Origin: Bacteroidales bacterium
GTDB taxonomy: Bacteria; Bacteroidota; Bacteroidia; Bacteroidales; P3
Assembly: GCA_031260565.1 (NCBI GenBank)
Contig: JAISLH010000124.1
Coordinates: 1-56,100, forward strand
DNA: 56,100 nucleotides
Direction: 5' to 3'
In this document: positions 1 through 56,100 of the stretch, piece after piece
Layout of the letters: each line of letters opens with the position of its first letter
Position numbering within the stretch: the first letter of the stretch is position 1
Notes under the pieces: generated by a model
What the model was told of the DNA's origin: nothing
The model's database searches: none
Seen by the model: only the letters and a program-made list of their open reading frames with translations
Position numbers and translations under genes: made by a program

Positions 1-75
1 GGCGTTTCGGGACGCTAAAGTGGCGTTTCAGCGTCACGAAACGCCGCTTTAGAAAATTAAGGTGGCATTTGGTAA
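1..75. repeat. Hairpin repeat of the GGCGTTT family (class I), cut by the window edge
   Basis: GGCGTTT and AAACGCC cores recur about every 21-22 bp. The arm AGCGTCACGAAACGCCGC near 33-50 should pair with a left arm that begins before base 1. The block ends with the tail TTAAGGTGGC. The complete copy of the same layout is at 50131-50220. There are no genes in 1-184. Confidence 0.75.
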
Positions 76-145
76 AAATGAAATATACTGTTGCAGCTGT
101 TAAACTAAGGAGAAAAGACTCCTTAAATTGTCTTGAAGCAAAGAA

Positions 146-182
146 AAAGCGGCATCTCATTGTCAGTGAAACGCCGCTTTGG
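146..182. repeat. Short hairpin of the GGCGTTT family at the end of the efflux operon
   Basis: AAAGCGGC and GCCGCTTT arms enclose a loop of about 20 nt. The right arm abuts the stop codon of the PII-like gene (185), so it could form the 3' end of the efflux operon transcript. Terminator activity is inferred from position and fold only; there is a short T-run on neither side. Confidence 0.5.
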
Positions 183-184
183 TT

Positions 185-475
185 TTATACGTCAGCCATT
201 TGCCAAAAGAAGACTCGCAGCCCCTGTTTGGGTGCGGCGGCATCAACGCCTCGTAACATCTTCTTCAACAAAGGTGCTATGCTGTCCTCTATTATGCAAA
301 GCGTTGCCATATTCTTGGCGGGCCATGCGTGAGAGCCTAAATGTGGTTCTCCGTCCTTTGAGCCTCGCCCCTGAACATCTGTCCAGCGTGTATAGCCCCT
401 TATTGCTAACTGATTAAGCACTCTTTCAACCTCTTCAATGTGAGCTTGATTGTATGTTATAAATGCTGCTTTCAT
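185..475 (-). CDS. Small PII-like protein at the end of an RND efflux operon
   Basis: A 96-residue protein resembling the short PII/CutA-like proteins that I recall lying next to RND pump genes in Bacteroidales. It has the small alpha/beta make-up of that fold, with a conserved central segment around RGSKDGEPHLGSHAWP (about residues 37-52) and a C-terminal GLRVFFW strand. It starts 7 bp after the stop of the pump gene, so it is almost certainly translated from the same message. Classical PII T-loop features, such as a uridylylated tyrosine, are not evident, and nothing visible identifies a ligand. A role in sensing or tuning the pump is inferred from context alone. No signal peptide; probably cytoplasmic. 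Confidence 0.75.
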   Translation of the reverse strand: MKAAFITYNQAHIEEVERVLNQLAIRGYTRWTDVQGRGSKDGEPHLGSHAWPAKNMATLCIIEDSIAPLLKKMLRGVDAAAPKQGLRVFFWQMADV

Positions 476-482
476 AATCTTA

Positions 483-3400
483 TTATATGTTATTGTTTCT
501 ACGATTAAGTTTAACTCTGCGGTTGTTGCGGTTTTTCCTTACCATACCTGATGCAAAACCACAATATATTACAGGCATAAAGACAAGGGTAATCAAAGTA
601 GAGATAGTCAAACCTCCTACGATAACCACTCCCATAGGTTGCCAAAGCTCCGAGCCTTCTCCCAGCTTCAAAGCCATAGGTATCATACCCAAGACTGTTG
701 TTGCTGTGGTCATAAGTACAGGACGAAGACGTGATTTACCGCCGTGAATGATAGCATTCTTGATACCCATACCTCTTTCTCTGTTGAGGTTGATGTAATC
801 TACAAGCACAATACCATTCTTCACCACAATACCAATAAGCATTATTGCTCCAATTGCCGACATCATATTTATTGTTCCACCGGTTATAAATAGTGAAATG
901 ATAGCTCCCGTCAAGGCAAAAGGAATAGAAAACATAATGATAAATGGATAGAGCAAGGACTCAAACTGAGCTGCCATAACGATATAGACTAACATTATAA
1001 TTAGCAAAGCAAGCACACCCATATCGGCAAAAGATTCCTGTTGATCAACGATAGTACCTGCAATCTGCATACCTATTCCTGTTGGCTTATCCATTTTATC
1101 CATTTCTTCCTGCAGCTGTTTAGTTGCTACGTCCAAAGAAACACCATAAAGATTTGCACTGACTTTTACTACACGTTCTCTATTTTGACGTTGAATGCTT
1201 GGAGGGGCAAAACGCTCTACAACCTTTGCTACCTCACTAATTCTAACAGCCTTGCCGGAGTTGTTATAAACCATAATGTTCTCAATATCTTCTATTGATT
1301 CTCTGTTGGTTTTGTCATAACGAACCTTGATTTTATACTCATCACCGTCTTCTCTAAACAATGAGGCTGTTAATCCATTCATTCTGTTCCTCACAAACGA
1401 AGAAGCAACACCAACCGAAAGGTCATTTAAGGCAAGTTTTTCTCTGTCAAACTCTATCTGATACTGCGGCTGATAGTCCTCACGGCTTATGACAACGTTA
1501 GTGAAGCCTTTGATGTTCTCCATCTTCTCTTTGACTTGCCTTGCAAGCTGCTCCGTTACCTTGAAGTCATATCCATATATTTCAGCATCAACAGTAGAGC
1601 CACCACCAAAGCCACTGCCCTGTTGTCCTCCAGCTATAATGTTGTATTTATCTATTTCCGTATAGCCTGCTGCAATTTGTCGCATTCGCTCTGTGATTTC
1701 AAACATATCTTTATCCCTGTCCTTAAAGTCTGTCAATCTAACACGGAAGGATACGTAGTTAGTTCCAGAAGATTGCAACAATGCCCAAGAGTTGTCATCA
1801 TCATCGGAAGGAGTGCCTACGGTTAGTGTCATTGTCTTTATTTCTTCAGAAAACTCTTTCTTTACATCTGTTTCAAAACGATTGGCTATAGCTCTTGCTC
1901 TATCAACGTTTGCACCAATAGGTAATTGAAGGTTTCCTGTTATTTGACCGCTATCCGATGCAGGAATAAACTCTGAACCTACCCCTTTCAGCAACAGCAA
2001 AGAGCTAACGAAGATAACTATGGCAATGACGGTAGTAACTGCTTTGTGATAAACAACCCATCTCAAAAGTCTTTCATAGGCATTATCTAACTTGTCTAAT
2101 CCTCTTTTTATTGGAGCATAGACTTTGTCAAAGACTTTATTATGTTTGTCTGTTTTCTTAAGGAGAACTGAGCTTAACATTGGGGTCAAACTCAAAGCAC
2201 AGAGTAAAGAAACAAGCATAACGATACAAATCATCCAGCCTAACTGCTTAAACATTAAACCTGCCATACCACTCATCATAGTGAATGGGAAGAATACAGC
2301 AAACAATGTTAATGTTGAAGCAATAACGGCAACGGCTACCTCATTTGTTCCGTAAATAGCAGCTTCTCGAGGATTTGCCCCTCTTTCTATATGAGTAGTA
2401 ATATTTTCCAACACAACAATAGCATCATCTACGACCATTCCTATTGCTATGGAAATTGCCGACAGAGAAATGATATTGATTGTGTTTCCTGTTATGTACA
2501 GATAGATAAAGGAAGCGATAAGTGACACAGGTATCGTTATGAGGATAATTATTGTAGCCCTCCATTGCCCCATAAAGAACAAGACAACTATGATGACAAA
2601 CAAGCACGCCAAGACAACCGTTTCAACAAGCGAGCCTATTGAATTTTCAATGTTATCGGTAGTGTTCATCACCTCTGCTACTTGAATGTCTTTTGGCAAA
2701 TCTTTCATTATGTCAGGCAATGCTTTTCTTATGCTGTTCATAACATCAACCGAATTAGATCCGGATTGCTTTTGAACAACAACCGTTGCACCTCTTACTC
2801 CATTAACATAACTTTCCTGTGCTTTTTCTTGAATAGTATCACTTACTCTTGCAACGTCTTTTAAGAATATTGTCTTGCCTCCGTAGTTGGCAACAATAAC
2901 ATTATTCAACAATTCGCTCTCTTTCATTTCTCCCTCTATACGCAAGGAGTAATTTTCAGAACCAATGTCAATACTACCTCCGGGTGTATTAACATTTTCT
3001 CTTGAAATAGCAGAGCCTATTTGTTCCACCGTCAAGTTATATGCCTCTAACTTCTGAGGATTGACGTTGATAACTATTTCCCTCTGAGGAATACCCGAAA
3101 CGGAAACAGAACCAACACCATTTATTCTATTCAAAGGGTTGGCTAAACCATCATCCAATATCTTATACAACGCCGATGAACTCTCTTTAGCTGTTGCTGA
3201 AAAGATAGTAACGGGCATCATATCGGTACTTATCTTTAAAATCAATGGATTGGAACAGCCGTCAGGTAAAGTCTGTTTTACCATCTCTATCTTATCCCGC
3301 ATATCATTGACAGCATCGTCAATATCTGTTCCCCAATTAAACTCAACAGCAACGATAGCTATGTTTTCTTTGGAGGTAGAAGTTATTTTCTTCAAATCAC

Positions 3401-3623
3401 TGACCGTACTCAATGTACTTTCAAGTGATTTGCTAACGTTGTTCTCAACATCTTCTGCACTTGCCCCAGGATACGTACATATAACATAAGCCTGATTCAT
3501 ATCAAACTCTGGTAGCAAATCTATAGACAGCTTACTCAATGAGAACAACCCCATAACCACAACAGCAATAAATATCAGTGCCGTTGTAATTGGTTTTTTT
3601 ACCGAACTTTCGTAAAGTTTCAT
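483..3623 (-). CDS. RND-family multidrug efflux pump, inner-membrane transporter (AcrB/MexB type)
   Basis: 1046 residues, the normal length for a hydrophobe/amphiphile RND transporter. The N-terminus has the usual first transmembrane helix after a short cytoplasmic stretch. The proton-relay aspartate pair is present in GMVVDDAIVV (D399-D400), and the partner lysine lies in the GIVVKNGIVLVDY segment near the C-terminus. Two large periplasmic loops separate the membrane halves, as in AcrB. It would exchange protons for toxic compounds, forming a tripartite complex with the adaptor (3643-4647) and TolC-like channel (4698-6053). The gene starts 19 bp after the adaptor stop. Substrate cannot be read from the sequence; the acidic pair argues against loss of function. 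Confidence 0.95.
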   Translation of the reverse strand: MKLYESSVKKPITTALIFIAVVVMGLFSLSKLSIDLLPEFDMNQAYVICTYPGASAEDVENNVSKSLESTLSTVSDLKKITSTSKENIAIVAVEFNWGTDIDDAVNDMRDKIEMVKQTLPDGCSNPLILKISTDMMPVTIFSATAKESSSALYKILDDGLANPLNRINGVGSVSVSGIPQREIVINVNPQKLEAYNLTVEQIGSAISRENVNTPGGSIDIGSENYSLRIEGEMKESELLNNVIVANYGGKTIFLKDVARVSDTIQEKAQESYVNGVRGATVVVQKQSGSNSVDVMNSIRKALPDIMKDLPKDIQVAEVMNTTDNIENSIGSLVETVVLACLFVIIVVLFFMGQWRATIIILITIPVSLIASFIYLYITGNTINIISLSAISIAIGMVVDDAIVVLENITTHIERGANPREAAIYGTNEVAVAVIASTLTLFAVFFPFTMMSGMAGLMFKQLGWMICIVMLVSLLCALSLTPMLSSVLLKKTDKHNKVFDKVYAPIKRGLDKLDNAYERLLRWVVYHKAVTTVIAIVIFVSSLLLLKGVGSEFIPASDSGQITGNLQLPIGANVDRARAIANRFETDVKKEFSEEIKTMTLTVGTPSDDDDNSWALLQSSGTNYVSFRVRLTDFKDRDKDMFEITERMRQIAAGYTEIDKYNIIAGGQQGSGFGGGSTVDAEIYGYDFKVTEQLARQVKEKMENIKGFTNVVISREDYQPQYQIEFDREKLALNDLSVGVASSFVRNRMNGLTASLFREDGDEYKIKVRYDKTNRESIEDIENIMVYNNSGKAVRISEVAKVVERFAPPSIQRQNRERVVKVSANLYGVSLDVATKQLQEEMDKMDKPTGIGMQIAGTIVDQQESFADMGVLALLIIMLVYIVMAAQFESLLYPFIIMFSIPFALTGAIISLFITGGTINMMSAIGAIMLIGIVVKNGIVLVDYINLNRERGMGIKNAIIHGGKSRLRPVLMTTATTVLGMIPMALKLGEGSELWQPMGVVIVGGLTISTLITLVFMPVIYCGFASGMVRKNRNNRRVKLNRRNNNI

Positions 3624-3642
3624 TTTCTTTTAGTCCTCAAGT

Positions 3643-4647
3643 TTATTTTACAACTTTAACTTTCTTTCCATCTAACAGGTGGCTCTGTCCGTTAATGACA
3701 ACATTATCTCCTTCATTAACTCCGCTTATGATTTCGTACCTGTCATTAAGTCTTCTTCCCAATTCAACCTTATGATACTTAACAGCTCCGTCTTTTTCTA
3801 AATAGACATACTTGTCGTTCGTTCCCGATTGTTTGATGATTGCCTTGTCGGAAACCAAAACTTTGTTTGCCTTTCCAAGATTTAGCTCTACCTTCCCATA
3901 CATTCCCGGCTTGAGCTTGCTATTGGCGTTAGGCACATTAACTTCACAAGTAAATGTGCGAGTCAAAGGGTCTATCGTAGGGTAAATAAGACTTATCTTT
4001 CCATCAAATTCTTCCGATTCATACATATCAGAAGTTGCTTTAACTGCCATACCCATCTTTATCTTGGTATAGAAAGATTCGGAAACATTTATCTTCAACT
4101 TCACAGGGTTAATTTGCATAACTTGAAGTATAGGCTGTGCTCCGCTAACGTCTCCGTTATCAAAATTTCTCATTGTGATAACTCCACTGATAGGAGAAGT
4201 GAGAACGATGTTATCTTTCAAATTGTCAATATTTCGCTTGGCAACATCATATTGAGTTTGTATCTGGTCTAACTGTTGTTTTGACACACCGCCACTTTGA
4301 TACAAAGCCTTGATACGTTGAAGCTCAATATTCAAATTGTCTAATTGAGCCTGACCTGTAGCCAACATAGTGTTTTCCATAGTAACGAGCTTCTGCCCTG
4401 CTACCACTCTGTCTCCTACCTCAACCCAAATCTTTTCTATTCGTGTTCCTCCGGCAGAGGTAATGAAGTTTTTAACTTTGGCATCAACGGTGGAGCTAAA
4501 CGTATATATCTGGTCTATCTCCTGTGATTGAGCAACCTCTATTTGCACGTTAGGAATGTCCGTTTCTGCTTTTGCATTAGTTTTGTCTTTTGAGCAATTT
4601 GTAAATAAGACTGGTACAAAAATTGCTAAGTAGATTAATCTTTTCAT
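3643..4647 (-). CDS. RND efflux periplasmic adaptor, lipoprotein (AcrA/MexA family)
   Basis: 334 residues, a membrane fusion protein linking the inner-membrane pump to the outer-membrane channel. The N-terminus is a lipoprotein signal with lipobox LFTNC, so Cys18 is the predicted lipidated residue. Next come a lipoyl-like half motif (VEVGDRVVAGQKLVTM), a coiled-coil hairpin rich in Gln and Leu (about 115-145), the second lipoyl half (VLTSPISGVITMRNFDNGD), a beta-barrel domain and a membrane-proximal domain. This order is the family standard. It lies 50 bp behind the TolC gene and 19 bp before the pump, in one operon. Confidence 0.93.
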   Translation of the reverse strand: MKRLIYLAIFVPVLFTNCSKDKTNAKAETDIPNVQIEVAQSQEIDQIYTFSSTVDAKVKNFITSAGGTRIEKIWVEVGDRVVAGQKLVTMENTMLATGQAQLDNLNIELQRIKALYQSGGVSKQQLDQIQTQYDVAKRNIDNLKDNIVLTSPISGVITMRNFDNGDVSGAQPILQVMQINPVKLKINVSESFYTKIKMGMAVKATSDMYESEEFDGKISLIYPTIDPLTRTFTCEVNVPNANSKLKPGMYGKVELNLGKANKVLVSDKAIIKQSGTNDKYVYLEKDGAVKYHKVELGRRLNDRYEIISGVNEGDNVVINGQSHLLDGKKVKVVK

Positions 4648-4697
4648 CTTTTATTTTGCTTTTTTATTTAATTACTATTTATATTTTCTTTTACTGT

Positions 4698-6053
4698 TTA
4701 TTCTTTTCCCATTACCTTATCCAAATTACTTTGAGCGGTAAGGAAGTTATAGAGCGATTGTTGATAATTTAGCTTCGTTTGTGTCATTGAAAGCTCCGAG
4801 TCATTCAGCTCAAGTATTGTACCCAAACCCGTCTGATAGCGAACTTTTGCTATTTCATATCCTCTTTCTGCCTGAGCTATGGCGTCTCTGGTTGCAATAA
4901 GTTGCTCATTGGCTGCCTTCATATTGTCAATCGCCGAGCGAACACTCAAATCCATTCCGTCAATCACATAATCTTTCTGCAACTCCAATTCTCTTATGGC
5001 AATCTTAGCTTGCTTGGACTGATTGACTACACTCATACCAGAAAAGATTGGAATACTCAACTGCAAGCCCACCTGTGCCGAACCAACCCAATTATAATTG
5101 GAAAACTTAAAATCATCCGCTTGAGTTTGATAAGTGTATTGACCAAAAGCAGAAAGAGAAGGTAGATGTTGAGAATTTATCATCTTCAATTTGCTTTCCA
5201 AACTTTTGATAGTTAAATCAAGTTGTTTTATCTCAGTATTGTTATCTAAGTTTGCATTCTTTTCCATTAAATCAAGCAGAGAAATGTTGGTTGAAAAACT
5301 CTCTAACGTTTCATCAATAACTATTGCCTGATTTGCAGGAATAGATATTATCATTTTCAGCTGCAAAGTTGCAAGCTCAACTCCATTCTTTGCTGAAATA
5401 TAAGCAGGGTTTAAGTTATTGACCTGCACCTGTGCCCTTATGTAATCATATTCCGAGACAACGCCTTGCTCATAAGCCGCTTTGGTTGTCTTCAATGTCT
5501 CATTGGCATTGGTTATGCTTTGTTCCAAAACACTCAAAGAGGATTTTGCCAATAAGGTAGTATAATAAGCATCTTTCACTTGCTTAACCATATCTACTTT
5601 TGACGCTCTTGATTGCTCCAAAACCAAATCCATATCATACTGCTTGCTCTTTATACTCTCCCATAACGAAAAGTTAATCAGCGGTAAAGCAGCAGAGACA
5701 GTCGCCTGATAAGAGTTCGTTGAGCCTATCTCTATATACGCTTTGCCCTGTCCAAGAGCAGCCATAGCACCTGTCAAAAACATAACGGGCTTCTGTACAT
5801 TATTAACATACTGTCCGCTTGCCGAAAGGCTCGGTAACAAAGCCCCAAGTGTTTCTTTTTTGCTGTAATCAATACGCTCAATTTCCAATTCCGCAATCTT
5901 AATAGTTGGATTCTGGTCATTAGCTATTCGTAACGCCGTAGCCAAATCAAGTTTAAGTACATCTTTGCCATCTGCGTTTGTCTGACAAAGAGCCACCGTT
6001 GAAGTCATTGACAATAACCCCAACACAATTAAACCAAACTTTGTTTTAATCAT
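4698..6053 (-). CDS. TolC-family outer-membrane efflux channel
   Basis: About 451 residues. The protein begins with a signal peptide (MIKTKFGLIVLGLLSM...) ending near ALCQ and is then dominated by long Gln/Asn/Leu-rich helices in two similar halves, as expected for TolC homologues. The second half contains KVRYQTGLGTILELNDSE, matching the conserved outer-membrane factor helix turn. An in-frame ATG four codons upstream (6065) is an alternative start; I prefer 6053 because the signal peptide then has a standard n-region. It is the first gene of the efflux operon and probably the one transcribed from the element near 6107. The exported substrate is not evident. Confidence 0.92.
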   Translation of the reverse strand: MIKTKFGLIVLGLLSMTSTVALCQTNADGKDVLKLDLATALRIANDQNPTIKIAELEIERIDYSKKETLGALLPSLSASGQYVNNVQKPVMFLTGAMAALGQGKAYIEIGSTNSYQATVSAALPLINFSLWESIKSKQYDMDLVLEQSRASKVDMVKQVKDAYYTTLLAKSSLSVLEQSITNANETLKTTKAAYEQGVVSEYDYIRAQVQVNNLNPAYISAKNGVELATLQLKMIISIPANQAIVIDETLESFSTNISLLDLMEKNANLDNNTEIKQLDLTIKSLESKLKMINSQHLPSLSAFGQYTYQTQADDFKFSNYNWVGSAQVGLQLSIPIFSGMSVVNQSKQAKIAIRELELQKDYVIDGMDLSVRSAIDNMKAANEQLIATRDAIAQAERGYEIAKVRYQTGLGTILELNDSELSMTQTKLNYQQSLYNFLTAQSNLDKVMGKE

Positions 6054-6106
6054 TTTTATTCTCATTTCTATTTGTTAGTAATTTCTTTTATCTTTTAATC
6101 CGAGTG

Positions 6107-6114
6107 CAAAATAA
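6107..6114 (-). promoter_or_regulatory. Possible -7 promoter element of the efflux operon
   Basis: On the minus strand this reads TTATTTTG, one mismatch from the Bacteroidota consensus TAnnTTTG. It lies about 50 bp upstream of the tolC-like start codon. A weak match may fit a gene under repressor control, but no operator palindrome could be assigned by eye. Confidence 0.4.
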
Positions 6115-6257
6115 CGACAATTTAAGTCATCAGACAAGCAAAACCCGACCAAACTGCCACCTTTTCCCGTTAAAAACACGCTCAAAAACGTACCAAAGTA
6201 ACTATTTATTGTCTGATAAATTTGCTGTTTGATTACAAAAATGCCGTTCATTACACC

Positions 6258-6899
6258 CTATTTGTTAATATCAAATTGACTGAAATCTCTTATCTTAGTA
6301 GAGAAATTGTCTATAAATTCTACACCTTTAATTGTTGCAATACCTCTCAATATTATAAGAATATGCAAATAAGCTATGACCTTCTGCGTATAAAAGTTGT
6401 TTCTCTCCAAATATTCATCTCTCATAGCACTATGTACATTAAGTTCTAACATATTCATTATAAAATCAAGATTTATATAGCTTATAATAAGTCCCTCTTC
6501 AATGGCTTTAGCAAAGAGGACTTTTGGACTATTTTTTTCTTTATCCCAGTTTCTTTTTTCAAAAATGGTATGGAATACGGCTGGATAGTACTTTTTTATG
6601 TCCGCAAGTGCCGTATAGCCAAACCTTCTTGCAAACTCACTTTTGTTATAGATGATTTTCAAGATGGCATCAAGGCTATTCTCGGCTTCATTTATTGTTT
6701 TATTGGTATCTTCTACGATTTTATCCACATAGAAAAGCAGACATTGCTCAATCAACGACTCTTTATCGGTGAAGTTTTCGTACAAAGTCCTTTTTGAAAT
6801 GCCAGTATTTTGAGCAATTTCGTCCATTGTGATAGCCCGACAACCTTTTGTAGCAAGTTGTCTGCCCATTTCCAAAATTATTTTTTCCTGTAGTGTCAT
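6258..6899 (-). CDS. TetR-family transcriptional regulator, probable repressor of the efflux operon
   Basis: 213 residues from the chosen ATG. The N-terminal helix-turn-helix is typical of TetR: ITMDEIAQNTGISKRTLYENF at about residues 18-38. The remaining 160 residues are a helical ligand-binding region with no family-specific match that I recognise. An open frame extends upstream to 6977, but it would run through a perfect -7 promoter element at 6924-6931, so the shorter start is preferred. The gene lies immediately upstream of, and in the same direction as, the RND operon. TetR regulators commonly repress such neighbours; that link is inferred. Confidence 0.9.
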   Translation of the reverse strand: MTLQEKIILEMGRQLATKGCRAITMDEIAQNTGISKRTLYENFTDKESLIEQCLLFYVDKIVEDTNKTINEAENSLDAILKIIYNKSEFARRFGYTALADIKKYYPAVFHTIFEKRNWDKEKNSPKVLFAKAIEEGLIISYINLDFIMNMLELNVHSAMRDEYLERNNFYTQKVIAYLHILIILRGIATIKGVEFIDNFSTKIRDFSQFDINK

Positions 6900-6923
6900 T
6901 TCTTTATTCTCTTTTTGAGGCGG

Positions 6924-6931
6924 CAAAAGTA
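6924..6931 (-). promoter_or_regulatory. -7 promoter element of tetR
   Basis: TACTTTTG on the minus strand, an exact TAnnTTTG match, with a CTTG/TTG element about 21 bp upstream. It lies 25 bp before the tetR ATG, which argues for that start. It is followed by GCCGCCTC, resembling the GC-rich stretch after many promoters in this window. Confidence 0.75.
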
Positions 6932-7175
6932 CAAAAAACTTTTGAAACAAAACAAGTTTTCCGAGTTTTTTGTTCATTTATTTTTCACATTCTTTGCAAT
7001 AATGCACTATTTCAGTATTTTACAGAAGCGAGAAACTATAAAATATTTTTCCTATACTGATAAAAAACACCCATTCTTCATACAAAAACGACACAAATTT
7101 TCCTTAAATCCGCCAAAATCAACAAAGCCTTTTCTTCAACAATCATTCATTTTTCCCAATCTTCACTTCATTTTA

Positions 7176-7421
7176 GCCAAACGCCACTTTAACTTAACCA
7201 AACGGCATTTCATTTTGCTGAAGTGGCGTTTAAATTTCGTTAGACGTACATCAAATATAAATAAGATGTACATCAAAAGAAAATAAGATGTACATCAAAA
7301 GAAAATAAGATGTACATCAAAATTAAATAAGACGTACATCAAATATATTTAAAGTGGCGTTTGGTGAAAATGGAACAGCGTTTAGTTAAGTTAAAACGCT
7401 GTTTGGTGAAGTTAAGGCAAA
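7176..7421. repeat. Composite repeat (class II): GGCGTTT-type ends around five 22-bp-phased GTAC palindromes
   Basis: The left part has AAACGCC, AAACGGC and GGCGTTT cores about 21-24 bp apart. The centre holds five copies of the palindrome GAYGTACATC, with GTAC at 7246, 7268, 7290, 7312 and 7334, exactly 22 bp apart. The spacers are A-rich (the CAAAAGAAAATAA type). The right part returns to GGCGTTTGG and AACGCTGTTTGG cores. The rest of 6980-7486 contains no gene that I can support. Confidence 0.9.
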
Positions 7422-7486
7422 GCAATGGATTTCTCTTATCAGAGAAGCATTTAGCGTAGTGAAGAAGTAGCCAAACAAAAGGCTAA

Positions 7487-10400
7487 TTAGAAATTCTTAA
7501 CCTTAAAGTTGCAGGTTGCATTGCCCGTTTTAGCCGTCAGTAAGAATAATCCTGTGGCTGGAATGATGATTTTGTTTGAATTAAAGACTTGATTTACGAT
7601 TTTACTGTCAAGGTTGGTGAGAGTGAGGCTTTGGATTGCAGCATTGCTATGAACAGTTATTTCGTTGCCTTTTTGCTCTATCTGAATGCTTTGAGCAATG
7701 CCTTCAGGTGTTGGCAACGATGAGAAACCTTTTGTAAGTTTGAGTTGAAATTCTCTTGTCGTTGGGGCTGCCCAAGTGAAGCTATAAGCGGTGTCAGTAA
7801 GGAAATCAGTCAGCCTTTCGCCGTTTTCCCTGTCGTAAAGGACGATTGAGCCAAATCCATAGCCGTTTTGGTAGTCCAAAGTCAAGGTATAATTTCCTGC
7901 ACGCTTGACAAGGCAGTCCAAATCTATCGTTAGCGTATCGGCAATGGCAATGGCGTTAAATGAAAACAGGTTATCGTCATATTTTGTGAATATTTCAGGA
8001 GACAAAGCCAAGCCGTGAAGTTTGCGATTGTCGGTTTGAAGGTCGTAAGTCATCGTTTTATTGTCGCAAAAAGCAATAGTGGTCTGGTCAAATCCCTCTT
8101 GGCAGCTGATTTTCATCGTTAGCATATCTGCAAAGGCTGCGGTGTCTGTGGTTTGTGTGCTTTTGCTCGCCGTAAGGTTGTTTTCCGAGCTTGCAACCTG
8201 CACGAAAAAGGCTGCAAAAGGGGGAATGGAGTCAGCAAGAGTAAGTGGGAAAAAGTTAGAATTGTGTTTGTTAAGCACGGAAGGAAGAGACACATTTAGC
8301 ATCGAAAGATTGGCAACAGGCAAAGCAAAAGGGTAAGGATTGGAACAAAGATGCCAGCCGCTCAAAGCAGGCTCTGCCGAAAGGGAAGCGTTATTGAGCA
8401 ATGCGTAATGAGGATTGTCGTTTATCAAACCGCTGAAAGTTAGCGTTGTATCTTGATTATATGTTACCAAATAGCCTCTTCCGTCAGCGAAAAAGTCATT
8501 AAGGTCAGTCGGTTGGTCGTTGTAGCTAATCCATTTGCCATATTCATTAGCCGAAGTGTCGCTTTCCTGCCATAAAAACAAATCGCTGTTCTGCGAAAGC
8601 AAAAAACACTGACTTATAGCCTCCTGTGAAGCAAATGAAGCAACATTTAGCGGCAAGCCTGTCATCTTCCAGCCGTCAAAGTCATTGCTCTGTCCCTCCA
8701 AAGCAACCTCAACAAAGACCGAATCCCCGACTTGCAAGACTCCTTCATTAACTAAGTTTGCCTGTGTCTCATTATGAACGTCCTTTATGAGCAAATTGCG
8801 GCATCTTGCCTTGTATCCGTCAGGTATAACAAGCGTCTGTCCTGCCAAAATCACCGCATTATCCTTCTCTGTCGGCTCTCCCTTTGTCCATTGTCCGTCA
8901 TTCCAAGTGCCGTTTGCCATTCTGATAGTATTAACAGGCGTTTTGAACCGCAGAATGTTTGAAGCAACGCTGTCTTCTCCCGTTCCACTTGTCAGAAACG
9001 CTTCATAAACAGAGCCTTCTTCAAGATTTATTATCTCAAAATAGTTGTCCGTCAGGTTAAGGTTTGCTACAAGGGCGATGTTGTCAAAAGTGCCGATAGC
9101 GTTGTCAAAAATATGTGTGCCAAAGCCCGACAAGGTGAGGCTGTCTATGGAACTTACGCTACCAATTTGCGACCACTGCTCAGGCAAAGCAACAAAGGTT
9201 GAGTCGGGATTTTGTCTTATGCCACTATTGACAAATGACTTGCGGATGAGGGTTGTTTTTGCCGTTTGAATAGAGCCTCCTGTTGAAGCGGGACTTTGCC
9301 AGCCTGTCGTACTGCTTACACCCAATGTGTCAAAACGTCCGAAAATATCTATCGTATCTCCGTTATGAAGCAAGGCTATGGCGTCATTGCCGTCTGTAAC
9401 CAAGCCTGCTGCACTTGTAAGAGATGTATTTTTGTAGAAAATGCCGTTATTGTTGGTTGAAAAGCCTCTTAACAGCTCCAAAAGCACAATGCAGGAGTTG
9501 GATTTTATGCTATCGTCTTGCGGAAAGTAGAATATGGTATCTCGTGTATGCACTCCGGTACTGTTATACAACGCAAAAGCCACCGCATATCCGTCAAGAC
9601 TAAGGTCTTCCCCTGTTCCGTTATAGATTTCTAATGCTTTGTTGTCGCCGTTGGCAGAGGTGATTTGAGAAAACAGGAGGTCGGAGGCAAAAGATGTTGT
9701 ACTGTCTGATTTTTTCTTTACAACAAGTCGGCGTTGAGAAACAAAGTCGGTGGTGGAATAGTGTATCGTTGCGGTCGTTGGGGTGATGCCTGCAATGCTG
9801 TCGGCTTTTATTTTGCTCAAAGTTGTAAAGGATAAGGTATCGTTTGCTCCTTCATAATAACAATAGTATTTCGTTTGTGGCGAAAGGTTGGTCAGTGAGT
9901 ATAAATTGGTCATTGTAAAAGGTGAATTGGCTATTGCCGTGTTGGTATTGGCAGGTGGATATGATATAAGAAGATTGTCAATGTTTATTCCCTCAACAGA
10001 GACGAACTTTAGTCTTGCTGCCGATGAGCCGTTGGTAAATTGCACTATCGTATCTGCTGCTCTGTTTTTGGGTAACCTAAGGCTGTCTATCCGCACGTAA
10101 GAGTTGTCGTCAGCAGAGTAATAAATGGCTATGTAATGGATAGAGTTCTCTTTATTTTTGTAGTGAAATTTGACCTCGTAGCTTCCGTTGGATTTGCTCA
10201 AATCAAGAATTGGCGTAATAAATTCACCTCTCACATTGCTATTTGACGTAAAGCTGCAAGTGTCACCAAAGGAGTTATAGATGTTTTTTGCTTTGCAGCC
10301 GCTTTTTGACGTGTATGACGCAGGGAGATTAAGGGCTATGTTGGCAGCACAGAAAGGGGTTGAAATTAGAGTGCGTGGAAATTTGCTGAAATCTTCAAAA

Positions 10401-10579
10401 TAAATGGTGTCATTGTCAATTATTTTGGTGAAAACGTGTAAAGCAACGGCGTTATCATTATTGGTGATTGTGATATTGGCGGAATTGTGGGTAACATCAC
10501 TGATAGACATCTGGCAAACAGCGTTTCTGCCGAGTAATATGGCAATAAGGAAGGCGGCATTTTTGATTTTATTTTTCAT
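7487..10579 (-). CDS. Large secreted protein with a lamin-tail domain and probable T9SS C-terminal sorting domain
   Basis: About 1030 residues from the preferred ATG, which gives a clean signal peptide (MKNKIKNAAFLIAILLGRNA, then VCQ). A second ATG seven codons upstream (10600) is possible. An N-terminal fibronectin-like strand region is followed by a lamin-tail domain near residues 300-420: LLFSQITSANGDNKALEIYN, then a GYAVAF strand. A beta-rich region follows, starting GTWNDGQWTKGEP. The last 75 residues resemble a T9SS type A sorting domain, with a penultimate TGLFLLTAKTG strand and a final Lys-rich strand. It is probably exported through the outer membrane and surface-attached or released. 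No catalytic domain recognised; function unknown. Confidence 0.85.
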   Translation of the reverse strand: MKNKIKNAAFLIAILLGRNAVCQMSISDVTHNSANITITNNDNAVALHVFTKIIDNDTIYFEDFSKFPRTLISTPFCAANIALNLPASYTSKSGCKAKNIYNSFGDTCSFTSNSNVRGEFITPILDLSKSNGSYEVKFHYKNKENSIHYIAIYYSADDNSYVRIDSLRLPKNRAADTIVQFTNGSSAARLKFVSVEGINIDNLLISYPPANTNTAIANSPFTMTNLYSLTNLSPQTKYYCYYEGANDTLSFTTLSKIKADSIAGITPTTATIHYSTTDFVSQRRLVVKKKSDSTTSFASDLLFSQITSANGDNKALEIYNGTGEDLSLDGYAVAFALYNSTGVHTRDTIFYFPQDDSIKSNSCIVLLELLRGFSTNNNGIFYKNTSLTSAAGLVTDGNDAIALLHNGDTIDIFGRFDTLGVSSTTGWQSPASTGGSIQTAKTTLIRKSFVNSGIRQNPDSTFVALPEQWSQIGSVSSIDSLTLSGFGTHIFDNAIGTFDNIALVANLNLTDNYFEIINLEEGSVYEAFLTSGTGEDSVASNILRFKTPVNTIRMANGTWNDGQWTKGEPTEKDNAVILAGQTLVIPDGYKARCRNLLIKDVHNETQANLVNEGVLQVGDSVFVEVALEGQSNDFDGWKMTGLPLNVASFASQEAISQCFLLSQNSDLFLWQESDTSANEYGKWISYNDQPTDLNDFFADGRGYLVTYNQDTTLTFSGLINDNPHYALLNNASLSAEPALSGWHLCSNPYPFALPVANLSMLNVSLPSVLNKHNSNFFPLTLADSIPPFAAFFVQVASSENNLTASKSTQTTDTAAFADMLTMKISCQEGFDQTTIAFCDNKTMTYDLQTDNRKLHGLALSPEIFTKYDDNLFSFNAIAIADTLTIDLDCLVKRAGNYTLTLDYQNGYGFGSIVLYDRENGERLTDFLTDTAYSFTWAAPTTREFQLKLTKGFSSLPTPEGIAQSIQIEQKGNEITVHSNAAIQSLTLTNLDSKIVNQVFNSNKIIIPATGLFLLTAKTGNATCNFKVKNF

Positions 10580-10622
10580 TTTGCAATCATTTACTATCAT
10601 AATTTATTCTTTAATTAGTGTG

Positions 10623-10630
10623 CAAAATTA
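10623..10630 (-). promoter_or_regulatory. -7 promoter element of the lamin-tail protein gene
   Basis: TAATTTTG on the minus strand, an exact TAnnTTTG match, about 22-43 bp upstream of the two candidate start codons. The remaining sequence up to 10934 is AT-rich and shows no gene. Confidence 0.65.
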
Positions 10631-10934
10631 CAATGTTTCTCCAAAATATGCAAATTTTGCCTTCATTATTCACTTCATCCACACGAAAAACTCATTTAAA
10701 TAAGGTATGAAGTTGTATCATTTTGGTCATACAAAAGAAGACTTTCTCCAAGTGGCATTTTGCAATGTTTTAACAAATTATTGACAGAATATTGTATGAA
10801 AACACAAGAGTAAAGGAGAAAATAAGTACTTTAATGGAAGCATATAAATAAAGATATAATTGCTTTCTATTACTTTTTTTTGGTGTGGTTAGAAAAAAAG
10901 AGGGTTTTGTTGTACGTAATTGAGAAAAAATAAA

Positions 10935-10942
10935 TATTTTTG
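10935..10942 (+). promoter_or_regulatory. -7 promoter element of the acyltransferase gene
   Basis: TATTTTTG, matching TAnnTTTG, 31 bp before the chosen ATG. The upstream TTG start of the longer open frame (10940) falls inside this element, which is why the ATG at 10973 is taken. Confidence 0.7.
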
Positions 10943-10972
10943 CAGGGTCAAATTTTTTCACAACTAACATCA

Positions 10973-12328
10973 ATGGAAAGGAAAAAGTATAACGCAAATG
11001 TATGGTATCGCTTGTTTAAAGTGTATGTAGGCTTTCTGCACAACAATCTGTTGTATAGAAAATTTCATGTGGTAAATCCCGAAAATGTTCCAGAGGAAGG
11101 AGTGCCACTATTGATTGTTTCCAATCATCAAAACTGCTTAAACGACCCGCTTGGCGTGGTTTTCTCGTTCAAAGATCGCAAACCTAATTTTATAGCACGA
11201 GCAGATATATTTATGGTTCACCCTTTGGCTAATAAAATACTTCGTGCGCTGGGATTATTACCTGCTTTTAGGCAGGGCTTTGAAGGTCGCAGTATGTTGA
11301 AAAACAATACCCAGACGTTCTCCGTTGCTCAGAAAGAGTTGCTTGACGGAAGGACGGTTATGATGTTTCCAGAAGCAGGTCATCAGAACAAACGCTGGTT
11401 GGGTAATTTCTCATTAGCATACACTAAATTAGTCTTTCAGGCTGCTGAATTGAGCCATTTTGAGAAAGAAATATTCGTTTTGCCGTCTTGTAATCACTAT
11501 TCAAAGTACGATGGCTTTCAAACAGACTTTCTGATAAAGTTTGGAACGCCTGTTTCAGCTAAGCCGTTTTACGATTTGTACAAAGAGCAGCCACGAAAAG
11601 CACAAATAGCCCTCAATGAAGAGGTTCGCAAGCAGATAAAAGACTTAATGCTTGACATAACAGACCTTTCCAACTACGATGCTATTGATTTTATTCGCAA
11701 TACTTATGGAGAAGTATTTGCAAACGAAAATGGCTTTAAGAGCAATCACCTTCCTGACCGACTGTTATCAGATAAAATATTGTGCGAAAGGTTGGAAGAC
11801 TATAACGAGCAATTTGTTTATGATAGTGCAACGAAGTACAAACGCTTGCTTGCACGCTTTGGCTTGACCGATAAGCAGTTTGACCGCCAGCCAAAGAAGC
11901 TTTTAGTTGCTGGACGCTTCATTTTGCTGCTATTATTGCTGCCTTTGTGGATAGTCTCTCTTGTGCCTAATATTTTGATATACACTTTTCCAAAGGTAAT
12001 CACAAGAAAAATGACGGACAAAATGTTCCGCTCAACGATGCTTATAGGCTCTGCGGTTTTCCTAACAGTACCTCTGCTTTATGGCGGCTTATTTCTAACA
12101 CTTAGCCTCGTCTTCAATATCTTTGTTGCTTTGGCTTATCTGCTTGTGTCGCCGCTTTTGATACTTTTTGCATGGTATTATTATCAGCGTCTGCGGTATC
12201 TTTACAGTGATATTATATTCCTTCGTCTTCGCCGTAAAGAGCCTTTCCGCCGTCTAAAGCAACTCCGCACCAGCCTTTACAGCCGCCTGAACGAAGTGAA
12301 AAACAGGCATATTTCTCAGCAGTTGTAG
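10973..12328 (+). CDS. Membrane-associated 1-acylglycerol-3-phosphate acyltransferase-like protein (PlsC superfamily)
   Basis: 451 residues. The acyltransferase domain occupies roughly the first 230 residues. It carries the catalytic motif SNHQNCLNDPLG, with His and Asp spaced as in the Bacteroidota branch of the family, and the glycerophosphate-binding FPEAGHQ motif where many members have FPEG. The C-terminal third has about three hydrophobic helices (around residues 310-410) and ends in an Arg/Lys-rich tail. It probably transfers acyl chains to a phospholipid or related acceptor at the inner membrane; the acceptor cannot be told. The enlarged C-terminus is longer than in classical PlsC (about 240 residues). 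It is monocistronic as far as I can see. Confidence 0.85.
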   Translation: MERKKYNANVWYRLFKVYVGFLHNNLLYRKFHVVNPENVPEEGVPLLIVSNHQNCLNDPLGVVFSFKDRKPNFIARADIFMVHPLANKILRALGLLPAFRQGFEGRSMLKNNTQTFSVAQKELLDGRTVMMFPEAGHQNKRWLGNFSLAYTKLVFQAAELSHFEKEIFVLPSCNHYSKYDGFQTDFLIKFGTPVSAKPFYDLYKEQPRKAQIALNEEVRKQIKDLMLDITDLSNYDAIDFIRNTYGEVFANENGFKSNHLPDRLLSDKILCERLEDYNEQFVYDSATKYKRLLARFGLTDKQFDRQPKKLLVAGRFILLLLLLPLWIVSLVPNILIYTFPKVITRKMTDKMFRSTMLIGSAVFLTVPLLYGGLFLTLSLVFNIFVALAYLLVSPLLILFAWYYYQRLRYLYSDIIFLRLRRKEPFRRLKQLRTSLYSRLNEVKNRHISQQL

Positions 12329-12351
12329 GACGTTATTGCCTTGCTTTATTT

Positions 12352-12369
12352 TAGCCAAATGGCGTTTTA
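12352..12369. repeat. Fragment of the GGCGTTT repeat family
   Basis: A single GCCAAATGGCGTTTTATT block behind the acyltransferase stop matches one module of the larger repeats. It may be a decayed copy or a chance match. Confidence 0.35.
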
Positions 12370-12419
12370 TTATAGTGTAATGAGATTCGGCTTTTGTCCT
12401 ATGTTCAAAAGAAAATTTG

Positions 12420-12427
12420 TATCTTTG
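12420..12427 (+). promoter_or_regulatory. -7 promoter element of the radical SAM gene
   Basis: TATCTTTG followed by CAG, matching TAnnTTTG, 24 bp before the ATG at 12451. Confidence 0.75.
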
Positions 12428-12450
12428 CAGTCAAAAATTTAGAATAAGAT

Positions 12451-13218
12451 ATGTTGTTTCAGAACGTTGTTTTCGGACCGATACATTCAAGAAGACTTGG
12501 CACAAGTCTTGGTATCAACCTGTTACCTTCCGATTATAAAGTGTGCAACTTTGATTGCTGTTATTGCGAATGCGGGTTCAACACTAAGGATTTAAGCGAA
12601 AAACACACCCTTCCATCCATTCACGACATCGTTTTAAGTCTTGAAGACTTTGTCAAAAAAACCGATAAAAGTGAAATGAAGAAAATCAACTCCATAACTT
12701 TTAGTGGTAATGGCGAGCCAACTCTTCACCCCGATTTTGCGAATATCTGCAAGTTTATAGCTTCTTTTCGAACCGAATATATACCACAAGCTCAGCTCTC
12801 TTTGCTGACAAACGCAACTCATATTGGCAAATTAGAAGTGCGAAACGCCATTCGGTATATAGATAACCTTCTTTTGAAGCTGGATTGTGGCACTGCCGAG
12901 CAGTACAAACGCATAAACAGGGCAGCAACTCTTAGTTTTGATAAATTGGTTGAAAATCTTATCAGGTTCGGGCAAGGCTCTACTATCCAGACTCTTCTTA
13001 CCCGTTCGTCAAACGAAGAGGACGGCATAGACAATACAACAGATGAGGAGTTTGCTGCGTATATGAAAATCATCAAAGCAATAAAACCCAAACGGATAAT
13101 GCTCTATGGTATTGACAGAGCAACACCTAACACAAGCCTTATCAAATTAAGCACAGAGGAATTGGAAAATTATGCCGACAGATTGAAATTTTTGGGCTTT
13201 GAAACGGAGGTTTATTAG
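12451..13218 (+). CDS. Radical SAM protein of unknown substrate
   Basis: 255 residues. The [4Fe-4S] cluster motif CX3CX2C is present as CNFDCCYC (Cys32, Cys36, Cys39). A conserved SAM-binding segment follows at FSGNGEPTLHPDF (about residues 88-100), then LLTNAT. The N-terminus FGPIHSRRLGTSLGINLLP resembles the small radical SAM proteins related to COG0731 (wyosine-type) that are annotated only as radical SAM in Bacteroidota. There is no SPASM or other C-terminal auxiliary-cluster domain, since no extra cysteine cluster is seen. The reaction is unknown. It is transcribed from its own promoter just upstream of the iron transporter gene, which has a separate promoter. Confidence 0.88.
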   Translation: MLFQNVVFGPIHSRRLGTSLGINLLPSDYKVCNFDCCYCECGFNTKDLSEKHTLPSIHDIVLSLEDFVKKTDKSEMKKINSITFSGNGEPTLHPDFANICKFIASFRTEYIPQAQLSLLTNATHIGKLEVRNAIRYIDNLLLKLDCGTAEQYKRINRAATLSFDKLVENLIRFGQGSTIQTLLTRSSNEEDGIDNTTDEEFAAYMKIIKAIKPKRIMLYGIDRATPNTSLIKLSTEELENYADRLKFLGFETEVY

Positions 13219-13263
13219 CACAAATCACTACATTTAGGTATTGTTGTTTGATTTCAAAACCAT

Positions 13264-13271
13264 TACCTTTG
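13264..13271 (+). promoter_or_regulatory. -7 promoter element of feoAB
   Basis: TACCTTTG followed by CAGCCTCT, matching TAnnTTTG and the extended GC-rich form seen at several promoters here; 26 bp before the ATG. Confidence 0.8.
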
Positions 13272-13296
13272 CAGCCTCTAAAATGAAGTAAAAAAA

Positions 13297-15759
13297 ATGT
13301 CGGAGCAAAATCAACAACCATTACCGCTAACCCTTAATCAACTACATCAAAACGAAAAAGCAATAGTTCTAAAAGTTAAAGGACGCGACCGCTTCGTTAG
13401 AAGGCTTACTGAAATGGGCTTTGTGCGAGGAACGGTTGTTGAGGTTATGATGTCCGCTCCTTTTAACGACCCCGTAAATTATCGTATTCTTAGCTCGGAA
13501 GTAAGTATCAGAAAACAGGATGCAGCTTTGGTGGAGGTAGAGCCTTGCGGAGAAAGGACGGAAGATAATATGGGCTTTGGCTATAGTGGGGTTGTGGATA
13601 GTGATGATTGCCTTTGTATCAGCAATTTGAACAAGCGGAGTGATGTTTTGAAGAATAAAACCATTGAAATAGCCCTTGTAGGCAATCCAAACGTAGGGAA
13701 AACATCATTATTCAACGCCTTATCTGGCTATAGAGAAAGGGTAGGAAACTATACAGGCATAACAGTAGATATAAAGCAAGCAACATTTCAATATAAAGAT
13801 TATACATTTCACCTTACCGACCTTCCGGGAACATATAGCCTTGATGCGTACAGCAAAGACGAAGATATAGTAACGTCCTTTATCACTTCAAGGGTGCCGG
13901 ATTTGGTTGTAAATATCTTAGATGCTGCAAACTTGGAACGGAATCTCTTTCTGACCACCCAGCTCATAGATATGGATATACGAATGTTGATAGCGTTAAA
14001 TATGTATGATGATTTGGCGGCACGAGGAGACGACTTTGATTATCAACTCTTCGGTTCAATGATAGGAGTCCCCATTGTGCCAACGGTAGCCAGCAAAAGA
14101 CAGGGCATAAATGAACTTTTGGATACAGCTATTGACATCATAAACCAGCGAAATGAGATTGTGCGACACGTACATATCAATTATGGAGAGCAGATTGAAC
14201 ATAGCCTTGATGTGTTGGCAAGAAAAATCCATTCCAGTGCCTCATACACCGAAACCATTGCTGCACGTTATCTTGCCATTCACCTTTTAGAAAAGGATAA
14301 AAGAGTAATTGATGAATTGGAAAAATGGAAAGACCACGCCGATTTACACGAAATAGCCGAGCAATCAGTCAAAAAGATAGAGAATATCTACAAATCCGAC
14401 AGCCAAACCATAATAACCAACGCCCGATATGGCTTTATCTCCGGCGCCTTGAACGAAACATTTCACCCAAACGAAGAAAACATCAAACAAAAACCTAAAA
14501 CACTCACCGAAAAACTTGATAATATCTTCCTCCATTCGTGGCTCGGCTACCCAATATTTGCTTTTATTATATGGCTAATGTTTTTCTGCACCTTCAAAGT
14601 CGGGCAATATCCTATGCAATGGATAGAAAGCGGTATTGGTCTGCTGTCTGACTGGCTTGTAACATTCTTACCTTCGGGCTGGTTTGCCGATTTGCTGATA
14701 GAGGGTGTCGTTTCGGGAGTAGGAGGTGTCATTGTCTTTCTGCCAAACATACTTATACTCTTTTTCTTCATTTCTTTAATGGAGCAGACCGGTTATATGT
14801 CGCGGGTAGCCTTTCTTATGGACAGACTTATGCACAAGATAGGGCTTCACGGCAAAAGTTTCGTCCCAATGATTATGGGTTTTGGCTGCAACGTGCCTGC
14901 TATTATGGCAACAAGAACATTAGACAGCAAAAAGGACAGACTTCTCACCATGCTCATCATACCTTTTATGTCTTGCTCTGCCCGTATGCCTGTTTATATA
15001 CTGCTTGTTGGTACATTCTTTCCAAGTAATAGTGTCCTTATTATCTGCCTCCTCTACCTGCTTGGGGTCATTCTGTCAATCCTTTTTGCAATGGTGTTCA
15101 ACAAAACGCTCTTTCGCAGCAAAGAAAGTCCCTTTGTAATGGAGCAACCGCCATATCGCATCCCTACTTTTAAGAGTGTGTGGCGTAACATACAGACTCG
15201 CGCCGGTCAATACCTAAAAAAAATGGGTGGAATTATACTTATTGCATCCGTTATAGTATGGTCTCTGATGTATTTCCCGCAAAAAGATACTCAAAAGGTA
15301 GATGAAAGTTACATTTCCAAGATAGGGCAAAGCATAGAACCCGTTTTGTCGCCTCTGGGCTTTGACTGGCGAACTAATGTTGCCATTTTGACGGGAATAA
15401 GTGCCAAAGAATTAGTAGTAAGTACTATGTCGGTACTCTATAATGACAATTCACAGCCGCAAAACGCCACTTCAATTTCTCAAAATCAACAATCGCAGGA
15501 AGAGAACAACAAATTAAGCAACCGACTTCAACACGCAACTTACCCAAATGGAGCAAAGGCGGGAGAGATAGTTTTTTCAATTCCGACTGTTCTAAGTTTG
15601 CTGGTTTTTATTGCTCTTTACTTCCCTTGCTTATCGGTTTTTGTGGTTGCAGGCAAAGAGAGCAAATGGAAGTGGGCAACGTTCCTCGTTGTATATACAA
15701 CGCTCACAGCTTGGCTGCTGGCTTTCGCCACATACAACCTTGCCAATATTTTTTGGTAA
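13297..15759 (+). CDS. feoB: Ferrous iron transporter, FeoA-FeoB fusion
   Basis: 820 residues. Residues 1 to about 85 are a FeoA-type SH3-like domain (KVKGRDRFVRRLTEMGFVRG). A linker leads to the FeoB G-domain with G1 GNPNVGKTS (about 131-139), G3 DLPGTYSL and G4 NMYD. The C-terminal half is the membrane domain with two Gate regions; GFGCNVPAIMATRTL carries the conserved Cys-Asn-Val-Pro. It imports Fe(II) across the inner membrane. FeoA-FeoB fusion is common in Bacteroidota. Near the C-terminus is a low-complexity Gln/Asn/Ser loop (about 725-745) whose DNA includes an AAACGCCACTT core like the intergenic repeats. Regulation by iron is likely, but no operator was identified. Confidence 0.96.
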   Translation: MSEQNQQPLPLTLNQLHQNEKAIVLKVKGRDRFVRRLTEMGFVRGTVVEVMMSAPFNDPVNYRILSSEVSIRKQDAALVEVEPCGERTEDNMGFGYSGVVDSDDCLCISNLNKRSDVLKNKTIEIALVGNPNVGKTSLFNALSGYRERVGNYTGITVDIKQATFQYKDYTFHLTDLPGTYSLDAYSKDEDIVTSFITSRVPDLVVNILDAANLERNLFLTTQLIDMDIRMLIALNMYDDLAARGDDFDYQLFGSMIGVPIVPTVASKRQGINELLDTAIDIINQRNEIVRHVHINYGEQIEHSLDVLARKIHSSASYTETIAARYLAIHLLEKDKRVIDELEKWKDHADLHEIAEQSVKKIENIYKSDSQTIITNARYGFISGALNETFHPNEENIKQKPKTLTEKLDNIFLHSWLGYPIFAFIIWLMFFCTFKVGQYPMQWIESGIGLLSDWLVTFLPSGWFADLLIEGVVSGVGGVIVFLPNILILFFFISLMEQTGYMSRVAFLMDRLMHKIGLHGKSFVPMIMGFGCNVPAIMATRTLDSKKDRLLTMLIIPFMSCSARMPVYILLVGTFFPSNSVLIICLLYLLGVILSILFAMVFNKTLFRSKESPFVMEQPPYRIPTFKSVWRNIQTRAGQYLKKMGGIILIASVIVWSLMYFPQKDTQKVDESYISKIGQSIEPVLSPLGFDWRTNVAILTGISAKELVVSTMSVLYNDNSQPQNATSISQNQQSQEENNKLSNRLQHATYPNGAKAGEIVFSIPTVLSLLVFIALYFPCLSVFVVAGKESKWKWATFLVVYTTLTAWLLAFATYNLANIFW
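15461..15480. repeat. GGCGTTT-family core inside the feoB reading frame
   Basis: AAAACGCCACTTCAATTTCT lies in the part of feoB that encodes a variable Gln/Asn/Ser-rich loop. It matches intergenic repeat modules. Because only one core is present, capture of a repeat module is a suggestion, not a conclusion. Confidence 0.35.
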
Positions 15760-15802
15760 TACTCATTGCTATCAACAGAACTATATTCAGAACAAAGGGA
15801 GG

Positions 15803-15823
15803 TTTATTTAAGATTTAAATAAG
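15803..15823. terminator. Weak AT-rich hairpin between convergent genes
   Basis: TTATTTAA and TTAAATAA arms with a GAT loop lie between the converging feoAB and PUR-protein genes. There is no GC stem, so terminator activity is uncertain. Confidence 0.3.
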
Positions 15824-15855
15824 CAATTTCCTAACCTTGTTGTTGTGGTTATCTT

Positions 15856-16167
15856 CTATTGATTTTTCTTAACCAAAGGCACTTTAAGTTTGTCGTCATC
15901 TGTTTTTGCCTTTTCAGAAGAACGCTTTTTATCATTTGCCTTCGCAGTCTTTAATTCTTTGAATTTTTCAATAGTACTGTTAAAGCCACTAAGGAAGTCT
16001 TTCATATCCTCCTCAAATATCATCAACCTATGACGTTCAAAGTCGTCATCTACTTTCTTTGTCTCCGAAATATTTAAGTACAAATCTCCGTATGAACTTT
16101 CGTTAATATCAAAGAAATAAGTTCTCCTGCCTTTAGCAAAGGAGATACTATATAGTACTTTATTCAT
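15856..16167 (-). CDS. PUR-family nucleic-acid-binding protein (DUF3276)
   Basis: 103 residues. The first 70 form one PUR repeat (KVLYSISFAKGRRTYFFDINESSYG), the family of single-stranded DNA/RNA-binding proteins related to Pur-alpha and widespread in Bacteroidota as DUF3276. A Lys/Glu-rich tail follows, and the protein ends in a basic stretch. No signal peptide; cytoplasmic. The start lies 37 bp downstream of the coiled-coil gene's stop and no -7 element is obvious in that gap, so the two are probably cotranscribed. Its targets are unknown; regulation of translation or transcription would fit the family. Confidence 0.85.
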   Translation of the reverse strand: MNKVLYSISFAKGRRTYFFDINESSYGDLYLNISETKKVDDDFERHRLMIFEEDMKDFLSGFNSTIEKFKELKTAKANDKKRSSEKAKTDDDKLKVPLVKKNQ

Positions 16168-16204
16168 TTGGTCTTGTTATAAACAAAAACATCAAGAAAA
16201 TACA

Positions 16205-17329
16205 CTACAAAGCCTTTATCTGTCTCTTTATAGCGTCTTTTCTATCTTTAAGGCTTTTCTCCTTCTCTTTCCAAATCTTTTTCTGCTCTTTTGTTGGCTC
16301 TGTTACCAATTTCTTTTCTTCCTTGAAAGCCTTTTCTTCTTGATCTATCATATCTATTTGGCTTTCCAAAGCAGCTTTTTGCTCTTTCATCACCTTCTTA
16401 GCCTCTTTCTGCTGTTGCTTTTCAATCTTTTCTTTTTCTTTTATGGCTTTCTTTTGCTCTTTAATAGCTTTTTCTTGCTGCTTTACGGCTTCTTCCTTTG
16501 CCTTTACGGCTTGTTTAGCTGCTGCCTTCTGCTTTTTCAGTTCTTTTTCTTGTTCCTTCTGAGCTTTTTTAGCGTCTTTGGCAGCCTGTTCTTGCTTCTT
16601 TATTTCGTCTTTACGCTCTTTTTCTGCCTTTTTAATTTGCTTTTCTTGCTCTTTCTCCGCCTTCTGCATTTCTTTTTCGGCTTTCTTCTGCTCTTTCGCT
16701 ATTTTCTCTTGTTCTTTCTGACTTTGAGCAGCTACTTCCTCTTGAGTTTTTGCCTCTTTTGGAGCAAAATGCTCCTCTTTCTCAACAATAGTAGGGTCTA
16801 TCTCAGGCACATCTACACGTATTGTTTGAATGATTTTGCCTATTAACTTAACATCTGCTGGATTGTCTTCGCCGTAATACTCAACTGTGTAAGTGTATCC
16901 GTCCTTTACAAAACCATAAATACCACCTACGAAAGGCTCATTCAGGTAGCTGTTACTATAAGTAAGGAGTTTAGCGTTCTGTTTCCCAATCTTTGCGTCC
17001 TTTACCTGCTCTATGGACATATAGTTAAAGTTCGGCTCACGGCTCTTTTCGGAAGCCATATCAGTGATAAAGGCTACAACGTCCGTAGCCTTGTAATGAC
17101 ACAAAACCTTTACATATTTAACGCCATTCTCATCTGCAGAAGCTATACCAAAAGATGCTTCATTGCCATTTTCATCCTGATTAAGGATTGTGGATTTTGC
17201 CCAACCATTACCCAATGGGGCTTGTATTTCCAGATTACGAAAGTTAGATTTCGTTAATTTTTGAGCCTTTGCAGGCATCACTACTGCTACCGCAAGAATA
17301 GCGGCAACTAACACAAATTTCTTAAACAT
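16205..17329 (-). CDS. Exported protein with a long Lys/Glu/Gln-rich coiled coil, function unknown
   Basis: 374 residues. The N-terminus is a signal peptide (MFKKFVLVAAILAVAVVMPA, cleavage near AKA-Q). Residues about 22-185 form a globular region that I do not recognise. From about 190 to the end the sequence is nearly continuous charged helix, with many KEQEK and AEKE repeats, pointing to an extended coiled coil in the periplasm. It begins 45 bp after a clear promoter and is followed by the PUR gene. Such charged tails are compositionally biased, so similarity searches would be dominated by chance matches; the globular part should be searched alone. No function assigned. Confidence 0.8.
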   Translation of the reverse strand: MFKKFVLVAAILAVAVVMPAKAQKLTKSNFRNLEIQAPLGNGWAKSTILNQDENGNEASFGIASADENGVKYVKVLCHYKATDVVAFITDMASEKSREPNFNYMSIEQVKDAKIGKQNAKLLTYSNSYLNEPFVGGIYGFVKDGYTYTVEYYGEDNPADVKLIGKIIQTIRVDVPEIDPTIVEKEEHFAPKEAKTQEEVAAQSQKEQEKIAKEQKKAEKEMQKAEKEQEKQIKKAEKERKDEIKKQEQAAKDAKKAQKEQEKELKKQKAAAKQAVKAKEEAVKQQEKAIKEQKKAIKEKEKIEKQQQKEAKKVMKEQKAALESQIDMIDQEEKAFKEEKKLVTEPTKEQKKIWKEKEKSLKDRKDAIKRQIKAL

Positions 17330-17373
17330 AATTATATCATTTGTTTATTAATAAATAACTCTTTTAGAGGCTG

Positions 17374-17381
17374 CAAAGGTA
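17374..17381 (-). promoter_or_regulatory. -7 promoter element of the coiled-coil/PUR operon
   Basis: TACCTTTG on the minus strand followed by CAGCCTCTAAAAG, 45 bp before the ATG. The same extended sequence occurs before feoAB. Confidence 0.8.
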
Positions 17382-17532
17382 CGTCTTTTTTCTAAATGCA
17401 CAAAATTTAATGAGTTTTTTATAAAATCAAAAGCAAATACTATTGCCACAAACCTATATATGGCTTATACCAACTGCTTATCTACAACATCCTTTTGAGC
17501 ATAAATTTTACCCTGACAAAACCTTGTTTTAT

Positions 17533-17632
17533 TAAAACGCCACCTTAATTTTCTAAAGCGGCGTTTCGTGACGCTGAAACGCCACTTTAGGAAAATGAAA
17601 CGGCGTTTTAGTTTTTTATTACGGCGTTTGGA
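17533..17632. repeat. GGCGTTT-family hairpin repeat (class I)
   Basis: Begins with AAAACGCCACC. A stem of about 14 bp follows (TAAAGCGGCGTTTC against GAAACGCCACTTTA, one mismatch, 8-nt loop), then two further GGCGTTT modules at 17602 and 17624. It lies just behind the stop of the exonuclease gene. Nothing else is seen in 17390-17660. Confidence 0.85.
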
Positions 17633-17662
17633 TTAAGCGTAGTAAAAATGCGGGGCAAGAAA

Positions 17663-18229
17663 TTAGACTTTTGGCGAACGGATTTGCAGCTTGCGTTTCA
17701 GTTCTGTAAATGAAGACACTTCCAAAACCTCCATCTCTCGCAGGAAAAGTTTGGCACAAGCTATTGCATCTTGGTCTGCTTTGTGGTGTTCAAAGATGAT
17801 ATTATGTTGATTACAAAGAAAATCCAACGAAAACTTTGATTGCTCTTTCCAAGTCTTGCGAGCAATCTGATAAGTGCAAAGATAGTTGCTTTTTGGCTTT
17901 GTTAAATGATAGTATTGTAAAGTTTTACGCAGCACATTTATATCAAAAGCAGCGTTATGTGCAATAAGAGTCGTCCCTTCCACAAAGGGCTTTATTTCTT
18001 CCCAAAGTCCGTCAAAGCAAGGGGAAAATTCAACGTCCTGCTTATGTATTCCGTGAATTTTTTGTGCATAAAAATGAAAGTAAGGATAACAGATAGGCTT
18101 CATCAACCAGCTCTTAACACATTGGATTTCGGAGTTGCGTACCACAACCACGCCTAAGGAGCAAGGGAAATAGAGGTGTGCTGTTTCAAAGTCAAGAGCT
18201 ACAAAGTCAAAACCGCTGTTAGCTGGCAT
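17663..18229 (-). CDS. DnaQ-like 3'-5' exonuclease (DEDDh family)
   Basis: 188 residues covering one RNase T/DnaQ-fold domain. ExoI is FVALDFETA (Asp and Glu of DEDD), ExoII is LIAHNAAFDINVL, and ExoIII is HHKADQDAIACA with the general-base His and last Asp. It resembles the stand-alone epsilon-like exonucleases rather than polymerase-bound DnaQ, as there is no clear C-terminal clamp or polymerase-binding tail. It would trim 3' ends of DNA or RNA in the cytoplasm. The start codon overlaps the stop of dsbD by one base (TAATG), suggesting translational coupling, though no functional link to DsbD is evident. Confidence 0.9.
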   Translation of the reverse strand: MPANSGFDFVALDFETAHLYFPCSLGVVVVRNSEIQCVKSWLMKPICYPYFHFYAQKIHGIHKQDVEFSPCFDGLWEEIKPFVEGTTLIAHNAAFDINVLRKTLQYYHLTKPKSNYLCTYQIARKTWKEQSKFSLDFLCNQHNIIFEHHKADQDAIACAKLFLREMEVLEVSSFTELKRKLQIRSPKV

Positions 18230-20295
18230 TATTTCTTATTGAAGTTTGCCAATCCCTCTTCAAGGAACTTTACAAAGTTATCAACGTTGCGGTCATAAGG
18301 CTTTGGCGACTTGGTAAGCAGGGTCTCATCACTGTCCATTATCACATAAAGAGGCTGAGCATTGGCATTGAACCGCTCCATTTGGAAGGTATGGTTTTTA
18401 TGCCCAAGAGTGGTGATTTGTTTGCCTGCTTTGTTGGTAATATAATCCTTTTCAGCCAATTTAATAGTGTTTTCGTCACAATAAAGAGCAACCATAATGA
18501 AGTCATTTTGCAGCATCTTCTTCACCTTTGAGTCTGTCCAAACATCGCTTTCCATTTCCCGACAATTTGCACAAGTCTTTCCAGTGAAGTCTATGAAGAT
18601 TGGTTTGCCTGCTTGTTTGGCATACGCTTTCGCTTCTTCCAAATCGTAAAATGCCTCAAAGCCTATCGGCGTGTCTATTTTCTTTGAGTGAAGTATTGCA
18701 GCATATTTTCTGTCTGCTGGCAAGCCTGCTTCCAATGAGACAGTGCCTGAACCTCCGTTTTCTGCAATAAGTTTCTCTATGTTGAATTCCTGCGTTGATA
18801 TTGGAGGAATATAACCTGATATTGCTTTCAAAGGTGCTCCCCATAAACCGGGTACTAAATAGACAACAAAGGAAAAGGTAATTATTGAGAGCAAAAGCCG
18901 CACTACTGATATTTGTTTCAAGTCGCTATCACCCTTAAATTTCAACTTTCCGAGCAAATAAAAGCCTAACATCGCAAAGGTTACTATCCATAAGCAGAGG
19001 TATGTTGTCCGAGAAAGCAATCCCCAATTCGCACTCAAGTCTGCCATAGACAAAAACTTCAATCCAAACGCTATTTCCAAAAAGCCAAACGCTATTTTAA
19101 CGGTATTGAGCCATGAGCCAGACTTCATTTTACTCAGAACAGCAGGAAACATCGCCAAAAGCGTAAAAGGCAAAGCGAAACCTATCGCAAAGCCAAGCAT
19201 AGAGACAAGAAAGACAAAGCTATTACTTGCCCCCGAAGCTATACCCAAAAGAGCCATTCCGAGAATAGGACCTGTGCAGGAGAAAGAGACAAGAACGGTG
19301 GTCAGAGCTATAAAAAATGCCCCTTTGTAACCGCCTTTGTCCGCCTGTTTGTCTGATTTATTGACCCAAGAACTTGGTAGCGTGATTTCAAACAAGCCAA
19401 AGAACGAAAGAGCAAAGACCATAAAGACCGCGAAAAAGAGAACGTTCGGTAGCCAGTGGGTAGAGATTTGATACATTGCTTGGTCGCCGAAAATCAACGT
19501 AAGAGCCAGCCCCAAGACTGCAAATATGAAGATAATAGACAAGCCGAAGACATAAGCCAAACGCCGTCCCTGTTTATTACTCTTGTGTCCCTTGAGAAAG
19601 AAACTAATAGTCATCGGTATCATTGGAAAGACGCAAGGAGTGATAAGCGTTACTAATCCCGCACCCAAAGAGATTAGGAATATCATAAAAAGACCCTTGT
19701 CCTTCATATCGTTGCTCAGGAAACCCTCTTGCGTTGTTGAGCTTTGCGTTGCTGATTTTATAGTGGTAGTAGTTGTTTCTGCGGCATTGGTTGCTTCATC
19801 TGTTACTTGCGTTGTAACAATGGTGTCGGTGGTTTTTGGGTTGCCTTTGACGTTAAAAACAAATTCTGCATCGTCAGGAGGTATGCACTGCCCCTTTTCG
19901 CATAACTGGAAGGTAACAGAGCCTTTCACCTTTATATCCTTTACACTTTTGACCTTTATTCGTTGCGAAAACGATGCCGAAGATGAGAAATATCTTGTTG
20001 TATCCTTGGCATAAGGGTCGTATTCTGCCTTTGGCTTGGTTAATTCGGCAACAGAGCCAATTTTTTCATACGCTCCGCTTTCAAAAACGAACTCTATCGG
20101 TAACTCAGTGCCTTTTGTACGTTGAGAATATACGTGCCAACCATCGTCTAACTTCACTTTCATCACAAGGTCGTAAGTAGAGTCATTCACCTTCTTTGTT
20201 TGGGACGACCAAGTAGCAGGACTATGTTGAGCAAAACCGCACATCTGCCACGTAAAAGCAATTATTAGAGATACAAAACCTAAATATCTTTTCAT
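18229..20295 (-). CDS. dsbD: Thiol:disulfide interchange protein DsbD
   Basis: 688 residues. After a signal peptide (cleaved near GFAQ) there is an nDsbD domain with the cysteine pair in LCEKGQCIPP. A block of about eight membrane helices carries the two redox cysteines, in ITPCVFPM and SFSCTGPILG. The C-terminal thioredoxin-fold domain has active site TGKTCANCREM (a CANC motif). All three disulfide centres are therefore intact. It passes electrons from cytoplasmic thioredoxin to periplasmic partners, for example in cytochrome or disulfide maturation. The thioredoxin domain has a longer tail than in E. coli. First gene of a two-gene operon with the exonuclease. Confidence 0.93.
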   Translation of the reverse strand: MKRYLGFVSLIIAFTWQMCGFAQHSPATWSSQTKKVNDSTYDLVMKVKLDDGWHVYSQRTKGTELPIEFVFESGAYEKIGSVAELTKPKAEYDPYAKDTTRYFSSSASFSQRIKVKSVKDIKVKGSVTFQLCEKGQCIPPDDAEFVFNVKGNPKTTDTIVTTQVTDEATNAAETTTTTIKSATQSSTTQEGFLSNDMKDKGLFMIFLISLGAGLVTLITPCVFPMIPMTISFFLKGHKSNKQGRRLAYVFGLSIIFIFAVLGLALTLIFGDQAMYQISTHWLPNVLFFAVFMVFALSFFGLFEITLPSSWVNKSDKQADKGGYKGAFFIALTTVLVSFSCTGPILGMALLGIASGASNSFVFLVSMLGFAIGFALPFTLLAMFPAVLSKMKSGSWLNTVKIAFGFLEIAFGLKFLSMADLSANWGLLSRTTYLCLWIVTFAMLGFYLLGKLKFKGDSDLKQISVVRLLLSIITFSFVVYLVPGLWGAPLKAISGYIPPISTQEFNIEKLIAENGGSGTVSLEAGLPADRKYAAILHSKKIDTPIGFEAFYDLEEAKAYAKQAGKPIFIDFTGKTCANCREMESDVWTDSKVKKMLQNDFIMVALYCDENTIKLAEKDYITNKAGKQITTLGHKNHTFQMERFNANAQPLYVIMDSDETLLTKSPKPYDRNVDNFVKFLEEGLANFNKK

Positions 20296-20317
20296 CTTTT
20301 TTTTAATTTATGCGGTG

Positions 20318-20325
20318 CAAAAGTA
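20318..20325 (-). promoter_or_regulatory. -7 promoter element of dsbD
   Basis: TACTTTTG on the minus strand followed by CACCGCAT, 23 bp before the ATG; exact TAnnTTTG match. A lone AAAACGCTGC module of the repeat family lies about 35 bp further upstream (near 20359). Confidence 0.75.
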
Positions 20326-20386
20326 CAAAAAGTTTAGTAAATAAGTCATTTACTTTGATAAAACGCTGCTTTAATGCATTATTTTT

Positions 20387-23257
20387 CTATTTCTTTATTG
20401 TGAAACGCTTGCTGACAGGTATATCATTTATCATTACCTTTATAAAATATACTCCCGCTGAAAGATTTGAGACATCTATCTGCATAGGCAGGCTTTCCCA
20501 AGTTCGCAAAACCACACCTTGCGAATTTATAAGCTGACCTTGTTTGAGTTCAGGCAAGTCTGTCTTTATGTTTATGACGCCCTGAGTCGGGTTTGGATAG
20601 ACTTCAAAGCTCCTTTGTTCATAGGCTGCCGCTGAAAGAGCATTTGTAGTCAAATAAGACCAACTACTCCATTCGCTTGGTGCTCTGTCGGCAGAGCAAA
20701 TTGTCCTTATGCGAACTTTATAAGTTTCATTAACAAAGACATCTCTTATTATATGCTCACTGCTCAACCATTGGGTATCGTAAGTTGGGTCCATAGCATA
20801 CTCAGACCAATATTCCAATTCCCAACGCAATATATCACCAACACTATCCCAAGAACAGATAATATTATGCTCACTTCCGTCAGAATAAAACTCACAATGG
20901 AAGTTGGCAGGCGGCATACAAATATCGTCTATCGCCGTAAAACTCAATTCAGTGTAATTATCAGCCGAGTCTCCTGCTGAACAGATGGAACGAACTTTCA
21001 GTAAATACTCATTATTCTCCGTTAAGCCGTTGTAAGACCAAGGATGAACGTCTGTTATCTGCCTTATGCTGTCTCCATTAGTAAGATTTTTCAACACCAC
21101 TTCCCATTCTATATTGTTGGCAAAGACGTCCCAATCAGCCACTACATTATGCCTGTTTAATGAAACGATATTCAGCTGCTGCGGACTGACACAAACATCT
21201 TCTATTGTGAAGTTAAGGACTTCAAAACCATAGTTTAAGTCAGAAGAATATGACGGGTTGATAAACGCAAACCTGACAACAGGCTCGTTTTCGTAAGTAA
21301 TGAGACTATAGGTCTTGGTTATCAAGTCGGCAGAGGCAGGTAGATTTTCAAGTAACGAATAACCATTACCTTCGGTGTAGATTAGAACTTTGCAAGGTGC
21401 AGTACTCTTATATTGAAAACTCATTTTAGGAGACGCCAACGGCAAAAAATCATAATAAGGTGAGAAAAGCGTATCGGCATTGCTTCGCCAGCATTGCTCT
21501 ACATCGCAATATCCATCAACCGAACAGCGAGTTGTGTCTATTAAATCTACAACAGGGAAGTTGTCAATGATGGTACAATAAGTCTGAAATATCAACTCAT
21601 TGCTATAACCGCTTGTATCGTTATTTGGCGTTAGGGCTCTTATTCTTACGATGTATGAAGTGTTAGGGACAAGGTTATCAAGCGTCTTTTCGGCATTAAA
21701 TAACTCCTCCGTAATATACGACCCTGCTATTGCCTTATATTCAAATATCCAGCGGTCAGCACCATTACCTTCCACCCATTGAACGGTAGCAGCAGTGTCA
21801 ATAAGATTTGTAAGCCTTAAACCTGTCGGTGGATAAATGATAATGTCAGTCGTGAAGGTGTCTATGACAGACCAGAAACTTTGTTCGGTTTGACAGTCGG
21901 CTTGAATACGATATAAATAAGTTGTGTTGTCATCTAAATTTCCCAAAATATAGTTTGGCGTTATCCCATTTATCGTTTGCCACTGGATGTCATTGATTTG
22001 TTTGTATTGAAGGTTGAAAAGAGTCTGGTCTTGGTTTGATTGCCAATTTAGAGTTGCTGAATCGTTGGTGATGTTGCTGTGTTGCAAATCGTGCGGAGCA
22101 GGGCAATAACGACCTGTAATATAAATATCGTCAAGTGCAACAGCCATTGAACTGGCTAATGTGCTTGTCCATGCAAATACTACCCTCTTTGTGTATCCGA
22201 AAAGGTCTGCTGGCATCTCTAAATGCTCACTCTGCCACTCGGTATGGTTACCTGTGTATTGAGCCTGTCCTATAACATAATCGTTAGCGGGCGGTTGGTT
22301 AATACTTAACTGAGAATTGTCGGTAAGCATATAAATCTTCAACTTATCGTTAGCGTTGTTGGTGTTGCTCTTCCACTTGAAATCTATGTAATAACTTGAT
22401 GCCGTTTCGGGCACATAAAAATCCATAAAAGCATAACTGATAGTTGTGTCAGCAATGTAAGCAGTGCTTAGCCCCTCATCAGAAGAGACATAAAGCGATT
22501 GCGTTCCCATATTTGTAGCATTTTCTGCTGTGCCTATAACCCAAGGGTTTGATGTGCCACTTATAAAACCTATTTTGGCATTTTCCTCTTCCGTCTCAAA
22601 GGTTGTTTGTATTGGTAAGTCCCAAAGATAATCCGTTTCTACATATTTTATGTTTATAAATTTCCAATCACTTACCGAGCCGTTGCATATTCCTCTTACT
22701 GCTATCTGATAGGTTTGGGCAGAAGTCAGACCGGAGAAGCTATGATTTAAGTTTGGTGTTATAAATCTCACCCCGTCAAAGGCTGGATTACTACCCACTT
22801 GCCCGCAAACTACCTCCCAAGATGTCTGTCCCAAAGCAGGATCCCATTGAACAGACAACCCACTTGAACTCATATTGTCAAGCAATAACTGCTCAACGGG
22901 CTCACAATCAGACTCCGAACCAAGAGGAACAAACGTTGCTATCTGACTCCAATCGGTTGTGTCGCCGTCATCATCAATCATTCTCACCTTCCAAATATAT
23001 CTCAATCCGCTAACAAGGCTCTGCAATTCAACAGCAGTGTCCGCCAATGTTATTTCGGTTGATTCCTCCGCCTGTAAAACTTTATAATTTACTATCCAAC
23101 CGACAGCGTTTTGGCTACCATTCCACGACAATTTTGCTTCGGTTTGGTACAATTCGCTTACCGACAAATTAGTCGGCGGATTGTATTGTGATGTGTTAGC
23201 AAAAACATTACAAATCATTGCTACAAAGCAAAATATACTTAAAATAATTCGTTTCAT
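20387..23257 (-). CDS. Large secreted fibronectin type III-repeat protein with T9SS type A sorting domain
   Basis: 956 residues. A signal peptide (MKRIILSIFCFVAMICNVFA) is followed by several fibronectin type III domains. Their hallmarks recur: PPTNLSVSELYQTEAKLSW near the N-terminus, and later TYLYRIQADC and TSYIVRIRALT. A jelly-roll-like region (about 210-390) interrupts the first and later repeats. The C-terminus is a textbook T9SS type A domain: FEVYPNPTQGVINI, then LSAGVYFIKV and a basic end. It is probably transported by the type IX system and anchored on or released from the surface. No catalytic motif recognised; adhesion or polymer binding is a guess. Confidence 0.9.
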   Translation of the reverse strand: MKRIILSIFCFVAMICNVFANTSQYNPPTNLSVSELYQTEAKLSWNGSQNAVGWIVNYKVLQAEESTEITLADTAVELQSLVSGLRYIWKVRMIDDDGDTTDWSQIATFVPLGSESDCEPVEQLLLDNMSSSGLSVQWDPALGQTSWEVVCGQVGSNPAFDGVRFITPNLNHSFSGLTSAQTYQIAVRGICNGSVSDWKFINIKYVETDYLWDLPIQTTFETEEENAKIGFISGTSNPWVIGTAENATNMGTQSLYVSSDEGLSTAYIADTTISYAFMDFYVPETASSYYIDFKWKSNTNNANDKLKIYMLTDNSQLSINQPPANDYVIGQAQYTGNHTEWQSEHLEMPADLFGYTKRVVFAWTSTLASSMAVALDDIYITGRYCPAPHDLQHSNITNDSATLNWQSNQDQTLFNLQYKQINDIQWQTINGITPNYILGNLDDNTTYLYRIQADCQTEQSFWSVIDTFTTDIIIYPPTGLRLTNLIDTAATVQWVEGNGADRWIFEYKAIAGSYITEELFNAEKTLDNLVPNTSYIVRIRALTPNNDTSGYSNELIFQTYCTIIDNFPVVDLIDTTRCSVDGYCDVEQCWRSNADTLFSPYYDFLPLASPKMSFQYKSTAPCKVLIYTEGNGYSLLENLPASADLITKTYSLITYENEPVVRFAFINPSYSSDLNYGFEVLNFTIEDVCVSPQQLNIVSLNRHNVVADWDVFANNIEWEVVLKNLTNGDSIRQITDVHPWSYNGLTENNEYLLKVRSICSAGDSADNYTELSFTAIDDICMPPANFHCEFYSDGSEHNIICSWDSVGDILRWELEYWSEYAMDPTYDTQWLSSEHIIRDVFVNETYKVRIRTICSADRAPSEWSSWSYLTTNALSAAAYEQRSFEVYPNPTQGVINIKTDLPELKQGQLINSQGVVLRTWESLPMQIDVSNLSAGVYFIKVMINDIPVSKRFTIKK

Positions 23258-23297
23258 CTTCTAAAAATATTAAACATTTCCCCATTATATAGAACAG

Positions 23298-23305
23298 CAA
23301 AAATA
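23298..23305 (-). promoter_or_regulatory. -7 promoter element of the fibronectin-repeat gene
   Basis: TATTTTTG on the minus strand, an exact TAnnTTTG match, 40 bp before the ATG. The region from here to 23550 shows no gene. Confidence 0.65.
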
Positions 23306-23550
23306 AACAAAAACCGCAAAATGAGCAACAAAGCCGTCTTTTATTTCATAAAAAGCCCAACAATATTCAATCCATAATGCTTTTACCTTCATTTAAAACA
23401 CTTAAAAATGCCTCTCGGTAACATAAAATGGCAAAAAAAGTTAATTTTCTTTCAATTCAAAATGCTAAACGCCTGTAAGAACGGGATATAAACCTGAATA
23501 ACTTTCTCATAATTTTCATTCGCTTTATCCTTTAGACTATCTATTTCAAC

Positions 23551-23800
23551 CAAACGCCACTTTAACTTACCCAAACGCCATTTCATTTTGCTGAAGCGGC
23601 GTTTCATTTTTGTTTGATGTACATCTTATTTTTGTTTGATGTACATCTTATTTTATTTTGATGTACGTCTTATTTTAATTTGATGTACGTCTTATTCTAA
23701 TTTGATGTACATCTTATTTATTTTAGATGTACATCAAATAAATTTAAAACGGCGTTTGGTGAAAATAAAACGCCACTTTAATAAATTAAAATGGCGTTTC
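23551..23800. repeat. Composite repeat (class II) with six 22-bp-phased GTAC palindromes
   Basis: The left end has CAAACGCCACTT and CAAACGCCATTT, followed by a GCGGCGTTTC core. GATGTACATC or GATGTACGTC follows with GTAC at 23619, 23641, 23663, 23685, 23707 and 23729, all exactly 22 bp apart. The right end is AAATTTAAAACGGCGTTTGG and two more cores. Spacers are the reverse complement of those at 7246-7337, so the array lies in the opposite orientation. The last core is 27 bp from the ZIP gene stop. Confidence 0.92.
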
Positions 23801-23826
23801 TTAACTTTGTAAAGCTATTCCGTCTC

Positions 23827-24618
23827 TTAGCCTAAGGCAACGTCTAATATCATCATAATTAAGAAGCCGACCATAACAGATATTGTACCGATGTTTGAAT
23901 GTTCGCCCAAATGCGCTTCAGGTATCAGCTCCTCAACCACAACATATAGCATAGCACCTGCTGCAAAGGACAGCATATAAGGCATTATCGGCTCAATCAA
24001 TGACGCTATTGCCACCATAAGGATACCAAATAGCGGCTCAACTGCTCCAGATAACACTCCCATACCAAAAGCCTTACGACTCTTCATTCCTTCCTGTCTC
24101 AGAGGAAGGGCAACGGCAGCTCCCTCAGGAAAGTTCTGTATGCCGATACCAAGTGCTAAGGCAACGGCTGCAAAATATAATGAAGTATCAGCAGGGTTCT
24201 GAGCCGCCAAAGCAAAGGACAAGCCCACCGCCATACCTTCGGGAATGTTGTGAAGAGTAACGGCAAAGACTAAAAGCGTGGTTCGTTTCATTGAAGAGTG
24301 AGGACCTTCAAGCAGATTGAGGCTTGGGTGAAGGTGAGGGATTATTTTGTCTAATCCTAACAGGAAAAGCACTCCGGCAGCAAAGCCTACAGCTGCCGGT
24401 AGCCACTCTATCATACCGCTCTTGCCTGCACTCTCTATGGCAGGAAGCAGAAGCCCGAAGACAGATGCCGCAATCATCACTCCAGCAGCAAAGCCCAGAA
24501 AAATGGTTTGGAAAACAGGCTTGGTGCTTTTGCGAAATAAGAAGACCATTGCAGCACCTAAGCAAGTCATAGCAAAGATAAAACCCGTCCCTGCCAACAC
24601 CCAATATATTGAAAGCAT
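23827..24618 (-). CDS. ZIP-family divalent metal transporter
   Basis: 263 residues, mostly eight hydrophobic helices. The metal-binding motifs of ZIP transporters are present: VTLHNIPEGMAVGLSFALA in helix 4 (His, Asn, Glu) and IGIQNFPEGAAVALPL in helix 5, where the usual His is replaced by Gln-Asn as in the GufA/ZIP11-like subgroup. A short His-containing loop (IIPHLHPSLNLLEGPH, about 92-107) sits between helices 3 and 4. It would import zinc or another divalent cation across the inner membrane; the specific metal is not determinable. Monocistronic with its own promoter. Confidence 0.92.
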   Translation of the reverse strand: MLSIYWVLAGTGFIFAMTCLGAAMVFLFRKSTKPVFQTIFLGFAAGVMIAASVFGLLLPAIESAGKSGMIEWLPAAVGFAAGVLFLLGLDKIIPHLHPSLNLLEGPHSSMKRTTLLVFAVTLHNIPEGMAVGLSFALAAQNPADTSLYFAAVALALGIGIQNFPEGAAVALPLRQEGMKSRKAFGMGVLSGAVEPLFGILMVAIASLIEPIMPYMLSFAAGAMLYVVVEELIPEAHLGEHSNIGTISVMVGFLIMMILDVALG

Positions 24619-24659
24619 ATCTATAATAAATTAAGCCAAAAATAAACAATTCAAGGCTG

Positions 24660-24667
24660 CAAAGATA
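24660..24667 (-). promoter_or_regulatory. -7 promoter element of the ZIP transporter gene
   Basis: TATCTTTG on the minus strand followed by CAGCCTTGAA, 42 bp before the ATG; exact TAnnTTTG match with the extended GC-rich downstream stretch. Confidence 0.75.
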
Positions 24668-24695
24668 CGGATTTATGTTTTATTACAGAAAAATT

Positions 24696-25466
24696 TTATT
24701 GAACAAGGAAGATATTTAACGCTGTTTGAGTGGTTTGCTCGGCAACTTCGGCAAGGGTAATAGCCTTAATATCGGCAATTTTTTGAGCTATAAGAGGAAT
24801 GTAAGAGCTTTCGTTTCTCTTGCCACGATAAGGCACGGGAGCAAGATAGGGAGAGTCGGTTTCAAGGACAAGTTTCTCCAACGGGATATGCTCAACAACC
24901 TGCTGCAATCCGCTGTTTTTGAAACTCACAACGCCACCTATGCCAAGCACAAAGCCCATTTCAATCACTTTTTCCGCCTGTTGCAAGTTGCCAGAAAAGC
25001 AATGGAAAATGCCGTTATAAGTTTTGCGGTTGAGATTTGAAAGACTTAGTAAAATTTCGTCAAAGGCGTTGCGATTATGAATAACGACTGGCAGATTATA
25101 ATCAAAACTCCATTTCATCTGTTGCTCAAAGGCAAAGATTTGTTGCTCTTTCAACTCGCTGCTCCAGTACAGGTCAATGCCTATTTCGCCTATTGCTATG
25201 AAGGAATTGGGGTTATGGAGATACGATTTATGAATTTGCAGCTGCTTTTCAATGTCCGGTGCTACTGATGTGGGGTGCAAACCTATCATAGTTTCAAAAC
25301 AATCATACCTTTGAGCCAATGACGACATCGGTTCAATACTCTGCTCATCTATATTGGGTAGAAAAATTTTGAAAACGCCGCTTGCCTTTGCTCTTTCTAC
25401 AACTTGCGTAATATCATCTGCAAAAACCTTGTCGTATAAGTGGGAATGAGTGTCTATAAACTGCAT
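24696..25466 (-). CDS. tatD: TatD-family metal-dependent DNase
   Basis: 256 residues from the chosen ATG. Metal ligands of the TatD amidohydrolase-like barrel are visible: DTHSHLYD at the N-terminus, IGEIGIDLYW (Glu), VVIHNRNA (His), GIFHCFSG (His) and LETDSPYLAPVPYRG (Asp). A longer frame starts at 25487, but that codon lies in the terminator hairpin behind rpsT, so 25466 is taken. The family has 3'-5' exonuclease/DNase activity and roles in DNA repair or degradation. The start lies only about 12 nt after the rpsT terminator stem with no promoter of its own visible, so expression probably depends on readthrough. Confidence 0.92.
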   Translation of the reverse strand: MQFIDTHSHLYDKVFADDITQVVERAKASGVFKIFLPNIDEQSIEPMSSLAQRYDCFETMIGLHPTSVAPDIEKQLQIHKSYLHNPNSFIAIGEIGIDLYWSSELKEQQIFAFEQQMKWSFDYNLPVVIHNRNAFDEILLSLSNLNRKTYNGIFHCFSGNLQQAEKVIEMGFVLGIGGVVSFKNSGLQQVVEHIPLEKLVLETDSPYLAPVPYRGKRNESSYIPLIAQKIADIKAITLAEVAEQTTQTALNIFLVQ

Positions 25467-25471
25467 AATGC

Positions 25472-25503
25472 AAAAAAGCCTCTTCACTTTGTTATGAAGA
25501 AGC
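25472..25503 (-). terminator. Intrinsic terminator of the tRNA-Glu/rpsT transcript
   Basis: On the minus strand AGCTTCTTCA and TGAAGAGGCT form a stem with one G-U pair and an 8-nt loop, followed by TTTTTT. It lies between rpsT and tatD. Confidence 0.75.
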
Positions 25504-25530
25504 TATTATAACTTAATCAGATTTTAATTC

Positions 25531-25782
25531 TTAAAGAGTGGCTACCTTTTTCATACATTTTGACTTCAAGTTGGCAGCTTTGTTTTTGTGGATAATCGTC
25601 CTCTTTGCCAATCTGTCAATAGTAGAAACGAGCTTAGGGAGCTGTTGTTCCGCCTCAACTTTATCGGTCAATTCTCTAAAATCACGGAGCATGTGCCTCA
25701 TCGTTTTTGCATAATAGCGATTTGCTATTCTTTTCTTTTCGTTTGCACGAATTCTTTTTAACGAACTTTTATGGTTTGCCAT
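25531..25782 (-). CDS. rpsT: 30S ribosomal protein S20
   Basis: 83 residues, full length for S20. It begins [22 protein letters not shown], the family N-terminal signature, and ends with the basic helix segment [16 protein letters not shown]. It binds 16S rRNA in the small subunit. It lies 27 bp behind tRNA-Glu, sharing the tRNA promoter, and ahead of a strong terminator. No separate promoter was found. Confidence 0.97.
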
Positions 25783-25809
25783 AGTTTAATTTCTTTAATT
25801 TTTAATCAG

Positions 25810-25885
25810 TACCCCGTAGGGGATTTGAACCCCTGATTTCAAGAATGAAAATCTTGCGTCCTAGGCCAGACTAGACGAACGGGGC
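25810..25885 (-). tRNA. tRNA-Glu (anticodon TTC)
   Basis: 76 nt on the minus strand. The acceptor arm begins GCCCCGT and pairs with ACGGGGT (a G-U closing pair). The anticodon arm is CAAGA-TTTTCAT-TCTTG, giving anticodon TTC. The T-arm contains GGTTCAAATCC. CCA is not encoded. It is followed by rpsT in the same direction. Confidence 0.95.
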
Positions 25886-25911
25886 AAACATTTTATCCGT
25901 TTTTGAGAGTG

Positions 25912-25919
25912 CAAAAGTA
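25912..25919 (-). promoter_or_regulatory. -7 promoter element of the tRNA-Glu/rpsT operon
   Basis: TACTTTTG on the minus strand, exact TAnnTTTG match, 26 bp before the tRNA 5' end. Confidence 0.75.
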
Positions 25920-25977
25920 CAACATTTTCTGATACTACCAAAATTTTGTGAAGAAAAAAGTTGATTTTCTTTTATTT

Positions 25978-26637
25978 TTATGCAGTATCTTGCTTGAATT
26001 CAAAGCCTAAGCGTTTGGCTGTAATTTGTTTCCTTTGAGTTGGTAAAGACATAAAATCGCCTACCGTTATGACTTTTACCGCTTCAAAAGGAGGAGTTAG
26101 CAAATCAAAATTATTAGCATACTCCATCGCCGAACGGATAATATATTCTATTGACTCCTTATTTACAACCGAAGTATTGAAATTGCTGAACAATAACCCT
26201 ATTTCCCGTTTGCCCTCAATAAAATAATGCTTTTCCTTATTTATAAAAAGCCTCCCGATAAGGTAACCCAAATCATTCTCTCGGTGATAATCAAATGAAT
26301 CGGTCAAAAAGTTATAAATATTTATCATTCCGCAGAAAGAACGCTCCTTATCCTCCTTAATATAAGGAAGCTTCATTACTTCGTGAAAGCGAGAAAACTC
26401 AAAAGTATTTGAGTGCATTGAAAACACCAGCACATCCGCCCCAAATCTAATATCAAACTCAAATTCTCCCTTGTCATAAAAGGTAAAATCCTTGTCCGAA
26501 TATTTGGTTGCTAATTGTGAAATGATATTTGATGCCGATGACTTAAAGATAGCAAACGCCTCAGCAGTATTTTCATAGACCGCACCAAGCAATTTGTTTT
26601 TATTAACTATTGCTTGACCTAATTCTTCGTTATTCAT
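25978..26637 (-). CDS. Conserved-looking cytoplasmic protein of unknown function
   Basis: 219 residues from the chosen ATG (MNNEELGQAIVNKNKLLGAV). The longer frame starting at 26673 begins inside the ferredoxin terminator hairpin, so the shorter start is preferred. The protein is mixed alpha/beta with no signal peptide, membrane helix, cysteine cluster or nucleotide-binding motif that I can see. A distinctive stretch is DKGEFEFDIRFGADVLVFSMHSNTFEF (about 56-82, quoted in part from memory of its order only). I do not recognise a family. It follows the ferredoxin gene by only 18 nt past the terminator stem and has no obvious promoter, so readthrough from the ferredoxin promoter is likely. Confidence 0.75.
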   Translation of the reverse strand: MNNEELGQAIVNKNKLLGAVYENTAEAFAIFKSSASNIISQLATKYSDKDFTFYDKGEFEFDIRFGADVLVFSMHSNTFEFSRFHEVMKLPYIKEDKERSFCGMINIYNFLTDSFDYHRENDLGYLIGRLFINKEKHYFIEGKREIGLLFSNFNTSVVNKESIEYIIRSAMEYANNFDLLTPPFEAVKVITVGDFMSLPTQRKQITAKRLGFEFKQDTA

Positions 26638-26655
26638 ATTGTCAGGATATAAAAC

Positions 26656-26688
26656 AAGCCCTGCATGAAACAATCAAACAGGGCTTTT
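26656..26688 (-). terminator. Intrinsic terminator of the ferredoxin gene
   Basis: On the minus strand AAGCCCTG and CAGGGCTT pair around a 15-nt loop and are followed by GTTTTAT. It lies just behind the ferredoxin stop. Confidence 0.7.
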
Positions 26689-26697
26689 CAAATTGAT

Positions 26698-26868
26698 TTA
26701 CGCCTCTGGGGCAATAGCCTCAACAGGACAAACATCGGCACACGTACCGCAATCAGTACATTTTGATGGGTCGATGCAGTAGATGTCTCCTTCGGAAATA
26801 GCTCCAACGGGGCATTCATCTATACAAGTGCCGCACGCAGCACAATCTTCGCTAATTTTGTAAGCCAT
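26698..26868 (-). CDS. 2[4Fe-4S] ferredoxin
   Basis: 56 residues. Two CX2CX2CX3CP clusters: [12 protein letters not shown] and [12 protein letters not shown]. This is the classic clostridial-type dicluster ferredoxin, a low-potential electron carrier in the cytoplasm. The longer frame starts at 26904, inside the -7 promoter element (26902-26909), so the ATG at 26868 is right. It is a plausible electron acceptor for the 2-oxoacid:ferredoxin oxidoreductase encoded at 35522-38204, though that enzyme also has its own ferredoxin-like subunit. That link is inferred. Confidence 0.96.
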
Positions 26869-26901
26869 GATTTTATAGTTTTTAGGGTTTATAACTGGGT
26901 G

Positions 26902-26909
26902 CAAAGGTA
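26902..26909 (-). promoter_or_regulatory. -7 promoter element of the ferredoxin gene
   Basis: TACCTTTG followed by CACCCAG on the minus strand, 33 bp before the ATG. Confidence 0.75.
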
Positions 26910-27215
26910 TAATATTTTTGTGAAATAGAATATAAAATCAAAGAAATTTCTTTTTAGTTGCTCCATTCGCCGTATCTGAAATGTCCTTTTTTGCTTTAAT
27001 TTTCAGACATATAGATATATTTCATTGCTTTGCTGTTTTGACAGCAATTAAGACCGCAACGACACTATTGATGTCTAAAACGCCCTAACAAATCAGGCTT
27101 TTACCACAATTCAATGATGATAGAAAGGCACGTATTAGTCCAAAATTCACATAAAACACTCATTAAATATACCCATTCTTTAATTTGCTTCATCAAAATT
27201 AAGTCTTGTTTTCCC

Positions 27216-27486
27216 AAAACGGCGTAACAATTTGCTATTACAGCGTTTTAACTTCCGCAAACGCTATTTTATTTTGCTGAAGTGGCGTTTCATTTTAGTT
27301 TGACGTACATCTAATTTTATTTTGATGTACATCTTATTTTTGTTTGATGTACGTCTTATTTTAATTTGATGTACATCTTTTTTATTTTTGATGTACGTCT
27401 AAATAAAATAAGATGTACATCAAATAAATTTATAACGGCGTTTGGTGAAAATAAAACAGCGTTTGCGGAAGTTAAAGCGGCGTTTT
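27216..27486. repeat. Composite repeat (class II) with six 22-bp-phased GTAC palindromes, between divergent promoters
   Basis: Flanking AAAACGGCG, GCAAACGCTA and GGCGTTTC cores lead into GTAC palindromes at 27305, 27327, 27349, 27371, 27393 and 27415, exactly 22 bp apart. The right end is AAATTTATAACGGCGTTTGG and further cores to 27486. Unlike most copies, it sits between two divergently transcribed genes (ferredoxin and rpsP). The remainder of 26910-27639 shows no gene. Confidence 0.92.
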
Positions 27487-27639
27487 GATAAAATTAAGCG
27501 AGATAAAGGCATATCTTTTGTACTAAAATGACCATAGTTTTTGACGGAAAAAGTTATTAAAATGCAGTATCATTAGATTCAATTTGGAATATGGTTATGT
27601 TTTTTTCGCACGAAACTTTTGTAATTCACAAAAAAGTTG

Positions 27640-27647
27640 TACCTTTG
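27640..27647 (+). promoter_or_regulatory. -7 promoter element of rpsP
   Basis: TACCTTTG followed by CAGCCTC, 29 bp before the ATG; exact TAnnTTTG match. Confidence 0.8.
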
Positions 27648-27675
27648 CAGCCTCAAATTTTAAAATTTATTCAAT

Positions 27676-28260
27676 ATGGCAGTAAAAATTAGACTACAAC
27701 GACATGGTAAGAAAGGACAGCCTTTTTATCACATCGTTATTGCGGATGCTCGTGCAGCACGTGATGGAAAATTTATTGAAAAAATCGGAACGTATAACCC
27801 TTTAACCTCACCGGCAACTATCAATTTAGATGTTGAGTCAGCATGCAAATGGTTGAAAAATGGGGCTCAGCCTACTGATACGGTACGTTCGCTACTTTCT
27901 TACAAGGGAGTAATGCTTAAAAGACACCTTCAAATTGGAGTTGAAAAGGGTGCAATAACTCAGGAAACGGCAGATGCCAAGTTTAACGCTTGGTTGCAGG
28001 AAAAGGAAGGCAAAATTGCGGCTCAGGCAGATAAGAGTCGTAGTGCTAAGAATGATGCAAACAAAGCCGCTATGGAGAAGGAAGAGGAGATAAAGAAGGC
28101 TCGTCTTGCCGCTATTGAGAAGAAAAGAGCAGAAGCAGAAAAGGCTAACGCTCCTCAAGAAGAGGTAGCAAGTGAAGAAGAACAACCTGTTGAGGTTTCA
28201 GAAACTCCGTCCGAAGAAGCTCCTCAAGTAGAGGAAGCAGTAGCAGAGACAAACGAATAA
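27676..28260 (+). CDS. rpsP: 30S ribosomal protein S16 with long acidic/Ala-rich C-terminal extension
   Basis: 194 residues. The first 80 or so are a complete S16 ([42 protein letters not shown] at the start, split here as one region). The rest is a low-complexity extension rich in Ala, Glu and Lys, becoming acidic at the end ([19 protein letters not shown]). Extended S16 proteins occur in Bacteroidota; typical bacterial S16 is about 80-90 residues. The extension is probably disordered or helical and may face solvent. It is monocistronic between its own promoter and terminator. No function for the tail is visible. Confidence 0.97.
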
Positions 28261-28292
28261 TATCTTTTTAGATAAAATTGTTTCATAATTCG

Positions 28293-28321
28293 GGGACTAT
28301 CTTAGGGTAGTCCCTTTTTTT
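28293..28321 (+). terminator. Intrinsic terminator of rpsP
   Basis: GGGACTA and TAGTCCC form a 7-bp stem with an 8-nt loop, followed by a run of seven T. Confidence 0.85.
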
Positions 28322-28461
28322 GTGGTTAAACTTGTGCTTTGTGATACAAAATACGTCTGTAAGGCTACTGCATAAGGGTTGTCAATTTAACTACTTTATG
28401 TAAAAATACGCAAAAGACGTAAAAATATTACTAAAAATAGTGATAATATGATTTTTTTTTG

Positions 28462-28469
28462 TAATTTTG
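28462..28469 (+). promoter_or_regulatory. -7 promoter element of aspS
   Basis: TAATTTTG followed by CAACTTC, 24 bp before the chosen ATG at 28493. The longer frame beginning at 28448 would start upstream of this element and is rejected. Confidence 0.75.
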
Positions 28470-28492
28470 CAACTTCAAAGTTGGTAACAAAT

Positions 28493-30232
28493 ATGCTAAG
28501 AACACATAATTGCGGTGAATTAAGGATTGACAACAAAGCACAAGAAGTTGTTCTCTGTGGCTGGGTACATCGTTCTCGTAACCTCGGAGGGATGACTTTT
28601 ATTGACCTTCGTGATAGGTATGGCTTGACTCAGTTGGCTTTCAACGAGCAGGTGAATAAAGAATTGTGCTCTTTTGCCCGCACACTCGGACGTGAGTATG
28701 TCCTACAAGTGGAAGGTGTTGTTTGCGAACGCAGCAGCAAGAATCCAAAAATGCCGACTGGTGATATAGAAATAGAGGTACATAATATAAAGGTGTTAAA
28801 TCAATCTAAGACACCTCCATTTACCATTGAGGATAATACAGACGGAGGAGATGAGTTGAGAATGCGTTATCGCTATTTAGACTTGCGGCGAAATATTTTG
28901 AAGCAAAACCTTTCCCTTCGCCATCGTCTTTCAATTCTTATAAGGAATTATATGAATGATAGTGGCTTTATGGAGATTGAAACACCGTTTTTAATCAAAT
29001 CTACACCAGAAGGAGCAAGAGATTTTGTCGTTCCGTCAAGAATGAACGATGGACAATTTTATGCTTTGCCTCAATCGCCTCAAACCTTCAAACAACTGCT
29101 TATGGTGGCAGGGTATGATAGATATTTTCAATTGGTGAGATGCTTCCGTGATGAAGATTTGAGAGCAGACCGTCAGCCTGAATTTACACAATTAGATTGT
29201 GAAATGGCATTTGTGGAACAGGAAGATGTTTTGCAGATGTTTGAAGGCTTGATGAAATATCTGTTTGTTAAAGAAAAAGAATTGGAATTTGGCTCTTTTC
29301 CTCGTATTACTTGGGATGAAGCAATGCGGTTATACGGGTCAGACAAGCCTGATGTTCGTTTTGGAATGCAGTTTGTGGAGTTAAATGACGCAGTAAAGGG
29401 AGCTAATTTTAAGGTCTTTGATGAGGCGGAATTGGTTGTTGGAGTCTGTGTAAAGAATTGTGCCGATTATACTCGCAAGCAGCTTGACGAATTGACGGAA
29501 TTTGTCAAACGTCCTCAAGTTGGAGCTTCTGGACTTGTTTATATTAAGGTAACGGAGGGCGAAATAAAATCTTCGGTTGATAAGTTTTATTCTCCGCAAC
29601 AGCTGACAAGCATTTCCAAAAAGTTTAATGCACAGACAGGAGACTTAATCCTAATTCTTGCAGGTGAGAAGCACAAAACACGTGCTGCTTTAAGTTGCCT
29701 TCGTTTGGAGATGGGAACAAGGCTTGGTCTGCGAAAATCAGATGATTTTGCTCCATTGTGGGTAGTGGATTTCCCTTTATTGGAATGGGACGAGGATACG
29801 CAACGTTATTATGCTATGCACCACCCTTTCACAGCTCCAAAGACAGAAGATTATCCTAAACTTTTCACTGCTCCTGCAGATGTTAGAGCCAATGCTTATG
29901 ACCTTGTTGTGAATGGGGTTGAGTTAGGCGGAGGGTCAATAAGAATCCACGACAGAGATATGCAAAACGATATGTTCAAGACGTTAGGTTTTACGGAAGA
30001 GGAAGCAAAAAATCAGTTTGGTTTTCTGCTTGATGCTTTTGAATATGGAGCACCACCTCACGGAGGAATAGCTTTTGGCTTTGATAGAATATGTGCAGTC
30101 TTTTCGGGAGTAGATTCAATTAGAGACTTCATAGCCTTTCCAAAAAACAACAACGGACGAGATGTGATGCTTGATGCTCCTTCAAACATATCGCAAGCAC
30201 AGTTAGATGAATTAAATATAAAATTAAAATAA
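28493..30232 (+). CDS. aspS: Aspartate--tRNA ligase
   Basis: 579 residues, the usual length for bacterial AspRS. An N-terminal OB-fold binds the anticodon ([20 protein letters not shown]). Class II motif 2 is [18 protein letters not shown]; motif 3 is [13 protein letters not shown] near the C-terminus. The bacterial GAD insertion lies between, around residues 290-400. It charges tRNA-Asp with aspartate. Start chosen downstream of the promoter element. The AraC regulator gene begins 18 bp after the stop and may be cotranscribed. Confidence 0.97.
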
Positions 30233-30250
30233 CAAACAAAATATTAGATT

Positions 30251-31150
30251 ATGGAAAAAAAACGAACGAAAAACATTTTAATGTCTTATGAAGAACACGC
30301 AGTTTGTAGTAATTGGGTGTCTGATTATCACATTGGTTTCAAGCAGTACAACCTAAATAATGGTGATAACCTTAGCTCTGATTTGGGTAAGGGATTTAGC
30401 ACTATTTGCTTTCTTTTGAAAGGAGAGGTATGCGTTAAATACAACGACAGGGAATATAACATCGGAGCAAACAATATGTTCTTCATTCCGTCCTCTATCC
30501 CTTGTGAAATCAAAGCAAAGACAAAGGTCTTTTTGCTGGTCAATAATTTCAACAAACCTATCAACACCATTATTGACACTTGCGAAAGGATGAGTTTGGA
30601 AAACATTGAACCTCCTTTTAACAAGGACAATGAGATGTATAATCCTATCTTACCTATAAAGAAAATTGTAAAGGAGTTTTTGATATTGCTGACCAAGTTG
30701 ATTGATGATGGTGTTTATTGCAAACACTTTCATAACGAGGAATTCAATAAGTTCTTTTTCTTGTTGAGGTTTTATTATTCAAAGGAGGAAATAGGAACTT
30801 TGTTCGCTCCTATCTTGGGAATGAATATGGAGTTCAAGTATTTGGTTCTTAAACATTACAATGACATCAGCAGAGTAAAAGAGTTGGCTGATGAATGCGG
30901 CTATTCATTGGCAACATTCAATCGGTTGTTTGCTGAAAACTTCCACGACACTCCTTATAAATGGATGCAGAAGAAGAGGCTACAACAAGTTATTACTCGT
31001 CTGTCGGACAAAGAGGTCAATGTTGCACAGATTGCAGCGGAATTAGGCTTCTCTTCCTCAGGACATCTTACCGTGTTCTGCAAGGAGTTTTTGCACTTAA
31101 CGCCTTCTCAGTTTAGAAAGCAGCAAAAGCCAAAACAGCCAGAGCAATAG
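30251..31150 (+). CDS. AraC-family transcriptional regulator
   Basis: 299 residues. The C-terminal third contains the two helix-turn-helix motifs of AraC/XylS: VKELADECGYSLATFNRLFAE and VNVAQIAAELGFSSSGHLTVF, ending in LHLTPSQFRKQQ. The N-terminal 190 residues include a small beta-rich cupin-like region (GEVCVKYNDREYNIGANNMFFIP) that probably senses a ligand not evident from sequence. It follows aspS closely with no promoter seen, which is an odd pairing; regulation of aspS is not implied. A terminator hairpin follows. Confidence 0.9.
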   Translation: MEKKRTKNILMSYEEHAVCSNWVSDYHIGFKQYNLNNGDNLSSDLGKGFSTICFLLKGEVCVKYNDREYNIGANNMFFIPSSIPCEIKAKTKVFLLVNNFNKPINTIIDTCERMSLENIEPPFNKDNEMYNPILPIKKIVKEFLILLTKLIDDGVYCKHFHNEEFNKFFFLLRFYYSKEEIGTLFAPILGMNMEFKYLVLKHYNDISRVKELADECGYSLATFNRLFAENFHDTPYKWMQKKRLQQVITRLSDKEVNVAQIAAELGFSSSGHLTVFCKEFLHLTPSQFRKQQKPKQPEQ

Positions 31151-31173
31151 CAGTAATCATTAACACATTGAAA

Positions 31174-31206
31174 AGAAAAGATAGGGTATTTGCTCTATCT
31201 TTTTCT
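31174..31206 (+). terminator. Terminator behind the AraC regulator gene
   Basis: AAAAGATAG and CTATCTTTT arms with a 10-nt loop, ending in a T-run. AT-rich stem, so moderate strength. Confidence 0.65.
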
Positions 31207-31418
31207 TTTGTTCCTAAATTATCAAAATGATGTATAAAATTACTGCTAAAAACCACCTAAATAATTACATTTTACCAAACGATAATTTACATAAAACACT
31301 CATCAAAAACAGCGAAATCAGACTAAAAAATCAACAAAATTAAGGTTAAAAACGCCAATTTTCCACTTAATTTTGGCAGAATTTCATCTTATTTTTACAA
31401 AAAAAACAATGATTTTGC

Positions 31419-31496
31419 CCAAACGCCACTTCGTCATAACGAAGCGACGTTTCATTTTTCTAAAGTGGCGTTTCGTGACGCTGAAACGCCGCTTTA
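31419..31496. repeat. GGCGTTT-family hairpin repeat (class I)
   Basis: A CCAAACGCCACTTCG module and a GAAGCGACGTTTC module precede the stem AAAGTGGCGTTTC / GAAACGCCGCTTT, with a GTGACGCT loop. The rest of 31207-31819 is AT-rich and shows no gene. Confidence 0.85.
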
Positions 31497-31819
31497 ATTT
31501 TGGCAAAAAACAAAAAAAGGGGATAAAATATCATATTATCCCCATAAATCTACATATTGCGTTATTGCAATAAGGTTACATAAAATTTATACAAAAATAT
31601 CACGTTCGCATCTCTGAAAAGCGAAACTTTTTAATGAAGTTTTGTTGCATTAAATCTATAATTTGTGATGATGTTTTTTGATATTGTGTTGCCATAATCT
31701 TGCTTGTTTTTATTGATATTTAATTTGAGAATGCAAAGGTACTAAAAATAAAATTGAGAAGATGCTGTTAGCACTGTGAAAAATATTTTTATAAGCCTTT
31801 GTTTTCATATCTTTTTTTG

Positions 31820-31827
31820 TATCTTTG
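31820..31827 (+). promoter_or_regulatory. -7 promoter element of nhaD
   Basis: TATCTTTG, exact TAnnTTTG match, 45 bp before the ATG. Confidence 0.75.
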
Positions 31828-31871
31828 TTGCCTTAAAAAAAATAGAGTAATATAACTAAAAAATTAAGATT

Positions 31872-33158
31872 ATGTATTTTACGTTAATGATTGTTATTTT
31901 CATTTTGGGTTATGCTCTCATAGCATTGGAACACCCAATCAAAATTAACAAAACCGCAACAGCCCTTTTGCTTGCTGTAGTTTTGTGGTCTGTTTATGCC
32001 TTAATGGGTCCCGGTGCAGAAGCGGAAGACCTTATTAAACACTTAGGCGACACGTCTGAAATCCTATTCTTCTTGCTTGGTGCAATGACGATAGTTGAAA
32101 TTGTGGATAGACACAATGGCTTTGCTATCATCACCGACAGGATTACGACAACCAACAAGCGGAAGCTACTTTGGGTCATCAGCATCATCACATTCTTTAT
32201 GTCGTCTGTGCTGGACAACCTTACGACTGCTATTGTGATGTGTGCCTTGCTAAGAAAGTTGATTTCTAACCAAAAAGACCGATGGTTCTTTGCAGGTATG
32301 GTTATCCTCGCGGCTAATGCAGGTGGTGCATGGACTCCAATAGGTGATGTTACAACTATTATGCTTTGGATAAAAGGTAATATAACTGCATTGATGATTA
32401 TGAAAGAGACGTTTATTCCAAGTTTCATATCGTTAATTGTTCCATTGATAGCGATAACATTTACGATTAAAGGCTCTGTTGAACGCCCTGAGGTGTCTAA
32501 GAGTGCCTCAACCGGTAACATTTCCAAGCTACAAAGCAACCTTATATTCTTTTTGGGTGTAGGGTCTTTGCTTTTCACTCCTATTTTCAAGACTATAACC
32601 CACCTTCCTCCTTATATGGGCATTCTCTTAGGATTAGGTGTTATTTGGGTGATAACTGAAATTATGCACAGAAAGAATGAAGAACAATATAGTAGGCTAA
32701 ATGCATCTGCTATTTTGCAAAAGGTAGATACTCCAAGTGTGCTGTTCTTCTTAGGTATTCTTATGGCAGTGGCTTGTCTTCAAACGGCAGGGCATTTGGG
32801 TCAGTTGTCGGGTATGCTTGATAAAATAGGCAATATATATGTTATCAACATTGCTATAGGTCTTCTTTCGGCAGTCATTGATAATGTTCCTTTGGTAGCA
32901 GCTGCAATGGGAATGTACCCTGTGGCAGAGATAGGACATTTTGCTGTTGATGGAGCGTTCTGGGAAATGTTAGCATATTGTGCAGGTACAGGAGGAAGTA
33001 TTCTTATCATTGGCTCAGCAGCAGGCGTTGCTGTTATGGGGATGGAGAAGATAGACTTTATATGGTACTTAAAGAAGATAAGCCTTTGGGCATTGCTTGG
33101 CTACCTGTCGGGAGCAGGAGCATTTTATCTGCTTTCTCACTTTATTTTACACACGTAA
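31872..33158 (+). CDS. nhaD: Na+/H+ antiporter NhaD
   Basis: 428 residues, almost entirely hydrophobic with about 11-12 membrane helices. The NhaD-type signature of the ion transporter superfamily is seen: LGAMTIVEIVDRHNGF, then MSSVLDNLTTAIVMCALL and NAGGAWTPIGDVTTIMLW. A second inverted-repeat half ends with VIDNVPLVAAAMGMYP and GTGGSILIIGSAAGVAVMG. The buried Asp-Asn pairs (LDN, IDN) are the likely ion-binding residues. It expels Na+ (and Li+) in exchange for protons, for pH and salt homeostasis. Monocistronic; a strong shared hairpin lies behind it. Confidence 0.93.
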   Translation: MYFTLMIVIFILGYALIALEHPIKINKTATALLLAVVLWSVYALMGPGAEAEDLIKHLGDTSEILFFLLGAMTIVEIVDRHNGFAIITDRITTTNKRKLLWVISIITFFMSSVLDNLTTAIVMCALLRKLISNQKDRWFFAGMVILAANAGGAWTPIGDVTTIMLWIKGNITALMIMKETFIPSFISLIVPLIAITFTIKGSVERPEVSKSASTGNISKLQSNLIFFLGVGSLLFTPIFKTITHLPPYMGILLGLGVIWVITEIMHRKNEEQYSRLNASAILQKVDTPSVLFFLGILMAVACLQTAGHLGQLSGMLDKIGNIYVINIAIGLLSAVIDNVPLVAAAMGMYPVAEIGHFAVDGAFWEMLAYCAGTGGSILIIGSAAGVAVMGMEKIDFIWYLKKISLWALLGYLSGAGAFYLLSHFILHT

Positions 33159-33213
33159 GATTTTACACACTAAAGAAAAGACTATTTCAGGAATATGTTT
33201 GTTAAACAAAATA

Positions 33214-33246
33214 AAGAGAGCCAAGTTTTAGAAACTTGGCTCTCTT
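33214..33246. terminator. Bidirectional terminator between nhaD and tRNA-Gln
   Basis: A perfect 15-bp inverted repeat (AAGAGAGCCAAGTTT and its complement) with a TAG loop lies between convergent transcripts. The A-run on one side and T-containing tail on the other let it serve both strands. Confidence 0.85.
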
Positions 33247-33249
33247 GTG

Positions 33250-33320
33250 TTATCCCGTCAAGATTCGAACTTGAAATGACTGGACCAAAACCAGTTGTGT
33301 TGCCATTACACCACGGGACA
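33250..33320 (-). tRNA. tRNA-Gln (anticodon TTG)
   Basis: 71 nt on the minus strand. The acceptor arm TGTCCCG pairs with CGGGATA (one G-U). The anticodon arm is ACTGG-TTTTGGT-CCAGT, giving anticodon TTG. The T-arm contains AGTTCGAATCT. CCA is not encoded. Confidence 0.93.
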
Positions 33321-33349
33321 TTGTAACTTATAACCCTTAAATTCGGGTG

Positions 33350-33357
33350 CAAAGGTA
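33350..33357 (-). promoter_or_regulatory. -7 promoter element of tRNA-Gln
   Basis: TACCTTTG followed by CACCCG on the minus strand, 29 bp before the tRNA 5' end. Confidence 0.75.
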
Positions 33358-33429
33358 CGTAGATTTTCCCAAATACACAAATTTTTCTTTCTTTTTTAGC
33401 AATAATCATTCGTTTTCTTTTGTTTTTCA

Positions 33430-33437
33430 TACCTTTG
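33430..33437 (+). promoter_or_regulatory. -7 promoter element of the oligopeptide ABC ATPase gene
   Basis: TACCTTTG followed by CAGGCGG, 30 bp before the ATG. Confidence 0.75.
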
Positions 33438-33467
33438 CAGGCGGAAATAGAATAAAACAATAAGCAA

Positions 33468-35144
33468 ATGGCTACCAATTTTGACAGCAATAAACCTATC
33501 TTAGAAGTTGCGGATTTACGAATTTCTTTTCTCAATGACGGCGAATGGCATCAGGTTATCAAAGGAATAAATTTCTCCATTGGCAAAGGGGGAATATTAG
33601 GCTTAGTTGGCGAATCAGGCTCAGGTAAATCGGTCTCGTCTCTCGCTATTATGGGTCTCTTGCCTTCAAAAATCAGCCGCATAGATAGCGGTAATATTTG
33701 GTTCAATGCTGATAATGAGAAAGATTTAGCAAAGATTATTTCCGCCAAAGAGTATTCCAAAATTCGCGGACGTCAGATTGCAATGATTTTTCAAGAACCT
33801 ATGACAGCCTTAAACCCTGTCCTGCGTTGTGGAAATCAAGTTGCAGAAGTCCTTCACTCACATACGCAAATGACAAGCAAAGAAGCAAAGGCTAAGGTAT
33901 TAAATCTATTTGAAGAGGTCTTGCTTCCCAATCCGCAAAGGGTTTTTCGTGCTTATCCTCATCAGCTTTCAGGCGGTCAGAAACAACGAGTTATGATAGC
34001 AATGGCTCTTGCCTGCGAACCCGACTTGCTTATAGCCGATGAACCTACTACTGCACTTGATGTAACGGTTGAAAAGGCTATTTTAGAACTGCTAAAAGAT
34101 TTGCAGGAACGCCGAAATATTGCAGTCCTTTTCATCACTCACGACCTCGCAGTTATCAGAAAAATTGCTGATAATGTTGCCGTAATTTACAAAGGTGAGA
34201 TTGTAGAGCAAGGCAATGTAGAATCTATTTTCGCCAACCCCCAACACATTTATACAAAAGCTCTTTTGGCTTCACGTCCTCCTAAAAATGCTCGCCCTAA
34301 AAGACTGCTTTCCGTCAGCGATTTCATAAATAATACGACCGAGACCTCATTTGTAACCGATAAGGAAAGGCAACAGGAGCACAAAATGTTGTATGACTCT
34401 GACCCTCTGCTGAAAGTGAGTAACTTAACTGTCAAATATAAGCATACTACGGCGGTTAATAACGTCAGTTTGGAAGTTTATCGCGGCGAAACGCTGGGTC
34501 TGGTTGGCGAATCGGGCTGTGGCAAGACAACAATAGGCAGAAGTATTTTGCAGTTGATTGATAACCAAAGCGGAGATGTGATTTTTGACAACCAAAACCT
34601 TGCATTAGTTTCCGCAAAACAAATGCAGCGGCTGCGACAACGCATTCAGATAATTTTTCAAGACCCATATTCTTCTCTCAATCCTCGTATGAAGATAGGT
34701 AAAGCAATAGAGGAAGTACTTGATGTTCATAATATTGGCACTAAATCACAGAGAAAGCAGCGTGTATTGCAGATGTTGGAAAAGGTAGGTTTGGAGCGTG
34801 AGCATTATGAGCGGTATCCACATCAGTTTTCGGGCGGTCAGCGGCAGCGAATAGGCATAGCAAGAGCCTTGATACTCAATCCGGAATTGGTAATTTGCGA
34901 TGAATCTGTTTCGGCTCTTGATGTATCGGTTCAGGCTCAGGTTTTGAATTTATTAAACGATCTAAAGCGTGAATTTGCCTTTACTTTCATTTTTATATCT
35001 CACGACTTAGCTGTCGTCAAATATATGTCAGACAGGATATTAGTAATGAAAAGTGGTGTTATTGTTGAGCAAAACGAAGCCGACACCCTATATTTGCATC
35101 CTCAAAACGCCTATACCAAAACTCTGATTGCCGCAATACCTTAA
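33468..35144 (+). CDS. Double ATP-binding protein of a peptide-type ABC transporter (DppD-DppF/OppD-OppF fusion)
   Basis: 558 residues with two complete ATPase domains. The first has Walker A GESGSGKS, signature LSGGQKQR and Walker [13 protein letters not shown]. The second has Walker A GESGCGKT, signature FSGGQRQR and Walker [13 protein letters not shown]. Both resemble the D and F subunits of oligopeptide/dipeptide importers, fused head to tail as in E. coli GsiA. It should power import of peptides or related solutes. No permease or binding-protein gene is adjacent, so its partners must be encoded elsewhere. A class II repeat lies downstream. Confidence 0.92.
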
Positions 35145-35165
35145 CAAAATAGTCTTTCATTTCAC

Positions 35166-35372
35166 TCAAACGCCACTTAAACTTAACGAAGTGGCGTTTT
35201 ATTTTCACCAAACGCCGTTTTAAATTTATTTGATGTACATCTAAAATAAATAAGATGTACATCAAACGAAAATAAGATGTACATCAAATAAAAATAAGAT
35301 GTACATCAAACAAAAATGAAACGCTGCTTCAGCAAAATGAAATGGCGTTTGGTGAAGTTAAGGTGGCGTTTG
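35166..35372. repeat. Composite repeat (class II) with four 22-bp-phased GTAC palindromes
   Basis: CAAACGCCACTT and GAAGTGGCGTTT form a short hairpin at the left. CAAACGCCG follows, then GATGTACATC with GTAC at 35235, 35257, 35279 and 35301, exactly 22 bp apart. GAAACGCTGC and two GGCGTTTG cores close the element. It begins about 22 bp after the ABC ATPase stop. The rest of 35145-35479 shows no gene. Confidence 0.92.
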
Positions 35373-35479
35373 ATAAAAATGAAGTGCGAGTTCATTGCGT
35401 TAAAACTTGATAGGTAATGATTTTGGTCTTATTATGAGATATTTTTTGTAATAAAGAACGATATGTGAAAAAAAAGTTG

Positions 35480-35487
35480 TAAATTTG
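35480..35487 (+). promoter_or_regulatory. -7 promoter element of the 2-oxoacid:ferredoxin oxidoreductase operon
   Basis: TAAATTTG, exact TAnnTTTG match, 34 bp before the first ATG of the operon. Confidence 0.7.
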
Positions 35488-35521
35488 CGCTTTCAAATAT
35501 TAACCCAAAAACTAAAAAGCA

Positions 35522-35740
35522 ATGGCAATAAAAGGATCAATCGTAGTTGATACAGAGCGTTGTAAAGGCTGTGGGGTATGTCTTGGTGCATGTCCTAATC
35601 AGGTTATCGCTCTCTCAAAAAATGTGAATGGCAAAGGATACAATTACGCAGAACCTATCAAAGATGAATGTATAGGTTGTGCAAGTTGTGCAATGGTTTG
35701 CCCTGACGGCGTAATAACTGTCTATAAAACTAAATTATAA
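35522..35740 (+). CDS. 2-oxoacid:ferredoxin oxidoreductase, ferredoxin-like (delta) subunit
   Basis: 72 residues. Two CX2CX2CX3CP clusters (CKGCGVCLGACP and CIGCASCAMVCP) bind [4Fe-4S] centres. It carries electrons between the TPP-bearing catalytic subunit and external ferredoxin. First of four closely spaced genes, in the order delta, alpha, beta, gamma; 19 bp separate it from the next. The enzyme oxidatively decarboxylates a 2-oxoacid with CoA, or runs in reverse; 2-oxoglutarate (Kor) and branched-chain 2-oxoacids (Vor) are the usual substrates of this four-subunit form. Sequence alone does not let me choose. Confidence 0.92.
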   Translation: MAIKGSIVVDTERCKGCGVCLGACPNQVIALSKNVNGKGYNYAEPIKDECIGCASCAMVCPDGVITVYKTKL

Positions 35741-35759
35741 ACTAATAAAATTAGTAGAA

Positions 35760-36845
35760 ATGGCAAAAGAGCTAAAATTAATGAAAGGTAACGAAGCAAT
35801 TGCTGAGGCGGCAATTCGCTCTGGTTGCGATGGGTACTTCGGTTATCCTATCACTCCCCAATCCGAAGTTATGGAATACCTTATGTTAGAAAAGCCTTGG
35901 GAAAAGACTGGAATGGTCGTTCTGCAAGCAGAAAGTGAAACGTCTTCTATAAATATGGTATATGGTGGTGCAGGTGCAGGTAAGAAAGTTATGACTTCAT
36001 CTTCCTCACCCGGAATAAGCCTTATGCAGGAAGGTATGACTTATCTTGCAGGTGCGGAACTTCCTTGTTTGGTAGTCAATGTGGTTCGTGGAGGTCCCGG
36101 TTTGGGAACAATACAACCTTCGCAGGCGGACTATTTTCAGGCAACAAAAGGAGGAGGACACGGAGACTATCAACTGTATGTCTTAGCCCCTGCTTCTGTT
36201 CAGGAGATGTATGACTTTGTGTTTGATGCTTGGGAGATAGCTTTCAAGTATCGTAACCCTGTGATGATACTTTCTGACGGAGCAATAGGACAGGTTATGG
36301 AGAAGTTGTATGTGGGTGATTATGTACCTCGTTGGACTGACGAGCAGATACACAAAATAGCTCCTTGGGCTACTTTTGGCAAACCTGCTTCCCGTGACCA
36401 CAACATCATAACATCTTTGGAGCTTGATAGTGCCAAACAGGAACTTCACAACCAGAAGTTGCAGGCTAAGTACAGAGAGATGGAACGTAATGAAGTACGC
36501 TTTGAGGAAATAAACTGCGAGGATGCAGAATATCTCTTTGTAGCTTACGGTTCATCGGCTCGTATAGCACAAAAGGCTATTCAGTTAGGAAGAGAAAAAG
36601 GAATAAAGGTAGGGCTTTTACGTCCTATAACTCTGTTCCCTTTCCCAACAAAGAAGTTGGCAGAGTTGTCCAAGAAAGTAAAAGGTATGCTTTCTGTTGA
36701 AATGAGTGCAGGGCAAATGGTAATGGACGTAAAACTTGCTACTGAAGGCAGATGTAAGGTAGAACATTACGGACGTTTTGGAGGAATGATTCCTACTCCG
36801 CACGAAGTATTAGAAGCATTAGAAGAAAAAATCATTAAAGGTTAA
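35760..36845 (+). CDS. 2-oxoacid:ferredoxin oxidoreductase, alpha subunit (VorB/KorA type)
   Basis: 361 residues. The N-terminal pyrimidine-binding domain has the conserved start MKGNEAIAEAAIRSGCDGYFGYPITPQSE, cited here in part as residues 8-36; GYPITPQSE is the family motif. VMTSSSSPGISLMQEG lies in the catalytic cleft. The C-terminal domain (about 240-360) resembles transketolase domain II and contains a conserved GSSARIAQKAI stretch. It pairs with the beta subunit to hold thiamine pyrophosphate at the interface. It lies 5 bp before the beta gene. The substrate is not resolved between 2-oxoglutarate and 2-oxoisovalerate. Confidence 0.93.
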   Translation: MAKELKLMKGNEAIAEAAIRSGCDGYFGYPITPQSEVMEYLMLEKPWEKTGMVVLQAESETSSINMVYGGAGAGKKVMTSSSSPGISLMQEGMTYLAGAELPCLVVNVVRGGPGLGTIQPSQADYFQATKGGGHGDYQLYVLAPASVQEMYDFVFDAWEIAFKYRNPVMILSDGAIGQVMEKLYVGDYVPRWTDEQIHKIAPWATFGKPASRDHNIITSLELDSAKQELHNQKLQAKYREMERNEVRFEEINCEDAEYLFVAYGSSARIAQKAIQLGREKGIKVGLLRPITLFPFPTKKLAELSKKVKGMLSVEMSAGQMVMDVKLATEGRCKVEHYGRFGGMIPTPHEVLEALEEKIIKG

Positions 36846-36850
36846 GCGTT

Positions 36851-37633
36851 ATGGTATTCAATCAAGATATAATTAAACCTGAAAATTTGGTTTATAAGAG
36901 AACAAATGTGCTTACAGATGCTGTAATGCACTATTGCCCCGGCTGCGGACACGGAACAATTCATCGTGTAATAGCAGAAGTAATAGAAGAGATGGGCATT
37001 CAAGACAAGGCTATATGCATTGCACCGGTTGGTTGCTCTGTGTTGGCTTATAACTATTTCAATGTTGATTCGCAAGGTGCGGCTCACGGACGTGCTCCTG
37101 CAATAGCAACAGCCATTCAACGACTTTATCCCGATAATCATGTTTTCACTTATCAGGGAGATGGAGACTTGGCGGCTATAGGAACGGCTGAAACAATTCA
37201 CGCCTGCAACAGAGGAGAGAATATTGTTATCATCTTTGTCAATAATGGTATCTATGGAATGACAGGAGGTCAAATGGCTCCTACCACATTGATAGGTATG
37301 AAGACGGCAACAACTCCTTACGGACGTAGTGTTGAATTAAATGGCTATCCTTTGCAGATAACAGAGTTGTTAGCAGAGCTACCGGGTACATATTATGTAA
37401 CTCGTCAATCTGTTCATACACCTGCTGCTGTTCGCAAGGCAAAGAAAGCTATCCGTCAAGCCTTCGAAAATCAAAAAGGAAAGAAAGGAACTTCTTTTGT
37501 TGAGCTTGTTTCAAATTGTAATTCGGGTTGGAAGATGACTCCTGTTGCAGCCAACAAGTGGATGGAAGAAAATATGTTCCCTAAATATCCTGTTGGTGAC
37601 ATAAAAGTAAATGGAGAAAAAGTAAGTAAATAA
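36851..37633 (+). CDS. 2-oxoacid:ferredoxin oxidoreductase, beta subunit (TPP-binding)
   Basis: 260 residues. It holds the thiamine pyrophosphate motif, GDGDLAAIG through IIFVNNGIYGMTGGQ (about 101-140), and the upstream CPGCGHG motif (about 28-34) typical of this subunit. These residues bind the diphosphate-Mg of TPP. With the alpha subunit it decarboxylates the 2-oxoacid and passes electrons through iron-sulfur clusters to ferredoxin. Coenzyme A is the acyl acceptor. It is 19 bp from the gamma subunit gene. Confidence 0.94.
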   Translation: MVFNQDIIKPENLVYKRTNVLTDAVMHYCPGCGHGTIHRVIAEVIEEMGIQDKAICIAPVGCSVLAYNYFNVDSQGAAHGRAPAIATAIQRLYPDNHVFTYQGDGDLAAIGTAETIHACNRGENIVIIFVNNGIYGMTGGQMAPTTLIGMKTATTPYGRSVELNGYPLQITELLAELPGTYYVTRQSVHTPAAVRKAKKAIRQAFENQKGKKGTSFVELVSNCNSGWKMTPVAANKWMEENMFPKYPVGDIKVNGEKVSK

Positions 37634-37652
37634 CCCATAAAAACTAAATACA

Positions 37653-38204
37653 ATGACAGAAGAAATAATAATCGCAGGTTTCGGAGGACAAGGAGTTTTA
37701 TCAATGGGTAAGATACTTGCTTACTCTGGGGCAATGCAAGACAAAGAAGTTAGCTGGATGCCTTCTTACGGACCTGAAATGCGTGGAGGTACAGCAAATG
37801 TATCAGTAATCATCTCAGACGAAAGAATTAGCTCTCCAATCATCAGTCAGTTTGACACGGCAATCATTCTTAATCAGCAATCGTTGGATAAGTTTGAGCA
37901 TAGCGTTAAGCCCGGTGGAGTACTGCTTTATGACCCTAATGGTATCACAAAGCCACCTACACGTAAGGACATAAACATCTATAAAGTTGCCGCAACAGAG
38001 AAGAGTGCTGAACTTGGTATGGCAAAGGTATTTAATATGATAGTTTTGGGAGCATTCCTGAAGGTGAAACCCGTTGTTACGGAGGAGTATATTGAAAAGG
38101 GATTGCTCAAATCATTACCTGAACGTCATCACAAACTCATTCCAGACAACTTAAAGGCTGTTGAAACAGGTAAAGAACTTGTAGAAACGGTACATACATT
38201 GTAA
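37653..38204 (+). CDS. 2-oxoacid:ferredoxin oxidoreductase, gamma subunit
   Basis: 183 residues with the family's N-terminal GFGGQGVLSMGK and the PSYGPEMRGGTA motif (about 37-48). This subunit forms the third structural domain of pyruvate/2-oxoacid:ferredoxin oxidoreductases and takes part in CoA binding. Last gene of the operon; an imperfect terminator hairpin follows, and behind that the 21-bp tandem array (38276-38614). Confidence 0.93.
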   Translation: MTEEIIIAGFGGQGVLSMGKILAYSGAMQDKEVSWMPSYGPEMRGGTANVSVIISDERISSPIISQFDTAIILNQQSLDKFEHSVKPGGVLLYDPNGITKPPTRKDINIYKVAATEKSAELGMAKVFNMIVLGAFLKVKPVVTEEYIEKGLLKSLPERHHKLIPDNLKAVETGKELVETVHTL

Positions 38205-38226
38205 GAATTGGTATTACAATAAAAAG

Positions 38227-38263
38227 AAAAGCTCGCTGATTGATTTCAACGGGCTTTTATTTT
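38227..38263 (+). terminator. Terminator of the 2-oxoacid:ferredoxin oxidoreductase operon
   Basis: AAAGCTCG and CGGGCTTT pair (one G-U) around a 14-nt loop and are followed by TATTTT. It lies between the gamma-subunit stop and the tandem repeat. Confidence 0.65.
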
Positions 38264-38275
38264 GTCTCATTAGGT

Positions 38276-38614
38276 TATAATCATTTTATAACCTGCGATA
38301 AAATGATTATAACCTGCGATAAAATGATTATAACCTGCGATAAATATTTTATAACCTGCGATAAAATGATTATAACCTGCGATAAACTTTTTATAACCTG
38401 CGATAAACTTTTTATAACCTGCTATAATCATTTTATAACCTGCTATAATCATTTTATAACCTGCTATAAATTTTTTTTAGCAGGAAATAAATTCATTTTA
38501 GCAGGAAATAAATTCATTTTAGCAGGAAATAAATTCGTTTTAGCAGGAAATAAATTCGTTTTAGCAGGAAATAAATTCGTTTTAGCAGGAAATAAATTCG
38601 TTTTAGCAGATAAT
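38276..38614. repeat. Sixteen-unit tandem array with 21-bp period and a polarity switch
   Basis: The first nine units carry TATAACCTGC, with the core CCTGC at 38292 and every 21 bp to 38460. The next seven carry TTTAGCAGG, with GCAGG at 38480 and every 21 bp to 38606 (the last reads GCAGA). GCAGG is the reverse complement of CCTGC, so the two halves face each other, joined by a 20-bp junction. Spacers are AT-rich and vary (AAAATGATT, AAACTTTTT, AAATTCGTT). There is no gene in 38264-38758 that I can support. Confidence 0.97.
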
Positions 38615-38758
38615 AAATTAAATTTTACAAGTTATGGGAGGACAATTTCCGTTCCTTAAATATAATCCTGCGGCTACTCCAGTCTTTCGTTTTGCCGTTC
38701 TCAAACCTTTGCCCTGCTGTAAAGATTGGTAAAATGCGGTGAAGTTATTTTTTATTAC

Positions 38759-38766
38759 TAACTTTG
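38759..38766 (+). promoter_or_regulatory. -7 promoter element of uvrA
   Basis: TAACTTTG followed by CCGCCTCAAAA, 22 bp before the ATG. Confidence 0.75.
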
Positions 38767-38788
38767 CCGCCTCAAAATAAAAAACATA

Positions 38789-41566
38789 ATGCCAGTAAGT
38801 AACGATAAATCAATTTCCATTAAAGGAGCAAGAGTCAATAATCTTAAAAATATTGACGTGGAACTTCCTGCCAATAAACTAATCGTTATAACCGGCGTAT
38901 CCGGTTCGGGAAAGACTTCGCTGGCTTTTGATACCCTTTTTGCAGAAGGACAAAGGCGTTATGTAGAGTCTTTATCGGCTTACGCAAGGCAGTTTATGGG
39001 TAAGATGAATAAACCTGAGGTTGATTCAATTAGCAATATTGCTCCCGCAATCGCAGTAGAGCAAAGGACATCTAACCGAAATCCCCGCTCAACTGTGGGA
39101 ACGACAACCGAGATTTATGAATATATGAAGCTGTTGTTTGCAAGGATTGGAAGGACTTATTCACCTGTTTCGGGCAATGAAGTAATCAGGCATTCGGTTG
39201 CCAATGTAGTTGATTCTGTTTTAATGTTGCCGCAGGGCGAAAAGATAACTCTGCTTTGCAATATCTTACTTCGGGATAATGAAACGTTGAAGCAGCGGCT
39301 TGAATTATTGATACAGCTTGGTTATATGAGAGTTTATGTTGATAATCAGGTAATGTTGATTGAGGATTATTTGAAAAGCGGCAGCAAAACGAAGATTGAA
39401 GACATTAAATTGGTAATTGACCGTCTTGTCGTCAAAAAAGATGATGAGGAAACATATCTTCGGCTCAGTGATTCGGTGCATACGGCTTTCAATGAGGGTG
39501 ATGGATATTGTGAAGTGCTTACTCCGAATGATAAGTTGAGGTTTTCTAATCGTTTTGAAGCCGATGGTATTGTTTTCACAAAACCTTCTGAGAATTTTTT
39601 CTCGTTTAATAATGTTTATGGAGCGTGTCAGCGTTGTAAGGGGTCGGGTCATATTGAGGATATTTCGGAAGAATTGGTTATAACGAACCCTTCGCTTTCT
39701 ATCTTTGAGGGTGCGGTTAATTGTTGGAGGGGGGAGATGATGCAAAACTACAAAGAGGATTTTATTACAAAGGCTCACGATAAGTTTCCAATACATAAAC
39801 CATACAATCAGCTCAATGAGGCTCAGAAGCGTTTGCTTTGGTATGGTGATAAGAAAATTCTGGGTATTTATCCTTTCTTTGAAATGTTGCGAAGGGAAAA
39901 TCACAAGATACAATTCCGCGTTATGTTAGCACGATATACTGGAAAAACGACCTGTCCTGAATGTCTGGGAACGCGACTTCGCAAAGACGCTTCTTATGTT
40001 AAGATTGCGGGGAAATCTATTGTTGATTTGGTCTTGTTACCTGTTGATGAACTTGCAGCCTTTTTTAATAATATCACGCTGACTGAATATGAGGGAGAGG
40101 TGGCTCAAAGAATTATAGCAGAGATACGAACAAGGCTTGGTTATTTACAAGATGTCGGCTTATCATATCTTACACTCAACCGACAGAGTTCAACGCTCTC
40201 AGGTGGCGAATCACAAAGAATAAGTCTGGCTACTTCACTTGGCAGTCCGCTTGTAGGCTCTATGTATATTCTTGATGAACCTACGATAGGACTTCATTCA
40301 CGCGACACGGACAATCTTTTGAAAGTGCTAAAGCAACTGAGAGATGAGGGTAATACAGTCATTGTTGTGGAGCACGACAGGCAGGTTATAGAGGCGGCAG
40401 ATTATATTGTGGATATAGGACTCGGTGCAGGACGAAATGGAGGTGAAGTAGTATTTGCAGGAAACTTCAATCAGTTGTTGCAAAACAAAACATCACTCAC
40501 AGCAAGGTATATTCGCAAGGAACTAATGGTTAATATACCCGACCGTTACCGTAAATGGAAAGAATATTTGTTGATAGAAAATGCTTACGAGCATAATTTG
40601 AAAAATGTAACCTTCAAAGTACCATTAGGAATACGAACAACTGTTTGTGGCGTTTCAGGTTCTGGTAAAACGACTCTTGTTAAGACGGCGTTCTATAATG
40701 CTGTCAGATTACACTTGCAGGGTGTTGCCGATGCCATTCCTAAATGCAGTCAGTTGCAAGGCTCAATCAAACTTATCCAAGCAGTGGAAATGGTTAGTCA
40801 AGAGCCAATCGGTCGTTCTACCCGTTCCAATCCCGTTACTTATCTTGGGGCTTTTGACGATATTCGTTCTCTTTATGCTTCCCAACCAATGGCTCATCAA
40901 AGAAAATTAACATCTGGCTATTTCTCGTTCAACTCTGACGGCGGCGGACGTTGCAAACACTGCAAGGGAGACGGCACAATAACCGTTCCGATGCAATTTA
41001 TGGCGGACGTAGTTCTGCCCTGCGAACATTGTAACGGCAAAAGGTACTCGGAAGAAGCCATAGAAATTAAATACAAAGGGCAATCCATTGCAGACGTTCT
41101 TGAAATGACTATTGAGCAAGCAAAGGAATTTTTTGCCAATGCCAACTCTGATGCCAACGGACGCATAATTCAGAAGCTTAACTCCTTGATAGATGTTGGT
41201 CTTGGTTACTTAAAGCTCGGGCAATCTTCATCTACGTTAAGTGGAGGTGAGGCTCAGCGTGTCAAATTGGCATATTTTCTCTCCAAAGGTAACACTCAAC
41301 ACAAGACATTGTTCATTTTTGACGAGCCTACCACAGGTCTGCACTTTGATGACATAAATAAACTCAACCGATGCTTTGATGCCTTAGTTGAAATGGGTCA
41401 TACGCTCTTGGTGATAGAGCATAACGCAGACATAATCAAGACTTCTGATTGGGTAATAGAGCTTGGAAAAGAGGGCGGTAAGCAAGGTGGGGAGATAATC
41501 TTTGAAGGCACGCCTGACGATTTACTCTTAACAAATCCAAAGACCTATACGGCTCAATTCTTATGA
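38789..41566 (+). CDS. uvrA: Excinuclease ABC subunit A, variant lacking the first zinc-finger half
   Basis: 925 residues, close to standard UvrA. Two ABC ATPase halves are intact: Walker [11 protein letters not shown] and [10 protein letters not shown], signatures LSGGESQRI and LSGGEAQRV, Walker [10 protein letters not shown] and FDEPTTGLH. The C-terminal zinc finger is complete (CKHCKGDG, about 20 residues, CEHCNGK). In the first half, only the CQRCKGSG pair is present; where other UvrAs have an upstream CPxC there is [11 protein letters not shown]. This resembles UvrA paralogues in Bacteroidota, so it may be the second UvrA of the genome. Canonical UvrA recognises DNA damage and loads UvrB. 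No uvrB or uvrC is nearby. Confidence 0.93.
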
Positions 41567-41680
41567 CACTAAGACCGCAAATAGTCCGATAAATAATTAT
41601 AGGGCTTTATATCACATAAATCATATCCATATATTTTGCAGCACCTTGCTATTTGGTTATAGCGAAGTGTTGCTTCATTT

Positions 41681-41743
41681 TCCTAAAGCGGCGTTTCAGC
41701 GTCACGAAGTGGCGTTTCGTGACGCTAAAACGCCGCTTTAGGA
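41681..41743. repeat. GGCGTTT-family hairpin repeat (class I), 26-bp stem
   Basis: Arms TCCTAAAGCGGCGTTT, one mismatch, then AGCGTCACG on the left pair with the complementary sequence on the right, giving a 26-bp stem around an 11-nt loop that itself contains GGCGTTT. It lies about 115 bp behind uvrA. No gene elsewhere in 41567-41913. Confidence 0.92.
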
Positions 41744-41913
41744 AAAAGAAGCAGAGCTTGGCTGAAATGAATGCTAAAAATGGCTGCTTTTTATGAGTGT
41801 TTTATATAAATTATGAGTATGAAGAGTGCAATTATTGTATCAATTTAAGGTGATGTTTTGCCTTAAAAATAGTATAGAAAAGGCTTAATAGTTTGTAATC
41901 TGTAATTTTTGAT

Positions 41914-41921
41914 TACCTTTG
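41914..41921 (+). promoter_or_regulatory. -7 promoter element of the S41 protease gene
   Basis: TACCTTTG followed by CGGCTCTG, 24 bp before the ATG. Confidence 0.75.
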
Positions 41922-41944
41922 CGGCTCTGTAAAATGAAGAATTT

Positions 41945-43597
41945 ATGAACAAAACAAAGATTTTTATCATCTGCTTTTTCGCTCCATTTATTGTCTGCTC
42001 TCAAAGCAATTATCAAAACAATAATGAGGACAAAAGCTTTGAATTATCCAAGAACTTGGAGATTTTTTCCGCCGTCTATCGTACATTACACACTACTTAT
42101 GTTGATGATATTCAAAGCGGAGATTTGGTTAAGACAGCCATTGACGCTATGCTTGCCAAGCTTGACCCATACACAAACTTCTTTCCCGAAGCCGATATGG
42201 AAGATGTGAAAATGCAGTTGCTCGGTCAGTATGGAGGAATTGGTGCTTTGATACATCAGAAGGGCGACAGGGTTTATATTTCTGAGCCTTTTGAAGGTCT
42301 GCCTGCTTATGAAGCTGGACTGAAGGCGGGGGATGAAATTATTGAAGTCAATGGAATGAACGCTAAAGGAAAGAATTCCAATCAGGTAACGGAGGTTCTG
42401 CGTGGTCAAGCAGGCTCTGACATATCCATAAAGATAGAGCGGGAAGGCAAAACAATGGAAGTAAAATTCAAACGTAGAGAAATCAAGTTTCCAAACGTAC
42501 CATACTATGGAGTGGTTCGCAACAATATCGGCTACATTAAGCTGAATGAATTTACACAGGAAGCCGGTAACCACGTTGCAGAAGCGTTTCGCTCCTTGAA
42601 ATCAAAGGATAACATAAGCGGATTGATAATAGACTTGCGAGGAAACGGAGGCGGGTTACTCAATGAAGCCGTTAATATCGTCAATATCTTCGTTGAGAAA
42701 GGGCAGCCTATCGTTTCAACAAAAGGAAAGCTCAAAGAACGCGACCAAAACTTCAAAACACAGATGCCACCTCTTGATGTCAATATACCTGTTGTCGTTT
42801 TGGTAGATAATTACTCTGCTTCGGCGTCAGAGATTGTTGCAGGCAGCTTGCAAGACCTTGATAGAGCTGTGATAATGGGGCAAAGAACTTTCGGCAAGGG
42901 CTTGGTTCAAAACGTCATACCTTTATTATATAATACGCAGATGAAGGTTACTGTCTCCAAGTATTACATTCCAAGCGGCAGATGTATCCAAGCCATTGAC
43001 TATTCTCACAGAAATATAGAAGGTAAGGCTGAAAAGATGCCCGATTCCTTACGTACAGCGTTTAAAACTAAGGGAGGACGGACGGTTTATGACGGCTTGG
43101 GCATAGAGCCTGACGTTTCCATAGAATCTAAATGGGCTCCAGACATAGCAATAGCGATTATTACCAAGTATCTTTCCTTTGATTATGCTACCGAATTTGT
43201 GAAAAAGCACCCTAAGATAGCGTCTGCAAAAGATTTTACGATAACTGACGAGATTTATAACGACTTTTTGAATTTTATAAAGGACAAGGACTATTCCTAT
43301 AAAACTGATACAGAACGCCGACTTGAAGATTTGAGAAAAGAAGCCGAGCAAGAAAAGTTTGACAAATCAACATTGGAAGCCATAGAGCACTTACAGCAAA
43401 GGGTGAAAGACGATAAAGCCGATGACCTTACCAAGTTTAAGGACGACATAAAGAACATCCTGCTTTCAGAAATCGTTGTTCGTTACTATAATCAGAAGGG
43501 TCGTATTGAGTCTCTTTTGCCTTACGACAAGGAAGTCAATCAAGCGATAGACCTTTTGCTCAATGCAGAAGCCTATAAGAAGATTTTGAAGCCGTAA
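41945..43597 (+). CDS. C-terminal processing peptidase, S41 family (CtpA/Prc-like)
   Basis: 550 residues. A signal peptide (MNKTKIFIICFFAPFIVC) directs it to the periplasm. A PDZ domain follows at about 85-165 (GDEIIEVNGMNAKGK). The catalytic serine is in DNYSASASEIVAG and the lysine in QRTFGKGLVQN, the Ser/Lys dyad of S41. A helical C-terminal region of about 150 residues, rich in charged residues, is longer than in small CtpA enzymes. It trims C-termini of periplasmic or lipid-anchored proteins. Monocistronic, with a terminator shared with the convergent peptidase gene. Confidence 0.94.
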   Translation: MNKTKIFIICFFAPFIVCSQSNYQNNNEDKSFELSKNLEIFSAVYRTLHTTYVDDIQSGDLVKTAIDAMLAKLDPYTNFFPEADMEDVKMQLLGQYGGIGALIHQKGDRVYISEPFEGLPAYEAGLKAGDEIIEVNGMNAKGKNSNQVTEVLRGQAGSDISIKIEREGKTMEVKFKRREIKFPNVPYYGVVRNNIGYIKLNEFTQEAGNHVAEAFRSLKSKDNISGLIIDLRGNGGGLLNEAVNIVNIFVEKGQPIVSTKGKLKERDQNFKTQMPPLDVNIPVVVLVDNYSASASEIVAGSLQDLDRAVIMGQRTFGKGLVQNVIPLLYNTQMKVTVSKYYIPSGRCIQAIDYSHRNIEGKAEKMPDSLRTAFKTKGGRTVYDGLGIEPDVSIESKWAPDIAIAIITKYLSFDYATEFVKKHPKIASAKDFTITDEIYNDFLNFIKDKDYSYKTDTERRLEDLRKEAEQEKFDKSTLEAIEHLQQRVKDDKADDLTKFKDDIKNILLSEIVVRYYNQKGRIESLLPYDKEVNQAIDLLLNAEAYKKILKP

Positions 43598-43616
43598 CAT
43601 TTGATTACACCAAAAT

Positions 43617-43655
43617 AAAGCAGGACTTCGCTATTGTGAAGTCCTGCTTTATTTT
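43617..43655. terminator. Bidirectional terminator between the S41 and M3 peptidase genes
   Basis: AAAGCAGGACTTC pairs perfectly with GAAGTCCTGCTTT around an 8-nt loop, followed by ATTTT on the plus strand and preceded by an A-rich stretch usable on the minus strand. Confidence 0.88.
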
Positions 43656-43711
43656 GCCCTTTCTTGGTTTTAATTTGGGGAAAGGGTATTATGGTGGGTC
43701 TTTTCGCTTAA

Positions 43712-45841
43712 CTAATCTATAAATCCGCAGCGGCGAAGCAATGCGTCTTTGGTTGGAGGCTGTCCTCTGAAGGCTTTGTACAACTGCATAGGGTCTTTTT
43801 TGCCTCCTTTTGAGAGAATATTTTTGCGAAACGAGTCAGCAACCTCACGATTGAAGATTCCCTTTGCCTTAAAGACCGAAAAAGCGTCTGCATCAAGCAC
43901 CTCAGCCCATTTATATCCATAATAACCAGCCGCATATCCTCCTCCAAAGATATGACTAAACTGAGGGGACATCATACAACTGTCTATCATTGGCATCAAC
44001 TCTGCTTTGAGCGAAGCATTTCTTTCTATTGCCTCAACGCTACCGCTATATGCTTTGGTAATTGTGTGCCAATTCATATCTATTATGCCGAAAAACAACT
44101 GTCTTATGGATAACCAGCCTGCCAAGTAACGCTCCGAAGCAATCAATTTGTCAATTAACTCCTGCGGAATCTTCTCTCCGCTTTTGTAATGTGTGGCAAA
44201 CATATCCAAAAATGCCCTTTCGGTGGCAAAGTTCTCCATTATCTGAGACGGAAGTTCCACAAAATCGTGATAAACGTTCGTTCCTGACAGACTTTCGTAA
44301 GAACAATCGGAAAGAATGCCGTGAAGACAATGACCAAACTCGTGTAAGAATGTGTTAAACTCTTCAAAGGTCAGAAGAGATGGCTCTTTTGATGTAGGTT
44401 TTGTGAAGTTACAGACCATTTGTATAAGGGGTCGCACATCTGTTTTGTCCAAATCCTTGCGTTGTTCTCTGAAACTTGTCATCCAAGCACCACTTCGCTT
44501 TGACGCACGAGGGAAAAAGTCCATATAAAGCACTGCCATAAACTTATCGTTCTTCGTATCCCAAACTTCATAGACCATAACATCAGGATGATACTTCTCT
44601 ATGGTCGTGTTTTCTCTAAATTCCAAGTCATAGAGTCTTTGAGCCAAAGCAAAAATACCTTGTTTTACGCTCTCCAAACGAAAATATGGCTTAATCAATT
44701 CAGGGTTTATCGCATATTTTTCATTCTTTAATTTCTCTGACCAATAGGAAAAATCCCATCGTTGAAGGTTTGAGTCAAATCCATTGGCGTTTGCGTAATC
44801 TGAAACCTGTTTCAAATCCTTTTTAGCGAATGGAAGAGAGGCTTGAAGCAAGTCTTCAATAAATTCATTGACCGTTTCAACATTTTGAGCCATTGTATTG
44901 TCCAAACGATAGGCTGCAAAATTTTCATAACCCAGCAGTTGAGCTAACCGCAATCGGGAATTGGCAATTTGAATTAAGACTTCCTTATTATCGTTTGTGT
45001 CGTTGTGATTAGCCTTTGAGTTATATGCTCGCCAAATTTGCTCTCTCAGGTTGCGGTTTTCGGCATAGGTGATGAACGGAATGTAGCTTGGTGCGTCCAA
45101 AGTGAAGACCCAGCCTTTTTCTTTTTTGCTTTTGGCTAACTCAGCTGCCGCTTCAATGGCGTATTTTGGCAATCCCTTCAAATCTTTCTTGTCTTTAATC
45201 AACAGAGAGTAAGAATTGTTATCGGCTAACACGTTTTGGTTGAAGCGTAAGGTTAAAATAGCCAACTCTTCACTTACTTTGCGAAATTCCTCTCTATGTT
45301 TGGCATCAATTAAAGCTCCACTTTGTACAAATGCTTTGTAGGTTCGCTCTAACAACATCCTGTCTTCTGCTGTCAATGGCAAATCATCTTGTTGCAGATA
45401 GACTTTTTGCACTCTTGAGAACAAGACTTGGTTGAGGTAAATGTCGTTAGAGTGTTTTGTAAGCAAGGGTGAAATTTCCATTGCAAGCTCCTGCATTGTC
45501 TCATCGGTGTTTGATTCATTGAGATTGAAGAACAGCGAAGTTATTTTGCCTAACAACTTACCCGCATTCTCTAAGGCAACGATAGTATTTTCAAAACTTG
45601 GGTCATCTTTGCATTCACTTATTGCTTCAATCTCTTGCTTTGCTTCAGACAAGGCATAATTTATTGCCGGTTTATAGTGCTCTGTCTTAATGGAAGCAAA
45701 GGGTGGCGTATCAAACGGCGTGTTCCATTGTGCTATAAGAGGGTTTTGAGCAAGCTCATTCTTCATTTTGGCTTCGTTATTCTGTGCCATAATCATTTGA
45801 TTTGTTAATATTAGTACTACGATTGAAAGTTTTTTTATCAT
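43712..45841 (-). CDS. dcp: M3-family peptidyl-dipeptidase (Dcp type)
   Basis: 709 residues. A signal peptide (MIKKLSIVVLILTNQMIMA) points to a periplasmic form; Bacteroidota M3 peptidases are often exported. The zinc motif HEFGHCLHG (HEXXH) is at about 496-504 and a downstream Glu-containing GTNVYHDFVELPSQIMENF supplies the third ligand. The rest matches the bowl-shaped helical M3A fold. It would release dipeptides from the C-termini of oligopeptides or act as an oligopeptidase. Full length; ends 57 bp from the shared terminator. Confidence 0.92.
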   Translation of the reverse strand: MIKKLSIVVLILTNQMIMAQNNEAKMKNELAQNPLIAQWNTPFDTPPFASIKTEHYKPAINYALSEAKQEIEAISECKDDPSFENTIVALENAGKLLGKITSLFFNLNESNTDETMQELAMEISPLLTKHSNDIYLNQVLFSRVQKVYLQQDDLPLTAEDRMLLERTYKAFVQSGALIDAKHREEFRKVSEELAILTLRFNQNVLADNNSYSLLIKDKKDLKGLPKYAIEAAAELAKSKKEKGWVFTLDAPSYIPFITYAENRNLREQIWRAYNSKANHNDTNDNKEVLIQIANSRLRLAQLLGYENFAAYRLDNTMAQNVETVNEFIEDLLQASLPFAKKDLKQVSDYANANGFDSNLQRWDFSYWSEKLKNEKYAINPELIKPYFRLESVKQGIFALAQRLYDLEFRENTTIEKYHPDVMVYEVWDTKNDKFMAVLYMDFFPRASKRSGAWMTSFREQRKDLDKTDVRPLIQMVCNFTKPTSKEPSLLTFEEFNTFLHEFGHCLHGILSDCSYESLSGTNVYHDFVELPSQIMENFATERAFLDMFATHYKSGEKIPQELIDKLIASERYLAGWLSIRQLFFGIIDMNWHTITKAYSGSVEAIERNASLKAELMPMIDSCMMSPQFSHIFGGGYAAGYYGYKWAEVLDADAFSVFKAKGIFNREVADSFRKNILSKGGKKDPMQLYKAFRGQPPTKDALLRRCGFID

Positions 45842-45861
45842 ATTTCTTCATTTTGAGCTTG

Positions 45862-45869
45862 CAAAGTTA
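45862..45869 (-). promoter_or_regulatory. -7 promoter element of the M3 peptidase gene
   Basis: TAACTTTG on the minus strand followed by CAAGCTC, 21 bp before the ATG. Confidence 0.7.
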
Positions 45870-45935
45870 CAACTTTTTGATATAAAAGCCGCATTGTGGG
45901 TTCTTTGTGTTGGATATATTTTGCCGTTTTTTGCG

Positions 45936-46012
45936 AAAAGTAGGGGTAGGGTTCGCCTGCCCTACATTAGAATATGTGTTAAAAAGGGCAGGCGAACCCT
46001 GCCCCTACTTTT
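45936..46012. repeat. Long inverted repeat with 27-bp GC-rich arms, overlapping a stop codon
   Basis: Left arm 45936-45962 and right arm 45986-46012 are complementary with one mismatch (TAGGG against CAGGG). The core is AGGGTTCGCCTGCCC; the loop is 23 nt. The arms are far more GC-rich than the surroundings. The right arm overlaps the stop codon (46011-46013) of the flippase gene. It could serve as that gene's terminator or be a mobile miniature element. Confidence 0.9.
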
Positions 46013-47456
46013 AATCTCTTTTTATTAAACCAATGATACCTCTGAGCGAAAAAATACGGAAAGCCACCGCCAAGATAGCATAAACCACCGCAGTTATGCA
46101 GACAAGCCAAAGCCAAGAAAGGGCAATTTGTTTCACCAAAAAACCAACAGCAATCAGCGAGGCAATGAAAGCTATCATTTTAAGAATATAATGAAAATTT
46201 ATAGTGAGATTGAAAAGTCGCAAGGCAATGATTATTTGCAATATTGCCGTGAAAGACTGCGTGAAAAGGCTGGAATAGGACGCCCCAAGAGCTTCAAAAT
46301 GCGGAATAAGTAACAAATCAAAGCCTATATTGCTCACCATACCGCAAAAAGCAACGATATTGAGTTTTCGCAAGCTTCCATTAGCCGTAAGAAGTGTGCC
46401 AAAAATATATGTCATTGAGATAGGAATGAAGCAAAAGCTCAACACGCGATAAACCTCTATGCTTTGCTCAATATGTTTGTTATACATAAGACTAATAATC
46501 TCTCTTGTATAGAATTGGCTTATTATTGCGAAGGATACAGACAACGTTATAAGAATATGGAATGAGACCTTGACCACTTCCTTCACTCCTATCTTCGTTT
46601 TTATCATATTGGCAAACAACGGCAACAAGATTATGGAGAAAAGATATGCAACCATATTTGCCGAATCTACTAACCTAAAACCGGCAGCGTAGATAGCGGA
46701 GGCTACATCTCCCTCTTTGAGTAAATTCAATAGCATTACCGAGTCAATTCTATTGTAACAACTCATCAGCAAAGTAAGCAAGGCATAAGGGTAACAATCT
46801 TTCAAGACCCTTATCATAAAGCTACGACTCCATTTAAGCTTTTGAAAGCCGGTTTTATATAAGCATACGGCGGCGGCAATCAAAGCCGTAATCGAATAAG
46901 ACGCCACCTGAGCATAAACAAAGTATTCTATCTTAAACTTGCCTTGATGTAAGACCGATGTCCAAAGCAATAGCCCGCAAATGACAATCATCAAAAATCG
47001 GTCTAAAACACTCAAGACGCTATCGGTTTTGAACATCAACAAGCCGCTTATGTTGGAACGAAGATATAAAATGAGTGATACGAGTATTTGACAAACACAA
47101 AGCCAAAGCAACATCGTCATTTCCTTCTGTGAAGTCTTTCCTGCAATCAAAGCTGTTGCAAAGATGATAGCCGTGAAAGCCAAAGCCATAATAATTTTCA
47201 TCGGTATTAGTCTTGCGAGGTATTTTGGTAGTAGTCGCGAATGTTGTGCTATTTGGCGGTTGTTCCAGTTGGTCAAACCCAAGTCAAGAAATACATTAAA
47301 TATATAGGTGAAGTTGAGGAGGGCAAAGTACAATCCATAATCCTCACTTGCCACAGCATTTTGCACACCCCTATCAATACCCAATATCCAAAACGTTTTA
47401 ATCAAGACATTGAGCAGTAGCAAAAAGGCAAGGTTGGTTAAGAATAACTTCTTCAT
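46011..47456 (-). CDS. Polysaccharide flippase-like membrane protein (MATE/Wzx superfamily)
   Basis: About 481 residues with 12-14 predicted membrane helices and short polar loops, the make-up of O-antigen or polysaccharide transporters. Typical pieces are LDLGLTNWNNRQIAQHS near the start and FGTLLTANGSLRKLN in the second half. I cannot assign a precise subfamily. The longer frame starts at 47504, upstream of a promoter element (47465-47472), so the ATG at 47456 is preferred. Probably flips a lipid-linked sugar across the inner membrane. Two glycosyltransferases lie further on (53669-56046) but with the opposite orientation. Confidence 0.85.
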   Translation of the reverse strand: MKKLFLTNLAFLLLLNVLIKTFWILGIDRGVQNAVASEDYGLYFALLNFTYIFNVFLDLGLTNWNNRQIAQHSRLLPKYLARLIPMKIIMALAFTAIIFATALIAGKTSQKEMTMLLWLCVCQILVSLILYLRSNISGLLMFKTDSVLSVLDRFLMIVICGLLLWTSVLHQGKFKIEYFVYAQVASYSITALIAAAVCLYKTGFQKLKWSRSFMIRVLKDCYPYALLTLLMSCYNRIDSVMLLNLLKEGDVASAIYAAGFRLVDSANMVAYLFSIILLPLFANMIKTKIGVKEVVKVSFHILITLSVSFAIISQFYTREIISLMYNKHIEQSIEVYRVLSFCFIPISMTYIFGTLLTANGSLRKLNIVAFCGMVSNIGFDLLLIPHFEALGASYSSLFTQSFTAILQIIIALRLFNLTINFHYILKMIAFIASLIAVGFLVKQIALSWLWLVCITAVVYAILAVAFRIFSLRGIIGLIKRD

Positions 47457-47464
47457 CTGGTTTG

Positions 47465-47472
47465 CAAAAGTA
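47465..47472 (-). promoter_or_regulatory. -7 promoter element of the flippase gene
   Basis: TACTTTTG on the minus strand, 9 bp from the chosen ATG, which would give a very short leader or a leaderless message. Confidence 0.6.
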
Positions 47473-47539
47473 CTAAAAAATACAAAAAGAGCCTTATCTA
47501 GCAAAAAGAGGGCAAAAATTACAAATAAGAAAATTTTTG

Positions 47540-47547
47540 TACCTTTG
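47540..47547 (+). promoter_or_regulatory. -7 promoter element of priA
   Basis: TACCTTTG, 27 bp before the priA ATG, diverging from the flippase promoter 68 bp away. Confidence 0.75.
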
Positions 47548-47573
47548 CTCTCTCTCTTTAAGTAAAATATGAT

Positions 47574-50078
47574 ATGGAAAGCAACGTAGAGACTCTTTTT
47601 GTTGAAGTTATATTGCCCTTACACTTGCCCACAACCTTCACATACAGAGTGCCGAGGGAATGTGCTGGTGATATAACGGTCGGGTTGAGGGTTGCAGTTC
47701 AGTTTGGCAATAAAAGGATTTATTCGGCTATCGTTTCAGAAGTTCATAATCGCATTCCGAAGATACAAAGTGTTAAATATATCCTCGCCATTTTAGACTC
47801 TGAACCAATAGTTTCAGATAAAAATATAGCTTTTTGGCGATGGATTGCTTCATATTATTGTTGCTATATCGGTGATGTAATGACGGCTGCGTTGCCTGCG
47901 GCTTTCCGCTTGAAGAGTGAAACAAAGGTGATAGTAAATCCTGATTTTGACGGAGATATATCACTACTTGACACTACCGAACAACTCATTCTATCCTCGG
48001 TAAGCAAGCAAGAAAGTGTTGAAATATCAGAAATAAGTAAGGTTACGGCTATTGAGAAAGACATTTTACCCATTATTCAGAACCTTATAAAGAAGCAAAT
48101 ACTCACTACGGATGAAGAACTATACGACAGGTACAAACCGAAGAAAGAAGATGTCGTTTTGCTGTTGCCCAAGTACCGAGAGGCGGCGGCGAATGAAGAT
48201 AAAAACTCACCATTACAGCAGCTATTTAAGGATTTAGAGAGCAACCGTAAGCACGAAAAGCAGTATCAAGCATTGCTTTCTTACTTTGCCTTGCGGCTAA
48301 ACGGCAACTGGGAGGTGCGAAAGGCTGATTTGTTAAGCAGGAATGTCTCTCAAAACACCTTAAACACTCTTCAAAAGAAAGAAATCTTCATTTGCAAAAA
48401 GAAAATCCGCAGTCGGTTATCGGCAAATGCTGCTTCACTAACTCTTGACCAACTTTCATTGACGGCGGAGCAAGAAACGGCTTTTGAGAACATAATGTTA
48501 CTGCCGCCAAACAAAGTTTCGCTTCTCCATGGCGTTACAGGCAGCGGCAAAACCGAAGTTTATATCAAGTTAATTGAGCAAACGCTTAAAGAGAATCGTC
48601 AAGTGCTATTTCTCTTACCTGAAATCTCTCTCACGGCACAACTCATCAGTCGGTTGGAGGAGTATTTTGGAGACAAGATAGGGGTTTATCATTCTCGGTT
48701 TTCAAAAGAGGAGAGGGTGGAAATTTGGAACAAATGTAAGGAATCAAATTTGAACAATCGCTATTCAATAGTTATCGGCTCAAGGTCGGCTATTTTTCTG
48801 CCTTTTACAAACTTAGGGCTGATTATTGTTGATGAAGAGCACGATAATTCATACAAACAATACGAGCCTTCGCCACGTTACAACGGCAAAGATGCCGCAA
48901 TATGGCTCGCTAACCAACATCAGGCTAAGGTAGTCTTAGGAAGCGCGACTCCGAGTGTTGAAACATATTATAATTGTCAAACAGGAAAATATGCCCTCTT
49001 TGAATTGAAGAAACGCTATTGCTCAGTGCCTATGCCAGAGATACTTATCGCTGATATGAAAGAGGCTAAGCGTAACGGAGAAGTGCATTCCATTTTCTCA
49101 AAACTGCTTTTGGATAACATTGCAATGGCATTACAGAATAAGGAACAGGTCATTTTATTTCAGAATCGTAGAGGATTTGCTCCGTCTTTGCAGTGTGAAA
49201 TTTGCGGTTTTGTGCCTAAGTGCCCTAATTGTGATGTTTCACTGACGCTTCATAAGACTTCGGCGAGCCTAAACTGCCATTACTGCGACTACAATAAAGC
49301 TTTGTTGAAAACGTGTCCTCAATGCGGTTCGGCGGCTTTGCGAATGGTTGGTTTTGGAACAGAAAAGATTGAGGAAGAACTTGCTATCTTCTTTCCAAAT
49401 GTGCGAATTGAGCGAATGGATTTGGACTCCACAAAGGGCAAAAACTCATATCAGCGACTCATAACAGCATTTGAAAAAAGGGAGATGGATATTCTGGTTG
49501 GCACACAAATGATTTCCAAAGGTTTAGACTTTGATAACGTATCCACAGTGGGTATTCTTGATGCTGATTCTTTGCTTCGCTTCCCTGATTTCCGTTCTTA
49601 CGAAAAGGCTTTTCAAATGATGACACAGGTTAGTGGCAGAGCAGGAAGACGTAAGCAGGGAAGAGTCATTATACAGACAGCAAACCCTTATCATCAAGCC
49701 ATTTGCGATGTAAGCGAACACAACTTCATTTCAATGTTCAATAGTCAGATTTTGGAGAGAAAGGTCTTCAAGTACCCGCCTTTTTATCGCCTTGTGAAGA
49801 TTGTGCTTTCCCATAACGACAAATCTTTATTGGACGCAGCCGTAGCGGATTACGCTGCACAGATACGCCAAATTTTTTCTTCCACACGAGTTCTTGGACC
49901 GCAAGAACCTCTCATCGGCAAAGTCCGTAATCGTTATATTTTGCAGATATGGCTCAAACTCGAAGCAAAACTTTCATATTCGTCTGCCAAAGAGGAGATT
50001 CTGCGGCTAAATGAAACATTCCTCGCCGCCGATAAGCATAAGACGATACGGATTGTTGTTGATATTGACCCGCAATAG
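47574..50078 (+). CDS. priA: Primosomal replication restart helicase PriA
   Basis: 834 residues. The N-terminal region (1 to about 190) matches the PriA DNA-binding domain. The helicase core has Walker A GVTGSGKTE, the DEEH box (IVDEEHDNSYKQYEP) and the GSATPSVE motif. The zinc-binding region inserted in the second RecA lobe has four CXXC-type pairs (CEICGF, CPNCDV, CHYCDY, CPQCGS). QVSGRAGRRKQGRVIIQT is motif VI. It reloads the replicative helicase at stalled forks. The start is as given; a class I repeat follows about 50 bp behind the stop. Confidence 0.96.
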   Translation: MESNVETLFVEVILPLHLPTTFTYRVPRECAGDITVGLRVAVQFGNKRIYSAIVSEVHNRIPKIQSVKYILAILDSEPIVSDKNIAFWRWIASYYCCYIGDVMTAALPAAFRLKSETKVIVNPDFDGDISLLDTTEQLILSSVSKQESVEISEISKVTAIEKDILPIIQNLIKKQILTTDEELYDRYKPKKEDVVLLLPKYREAAANEDKNSPLQQLFKDLESNRKHEKQYQALLSYFALRLNGNWEVRKADLLSRNVSQNTLNTLQKKEIFICKKKIRSRLSANAASLTLDQLSLTAEQETAFENIMLLPPNKVSLLHGVTGSGKTEVYIKLIEQTLKENRQVLFLLPEISLTAQLISRLEEYFGDKIGVYHSRFSKEERVEIWNKCKESNLNNRYSIVIGSRSAIFLPFTNLGLIIVDEEHDNSYKQYEPSPRYNGKDAAIWLANQHQAKVVLGSATPSVETYYNCQTGKYALFELKKRYCSVPMPEILIADMKEAKRNGEVHSIFSKLLLDNIAMALQNKEQVILFQNRRGFAPSLQCEICGFVPKCPNCDVSLTLHKTSASLNCHYCDYNKALLKTCPQCGSAALRMVGFGTEKIEEELAIFFPNVRIERMDLDSTKGKNSYQRLITAFEKREMDILVGTQMISKGLDFDNVSTVGILDADSLLRFPDFRSYEKAFQMMTQVSGRAGRRKQGRVIIQTANPYHQAICDVSEHNFISMFNSQILERKVFKYPPFYRLVKIVLSHNDKSLLDAAVADYAAQIRQIFSSTRVLGPQEPLIGKVRNRYILQIWLKLEAKLSYSSAKEEILRLNETFLAADKHKTIRIVVDIDPQ

Positions 50079-50130
50079 CCGTTATTTTTTCAGAATTATA
50101 CACTTTGCTAAAATGCAACTCTGCTTGATT

Positions 50131-50220
50131 TTTCTAAAGCGGCGTTTCGTGACTCTAAAGTGGCGTTTCAGCGTCACGAAACGCCGCTTTAGAAAATTAA
50201 GGTGGCGTTTGGTGAAAATA
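50131..50220. repeat. GGCGTTT-family hairpin repeat (class I), complete reference copy
   Basis: A perfect 23-bp stem (50131-50153 with 50173-50195) encloses a loop holding AAAGTGGCGTTTC. A tail with GGTGGCGTTTGGTG follows. Modules starting AAAGCGG, AAAGTGG, AAACGCC and AGGTGGC are 21-22 bp apart. No gene in 50079-50289. Confidence 0.95.
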
Positions 50221-50289
50221 AAGTAAGGCTTTGAAAAATTTAATTTTGGCTTTGTTGGCGAGATTGAGCATTATGTTACAATAATTCAC

Positions 50290-50297
50290 TACTTTTG
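50290..50297 (+). promoter_or_regulatory. -7 promoter element of the membrane-protein/dapF operon
   Basis: TACTTTTG followed by CAGCCTGAAAA, 23 bp before the first ATG. Confidence 0.8.
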
Positions 50298-50319
50298 CAG
50301 CCTGAAAAAAGATAAAAAA

Positions 50320-50592
50320 ATGACAAACAAGAATTTCAAAAACGTTTTCGCCATTGTAATAGCAGCCTTATTAGTTATCGCAATGCAGTTAATTCAAGCT
50401 GGCAACGAGATACCAAGTTATAAGTTTTGGATATGTTTCTGGGTTATCGTGGCTGCCCTGTTTTACATCGTTTATGTTGCCTTCGTCTTAGCCAAAGCAC
50501 TTCGTCAGGCTCGCAAACAGGTTGTTAAACTCTCTGAACAGATAAGTGAGATAAGCAAAGAAGACTTGACGTCCGCTCAAACTCAGGAGTAA
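50320..50592 (+). CDS. Small two-helix membrane protein, unknown function
   Basis: 90 residues with two predicted membrane helices, at about 8-26 and 38-62, and a charged C-terminal tail likely to form a short helix (KQVVKLSEQISEISKED). Only one base separates its stop from the next start, and it is the first gene after a clear promoter, so expression looks real. I do not recognise a family. Confidence 0.8.
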   Translation: MTNKNFKNVFAIVIAALLVIAMQLIQAGNEIPSYKFWICFWVIVAALFYIVYVAFVLAKALRQARKQVVKLSEQISEISKEDLTSAQTQE

Positions 50593-50593
50593 A

Positions 50594-51298
50594 ATGAAAA
50601 AACAGGATTTCGGATTTATTGCAGCGGCGATTGTCGTTGTTGGTCTTTTCTTTTGCGTTACTCCCTTAAATGAATGGTTTATGGAATGGAGCAAGGCAAA
50701 GGACGGACGTTATTTTGTGCTTGCCTTTTTGAAGTTTGGGGTCTTGGCTACGGCGGGTGAAAGCATTGGATTGAGAATCAGCAAGGGTGTCTATAACCAA
50801 AAGGGCTTCGGATTGCTGCCGCGAGCTATCGTTTGGGGTATTTTGGGCGTTGGAATATCTATTGCTATGAGCATTTTTGCAAGTGGTACTTTTTCTTTTT
50901 TACATTACTGCGGGCTTGACTTATCGGCGGGCAATATTGGCTTGCAAGGCTTTGGTATTCAATTATTATACGCCTTTTGTGTGTCAGTCTTTATGAATAC
51001 TTTTTTCGCTCCCGTCTTTATGACAATACATAAGGTTACCGACACGCACATCTTGGAGCACAAAGGCACAATTAGAGGCTTTTTTACACCCATTGCCTTT
51101 GGCAGAATCTTGAAAAACCTCAACTGGAACGTTCAATGGAACTTCGTCTTTAAGAGAACTATACCACTTTTTTGGTTTCCAGCTCACACGATAACCTTTT
51201 TGCTGCCGTCAGAGTATAGAGTACTTTTCGCAGCTTTGCTTGGCGTGGCATTGGGGGTTATTTTGTCAATTGCAAACCTTAAAAAAACAAACGCATAA
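50594..51298 (+). CDS. Multi-pass membrane protein, possibly Mpv17/PMP22-like
   Basis: 234 residues, about five to six hydrophobic segments. The C-terminal part, from WNVQWNFVFKRTIPLFWFP to LLPSEYRVLFAALLGVALG, loosely resembles the C-terminal signature of the eukaryotic Mpv17/PMP22 family (Trp-rich segment, Pro, then Glu-Tyr-Arg). I treat that as a suggestion. It is cotranscribed between the small membrane protein and dapF, with 3 bp to the dapF start. No transport motif is visible. Confidence 0.8.
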   Translation: MKKQDFGFIAAAIVVVGLFFCVTPLNEWFMEWSKAKDGRYFVLAFLKFGVLATAGESIGLRISKGVYNQKGFGLLPRAIVWGILGVGISIAMSIFASGTFSFLHYCGLDLSAGNIGLQGFGIQLLYAFCVSVFMNTFFAPVFMTIHKVTDTHILEHKGTIRGFFTPIAFGRILKNLNWNVQWNFVFKRTIPLFWFPAHTITFLLPSEYRVLFAALLGVALGVILSIANLKKTNA

Positions 51299-51301
51299 CG
51301 A

Positions 51302-52090
51302 GTGATGATGATAGCATTCTCAAAGTATCAGGCATCAGGTAACGATTTCATTTTAATAGATGTTAGAAAGCAGGTCGTTAAATTGACTGAAAACGATATT
51401 AAAAGGCTATGCGACAGGCATTTTTCAGTAGGTGCAGACGGCGTTATACTCTTGCAGGAGACTGATAAGAAAAGTTACGACTTTGAGATGAAATTTTATA
51501 ATTCTGACGGCTCATTTGGAATGTTTTGTGGCAATGGAGGTCGCTGTATTGTGGCTTTTGCGAGGGATTTAGGCTTGATTTCAAACTCCTGTATCTTTGT
51601 TGCCCCTGACGGAAATCACGAGGCGAAGGTACAAGGCAATATTGTAACACTTTCAATGCAAAATCCAACACAATTAGAGCAATTTACAGACGGCTGGTTT
51701 GTCAATACAGGCACACAGCATTTCATAACATTTGTACAGGATTTAGATTTGATAGACGTTTATAATCAAGGGCAACAACTACGCTATGACTCACGCTTTG
51801 GAAAGCATAACGGGACAAATGCAAGCTTCGTTCAACAGACGGCAAACGGCATAAAGATTAGGACTTATGAAAGAGGTGTTGAAGCCGAAACTCTTTCCTG
51901 CGGTACGGCTGTAACGGCGGCGGCGGTAATCTATGCTGTCATCAATAATTTATCAGGCAACATAGTTGTTAAAGCAAGTACCAAAGGCGGCAATTTGCAA
52001 GTTTATCTTAACAAAGATAATAAAGATATAACTGATGTTTTCCTACAAGGTGAGGCTGTCAAGGTCTTTGACGGCGTGATAACGTTATAG
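51302..52090 (+). CDS. dapF: Diaminopimelate epimerase
   Basis: 262 residues, usual length. Both catalytic cysteines are present, in GNGGRC and in TLSCGTAVTAA. The N-terminal SGNDFILID segment is the first substrate-binding motif. It converts LL- to meso-diaminopimelate for lysine and peptidoglycan synthesis in the cytoplasm. The annotated frame starts on three tandem Met codons; the true start could be any of them. It is the last gene of a three-gene unit whose first two products are membrane proteins, a link I cannot explain. Confidence 0.95.
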   Translation: MMMIAFSKYQASGNDFILIDVRKQVVKLTENDIKRLCDRHFSVGADGVILLQETDKKSYDFEMKFYNSDGSFGMFCGNGGRCIVAFARDLGLISNSCIFVAPDGNHEAKVQGNIVTLSMQNPTQLEQFTDGWFVNTGTQHFITFVQDLDLIDVYNQGQQLRYDSRFGKHNGTNASFVQQTANGIKIRTYERGVEAETLSCGTAVTAAAVIYAVINNLSGNIVVKASTKGGNLQVYLNKDNKDITDVFLQGEAVKVFDGVITL

Positions 52091-52217
52091 GCTGCTTATG
52101 TCTGATTAAATTCTCCTGAGGCTTTGTTTGGCTGAATTGGAATAAGGTCTTATTGAAATTAAATAGCACTTATTTTGCAAAAATGAAGAAATAATGTGAT
52201 TAAAAGAAAAAAAGATA

Positions 52218-52225
52218 TACTTTTG
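52218..52225 (+). promoter_or_regulatory. -7 promoter element of the permease/glycosyltransferase operon
   Basis: TACTTTTG followed by CACATTG, 15 bp before the ATG. Confidence 0.7.
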
Positions 52226-52239
52226 CACATTGTTTTGAT

Positions 52240-53664
52240 ATGAAAAAACTTGATAAACTTATACTGAAATCATACATGGGACCGTTAGCTCTTACGTTCT
52301 CCATCTCTATGTTTGTCTTGCTGCTGCAGTTTCTTTGGCAAAGTATGGAGAAAATAATAGGGAAGGGAATAGAGTTGTCTGTTTGGGTAAAGATTATAGC
52401 TTATGCTTGTGCTACATTAGTGCCTATGGCGTTGCCTTTGACGGTTTTGCTGGCATCAATTATGACTATGGGAAATTTCGGTGAGCGTTACGAGCTTGTG
52501 GCAATGAAAGCATCTGGTATAAGTCTTTGGAGAGTGTTGCGACCACTTGTTTTGCTGTCAGTGTTTCTGTCTTTGCTGGCGTTCTGGTTTTCTAACAATA
52601 TAATGCCTTCTGCTACTGAAAAATCGAGAGTTATTATGTATGAAGTGGGAACAAAGAAGCCTACCCTTAATATAAGGGAAAACGAGTTTTATTCTGACAT
52701 TGATGGCTACGTAATCCGCATTGGGAAGAAGGATAATAAAGGGGAAAACCTCTGTGACATAATGATATATGATCATACTAAAGATTTGGGAAATCTAAAC
52801 GTTACAACTGCAAAATCAGGTCAGATGTATAGCGAAGATGATGGCAATACGCTTGTCTTTAATCTTCAAGACGGCTTCACGGTTGAGGAGGATATAGAGG
52901 ACGAAAACTATATTAAGCGACCTTTTATACGAATGTATTTTAAGGAACAGCTGGTGCGGATAGATGTTTCAAATTTTGCTTTTGAGGAAACGGACAAAGA
53001 TCGCTACAAAGGGCATTACAAAACGATGAATCTCTTAGAATTGATAAGCCAAATAAGCCTTTTAAGACATCAAAATGGAGATTTTAACCAATTTTTTCTC
53101 AAATCATTTACCAAAAACGCCTTAGTGTCTAAAAATAATAATGTTTCAACATCGCAAAACAGGCTTGACACAACTTATAACAATCTTACAAAAGACCAAA
53201 AGAACCTTATCAAAAGCTATATGACAAACTCCGTTGCCTCTTTGCAAAATGACATAAAATCTTGTGGCTATAAGAACGAAGACGACAAGGCAACCATCAT
53301 ACTACATCAAATAGAAGTCCATCGCAAATTTACCTTGTCGGCAGCGTGTCTTATTTTGTTTTTCATAGGTGCTCCTTTGGGTGCTTTAATACGCAAAGGC
53401 GGGCTGGGTATGCCTGTAGTGGTGTCCATAATTGCCTTTATACTTTACTATTTGGTCGGTATGTTTGGAGAGAAGTTTATTAAGGAAGGGACGATTGACC
53501 CTGCCATTGGAATGTGGCTTAGCTCCATTATATTCTTAGCTTTGGGCGTATTTTTAACCATTAAAGCCACGAGTGAATCGTCAATGCTCAACGCCGAACA
53601 ATGGCAAGGCAGGTGGCAGATTGTTAGAGATAAATTATTCAAATCCAAAAAGAAAGAGAATTAA
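52240..53664 (+). CDS. LptF/LptG-family permease (YjgP/YjgQ)
   Basis: 474 residues. Three N-terminal membrane helices (about 13-40, 55-80, 100-122) with the family motif GERYELVAMKASGISLWRVL on the cytoplasmic side are followed by a periplasmic beta-jellyroll region and three C-terminal helices (AACLILFFIGAPLGALIRKGG). LptF and LptG form the membrane part of the lipopolysaccharide export ABC transporter. The periplasmic part is larger than in E. coli, with a charged, poorly conserved insert around residues 265-370. Only one such gene is seen here. It is 4 bp ahead of the first glycosyltransferase. Confidence 0.93.
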   Translation: MKKLDKLILKSYMGPLALTFSISMFVLLLQFLWQSMEKIIGKGIELSVWVKIIAYACATLVPMALPLTVLLASIMTMGNFGERYELVAMKASGISLWRVLRPLVLLSVFLSLLAFWFSNNIMPSATEKSRVIMYEVGTKKPTLNIRENEFYSDIDGYVIRIGKKDNKGENLCDIMIYDHTKDLGNLNVTTAKSGQMYSEDDGNTLVFNLQDGFTVEEDIEDENYIKRPFIRMYFKEQLVRIDVSNFAFEETDKDRYKGHYKTMNLLELISQISLLRHQNGDFNQFFLKSFTKNALVSKNNNVSTSQNRLDTTYNNLTKDQKNLIKSYMTNSVASLQNDIKSCGYKNEDDKATIILHQIEVHRKFTLSAACLILFFIGAPLGALIRKGGLGMPVVVSIIAFILYYLVGMFGEKFIKEGTIDPAIGMWLSSIIFLALGVFLTIKATSESSMLNAEQWQGRWQIVRDKLFKSKKKEN

Positions 53665-53668
53665 AGTT

Positions 53669-54871
53669 ATGAAAATATTACAGATATGCTATAAGCCTCC
53701 ATTCCCACCTGCTGACGGCGGAGCAATGGGAATGAATGGCGTTACCGAAGGTCTTATCAACACAGGTAATAGCGTCAAGGTGCTAACATTTTATTCCGAT
53801 AAACACCCTTTCCATCTTGATGATTTGCCTAAACATTACATTGAGCAGACTAATATTGAGGCTATTTTTGTTGATTTGGGAGTTAAATTGTTGCCTGCTT
53901 TTGAATGTTGGATTACTGGTGAAAGTTATCACGTCAAACGTTTTGTCAGCAAGGATATGGCAAAGAAAATAAAGACCGTATTGCAACAAGAGACAGATTT
54001 TGATGTCGTTCAAATGGAGAGCATCTTTCTTTCGCCTTACGTAGATGTTGTTCGCAAATACTCGAAGGCAAGACTCGTTCTTCACGCTCCAAATGTAGAA
54101 CACCTGATTTGGCAACGCATAGCAAAGACAACAAAGAATATATTTAAGAAACACTATTTGAAACATCTGGCTCTAACTTTGCGAGCTTACGAACTTGAAA
54201 ACATCAATCGCTATGACGCTATCTATCCTGCCACAACTGCCGATGCTGAATACTTTAAAAACAATGGTTGTCGCCGTCCTTGCATTGCCGTTCCCGTTGG
54301 CTTGCCTCAGCCTGATATTGTAAGCAATGTGCTTCCACTTGCTAACACTTTATTTCATATAGGCTCAATGAATTATGTCCCAAACTTGCAAGCAATAGAA
54401 TGGTTTTTGCAGTCAGTTTGGCAGGACGTGCTTTCACTTACTCCAAACGCCAAACTTTATCTTGCAGGACGTGATATGCCGCCGTGGTTGTTGGATTACA
54501 AAGCTCCAAATGTTGAAATCGTAGGAGAGGTTGCCGATAGCACTTTATTTATGCAACGTCATAGCGTTATGGTTGTTCCTTTGCTTTCTGGCAGTGGGGT
54601 TAGAATTAAGATAATAGAAGCAATGAGTCTCGGCAAATGTGTTATTGCTACCGCCGTTGCCGCTGAGGGTATTCCATACAGCAATAATGAGAACATAATC
54701 ATTGCAAACACGGCTGAAGAATTTGCGAAGGCTGTTGCTAAATGCTTTTCTGATAAAGAGTTTTGCGATAACATCGGGATAAATGCAGCGAAGCTCGTAG
54801 CCGAAAACTACAACATCAACGCCATTGCCCAAAAGCTCGTTTCACTTTACCAACAAATTGAGCCAAAATGA
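53669..54871 (+). CDS. GT4-type glycosyltransferase
   Basis: 400 residues from the ATG chosen because it follows the permease stop by 4 bp and begins the typical MKILQICYKPPFPPADGGA motif. A longer upstream frame overlaps the permease and is not credible. The C-terminal domain shows the GT-B nucleotide-sugar-binding region, with VVPLLSGSGVRIKIIEAMSLGK. It would transfer a sugar to a glycan or lipid precursor; donor and acceptor unknown. Its stop overlaps the start of the next gene by 4 bp (ATGA), so they are coupled. Confidence 0.9.
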   Translation: MKILQICYKPPFPPADGGAMGMNGVTEGLINTGNSVKVLTFYSDKHPFHLDDLPKHYIEQTNIEAIFVDLGVKLLPAFECWITGESYHVKRFVSKDMAKKIKTVLQQETDFDVVQMESIFLSPYVDVVRKYSKARLVLHAPNVEHLIWQRIAKTTKNIFKKHYLKHLALTLRAYELENINRYDAIYPATTADAEYFKNNGCRRPCIAVPVGLPQPDIVSNVLPLANTLFHIGSMNYVPNLQAIEWFLQSVWQDVLSLTPNAKLYLAGRDMPPWLLDYKAPNVEIVGEVADSTLFMQRHSVMVVPLLSGSGVRIKIIEAMSLGKCVIATAVAAEGIPYSNNENIIIANTAEEFAKAVAKCFSDKEFCDNIGINAAKLVAENYNINAIAQKLVSLYQQIEPK

Positions 54872-56046
54872 AAATTCTCTTTCTCCTTTCGCGATACCCT
54901 TATCCGCTAACAAAGGGAGACAAGCTTCGGGCGTTTATGCAGATGAAGCATTTGGCGAAAGAGAATGATGTATTTTTGTTTTGCCTAAACCAAAAATCAT
55001 TTCACAAAACTCAAACAACGTTTTGCTTTGACTACCTCAAAGGGCTGAAAATATGTAATTTCACTTTCATAAATTCTTGTTTTGGAATGCTGAAATCTAT
55101 CTTCAATCACACTCCATTACAGGTAGGATTCTATTCTCACAAGCGAAATATCAGGGCTTTTGAGCACTATGTGAAAGAGATAGAACCTGACATCGTTTAT
55201 GTGCAATTTGTTCGTATGGCGGCGTACTGCCGTAACATTAAAACGAAAAAAGTTCTTGATTTTCAGGATGCTCTTTCTGCTAATATGAGACGCCGTGCCG
55301 AAATATCCAATCTGTTTTTGAAGCCAGCCCTGTTGAGAGAGGCGAAACTTTTGCAGCGTTATGAGGCAGCAATGCTTGATTTCTTTGACCAGACATCAAT
55401 CATCACCGATACCGACCGCCAAGAAATCGCTTCAAATCAAAGAAATAACATTCTTATAGTCTCCAATGGAATTGATAAATCTTATTTTGAATACTCAGAA
55501 AAACAGGAAAAAAAGTACGATGTGATGTTCTGCGGCAATATGTCTTATGTTCCCAATGTTGATGCAGCCAAATATTTGATTACTAAGATAATGCCGTTAG
55601 TTTGGGCGGCATTTCCAAAGGCTAAGGTGTTAATTGCTGGGGCTAATCCTAAGAGAAGTGTTTTGCGATTGGCGTCTGACAATGTAAAAGTGAGTGGTTA
55701 TGTGGAAGATATGAAACAATGTTACGCTGAGTCTTCGGTTTTTGTAGCTGCTTTGAGAACTGGGTCTGGTCTTCAAAACAAACTGCTGGAGGCAATGGCA
55801 ATAGGCACTCCTGTTATCTGCTCTGCGTTGGCTAACAAAGCGTTAAAGGCAAAGGCAAACCAACATTTATTGGTCGCAAACACCACAAAAGAATACGCAG
55901 ACTTGATAATAAAGCTGCTTAACGACAATGCACTGCAACAGGACTTGACATCAGCGGCAAAAACCTTTGTAAGAGATACTTATAATTGGGAAACAATCTG
56001 CCAAAACCTTTCTTCAGCCTTTTCTGATCTCGTATCAAAATCATAA
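54868..56046 (+). CDS. GT4-type glycosyltransferase
   Basis: 392 residues. It starts MKILFLLSRYPYPLTKGDKL and has the same two-domain GT-B plan as its neighbour, with an equivalent C-terminal motif, ALRTGSGLQNKLLEAMAIG. The two proteins look like distant paralogues. Coupled to the preceding gene by a 4-bp overlap. It resembles the sugar transferases often found with polysaccharide or exopolysaccharide loci, but no specific pathway can be named. A repeat of the GGCGTTT family begins just behind its stop. Confidence 0.9.
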   Translation: MKILFLLSRYPYPLTKGDKLRAFMQMKHLAKENDVFLFCLNQKSFHKTQTTFCFDYLKGLKICNFTFINSCFGMLKSIFNHTPLQVGFYSHKRNIRAFEHYVKEIEPDIVYVQFVRMAAYCRNIKTKKVLDFQDALSANMRRRAEISNLFLKPALLREAKLLQRYEAAMLDFFDQTSIITDTDRQEIASNQRNNILIVSNGIDKSYFEYSEKQEKKYDVMFCGNMSYVPNVDAAKYLITKIMPLVWAAFPKAKVLIAGANPKRSVLRLASDNVKVSGYVEDMKQCYAESSVFVAALRTGSGLQNKLLEAMAIGTPVICSALANKALKAKANQHLLVANTTKEYADLIIKLLNDNALQQDLTSAAKTFVRDTYNWETICQNLSSAFSDLVSKS

Positions 56047-56059
56047 AATTTCATTTCAT

Positions 56060-56100
56060 TTTTCTAAGACGCCACCTTAATTTTCTAAAGCGGCGTTTCG
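56060..56100. repeat. Start of a GGCGTTT-family hairpin repeat, cut by the window edge
   Basis: TTTCTAAGACGCCACC, then TTTTCTAAAGCGGCGTTTCG, match the beginning of the copy at 17533 and the left arm of the copy at 50131. The right arm lies beyond the window. Confidence 0.8.

Follow-up and report, generated by a model that had tools for sequence, protein, structure and literature searches.

Introduction

Several described systems come close to the repeats analyzed here. The BrickBuilt MITE/minisatellite of Porphyromonas gingivalis carries 23-nt direct repeats inside an inverted-repeat element, its unit is species-specific, and its fixed terminal inverted repeats are related to ISPg1/ISPg9 (PMC4596501). 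The nucleoid-occlusion sites of Noc in B. subtilis and SlmA in E. coli, like the matS sites of MatP, are short scattered palindromes served by one DNA-binding protein (PMC4726725). For Cur/BT4338 of Bacteroides, the consensus is wwwTATGTTnTAnAACATAwww (PMC6989115). We have analyzed a stretch of 56,100 nucleotides from a Bacteroidales bacterium (contig JAISLH010000124.1; hereafter the window) in which short palindromes recur in four intergenic rows, and we found no description of these arrays in the open-access literature.

Results

The original prediction, made from the sequence of the window, had described a decamer palindrome with GTAC cores at 7246, 7268, 7290, 7312 and 7334 and had pointed to similar arrays at 23619, 27305 and 35235. 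The positions of the five cores proved exact, and the three further arrays are real, with 6, 6 and 4 units, each at exactly 22-bp pitch (Table 1). That these form a family and not an accident was strongly supported, as GAYGTACRTC occurs 21 times in the window vs. 0.04 expected from dinucleotide shuffles, with all 21 copies lying within the four arrays.

Table 1. Arrays, enclosing elements and other features of the window (positions are those of the window)
Feature	Position	Strand	Description
Array 1	7243..7340	.	five TNNGAYGTACRTCNNA sites, 22-bp pitch
Array 1, neighbor	7487..10600	-	lamin-tail gene, 3' end toward array
Array 1, neighbor	6258..6977	-	TetR gene, 5' end toward array
Element 1	7164..7422	.	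array 1 with left and right arms, inverted 21-bp AAACGSCGTTT-type repeats (tandem-repeat, fold, arm profile)
Array 2	23616..23735	.	six sites, 22-bp pitch; upstream of secreted fn3 protein gene (20387-23257, -)
Element 2	23549..23802	.	array 2 with 21-bp arms (sequence, fold)
Array 3	27302..27421	.	six sites, 22-bp pitch; upstream of ribosomal protein S16 (27676-28260, +)
Element 3	27215..27492	.	array 3 with 21-bp arms (tandem-repeat analysis, fold)
Array 4	35232..35307	.	four sites, 22-bp pitch
Array 4, neighbor	33468..35144	+	ABC transporter gene
Array 4, neighbor	35760..36845 and beyond	+	ferredoxin / 2-oxoacid oxidoreductase operon
Element 4	35160..35390	.	array 4 with 21-bp arms (sequence, fold)
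tRNA gene	25810..25885	-	Rfam
tRNA gene	33250..33320	-	Rfam
139-aa ORF	38240..38659		two 21-bp tandem-repeat blocks (9.5 + 7.3 copies), heptad-like; weak beta-roll Pfam match, PF21300

The decamer of the original prediction is present as a palindrome, but it is only the center of what is conserved. With 200 units of the genome aligned in register, the conserved unit was found to be a 16-bp interrupted palindrome, TNNGAYGTACRTCNNA, whose outer bases are T(-2) in 195/200 and A(13) in 193/200 units and whose GA, GTAC and TC are near-invariant; positions -1, 0, 11 and 12 hold A and T in free combination, and the rest of the spacer varies. We write the recognition motif as TNNGANGTACNTCNNA, the half-site counted from the dyad being T8 N N G5 A4 N G2 T1.

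The source assembly comprises 2.05 Mb in 133 unordered contigs. The whole-genome search for pairs at 22-bp spacing that the original prediction had called for yielded 157 adjacent pairs of GAYGTACRTC, falling into ~42 intergenic arrays of 2-7 units each; since a count of GANGTACNTC pairs over all pitches of 12-42 bp gave 157 again, no other pitch is used in this genome. We read 41 arrays individually, accounting for 153 of the pairs, and the element at C90:11399 probably holds the remaining pairs, for a total of ~42 arrays. Spacings within the arrays read were either 22 bp (153) or 44 bp (4, with a single decayed unit between), and in the 316 kb around arrays all 198 decamer copies lay in arrays, with 0 single copies vs. 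0.39 expected. Contigs C20, C46, C47, C84 and C90 of this assembly end inside or beside an array; the elements seem to break short-read assemblies, and arrays are therefore likely under-recorded. Two pairs of elements (L040/L061 and L038/L069) have closely similar flanks or arms and neighboring genes of similar size, which suggests segmental duplication that includes the element.

Arrays also occur far beyond this genome, an extent that the original prediction had missed. Genome searches of the three other species of the genus (G001-G003) recovered no such arrays, indicating that the system is dispensable. The sister genomes G172, G173, G175 and G180 are likewise array-free. In another genus of the same family (g10), GATGTACATC pairs at 22 bp number 28, 30 and 73 in G174, G177 and G178, respectively; the outer T and A are kept in 160/160 and 160/160 units, and the spacers are quite different from those of the window's genome, e.g. 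TTAGCAGCGTGA. A further family is represented by G376, where GASGTACSTC forms 100 pairs at 22 bp; outer T and A occur in 21/21 units each, and the free position 3 is G/C. Scanning GTDB contigs for four consecutive decamers added Phocaeicola coprophilus An818 (outer T 12/12, outer A 8/12), uncultured Bacteroides MAGs, the Bacteroidales MAG Kf353_bin79 and a MAG labelled Anaerolineales UBA5796; in the Bacteroides MAGs and the UBA5796 MAG, the arrays retain decamer and pitch without the outer T/A. As judged by these alignments, TNNGANGTACNTCNNA at 22 bp is common to at least three Bacteroidales lineages with unrelated spacers. Among 392 Bacteroidales genomes, 16 match GTAC x4 at 22 bp, some of them as simple tandem repeats.

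The original prediction had expected spacing to hold in relatives, and for the most part it did; counts at 12-42 bp pitch equalled those at 22 bp in G000, G177, G190, G192-G195 and G376. The exception was G179, which has 11 GANGTACNTC pairs but a single GATGTACATC pair at 22 bp, and whose one array read steps by 23 bp; being mostly off 22 bp, it shows that the exact phase is not universal, and its array L124 (G179:C77:8700-10794), with steps mostly of 23 bp, offers a natural test of the phase idea.

Other arrays came to light in these searches. The UBA5796 MAG labelled Anaerolineales carries GATGTACATC arrays at 22 bp (L148, L160), reflecting either another phylum or contamination. Two intergenic arrays in G003, L104 (C59:31500-32400) and L105 (C32:25100-26000), are built of other palindromes, AAACCTAGGTTT and ACTTTCGGCGAAAGT, at ~22 bp, one of them nested within inverted flanks like the layers of an onion; 22-bp arrays of different GTAC palindromes occur at G357:C1:29205 (ACTGTACAGT, with ATAT half-way) and G224:C58:19258 (TTTAGTACTAAA). 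A phage origin was set aside because neither a run of three decamers nor a pair of 16-mers at 22 bp was matched in the IMG/VR viral contigs, a collection that may omit records near the window's own genome.

Discussion

A homodimeric DNA-binding protein that sits on neighboring sites would be expected to leave just such a trace: a discontinuous palindrome whose intervening bases are free, which recurs about every two helical turns and is maintained across lineages. From this we infer that each array is probably a row of 2-7 sites for one homodimeric, sequence-specific DNA-binding protein recognizing TNNGANGTACNTCNNA. The same protein would recognize the motif at every unit, and the 22-bp pitch, at about two helical turns, would bring neighboring dimers side by side on the same DNA face, where they could bind cooperatively. 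We surmise all three features, namely the protein as selective agent, its dimer state and its cooperative binding, from the pattern of sequence. The protein-binding sites of the original prediction thus gain indirect support, in that the 16-bp discontinuous palindrome is conserved across lineages and among orthologues.

The constraint among orthologues can be seen in g10, where 50 unit comparisons between species revealed no change at T(-2) and none at A(13) (0/100), vs. 101/500 at the other spacer positions (Fisher p = 2e-9 vs. outer T/A) and 19.5% in the flanks; loci in some cases contribute to more than one pair of orthologues, so that the comparisons are not fully independent. The decamer changed in 1/500, but as the decamer was the search key by which related loci were found, its conservation is partly ascertained, leaving only T(-2) and A(13) free of this bias.

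The arrays might instead be plain operator sites at which a transcription factor, perhaps of the CRP/FNR superfamily, governs a defined regulon, an alternative that we consider unlikely but the strongest of those weighed here. Sites of CRP/FNR proteins have the GA-N6-TC motif geometry. The arrays share this geometry, a 22-bp footprint, and T8 and G5 as in the CRP-like Cur/BT4338 of Bacteroides, a resemblance that may serve as a lead rather than a test. Arrays in this genome also avoid convergent gaps (1 convergent, 17 divergent and 15 tandem), the convergent vs. divergent difference reaching p = 1e-4 against all array-free gaps. However, this orientation bias lost significance against long array-free gaps of 200 bp or more (p = 0.25), so we do not retain a promoter-side bias, and it fails in other lineages, where 11 convergent and 4 divergent gaps were found in a count made up largely of the second genus. 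The conserved central GTAC and the rows of 4-7 sites would likewise be unusual for CRP-type operators, and the flanking genes, a mixture of housekeeping functions and secreted proteins (GAPDH, S16, CysRS, BamD-like, HU-HIG, OmpA, Mfd, PBP, secreted proteins and others), share no function. With unrelated flanking genes and gene orientation that varies by lineage, a single regulon is unlikely; a terminator role was also rejected, given that arrays are not concentrated in convergent gaps here and contexts vary by lineage. HU-HIG nucleoid-protein genes start beside an array both in this genome (L049:3496-3921) and in a Bacteroides MAG (L143:2283-2759), an adjacency that we take as a lead on the cognate protein, weaker than the CRP-like likeness.

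Alternatively, the arrays could be a neutral or selfish minisatellite residing in a MITE-like, BrickBuilt-like inverted repeat, in which pitch and palindrome persist by copying and not by use; this, too, we judge to be rather unlikely. Spacers next to each other resemble one another more than randomly paired ones do (0.82 vs. 0.58), and an array shared by two Bacteroides MAG species differs between them by one duplicated unit, from which it follows that arrays grow by tandem duplication and that spacers then drift while the 16-mer does not. In keeping with whole-unit copying, the sole indel inside orthologous arrays was one whole 22-bp unit and 5/8 indels in the flanking arms were exactly 21 bp. 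The arms are inverted repeats, and between congeners the element at the gap gene is present or absent: G001 has arm-type arrays that lack the center, for example in the orthologous GAPDH promoter region, and G002 and G003 have nothing there. Speaking against copying as the whole account, spacers change by ~20% between species with T(-2) and A(13) unchanged, and the same discontinuous motif recurs in unrelated families with unrelated spacers. In addition, arm similarity fades gradually outward and comes to no sharp end, and fixed terminal inverted repeats were not seen; BrickBuilt ends of the GAGACCTTTGCA type, at ≤2 mismatches, matched the window 7 times vs. 5.2 expected, with none inside an element, and BrickBuilt terminal repeats were discarded on that basis. 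The tandem expansion of the original prediction is also supported, both by the spacers and by the comparison of array lengths, in which orthologues differ by a whole 22-bp unit; it had been posed as an alternative to selection on helical phase, but the two can hold together. As to the phase itself, selection is plausible but unproven, because whole-unit copying inherits the pitch and because G179 is mostly off 22 bp.

A third possibility, which we find improbable, is that the element acts as RNA or single-stranded DNA, in the form of a ~250-nt hairpin or cruciform with a part in transcript stability, termination, RNase III processing, or fork or recombination structure. Each array of this genome lies inside an inverted element of ~230-280 bp, overlooked in the original prediction, whose arms are inverted 21-bp repeats of the AAACGSCGTTT type. 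Single strands of these elements fold as ~250-nt hairpins at -66 to -126 kcal/mol (raw energies, not relative to shuffles), and beyond the first 12 bp, arms of the same element match each other better than they match those of other elements (z 2.2 to 5.5). Within the arrays, however, it is sequence rather than pairing that is conserved: one-sided T/C at position 3 or A/G at position 8 occurs in 44/200 units, and G376 often has non-complementary pairs (GACGTACCTC), which together argue that self-complementarity or base pairing is not what is maintained. Arrays in G376 and P. coprophilus have no such arms, implying that the arms are an addition and not the essence; further against a structured nucleic acid, arrays are found in divergent, tandem and convergent gaps, and apart from the two tRNAs no Rfam family was matched in the window. 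When the 21-bp arms of the elements (all of them, e.g. window 35308-35400, +) are translated outward, they resemble lysine/arginine-rich K-x-K-R-R-F/L heptads with a modest depletion of stops in this genome, 39 vs. 51.8 (sd 3.7) in column shuffles; we do not claim protein-coding arms, as the second genus has many arms with stops and another frame is equally depleted.

An origin as REP/BIME-type palindromes mobilized by a RAYT (Y1) transposase would fit the dispersed, intergenic and composite nature of the arrays but is most improbable, as PF01797 gave 0 matches in the array carriers G000, G174 and G177 searched and is present in some relatives irrespective of arrays.

Returning to the homodimeric protein on rows of TNNGANGTACNTCNNA, we consider its most likely role, by a weaker inference than that for binding, to lie in organizing the chromosome as a whole or marking its domains through dispersed clusters of sites, in preference to control of one regulon, because the neighboring genes have no function in common and are oriented differently to the arrays from lineage to lineage. 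More broadly, and tentatively, we postulate a chromosome-organizing system of Bacteroidales in which a dimeric protein would assemble side by side on 22-bp-phased TNNGANGTACNTCNNA rows at tens of intergenic loci, with free positions and spacers drifting by lineage and the whole set repeatedly gained or lost between species. Little seems to be known about site-specific chromosome organizers in Bacteroidales. A dispersed, phase-locked family of multi-site operators conserved across families provides a concrete probe for finding such a protein, and the natural series it comprises (22 vs. 23 bp pitch, 2-7 sites, T/C or G/C at position 3) lends itself to testing helical phase and cooperativity.

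In comparison with known systems, the arrays resemble REP/BIME sequences in being dispersed intergenic palindromes in composite arrays, but with no RAYT in this genome and with other rules of pitch and orientation. The likeness to BrickBuilt is closer and includes the Bacteroidales host, intergenic location, short direct repeats (23 nt there, 21/22 bp here), an inverted-repeat element and at most tens of copies per genome; the internal tandem repeat of ~23 nt has its counterpart, in terms of length, in the 22-bp arrays and 21-bp arms, and the arrays differ in their conserved 16-bp palindrome that recurs across families. Read against the Cur consensus, TNNGANGTACNTCNNA has the GA-N6-TC palindrome of ~22 bp that is a feature of CRP/FNR sites, and it shares with Cur/BT4338 a palindrome of 16-22 bp, G5 and T8 in the half-site and TA at the dyad; in contrast to CRP/FNR operators, the arrays have an invariant GTAC center and multi-site rows, with no single sites found and no shared regulon. 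With Noc, SlmA and MatP, the arrays have in common tens of conserved palindromes over the chromosome, here ~42 arrays with 157 pairs in 2.05 Mb. To our knowledge, Noc, SlmA and matS sites do not occur as rows of 4-7 at a fixed 22-bp pitch, and it is these fixed-pitch rows that set the present arrays apart.
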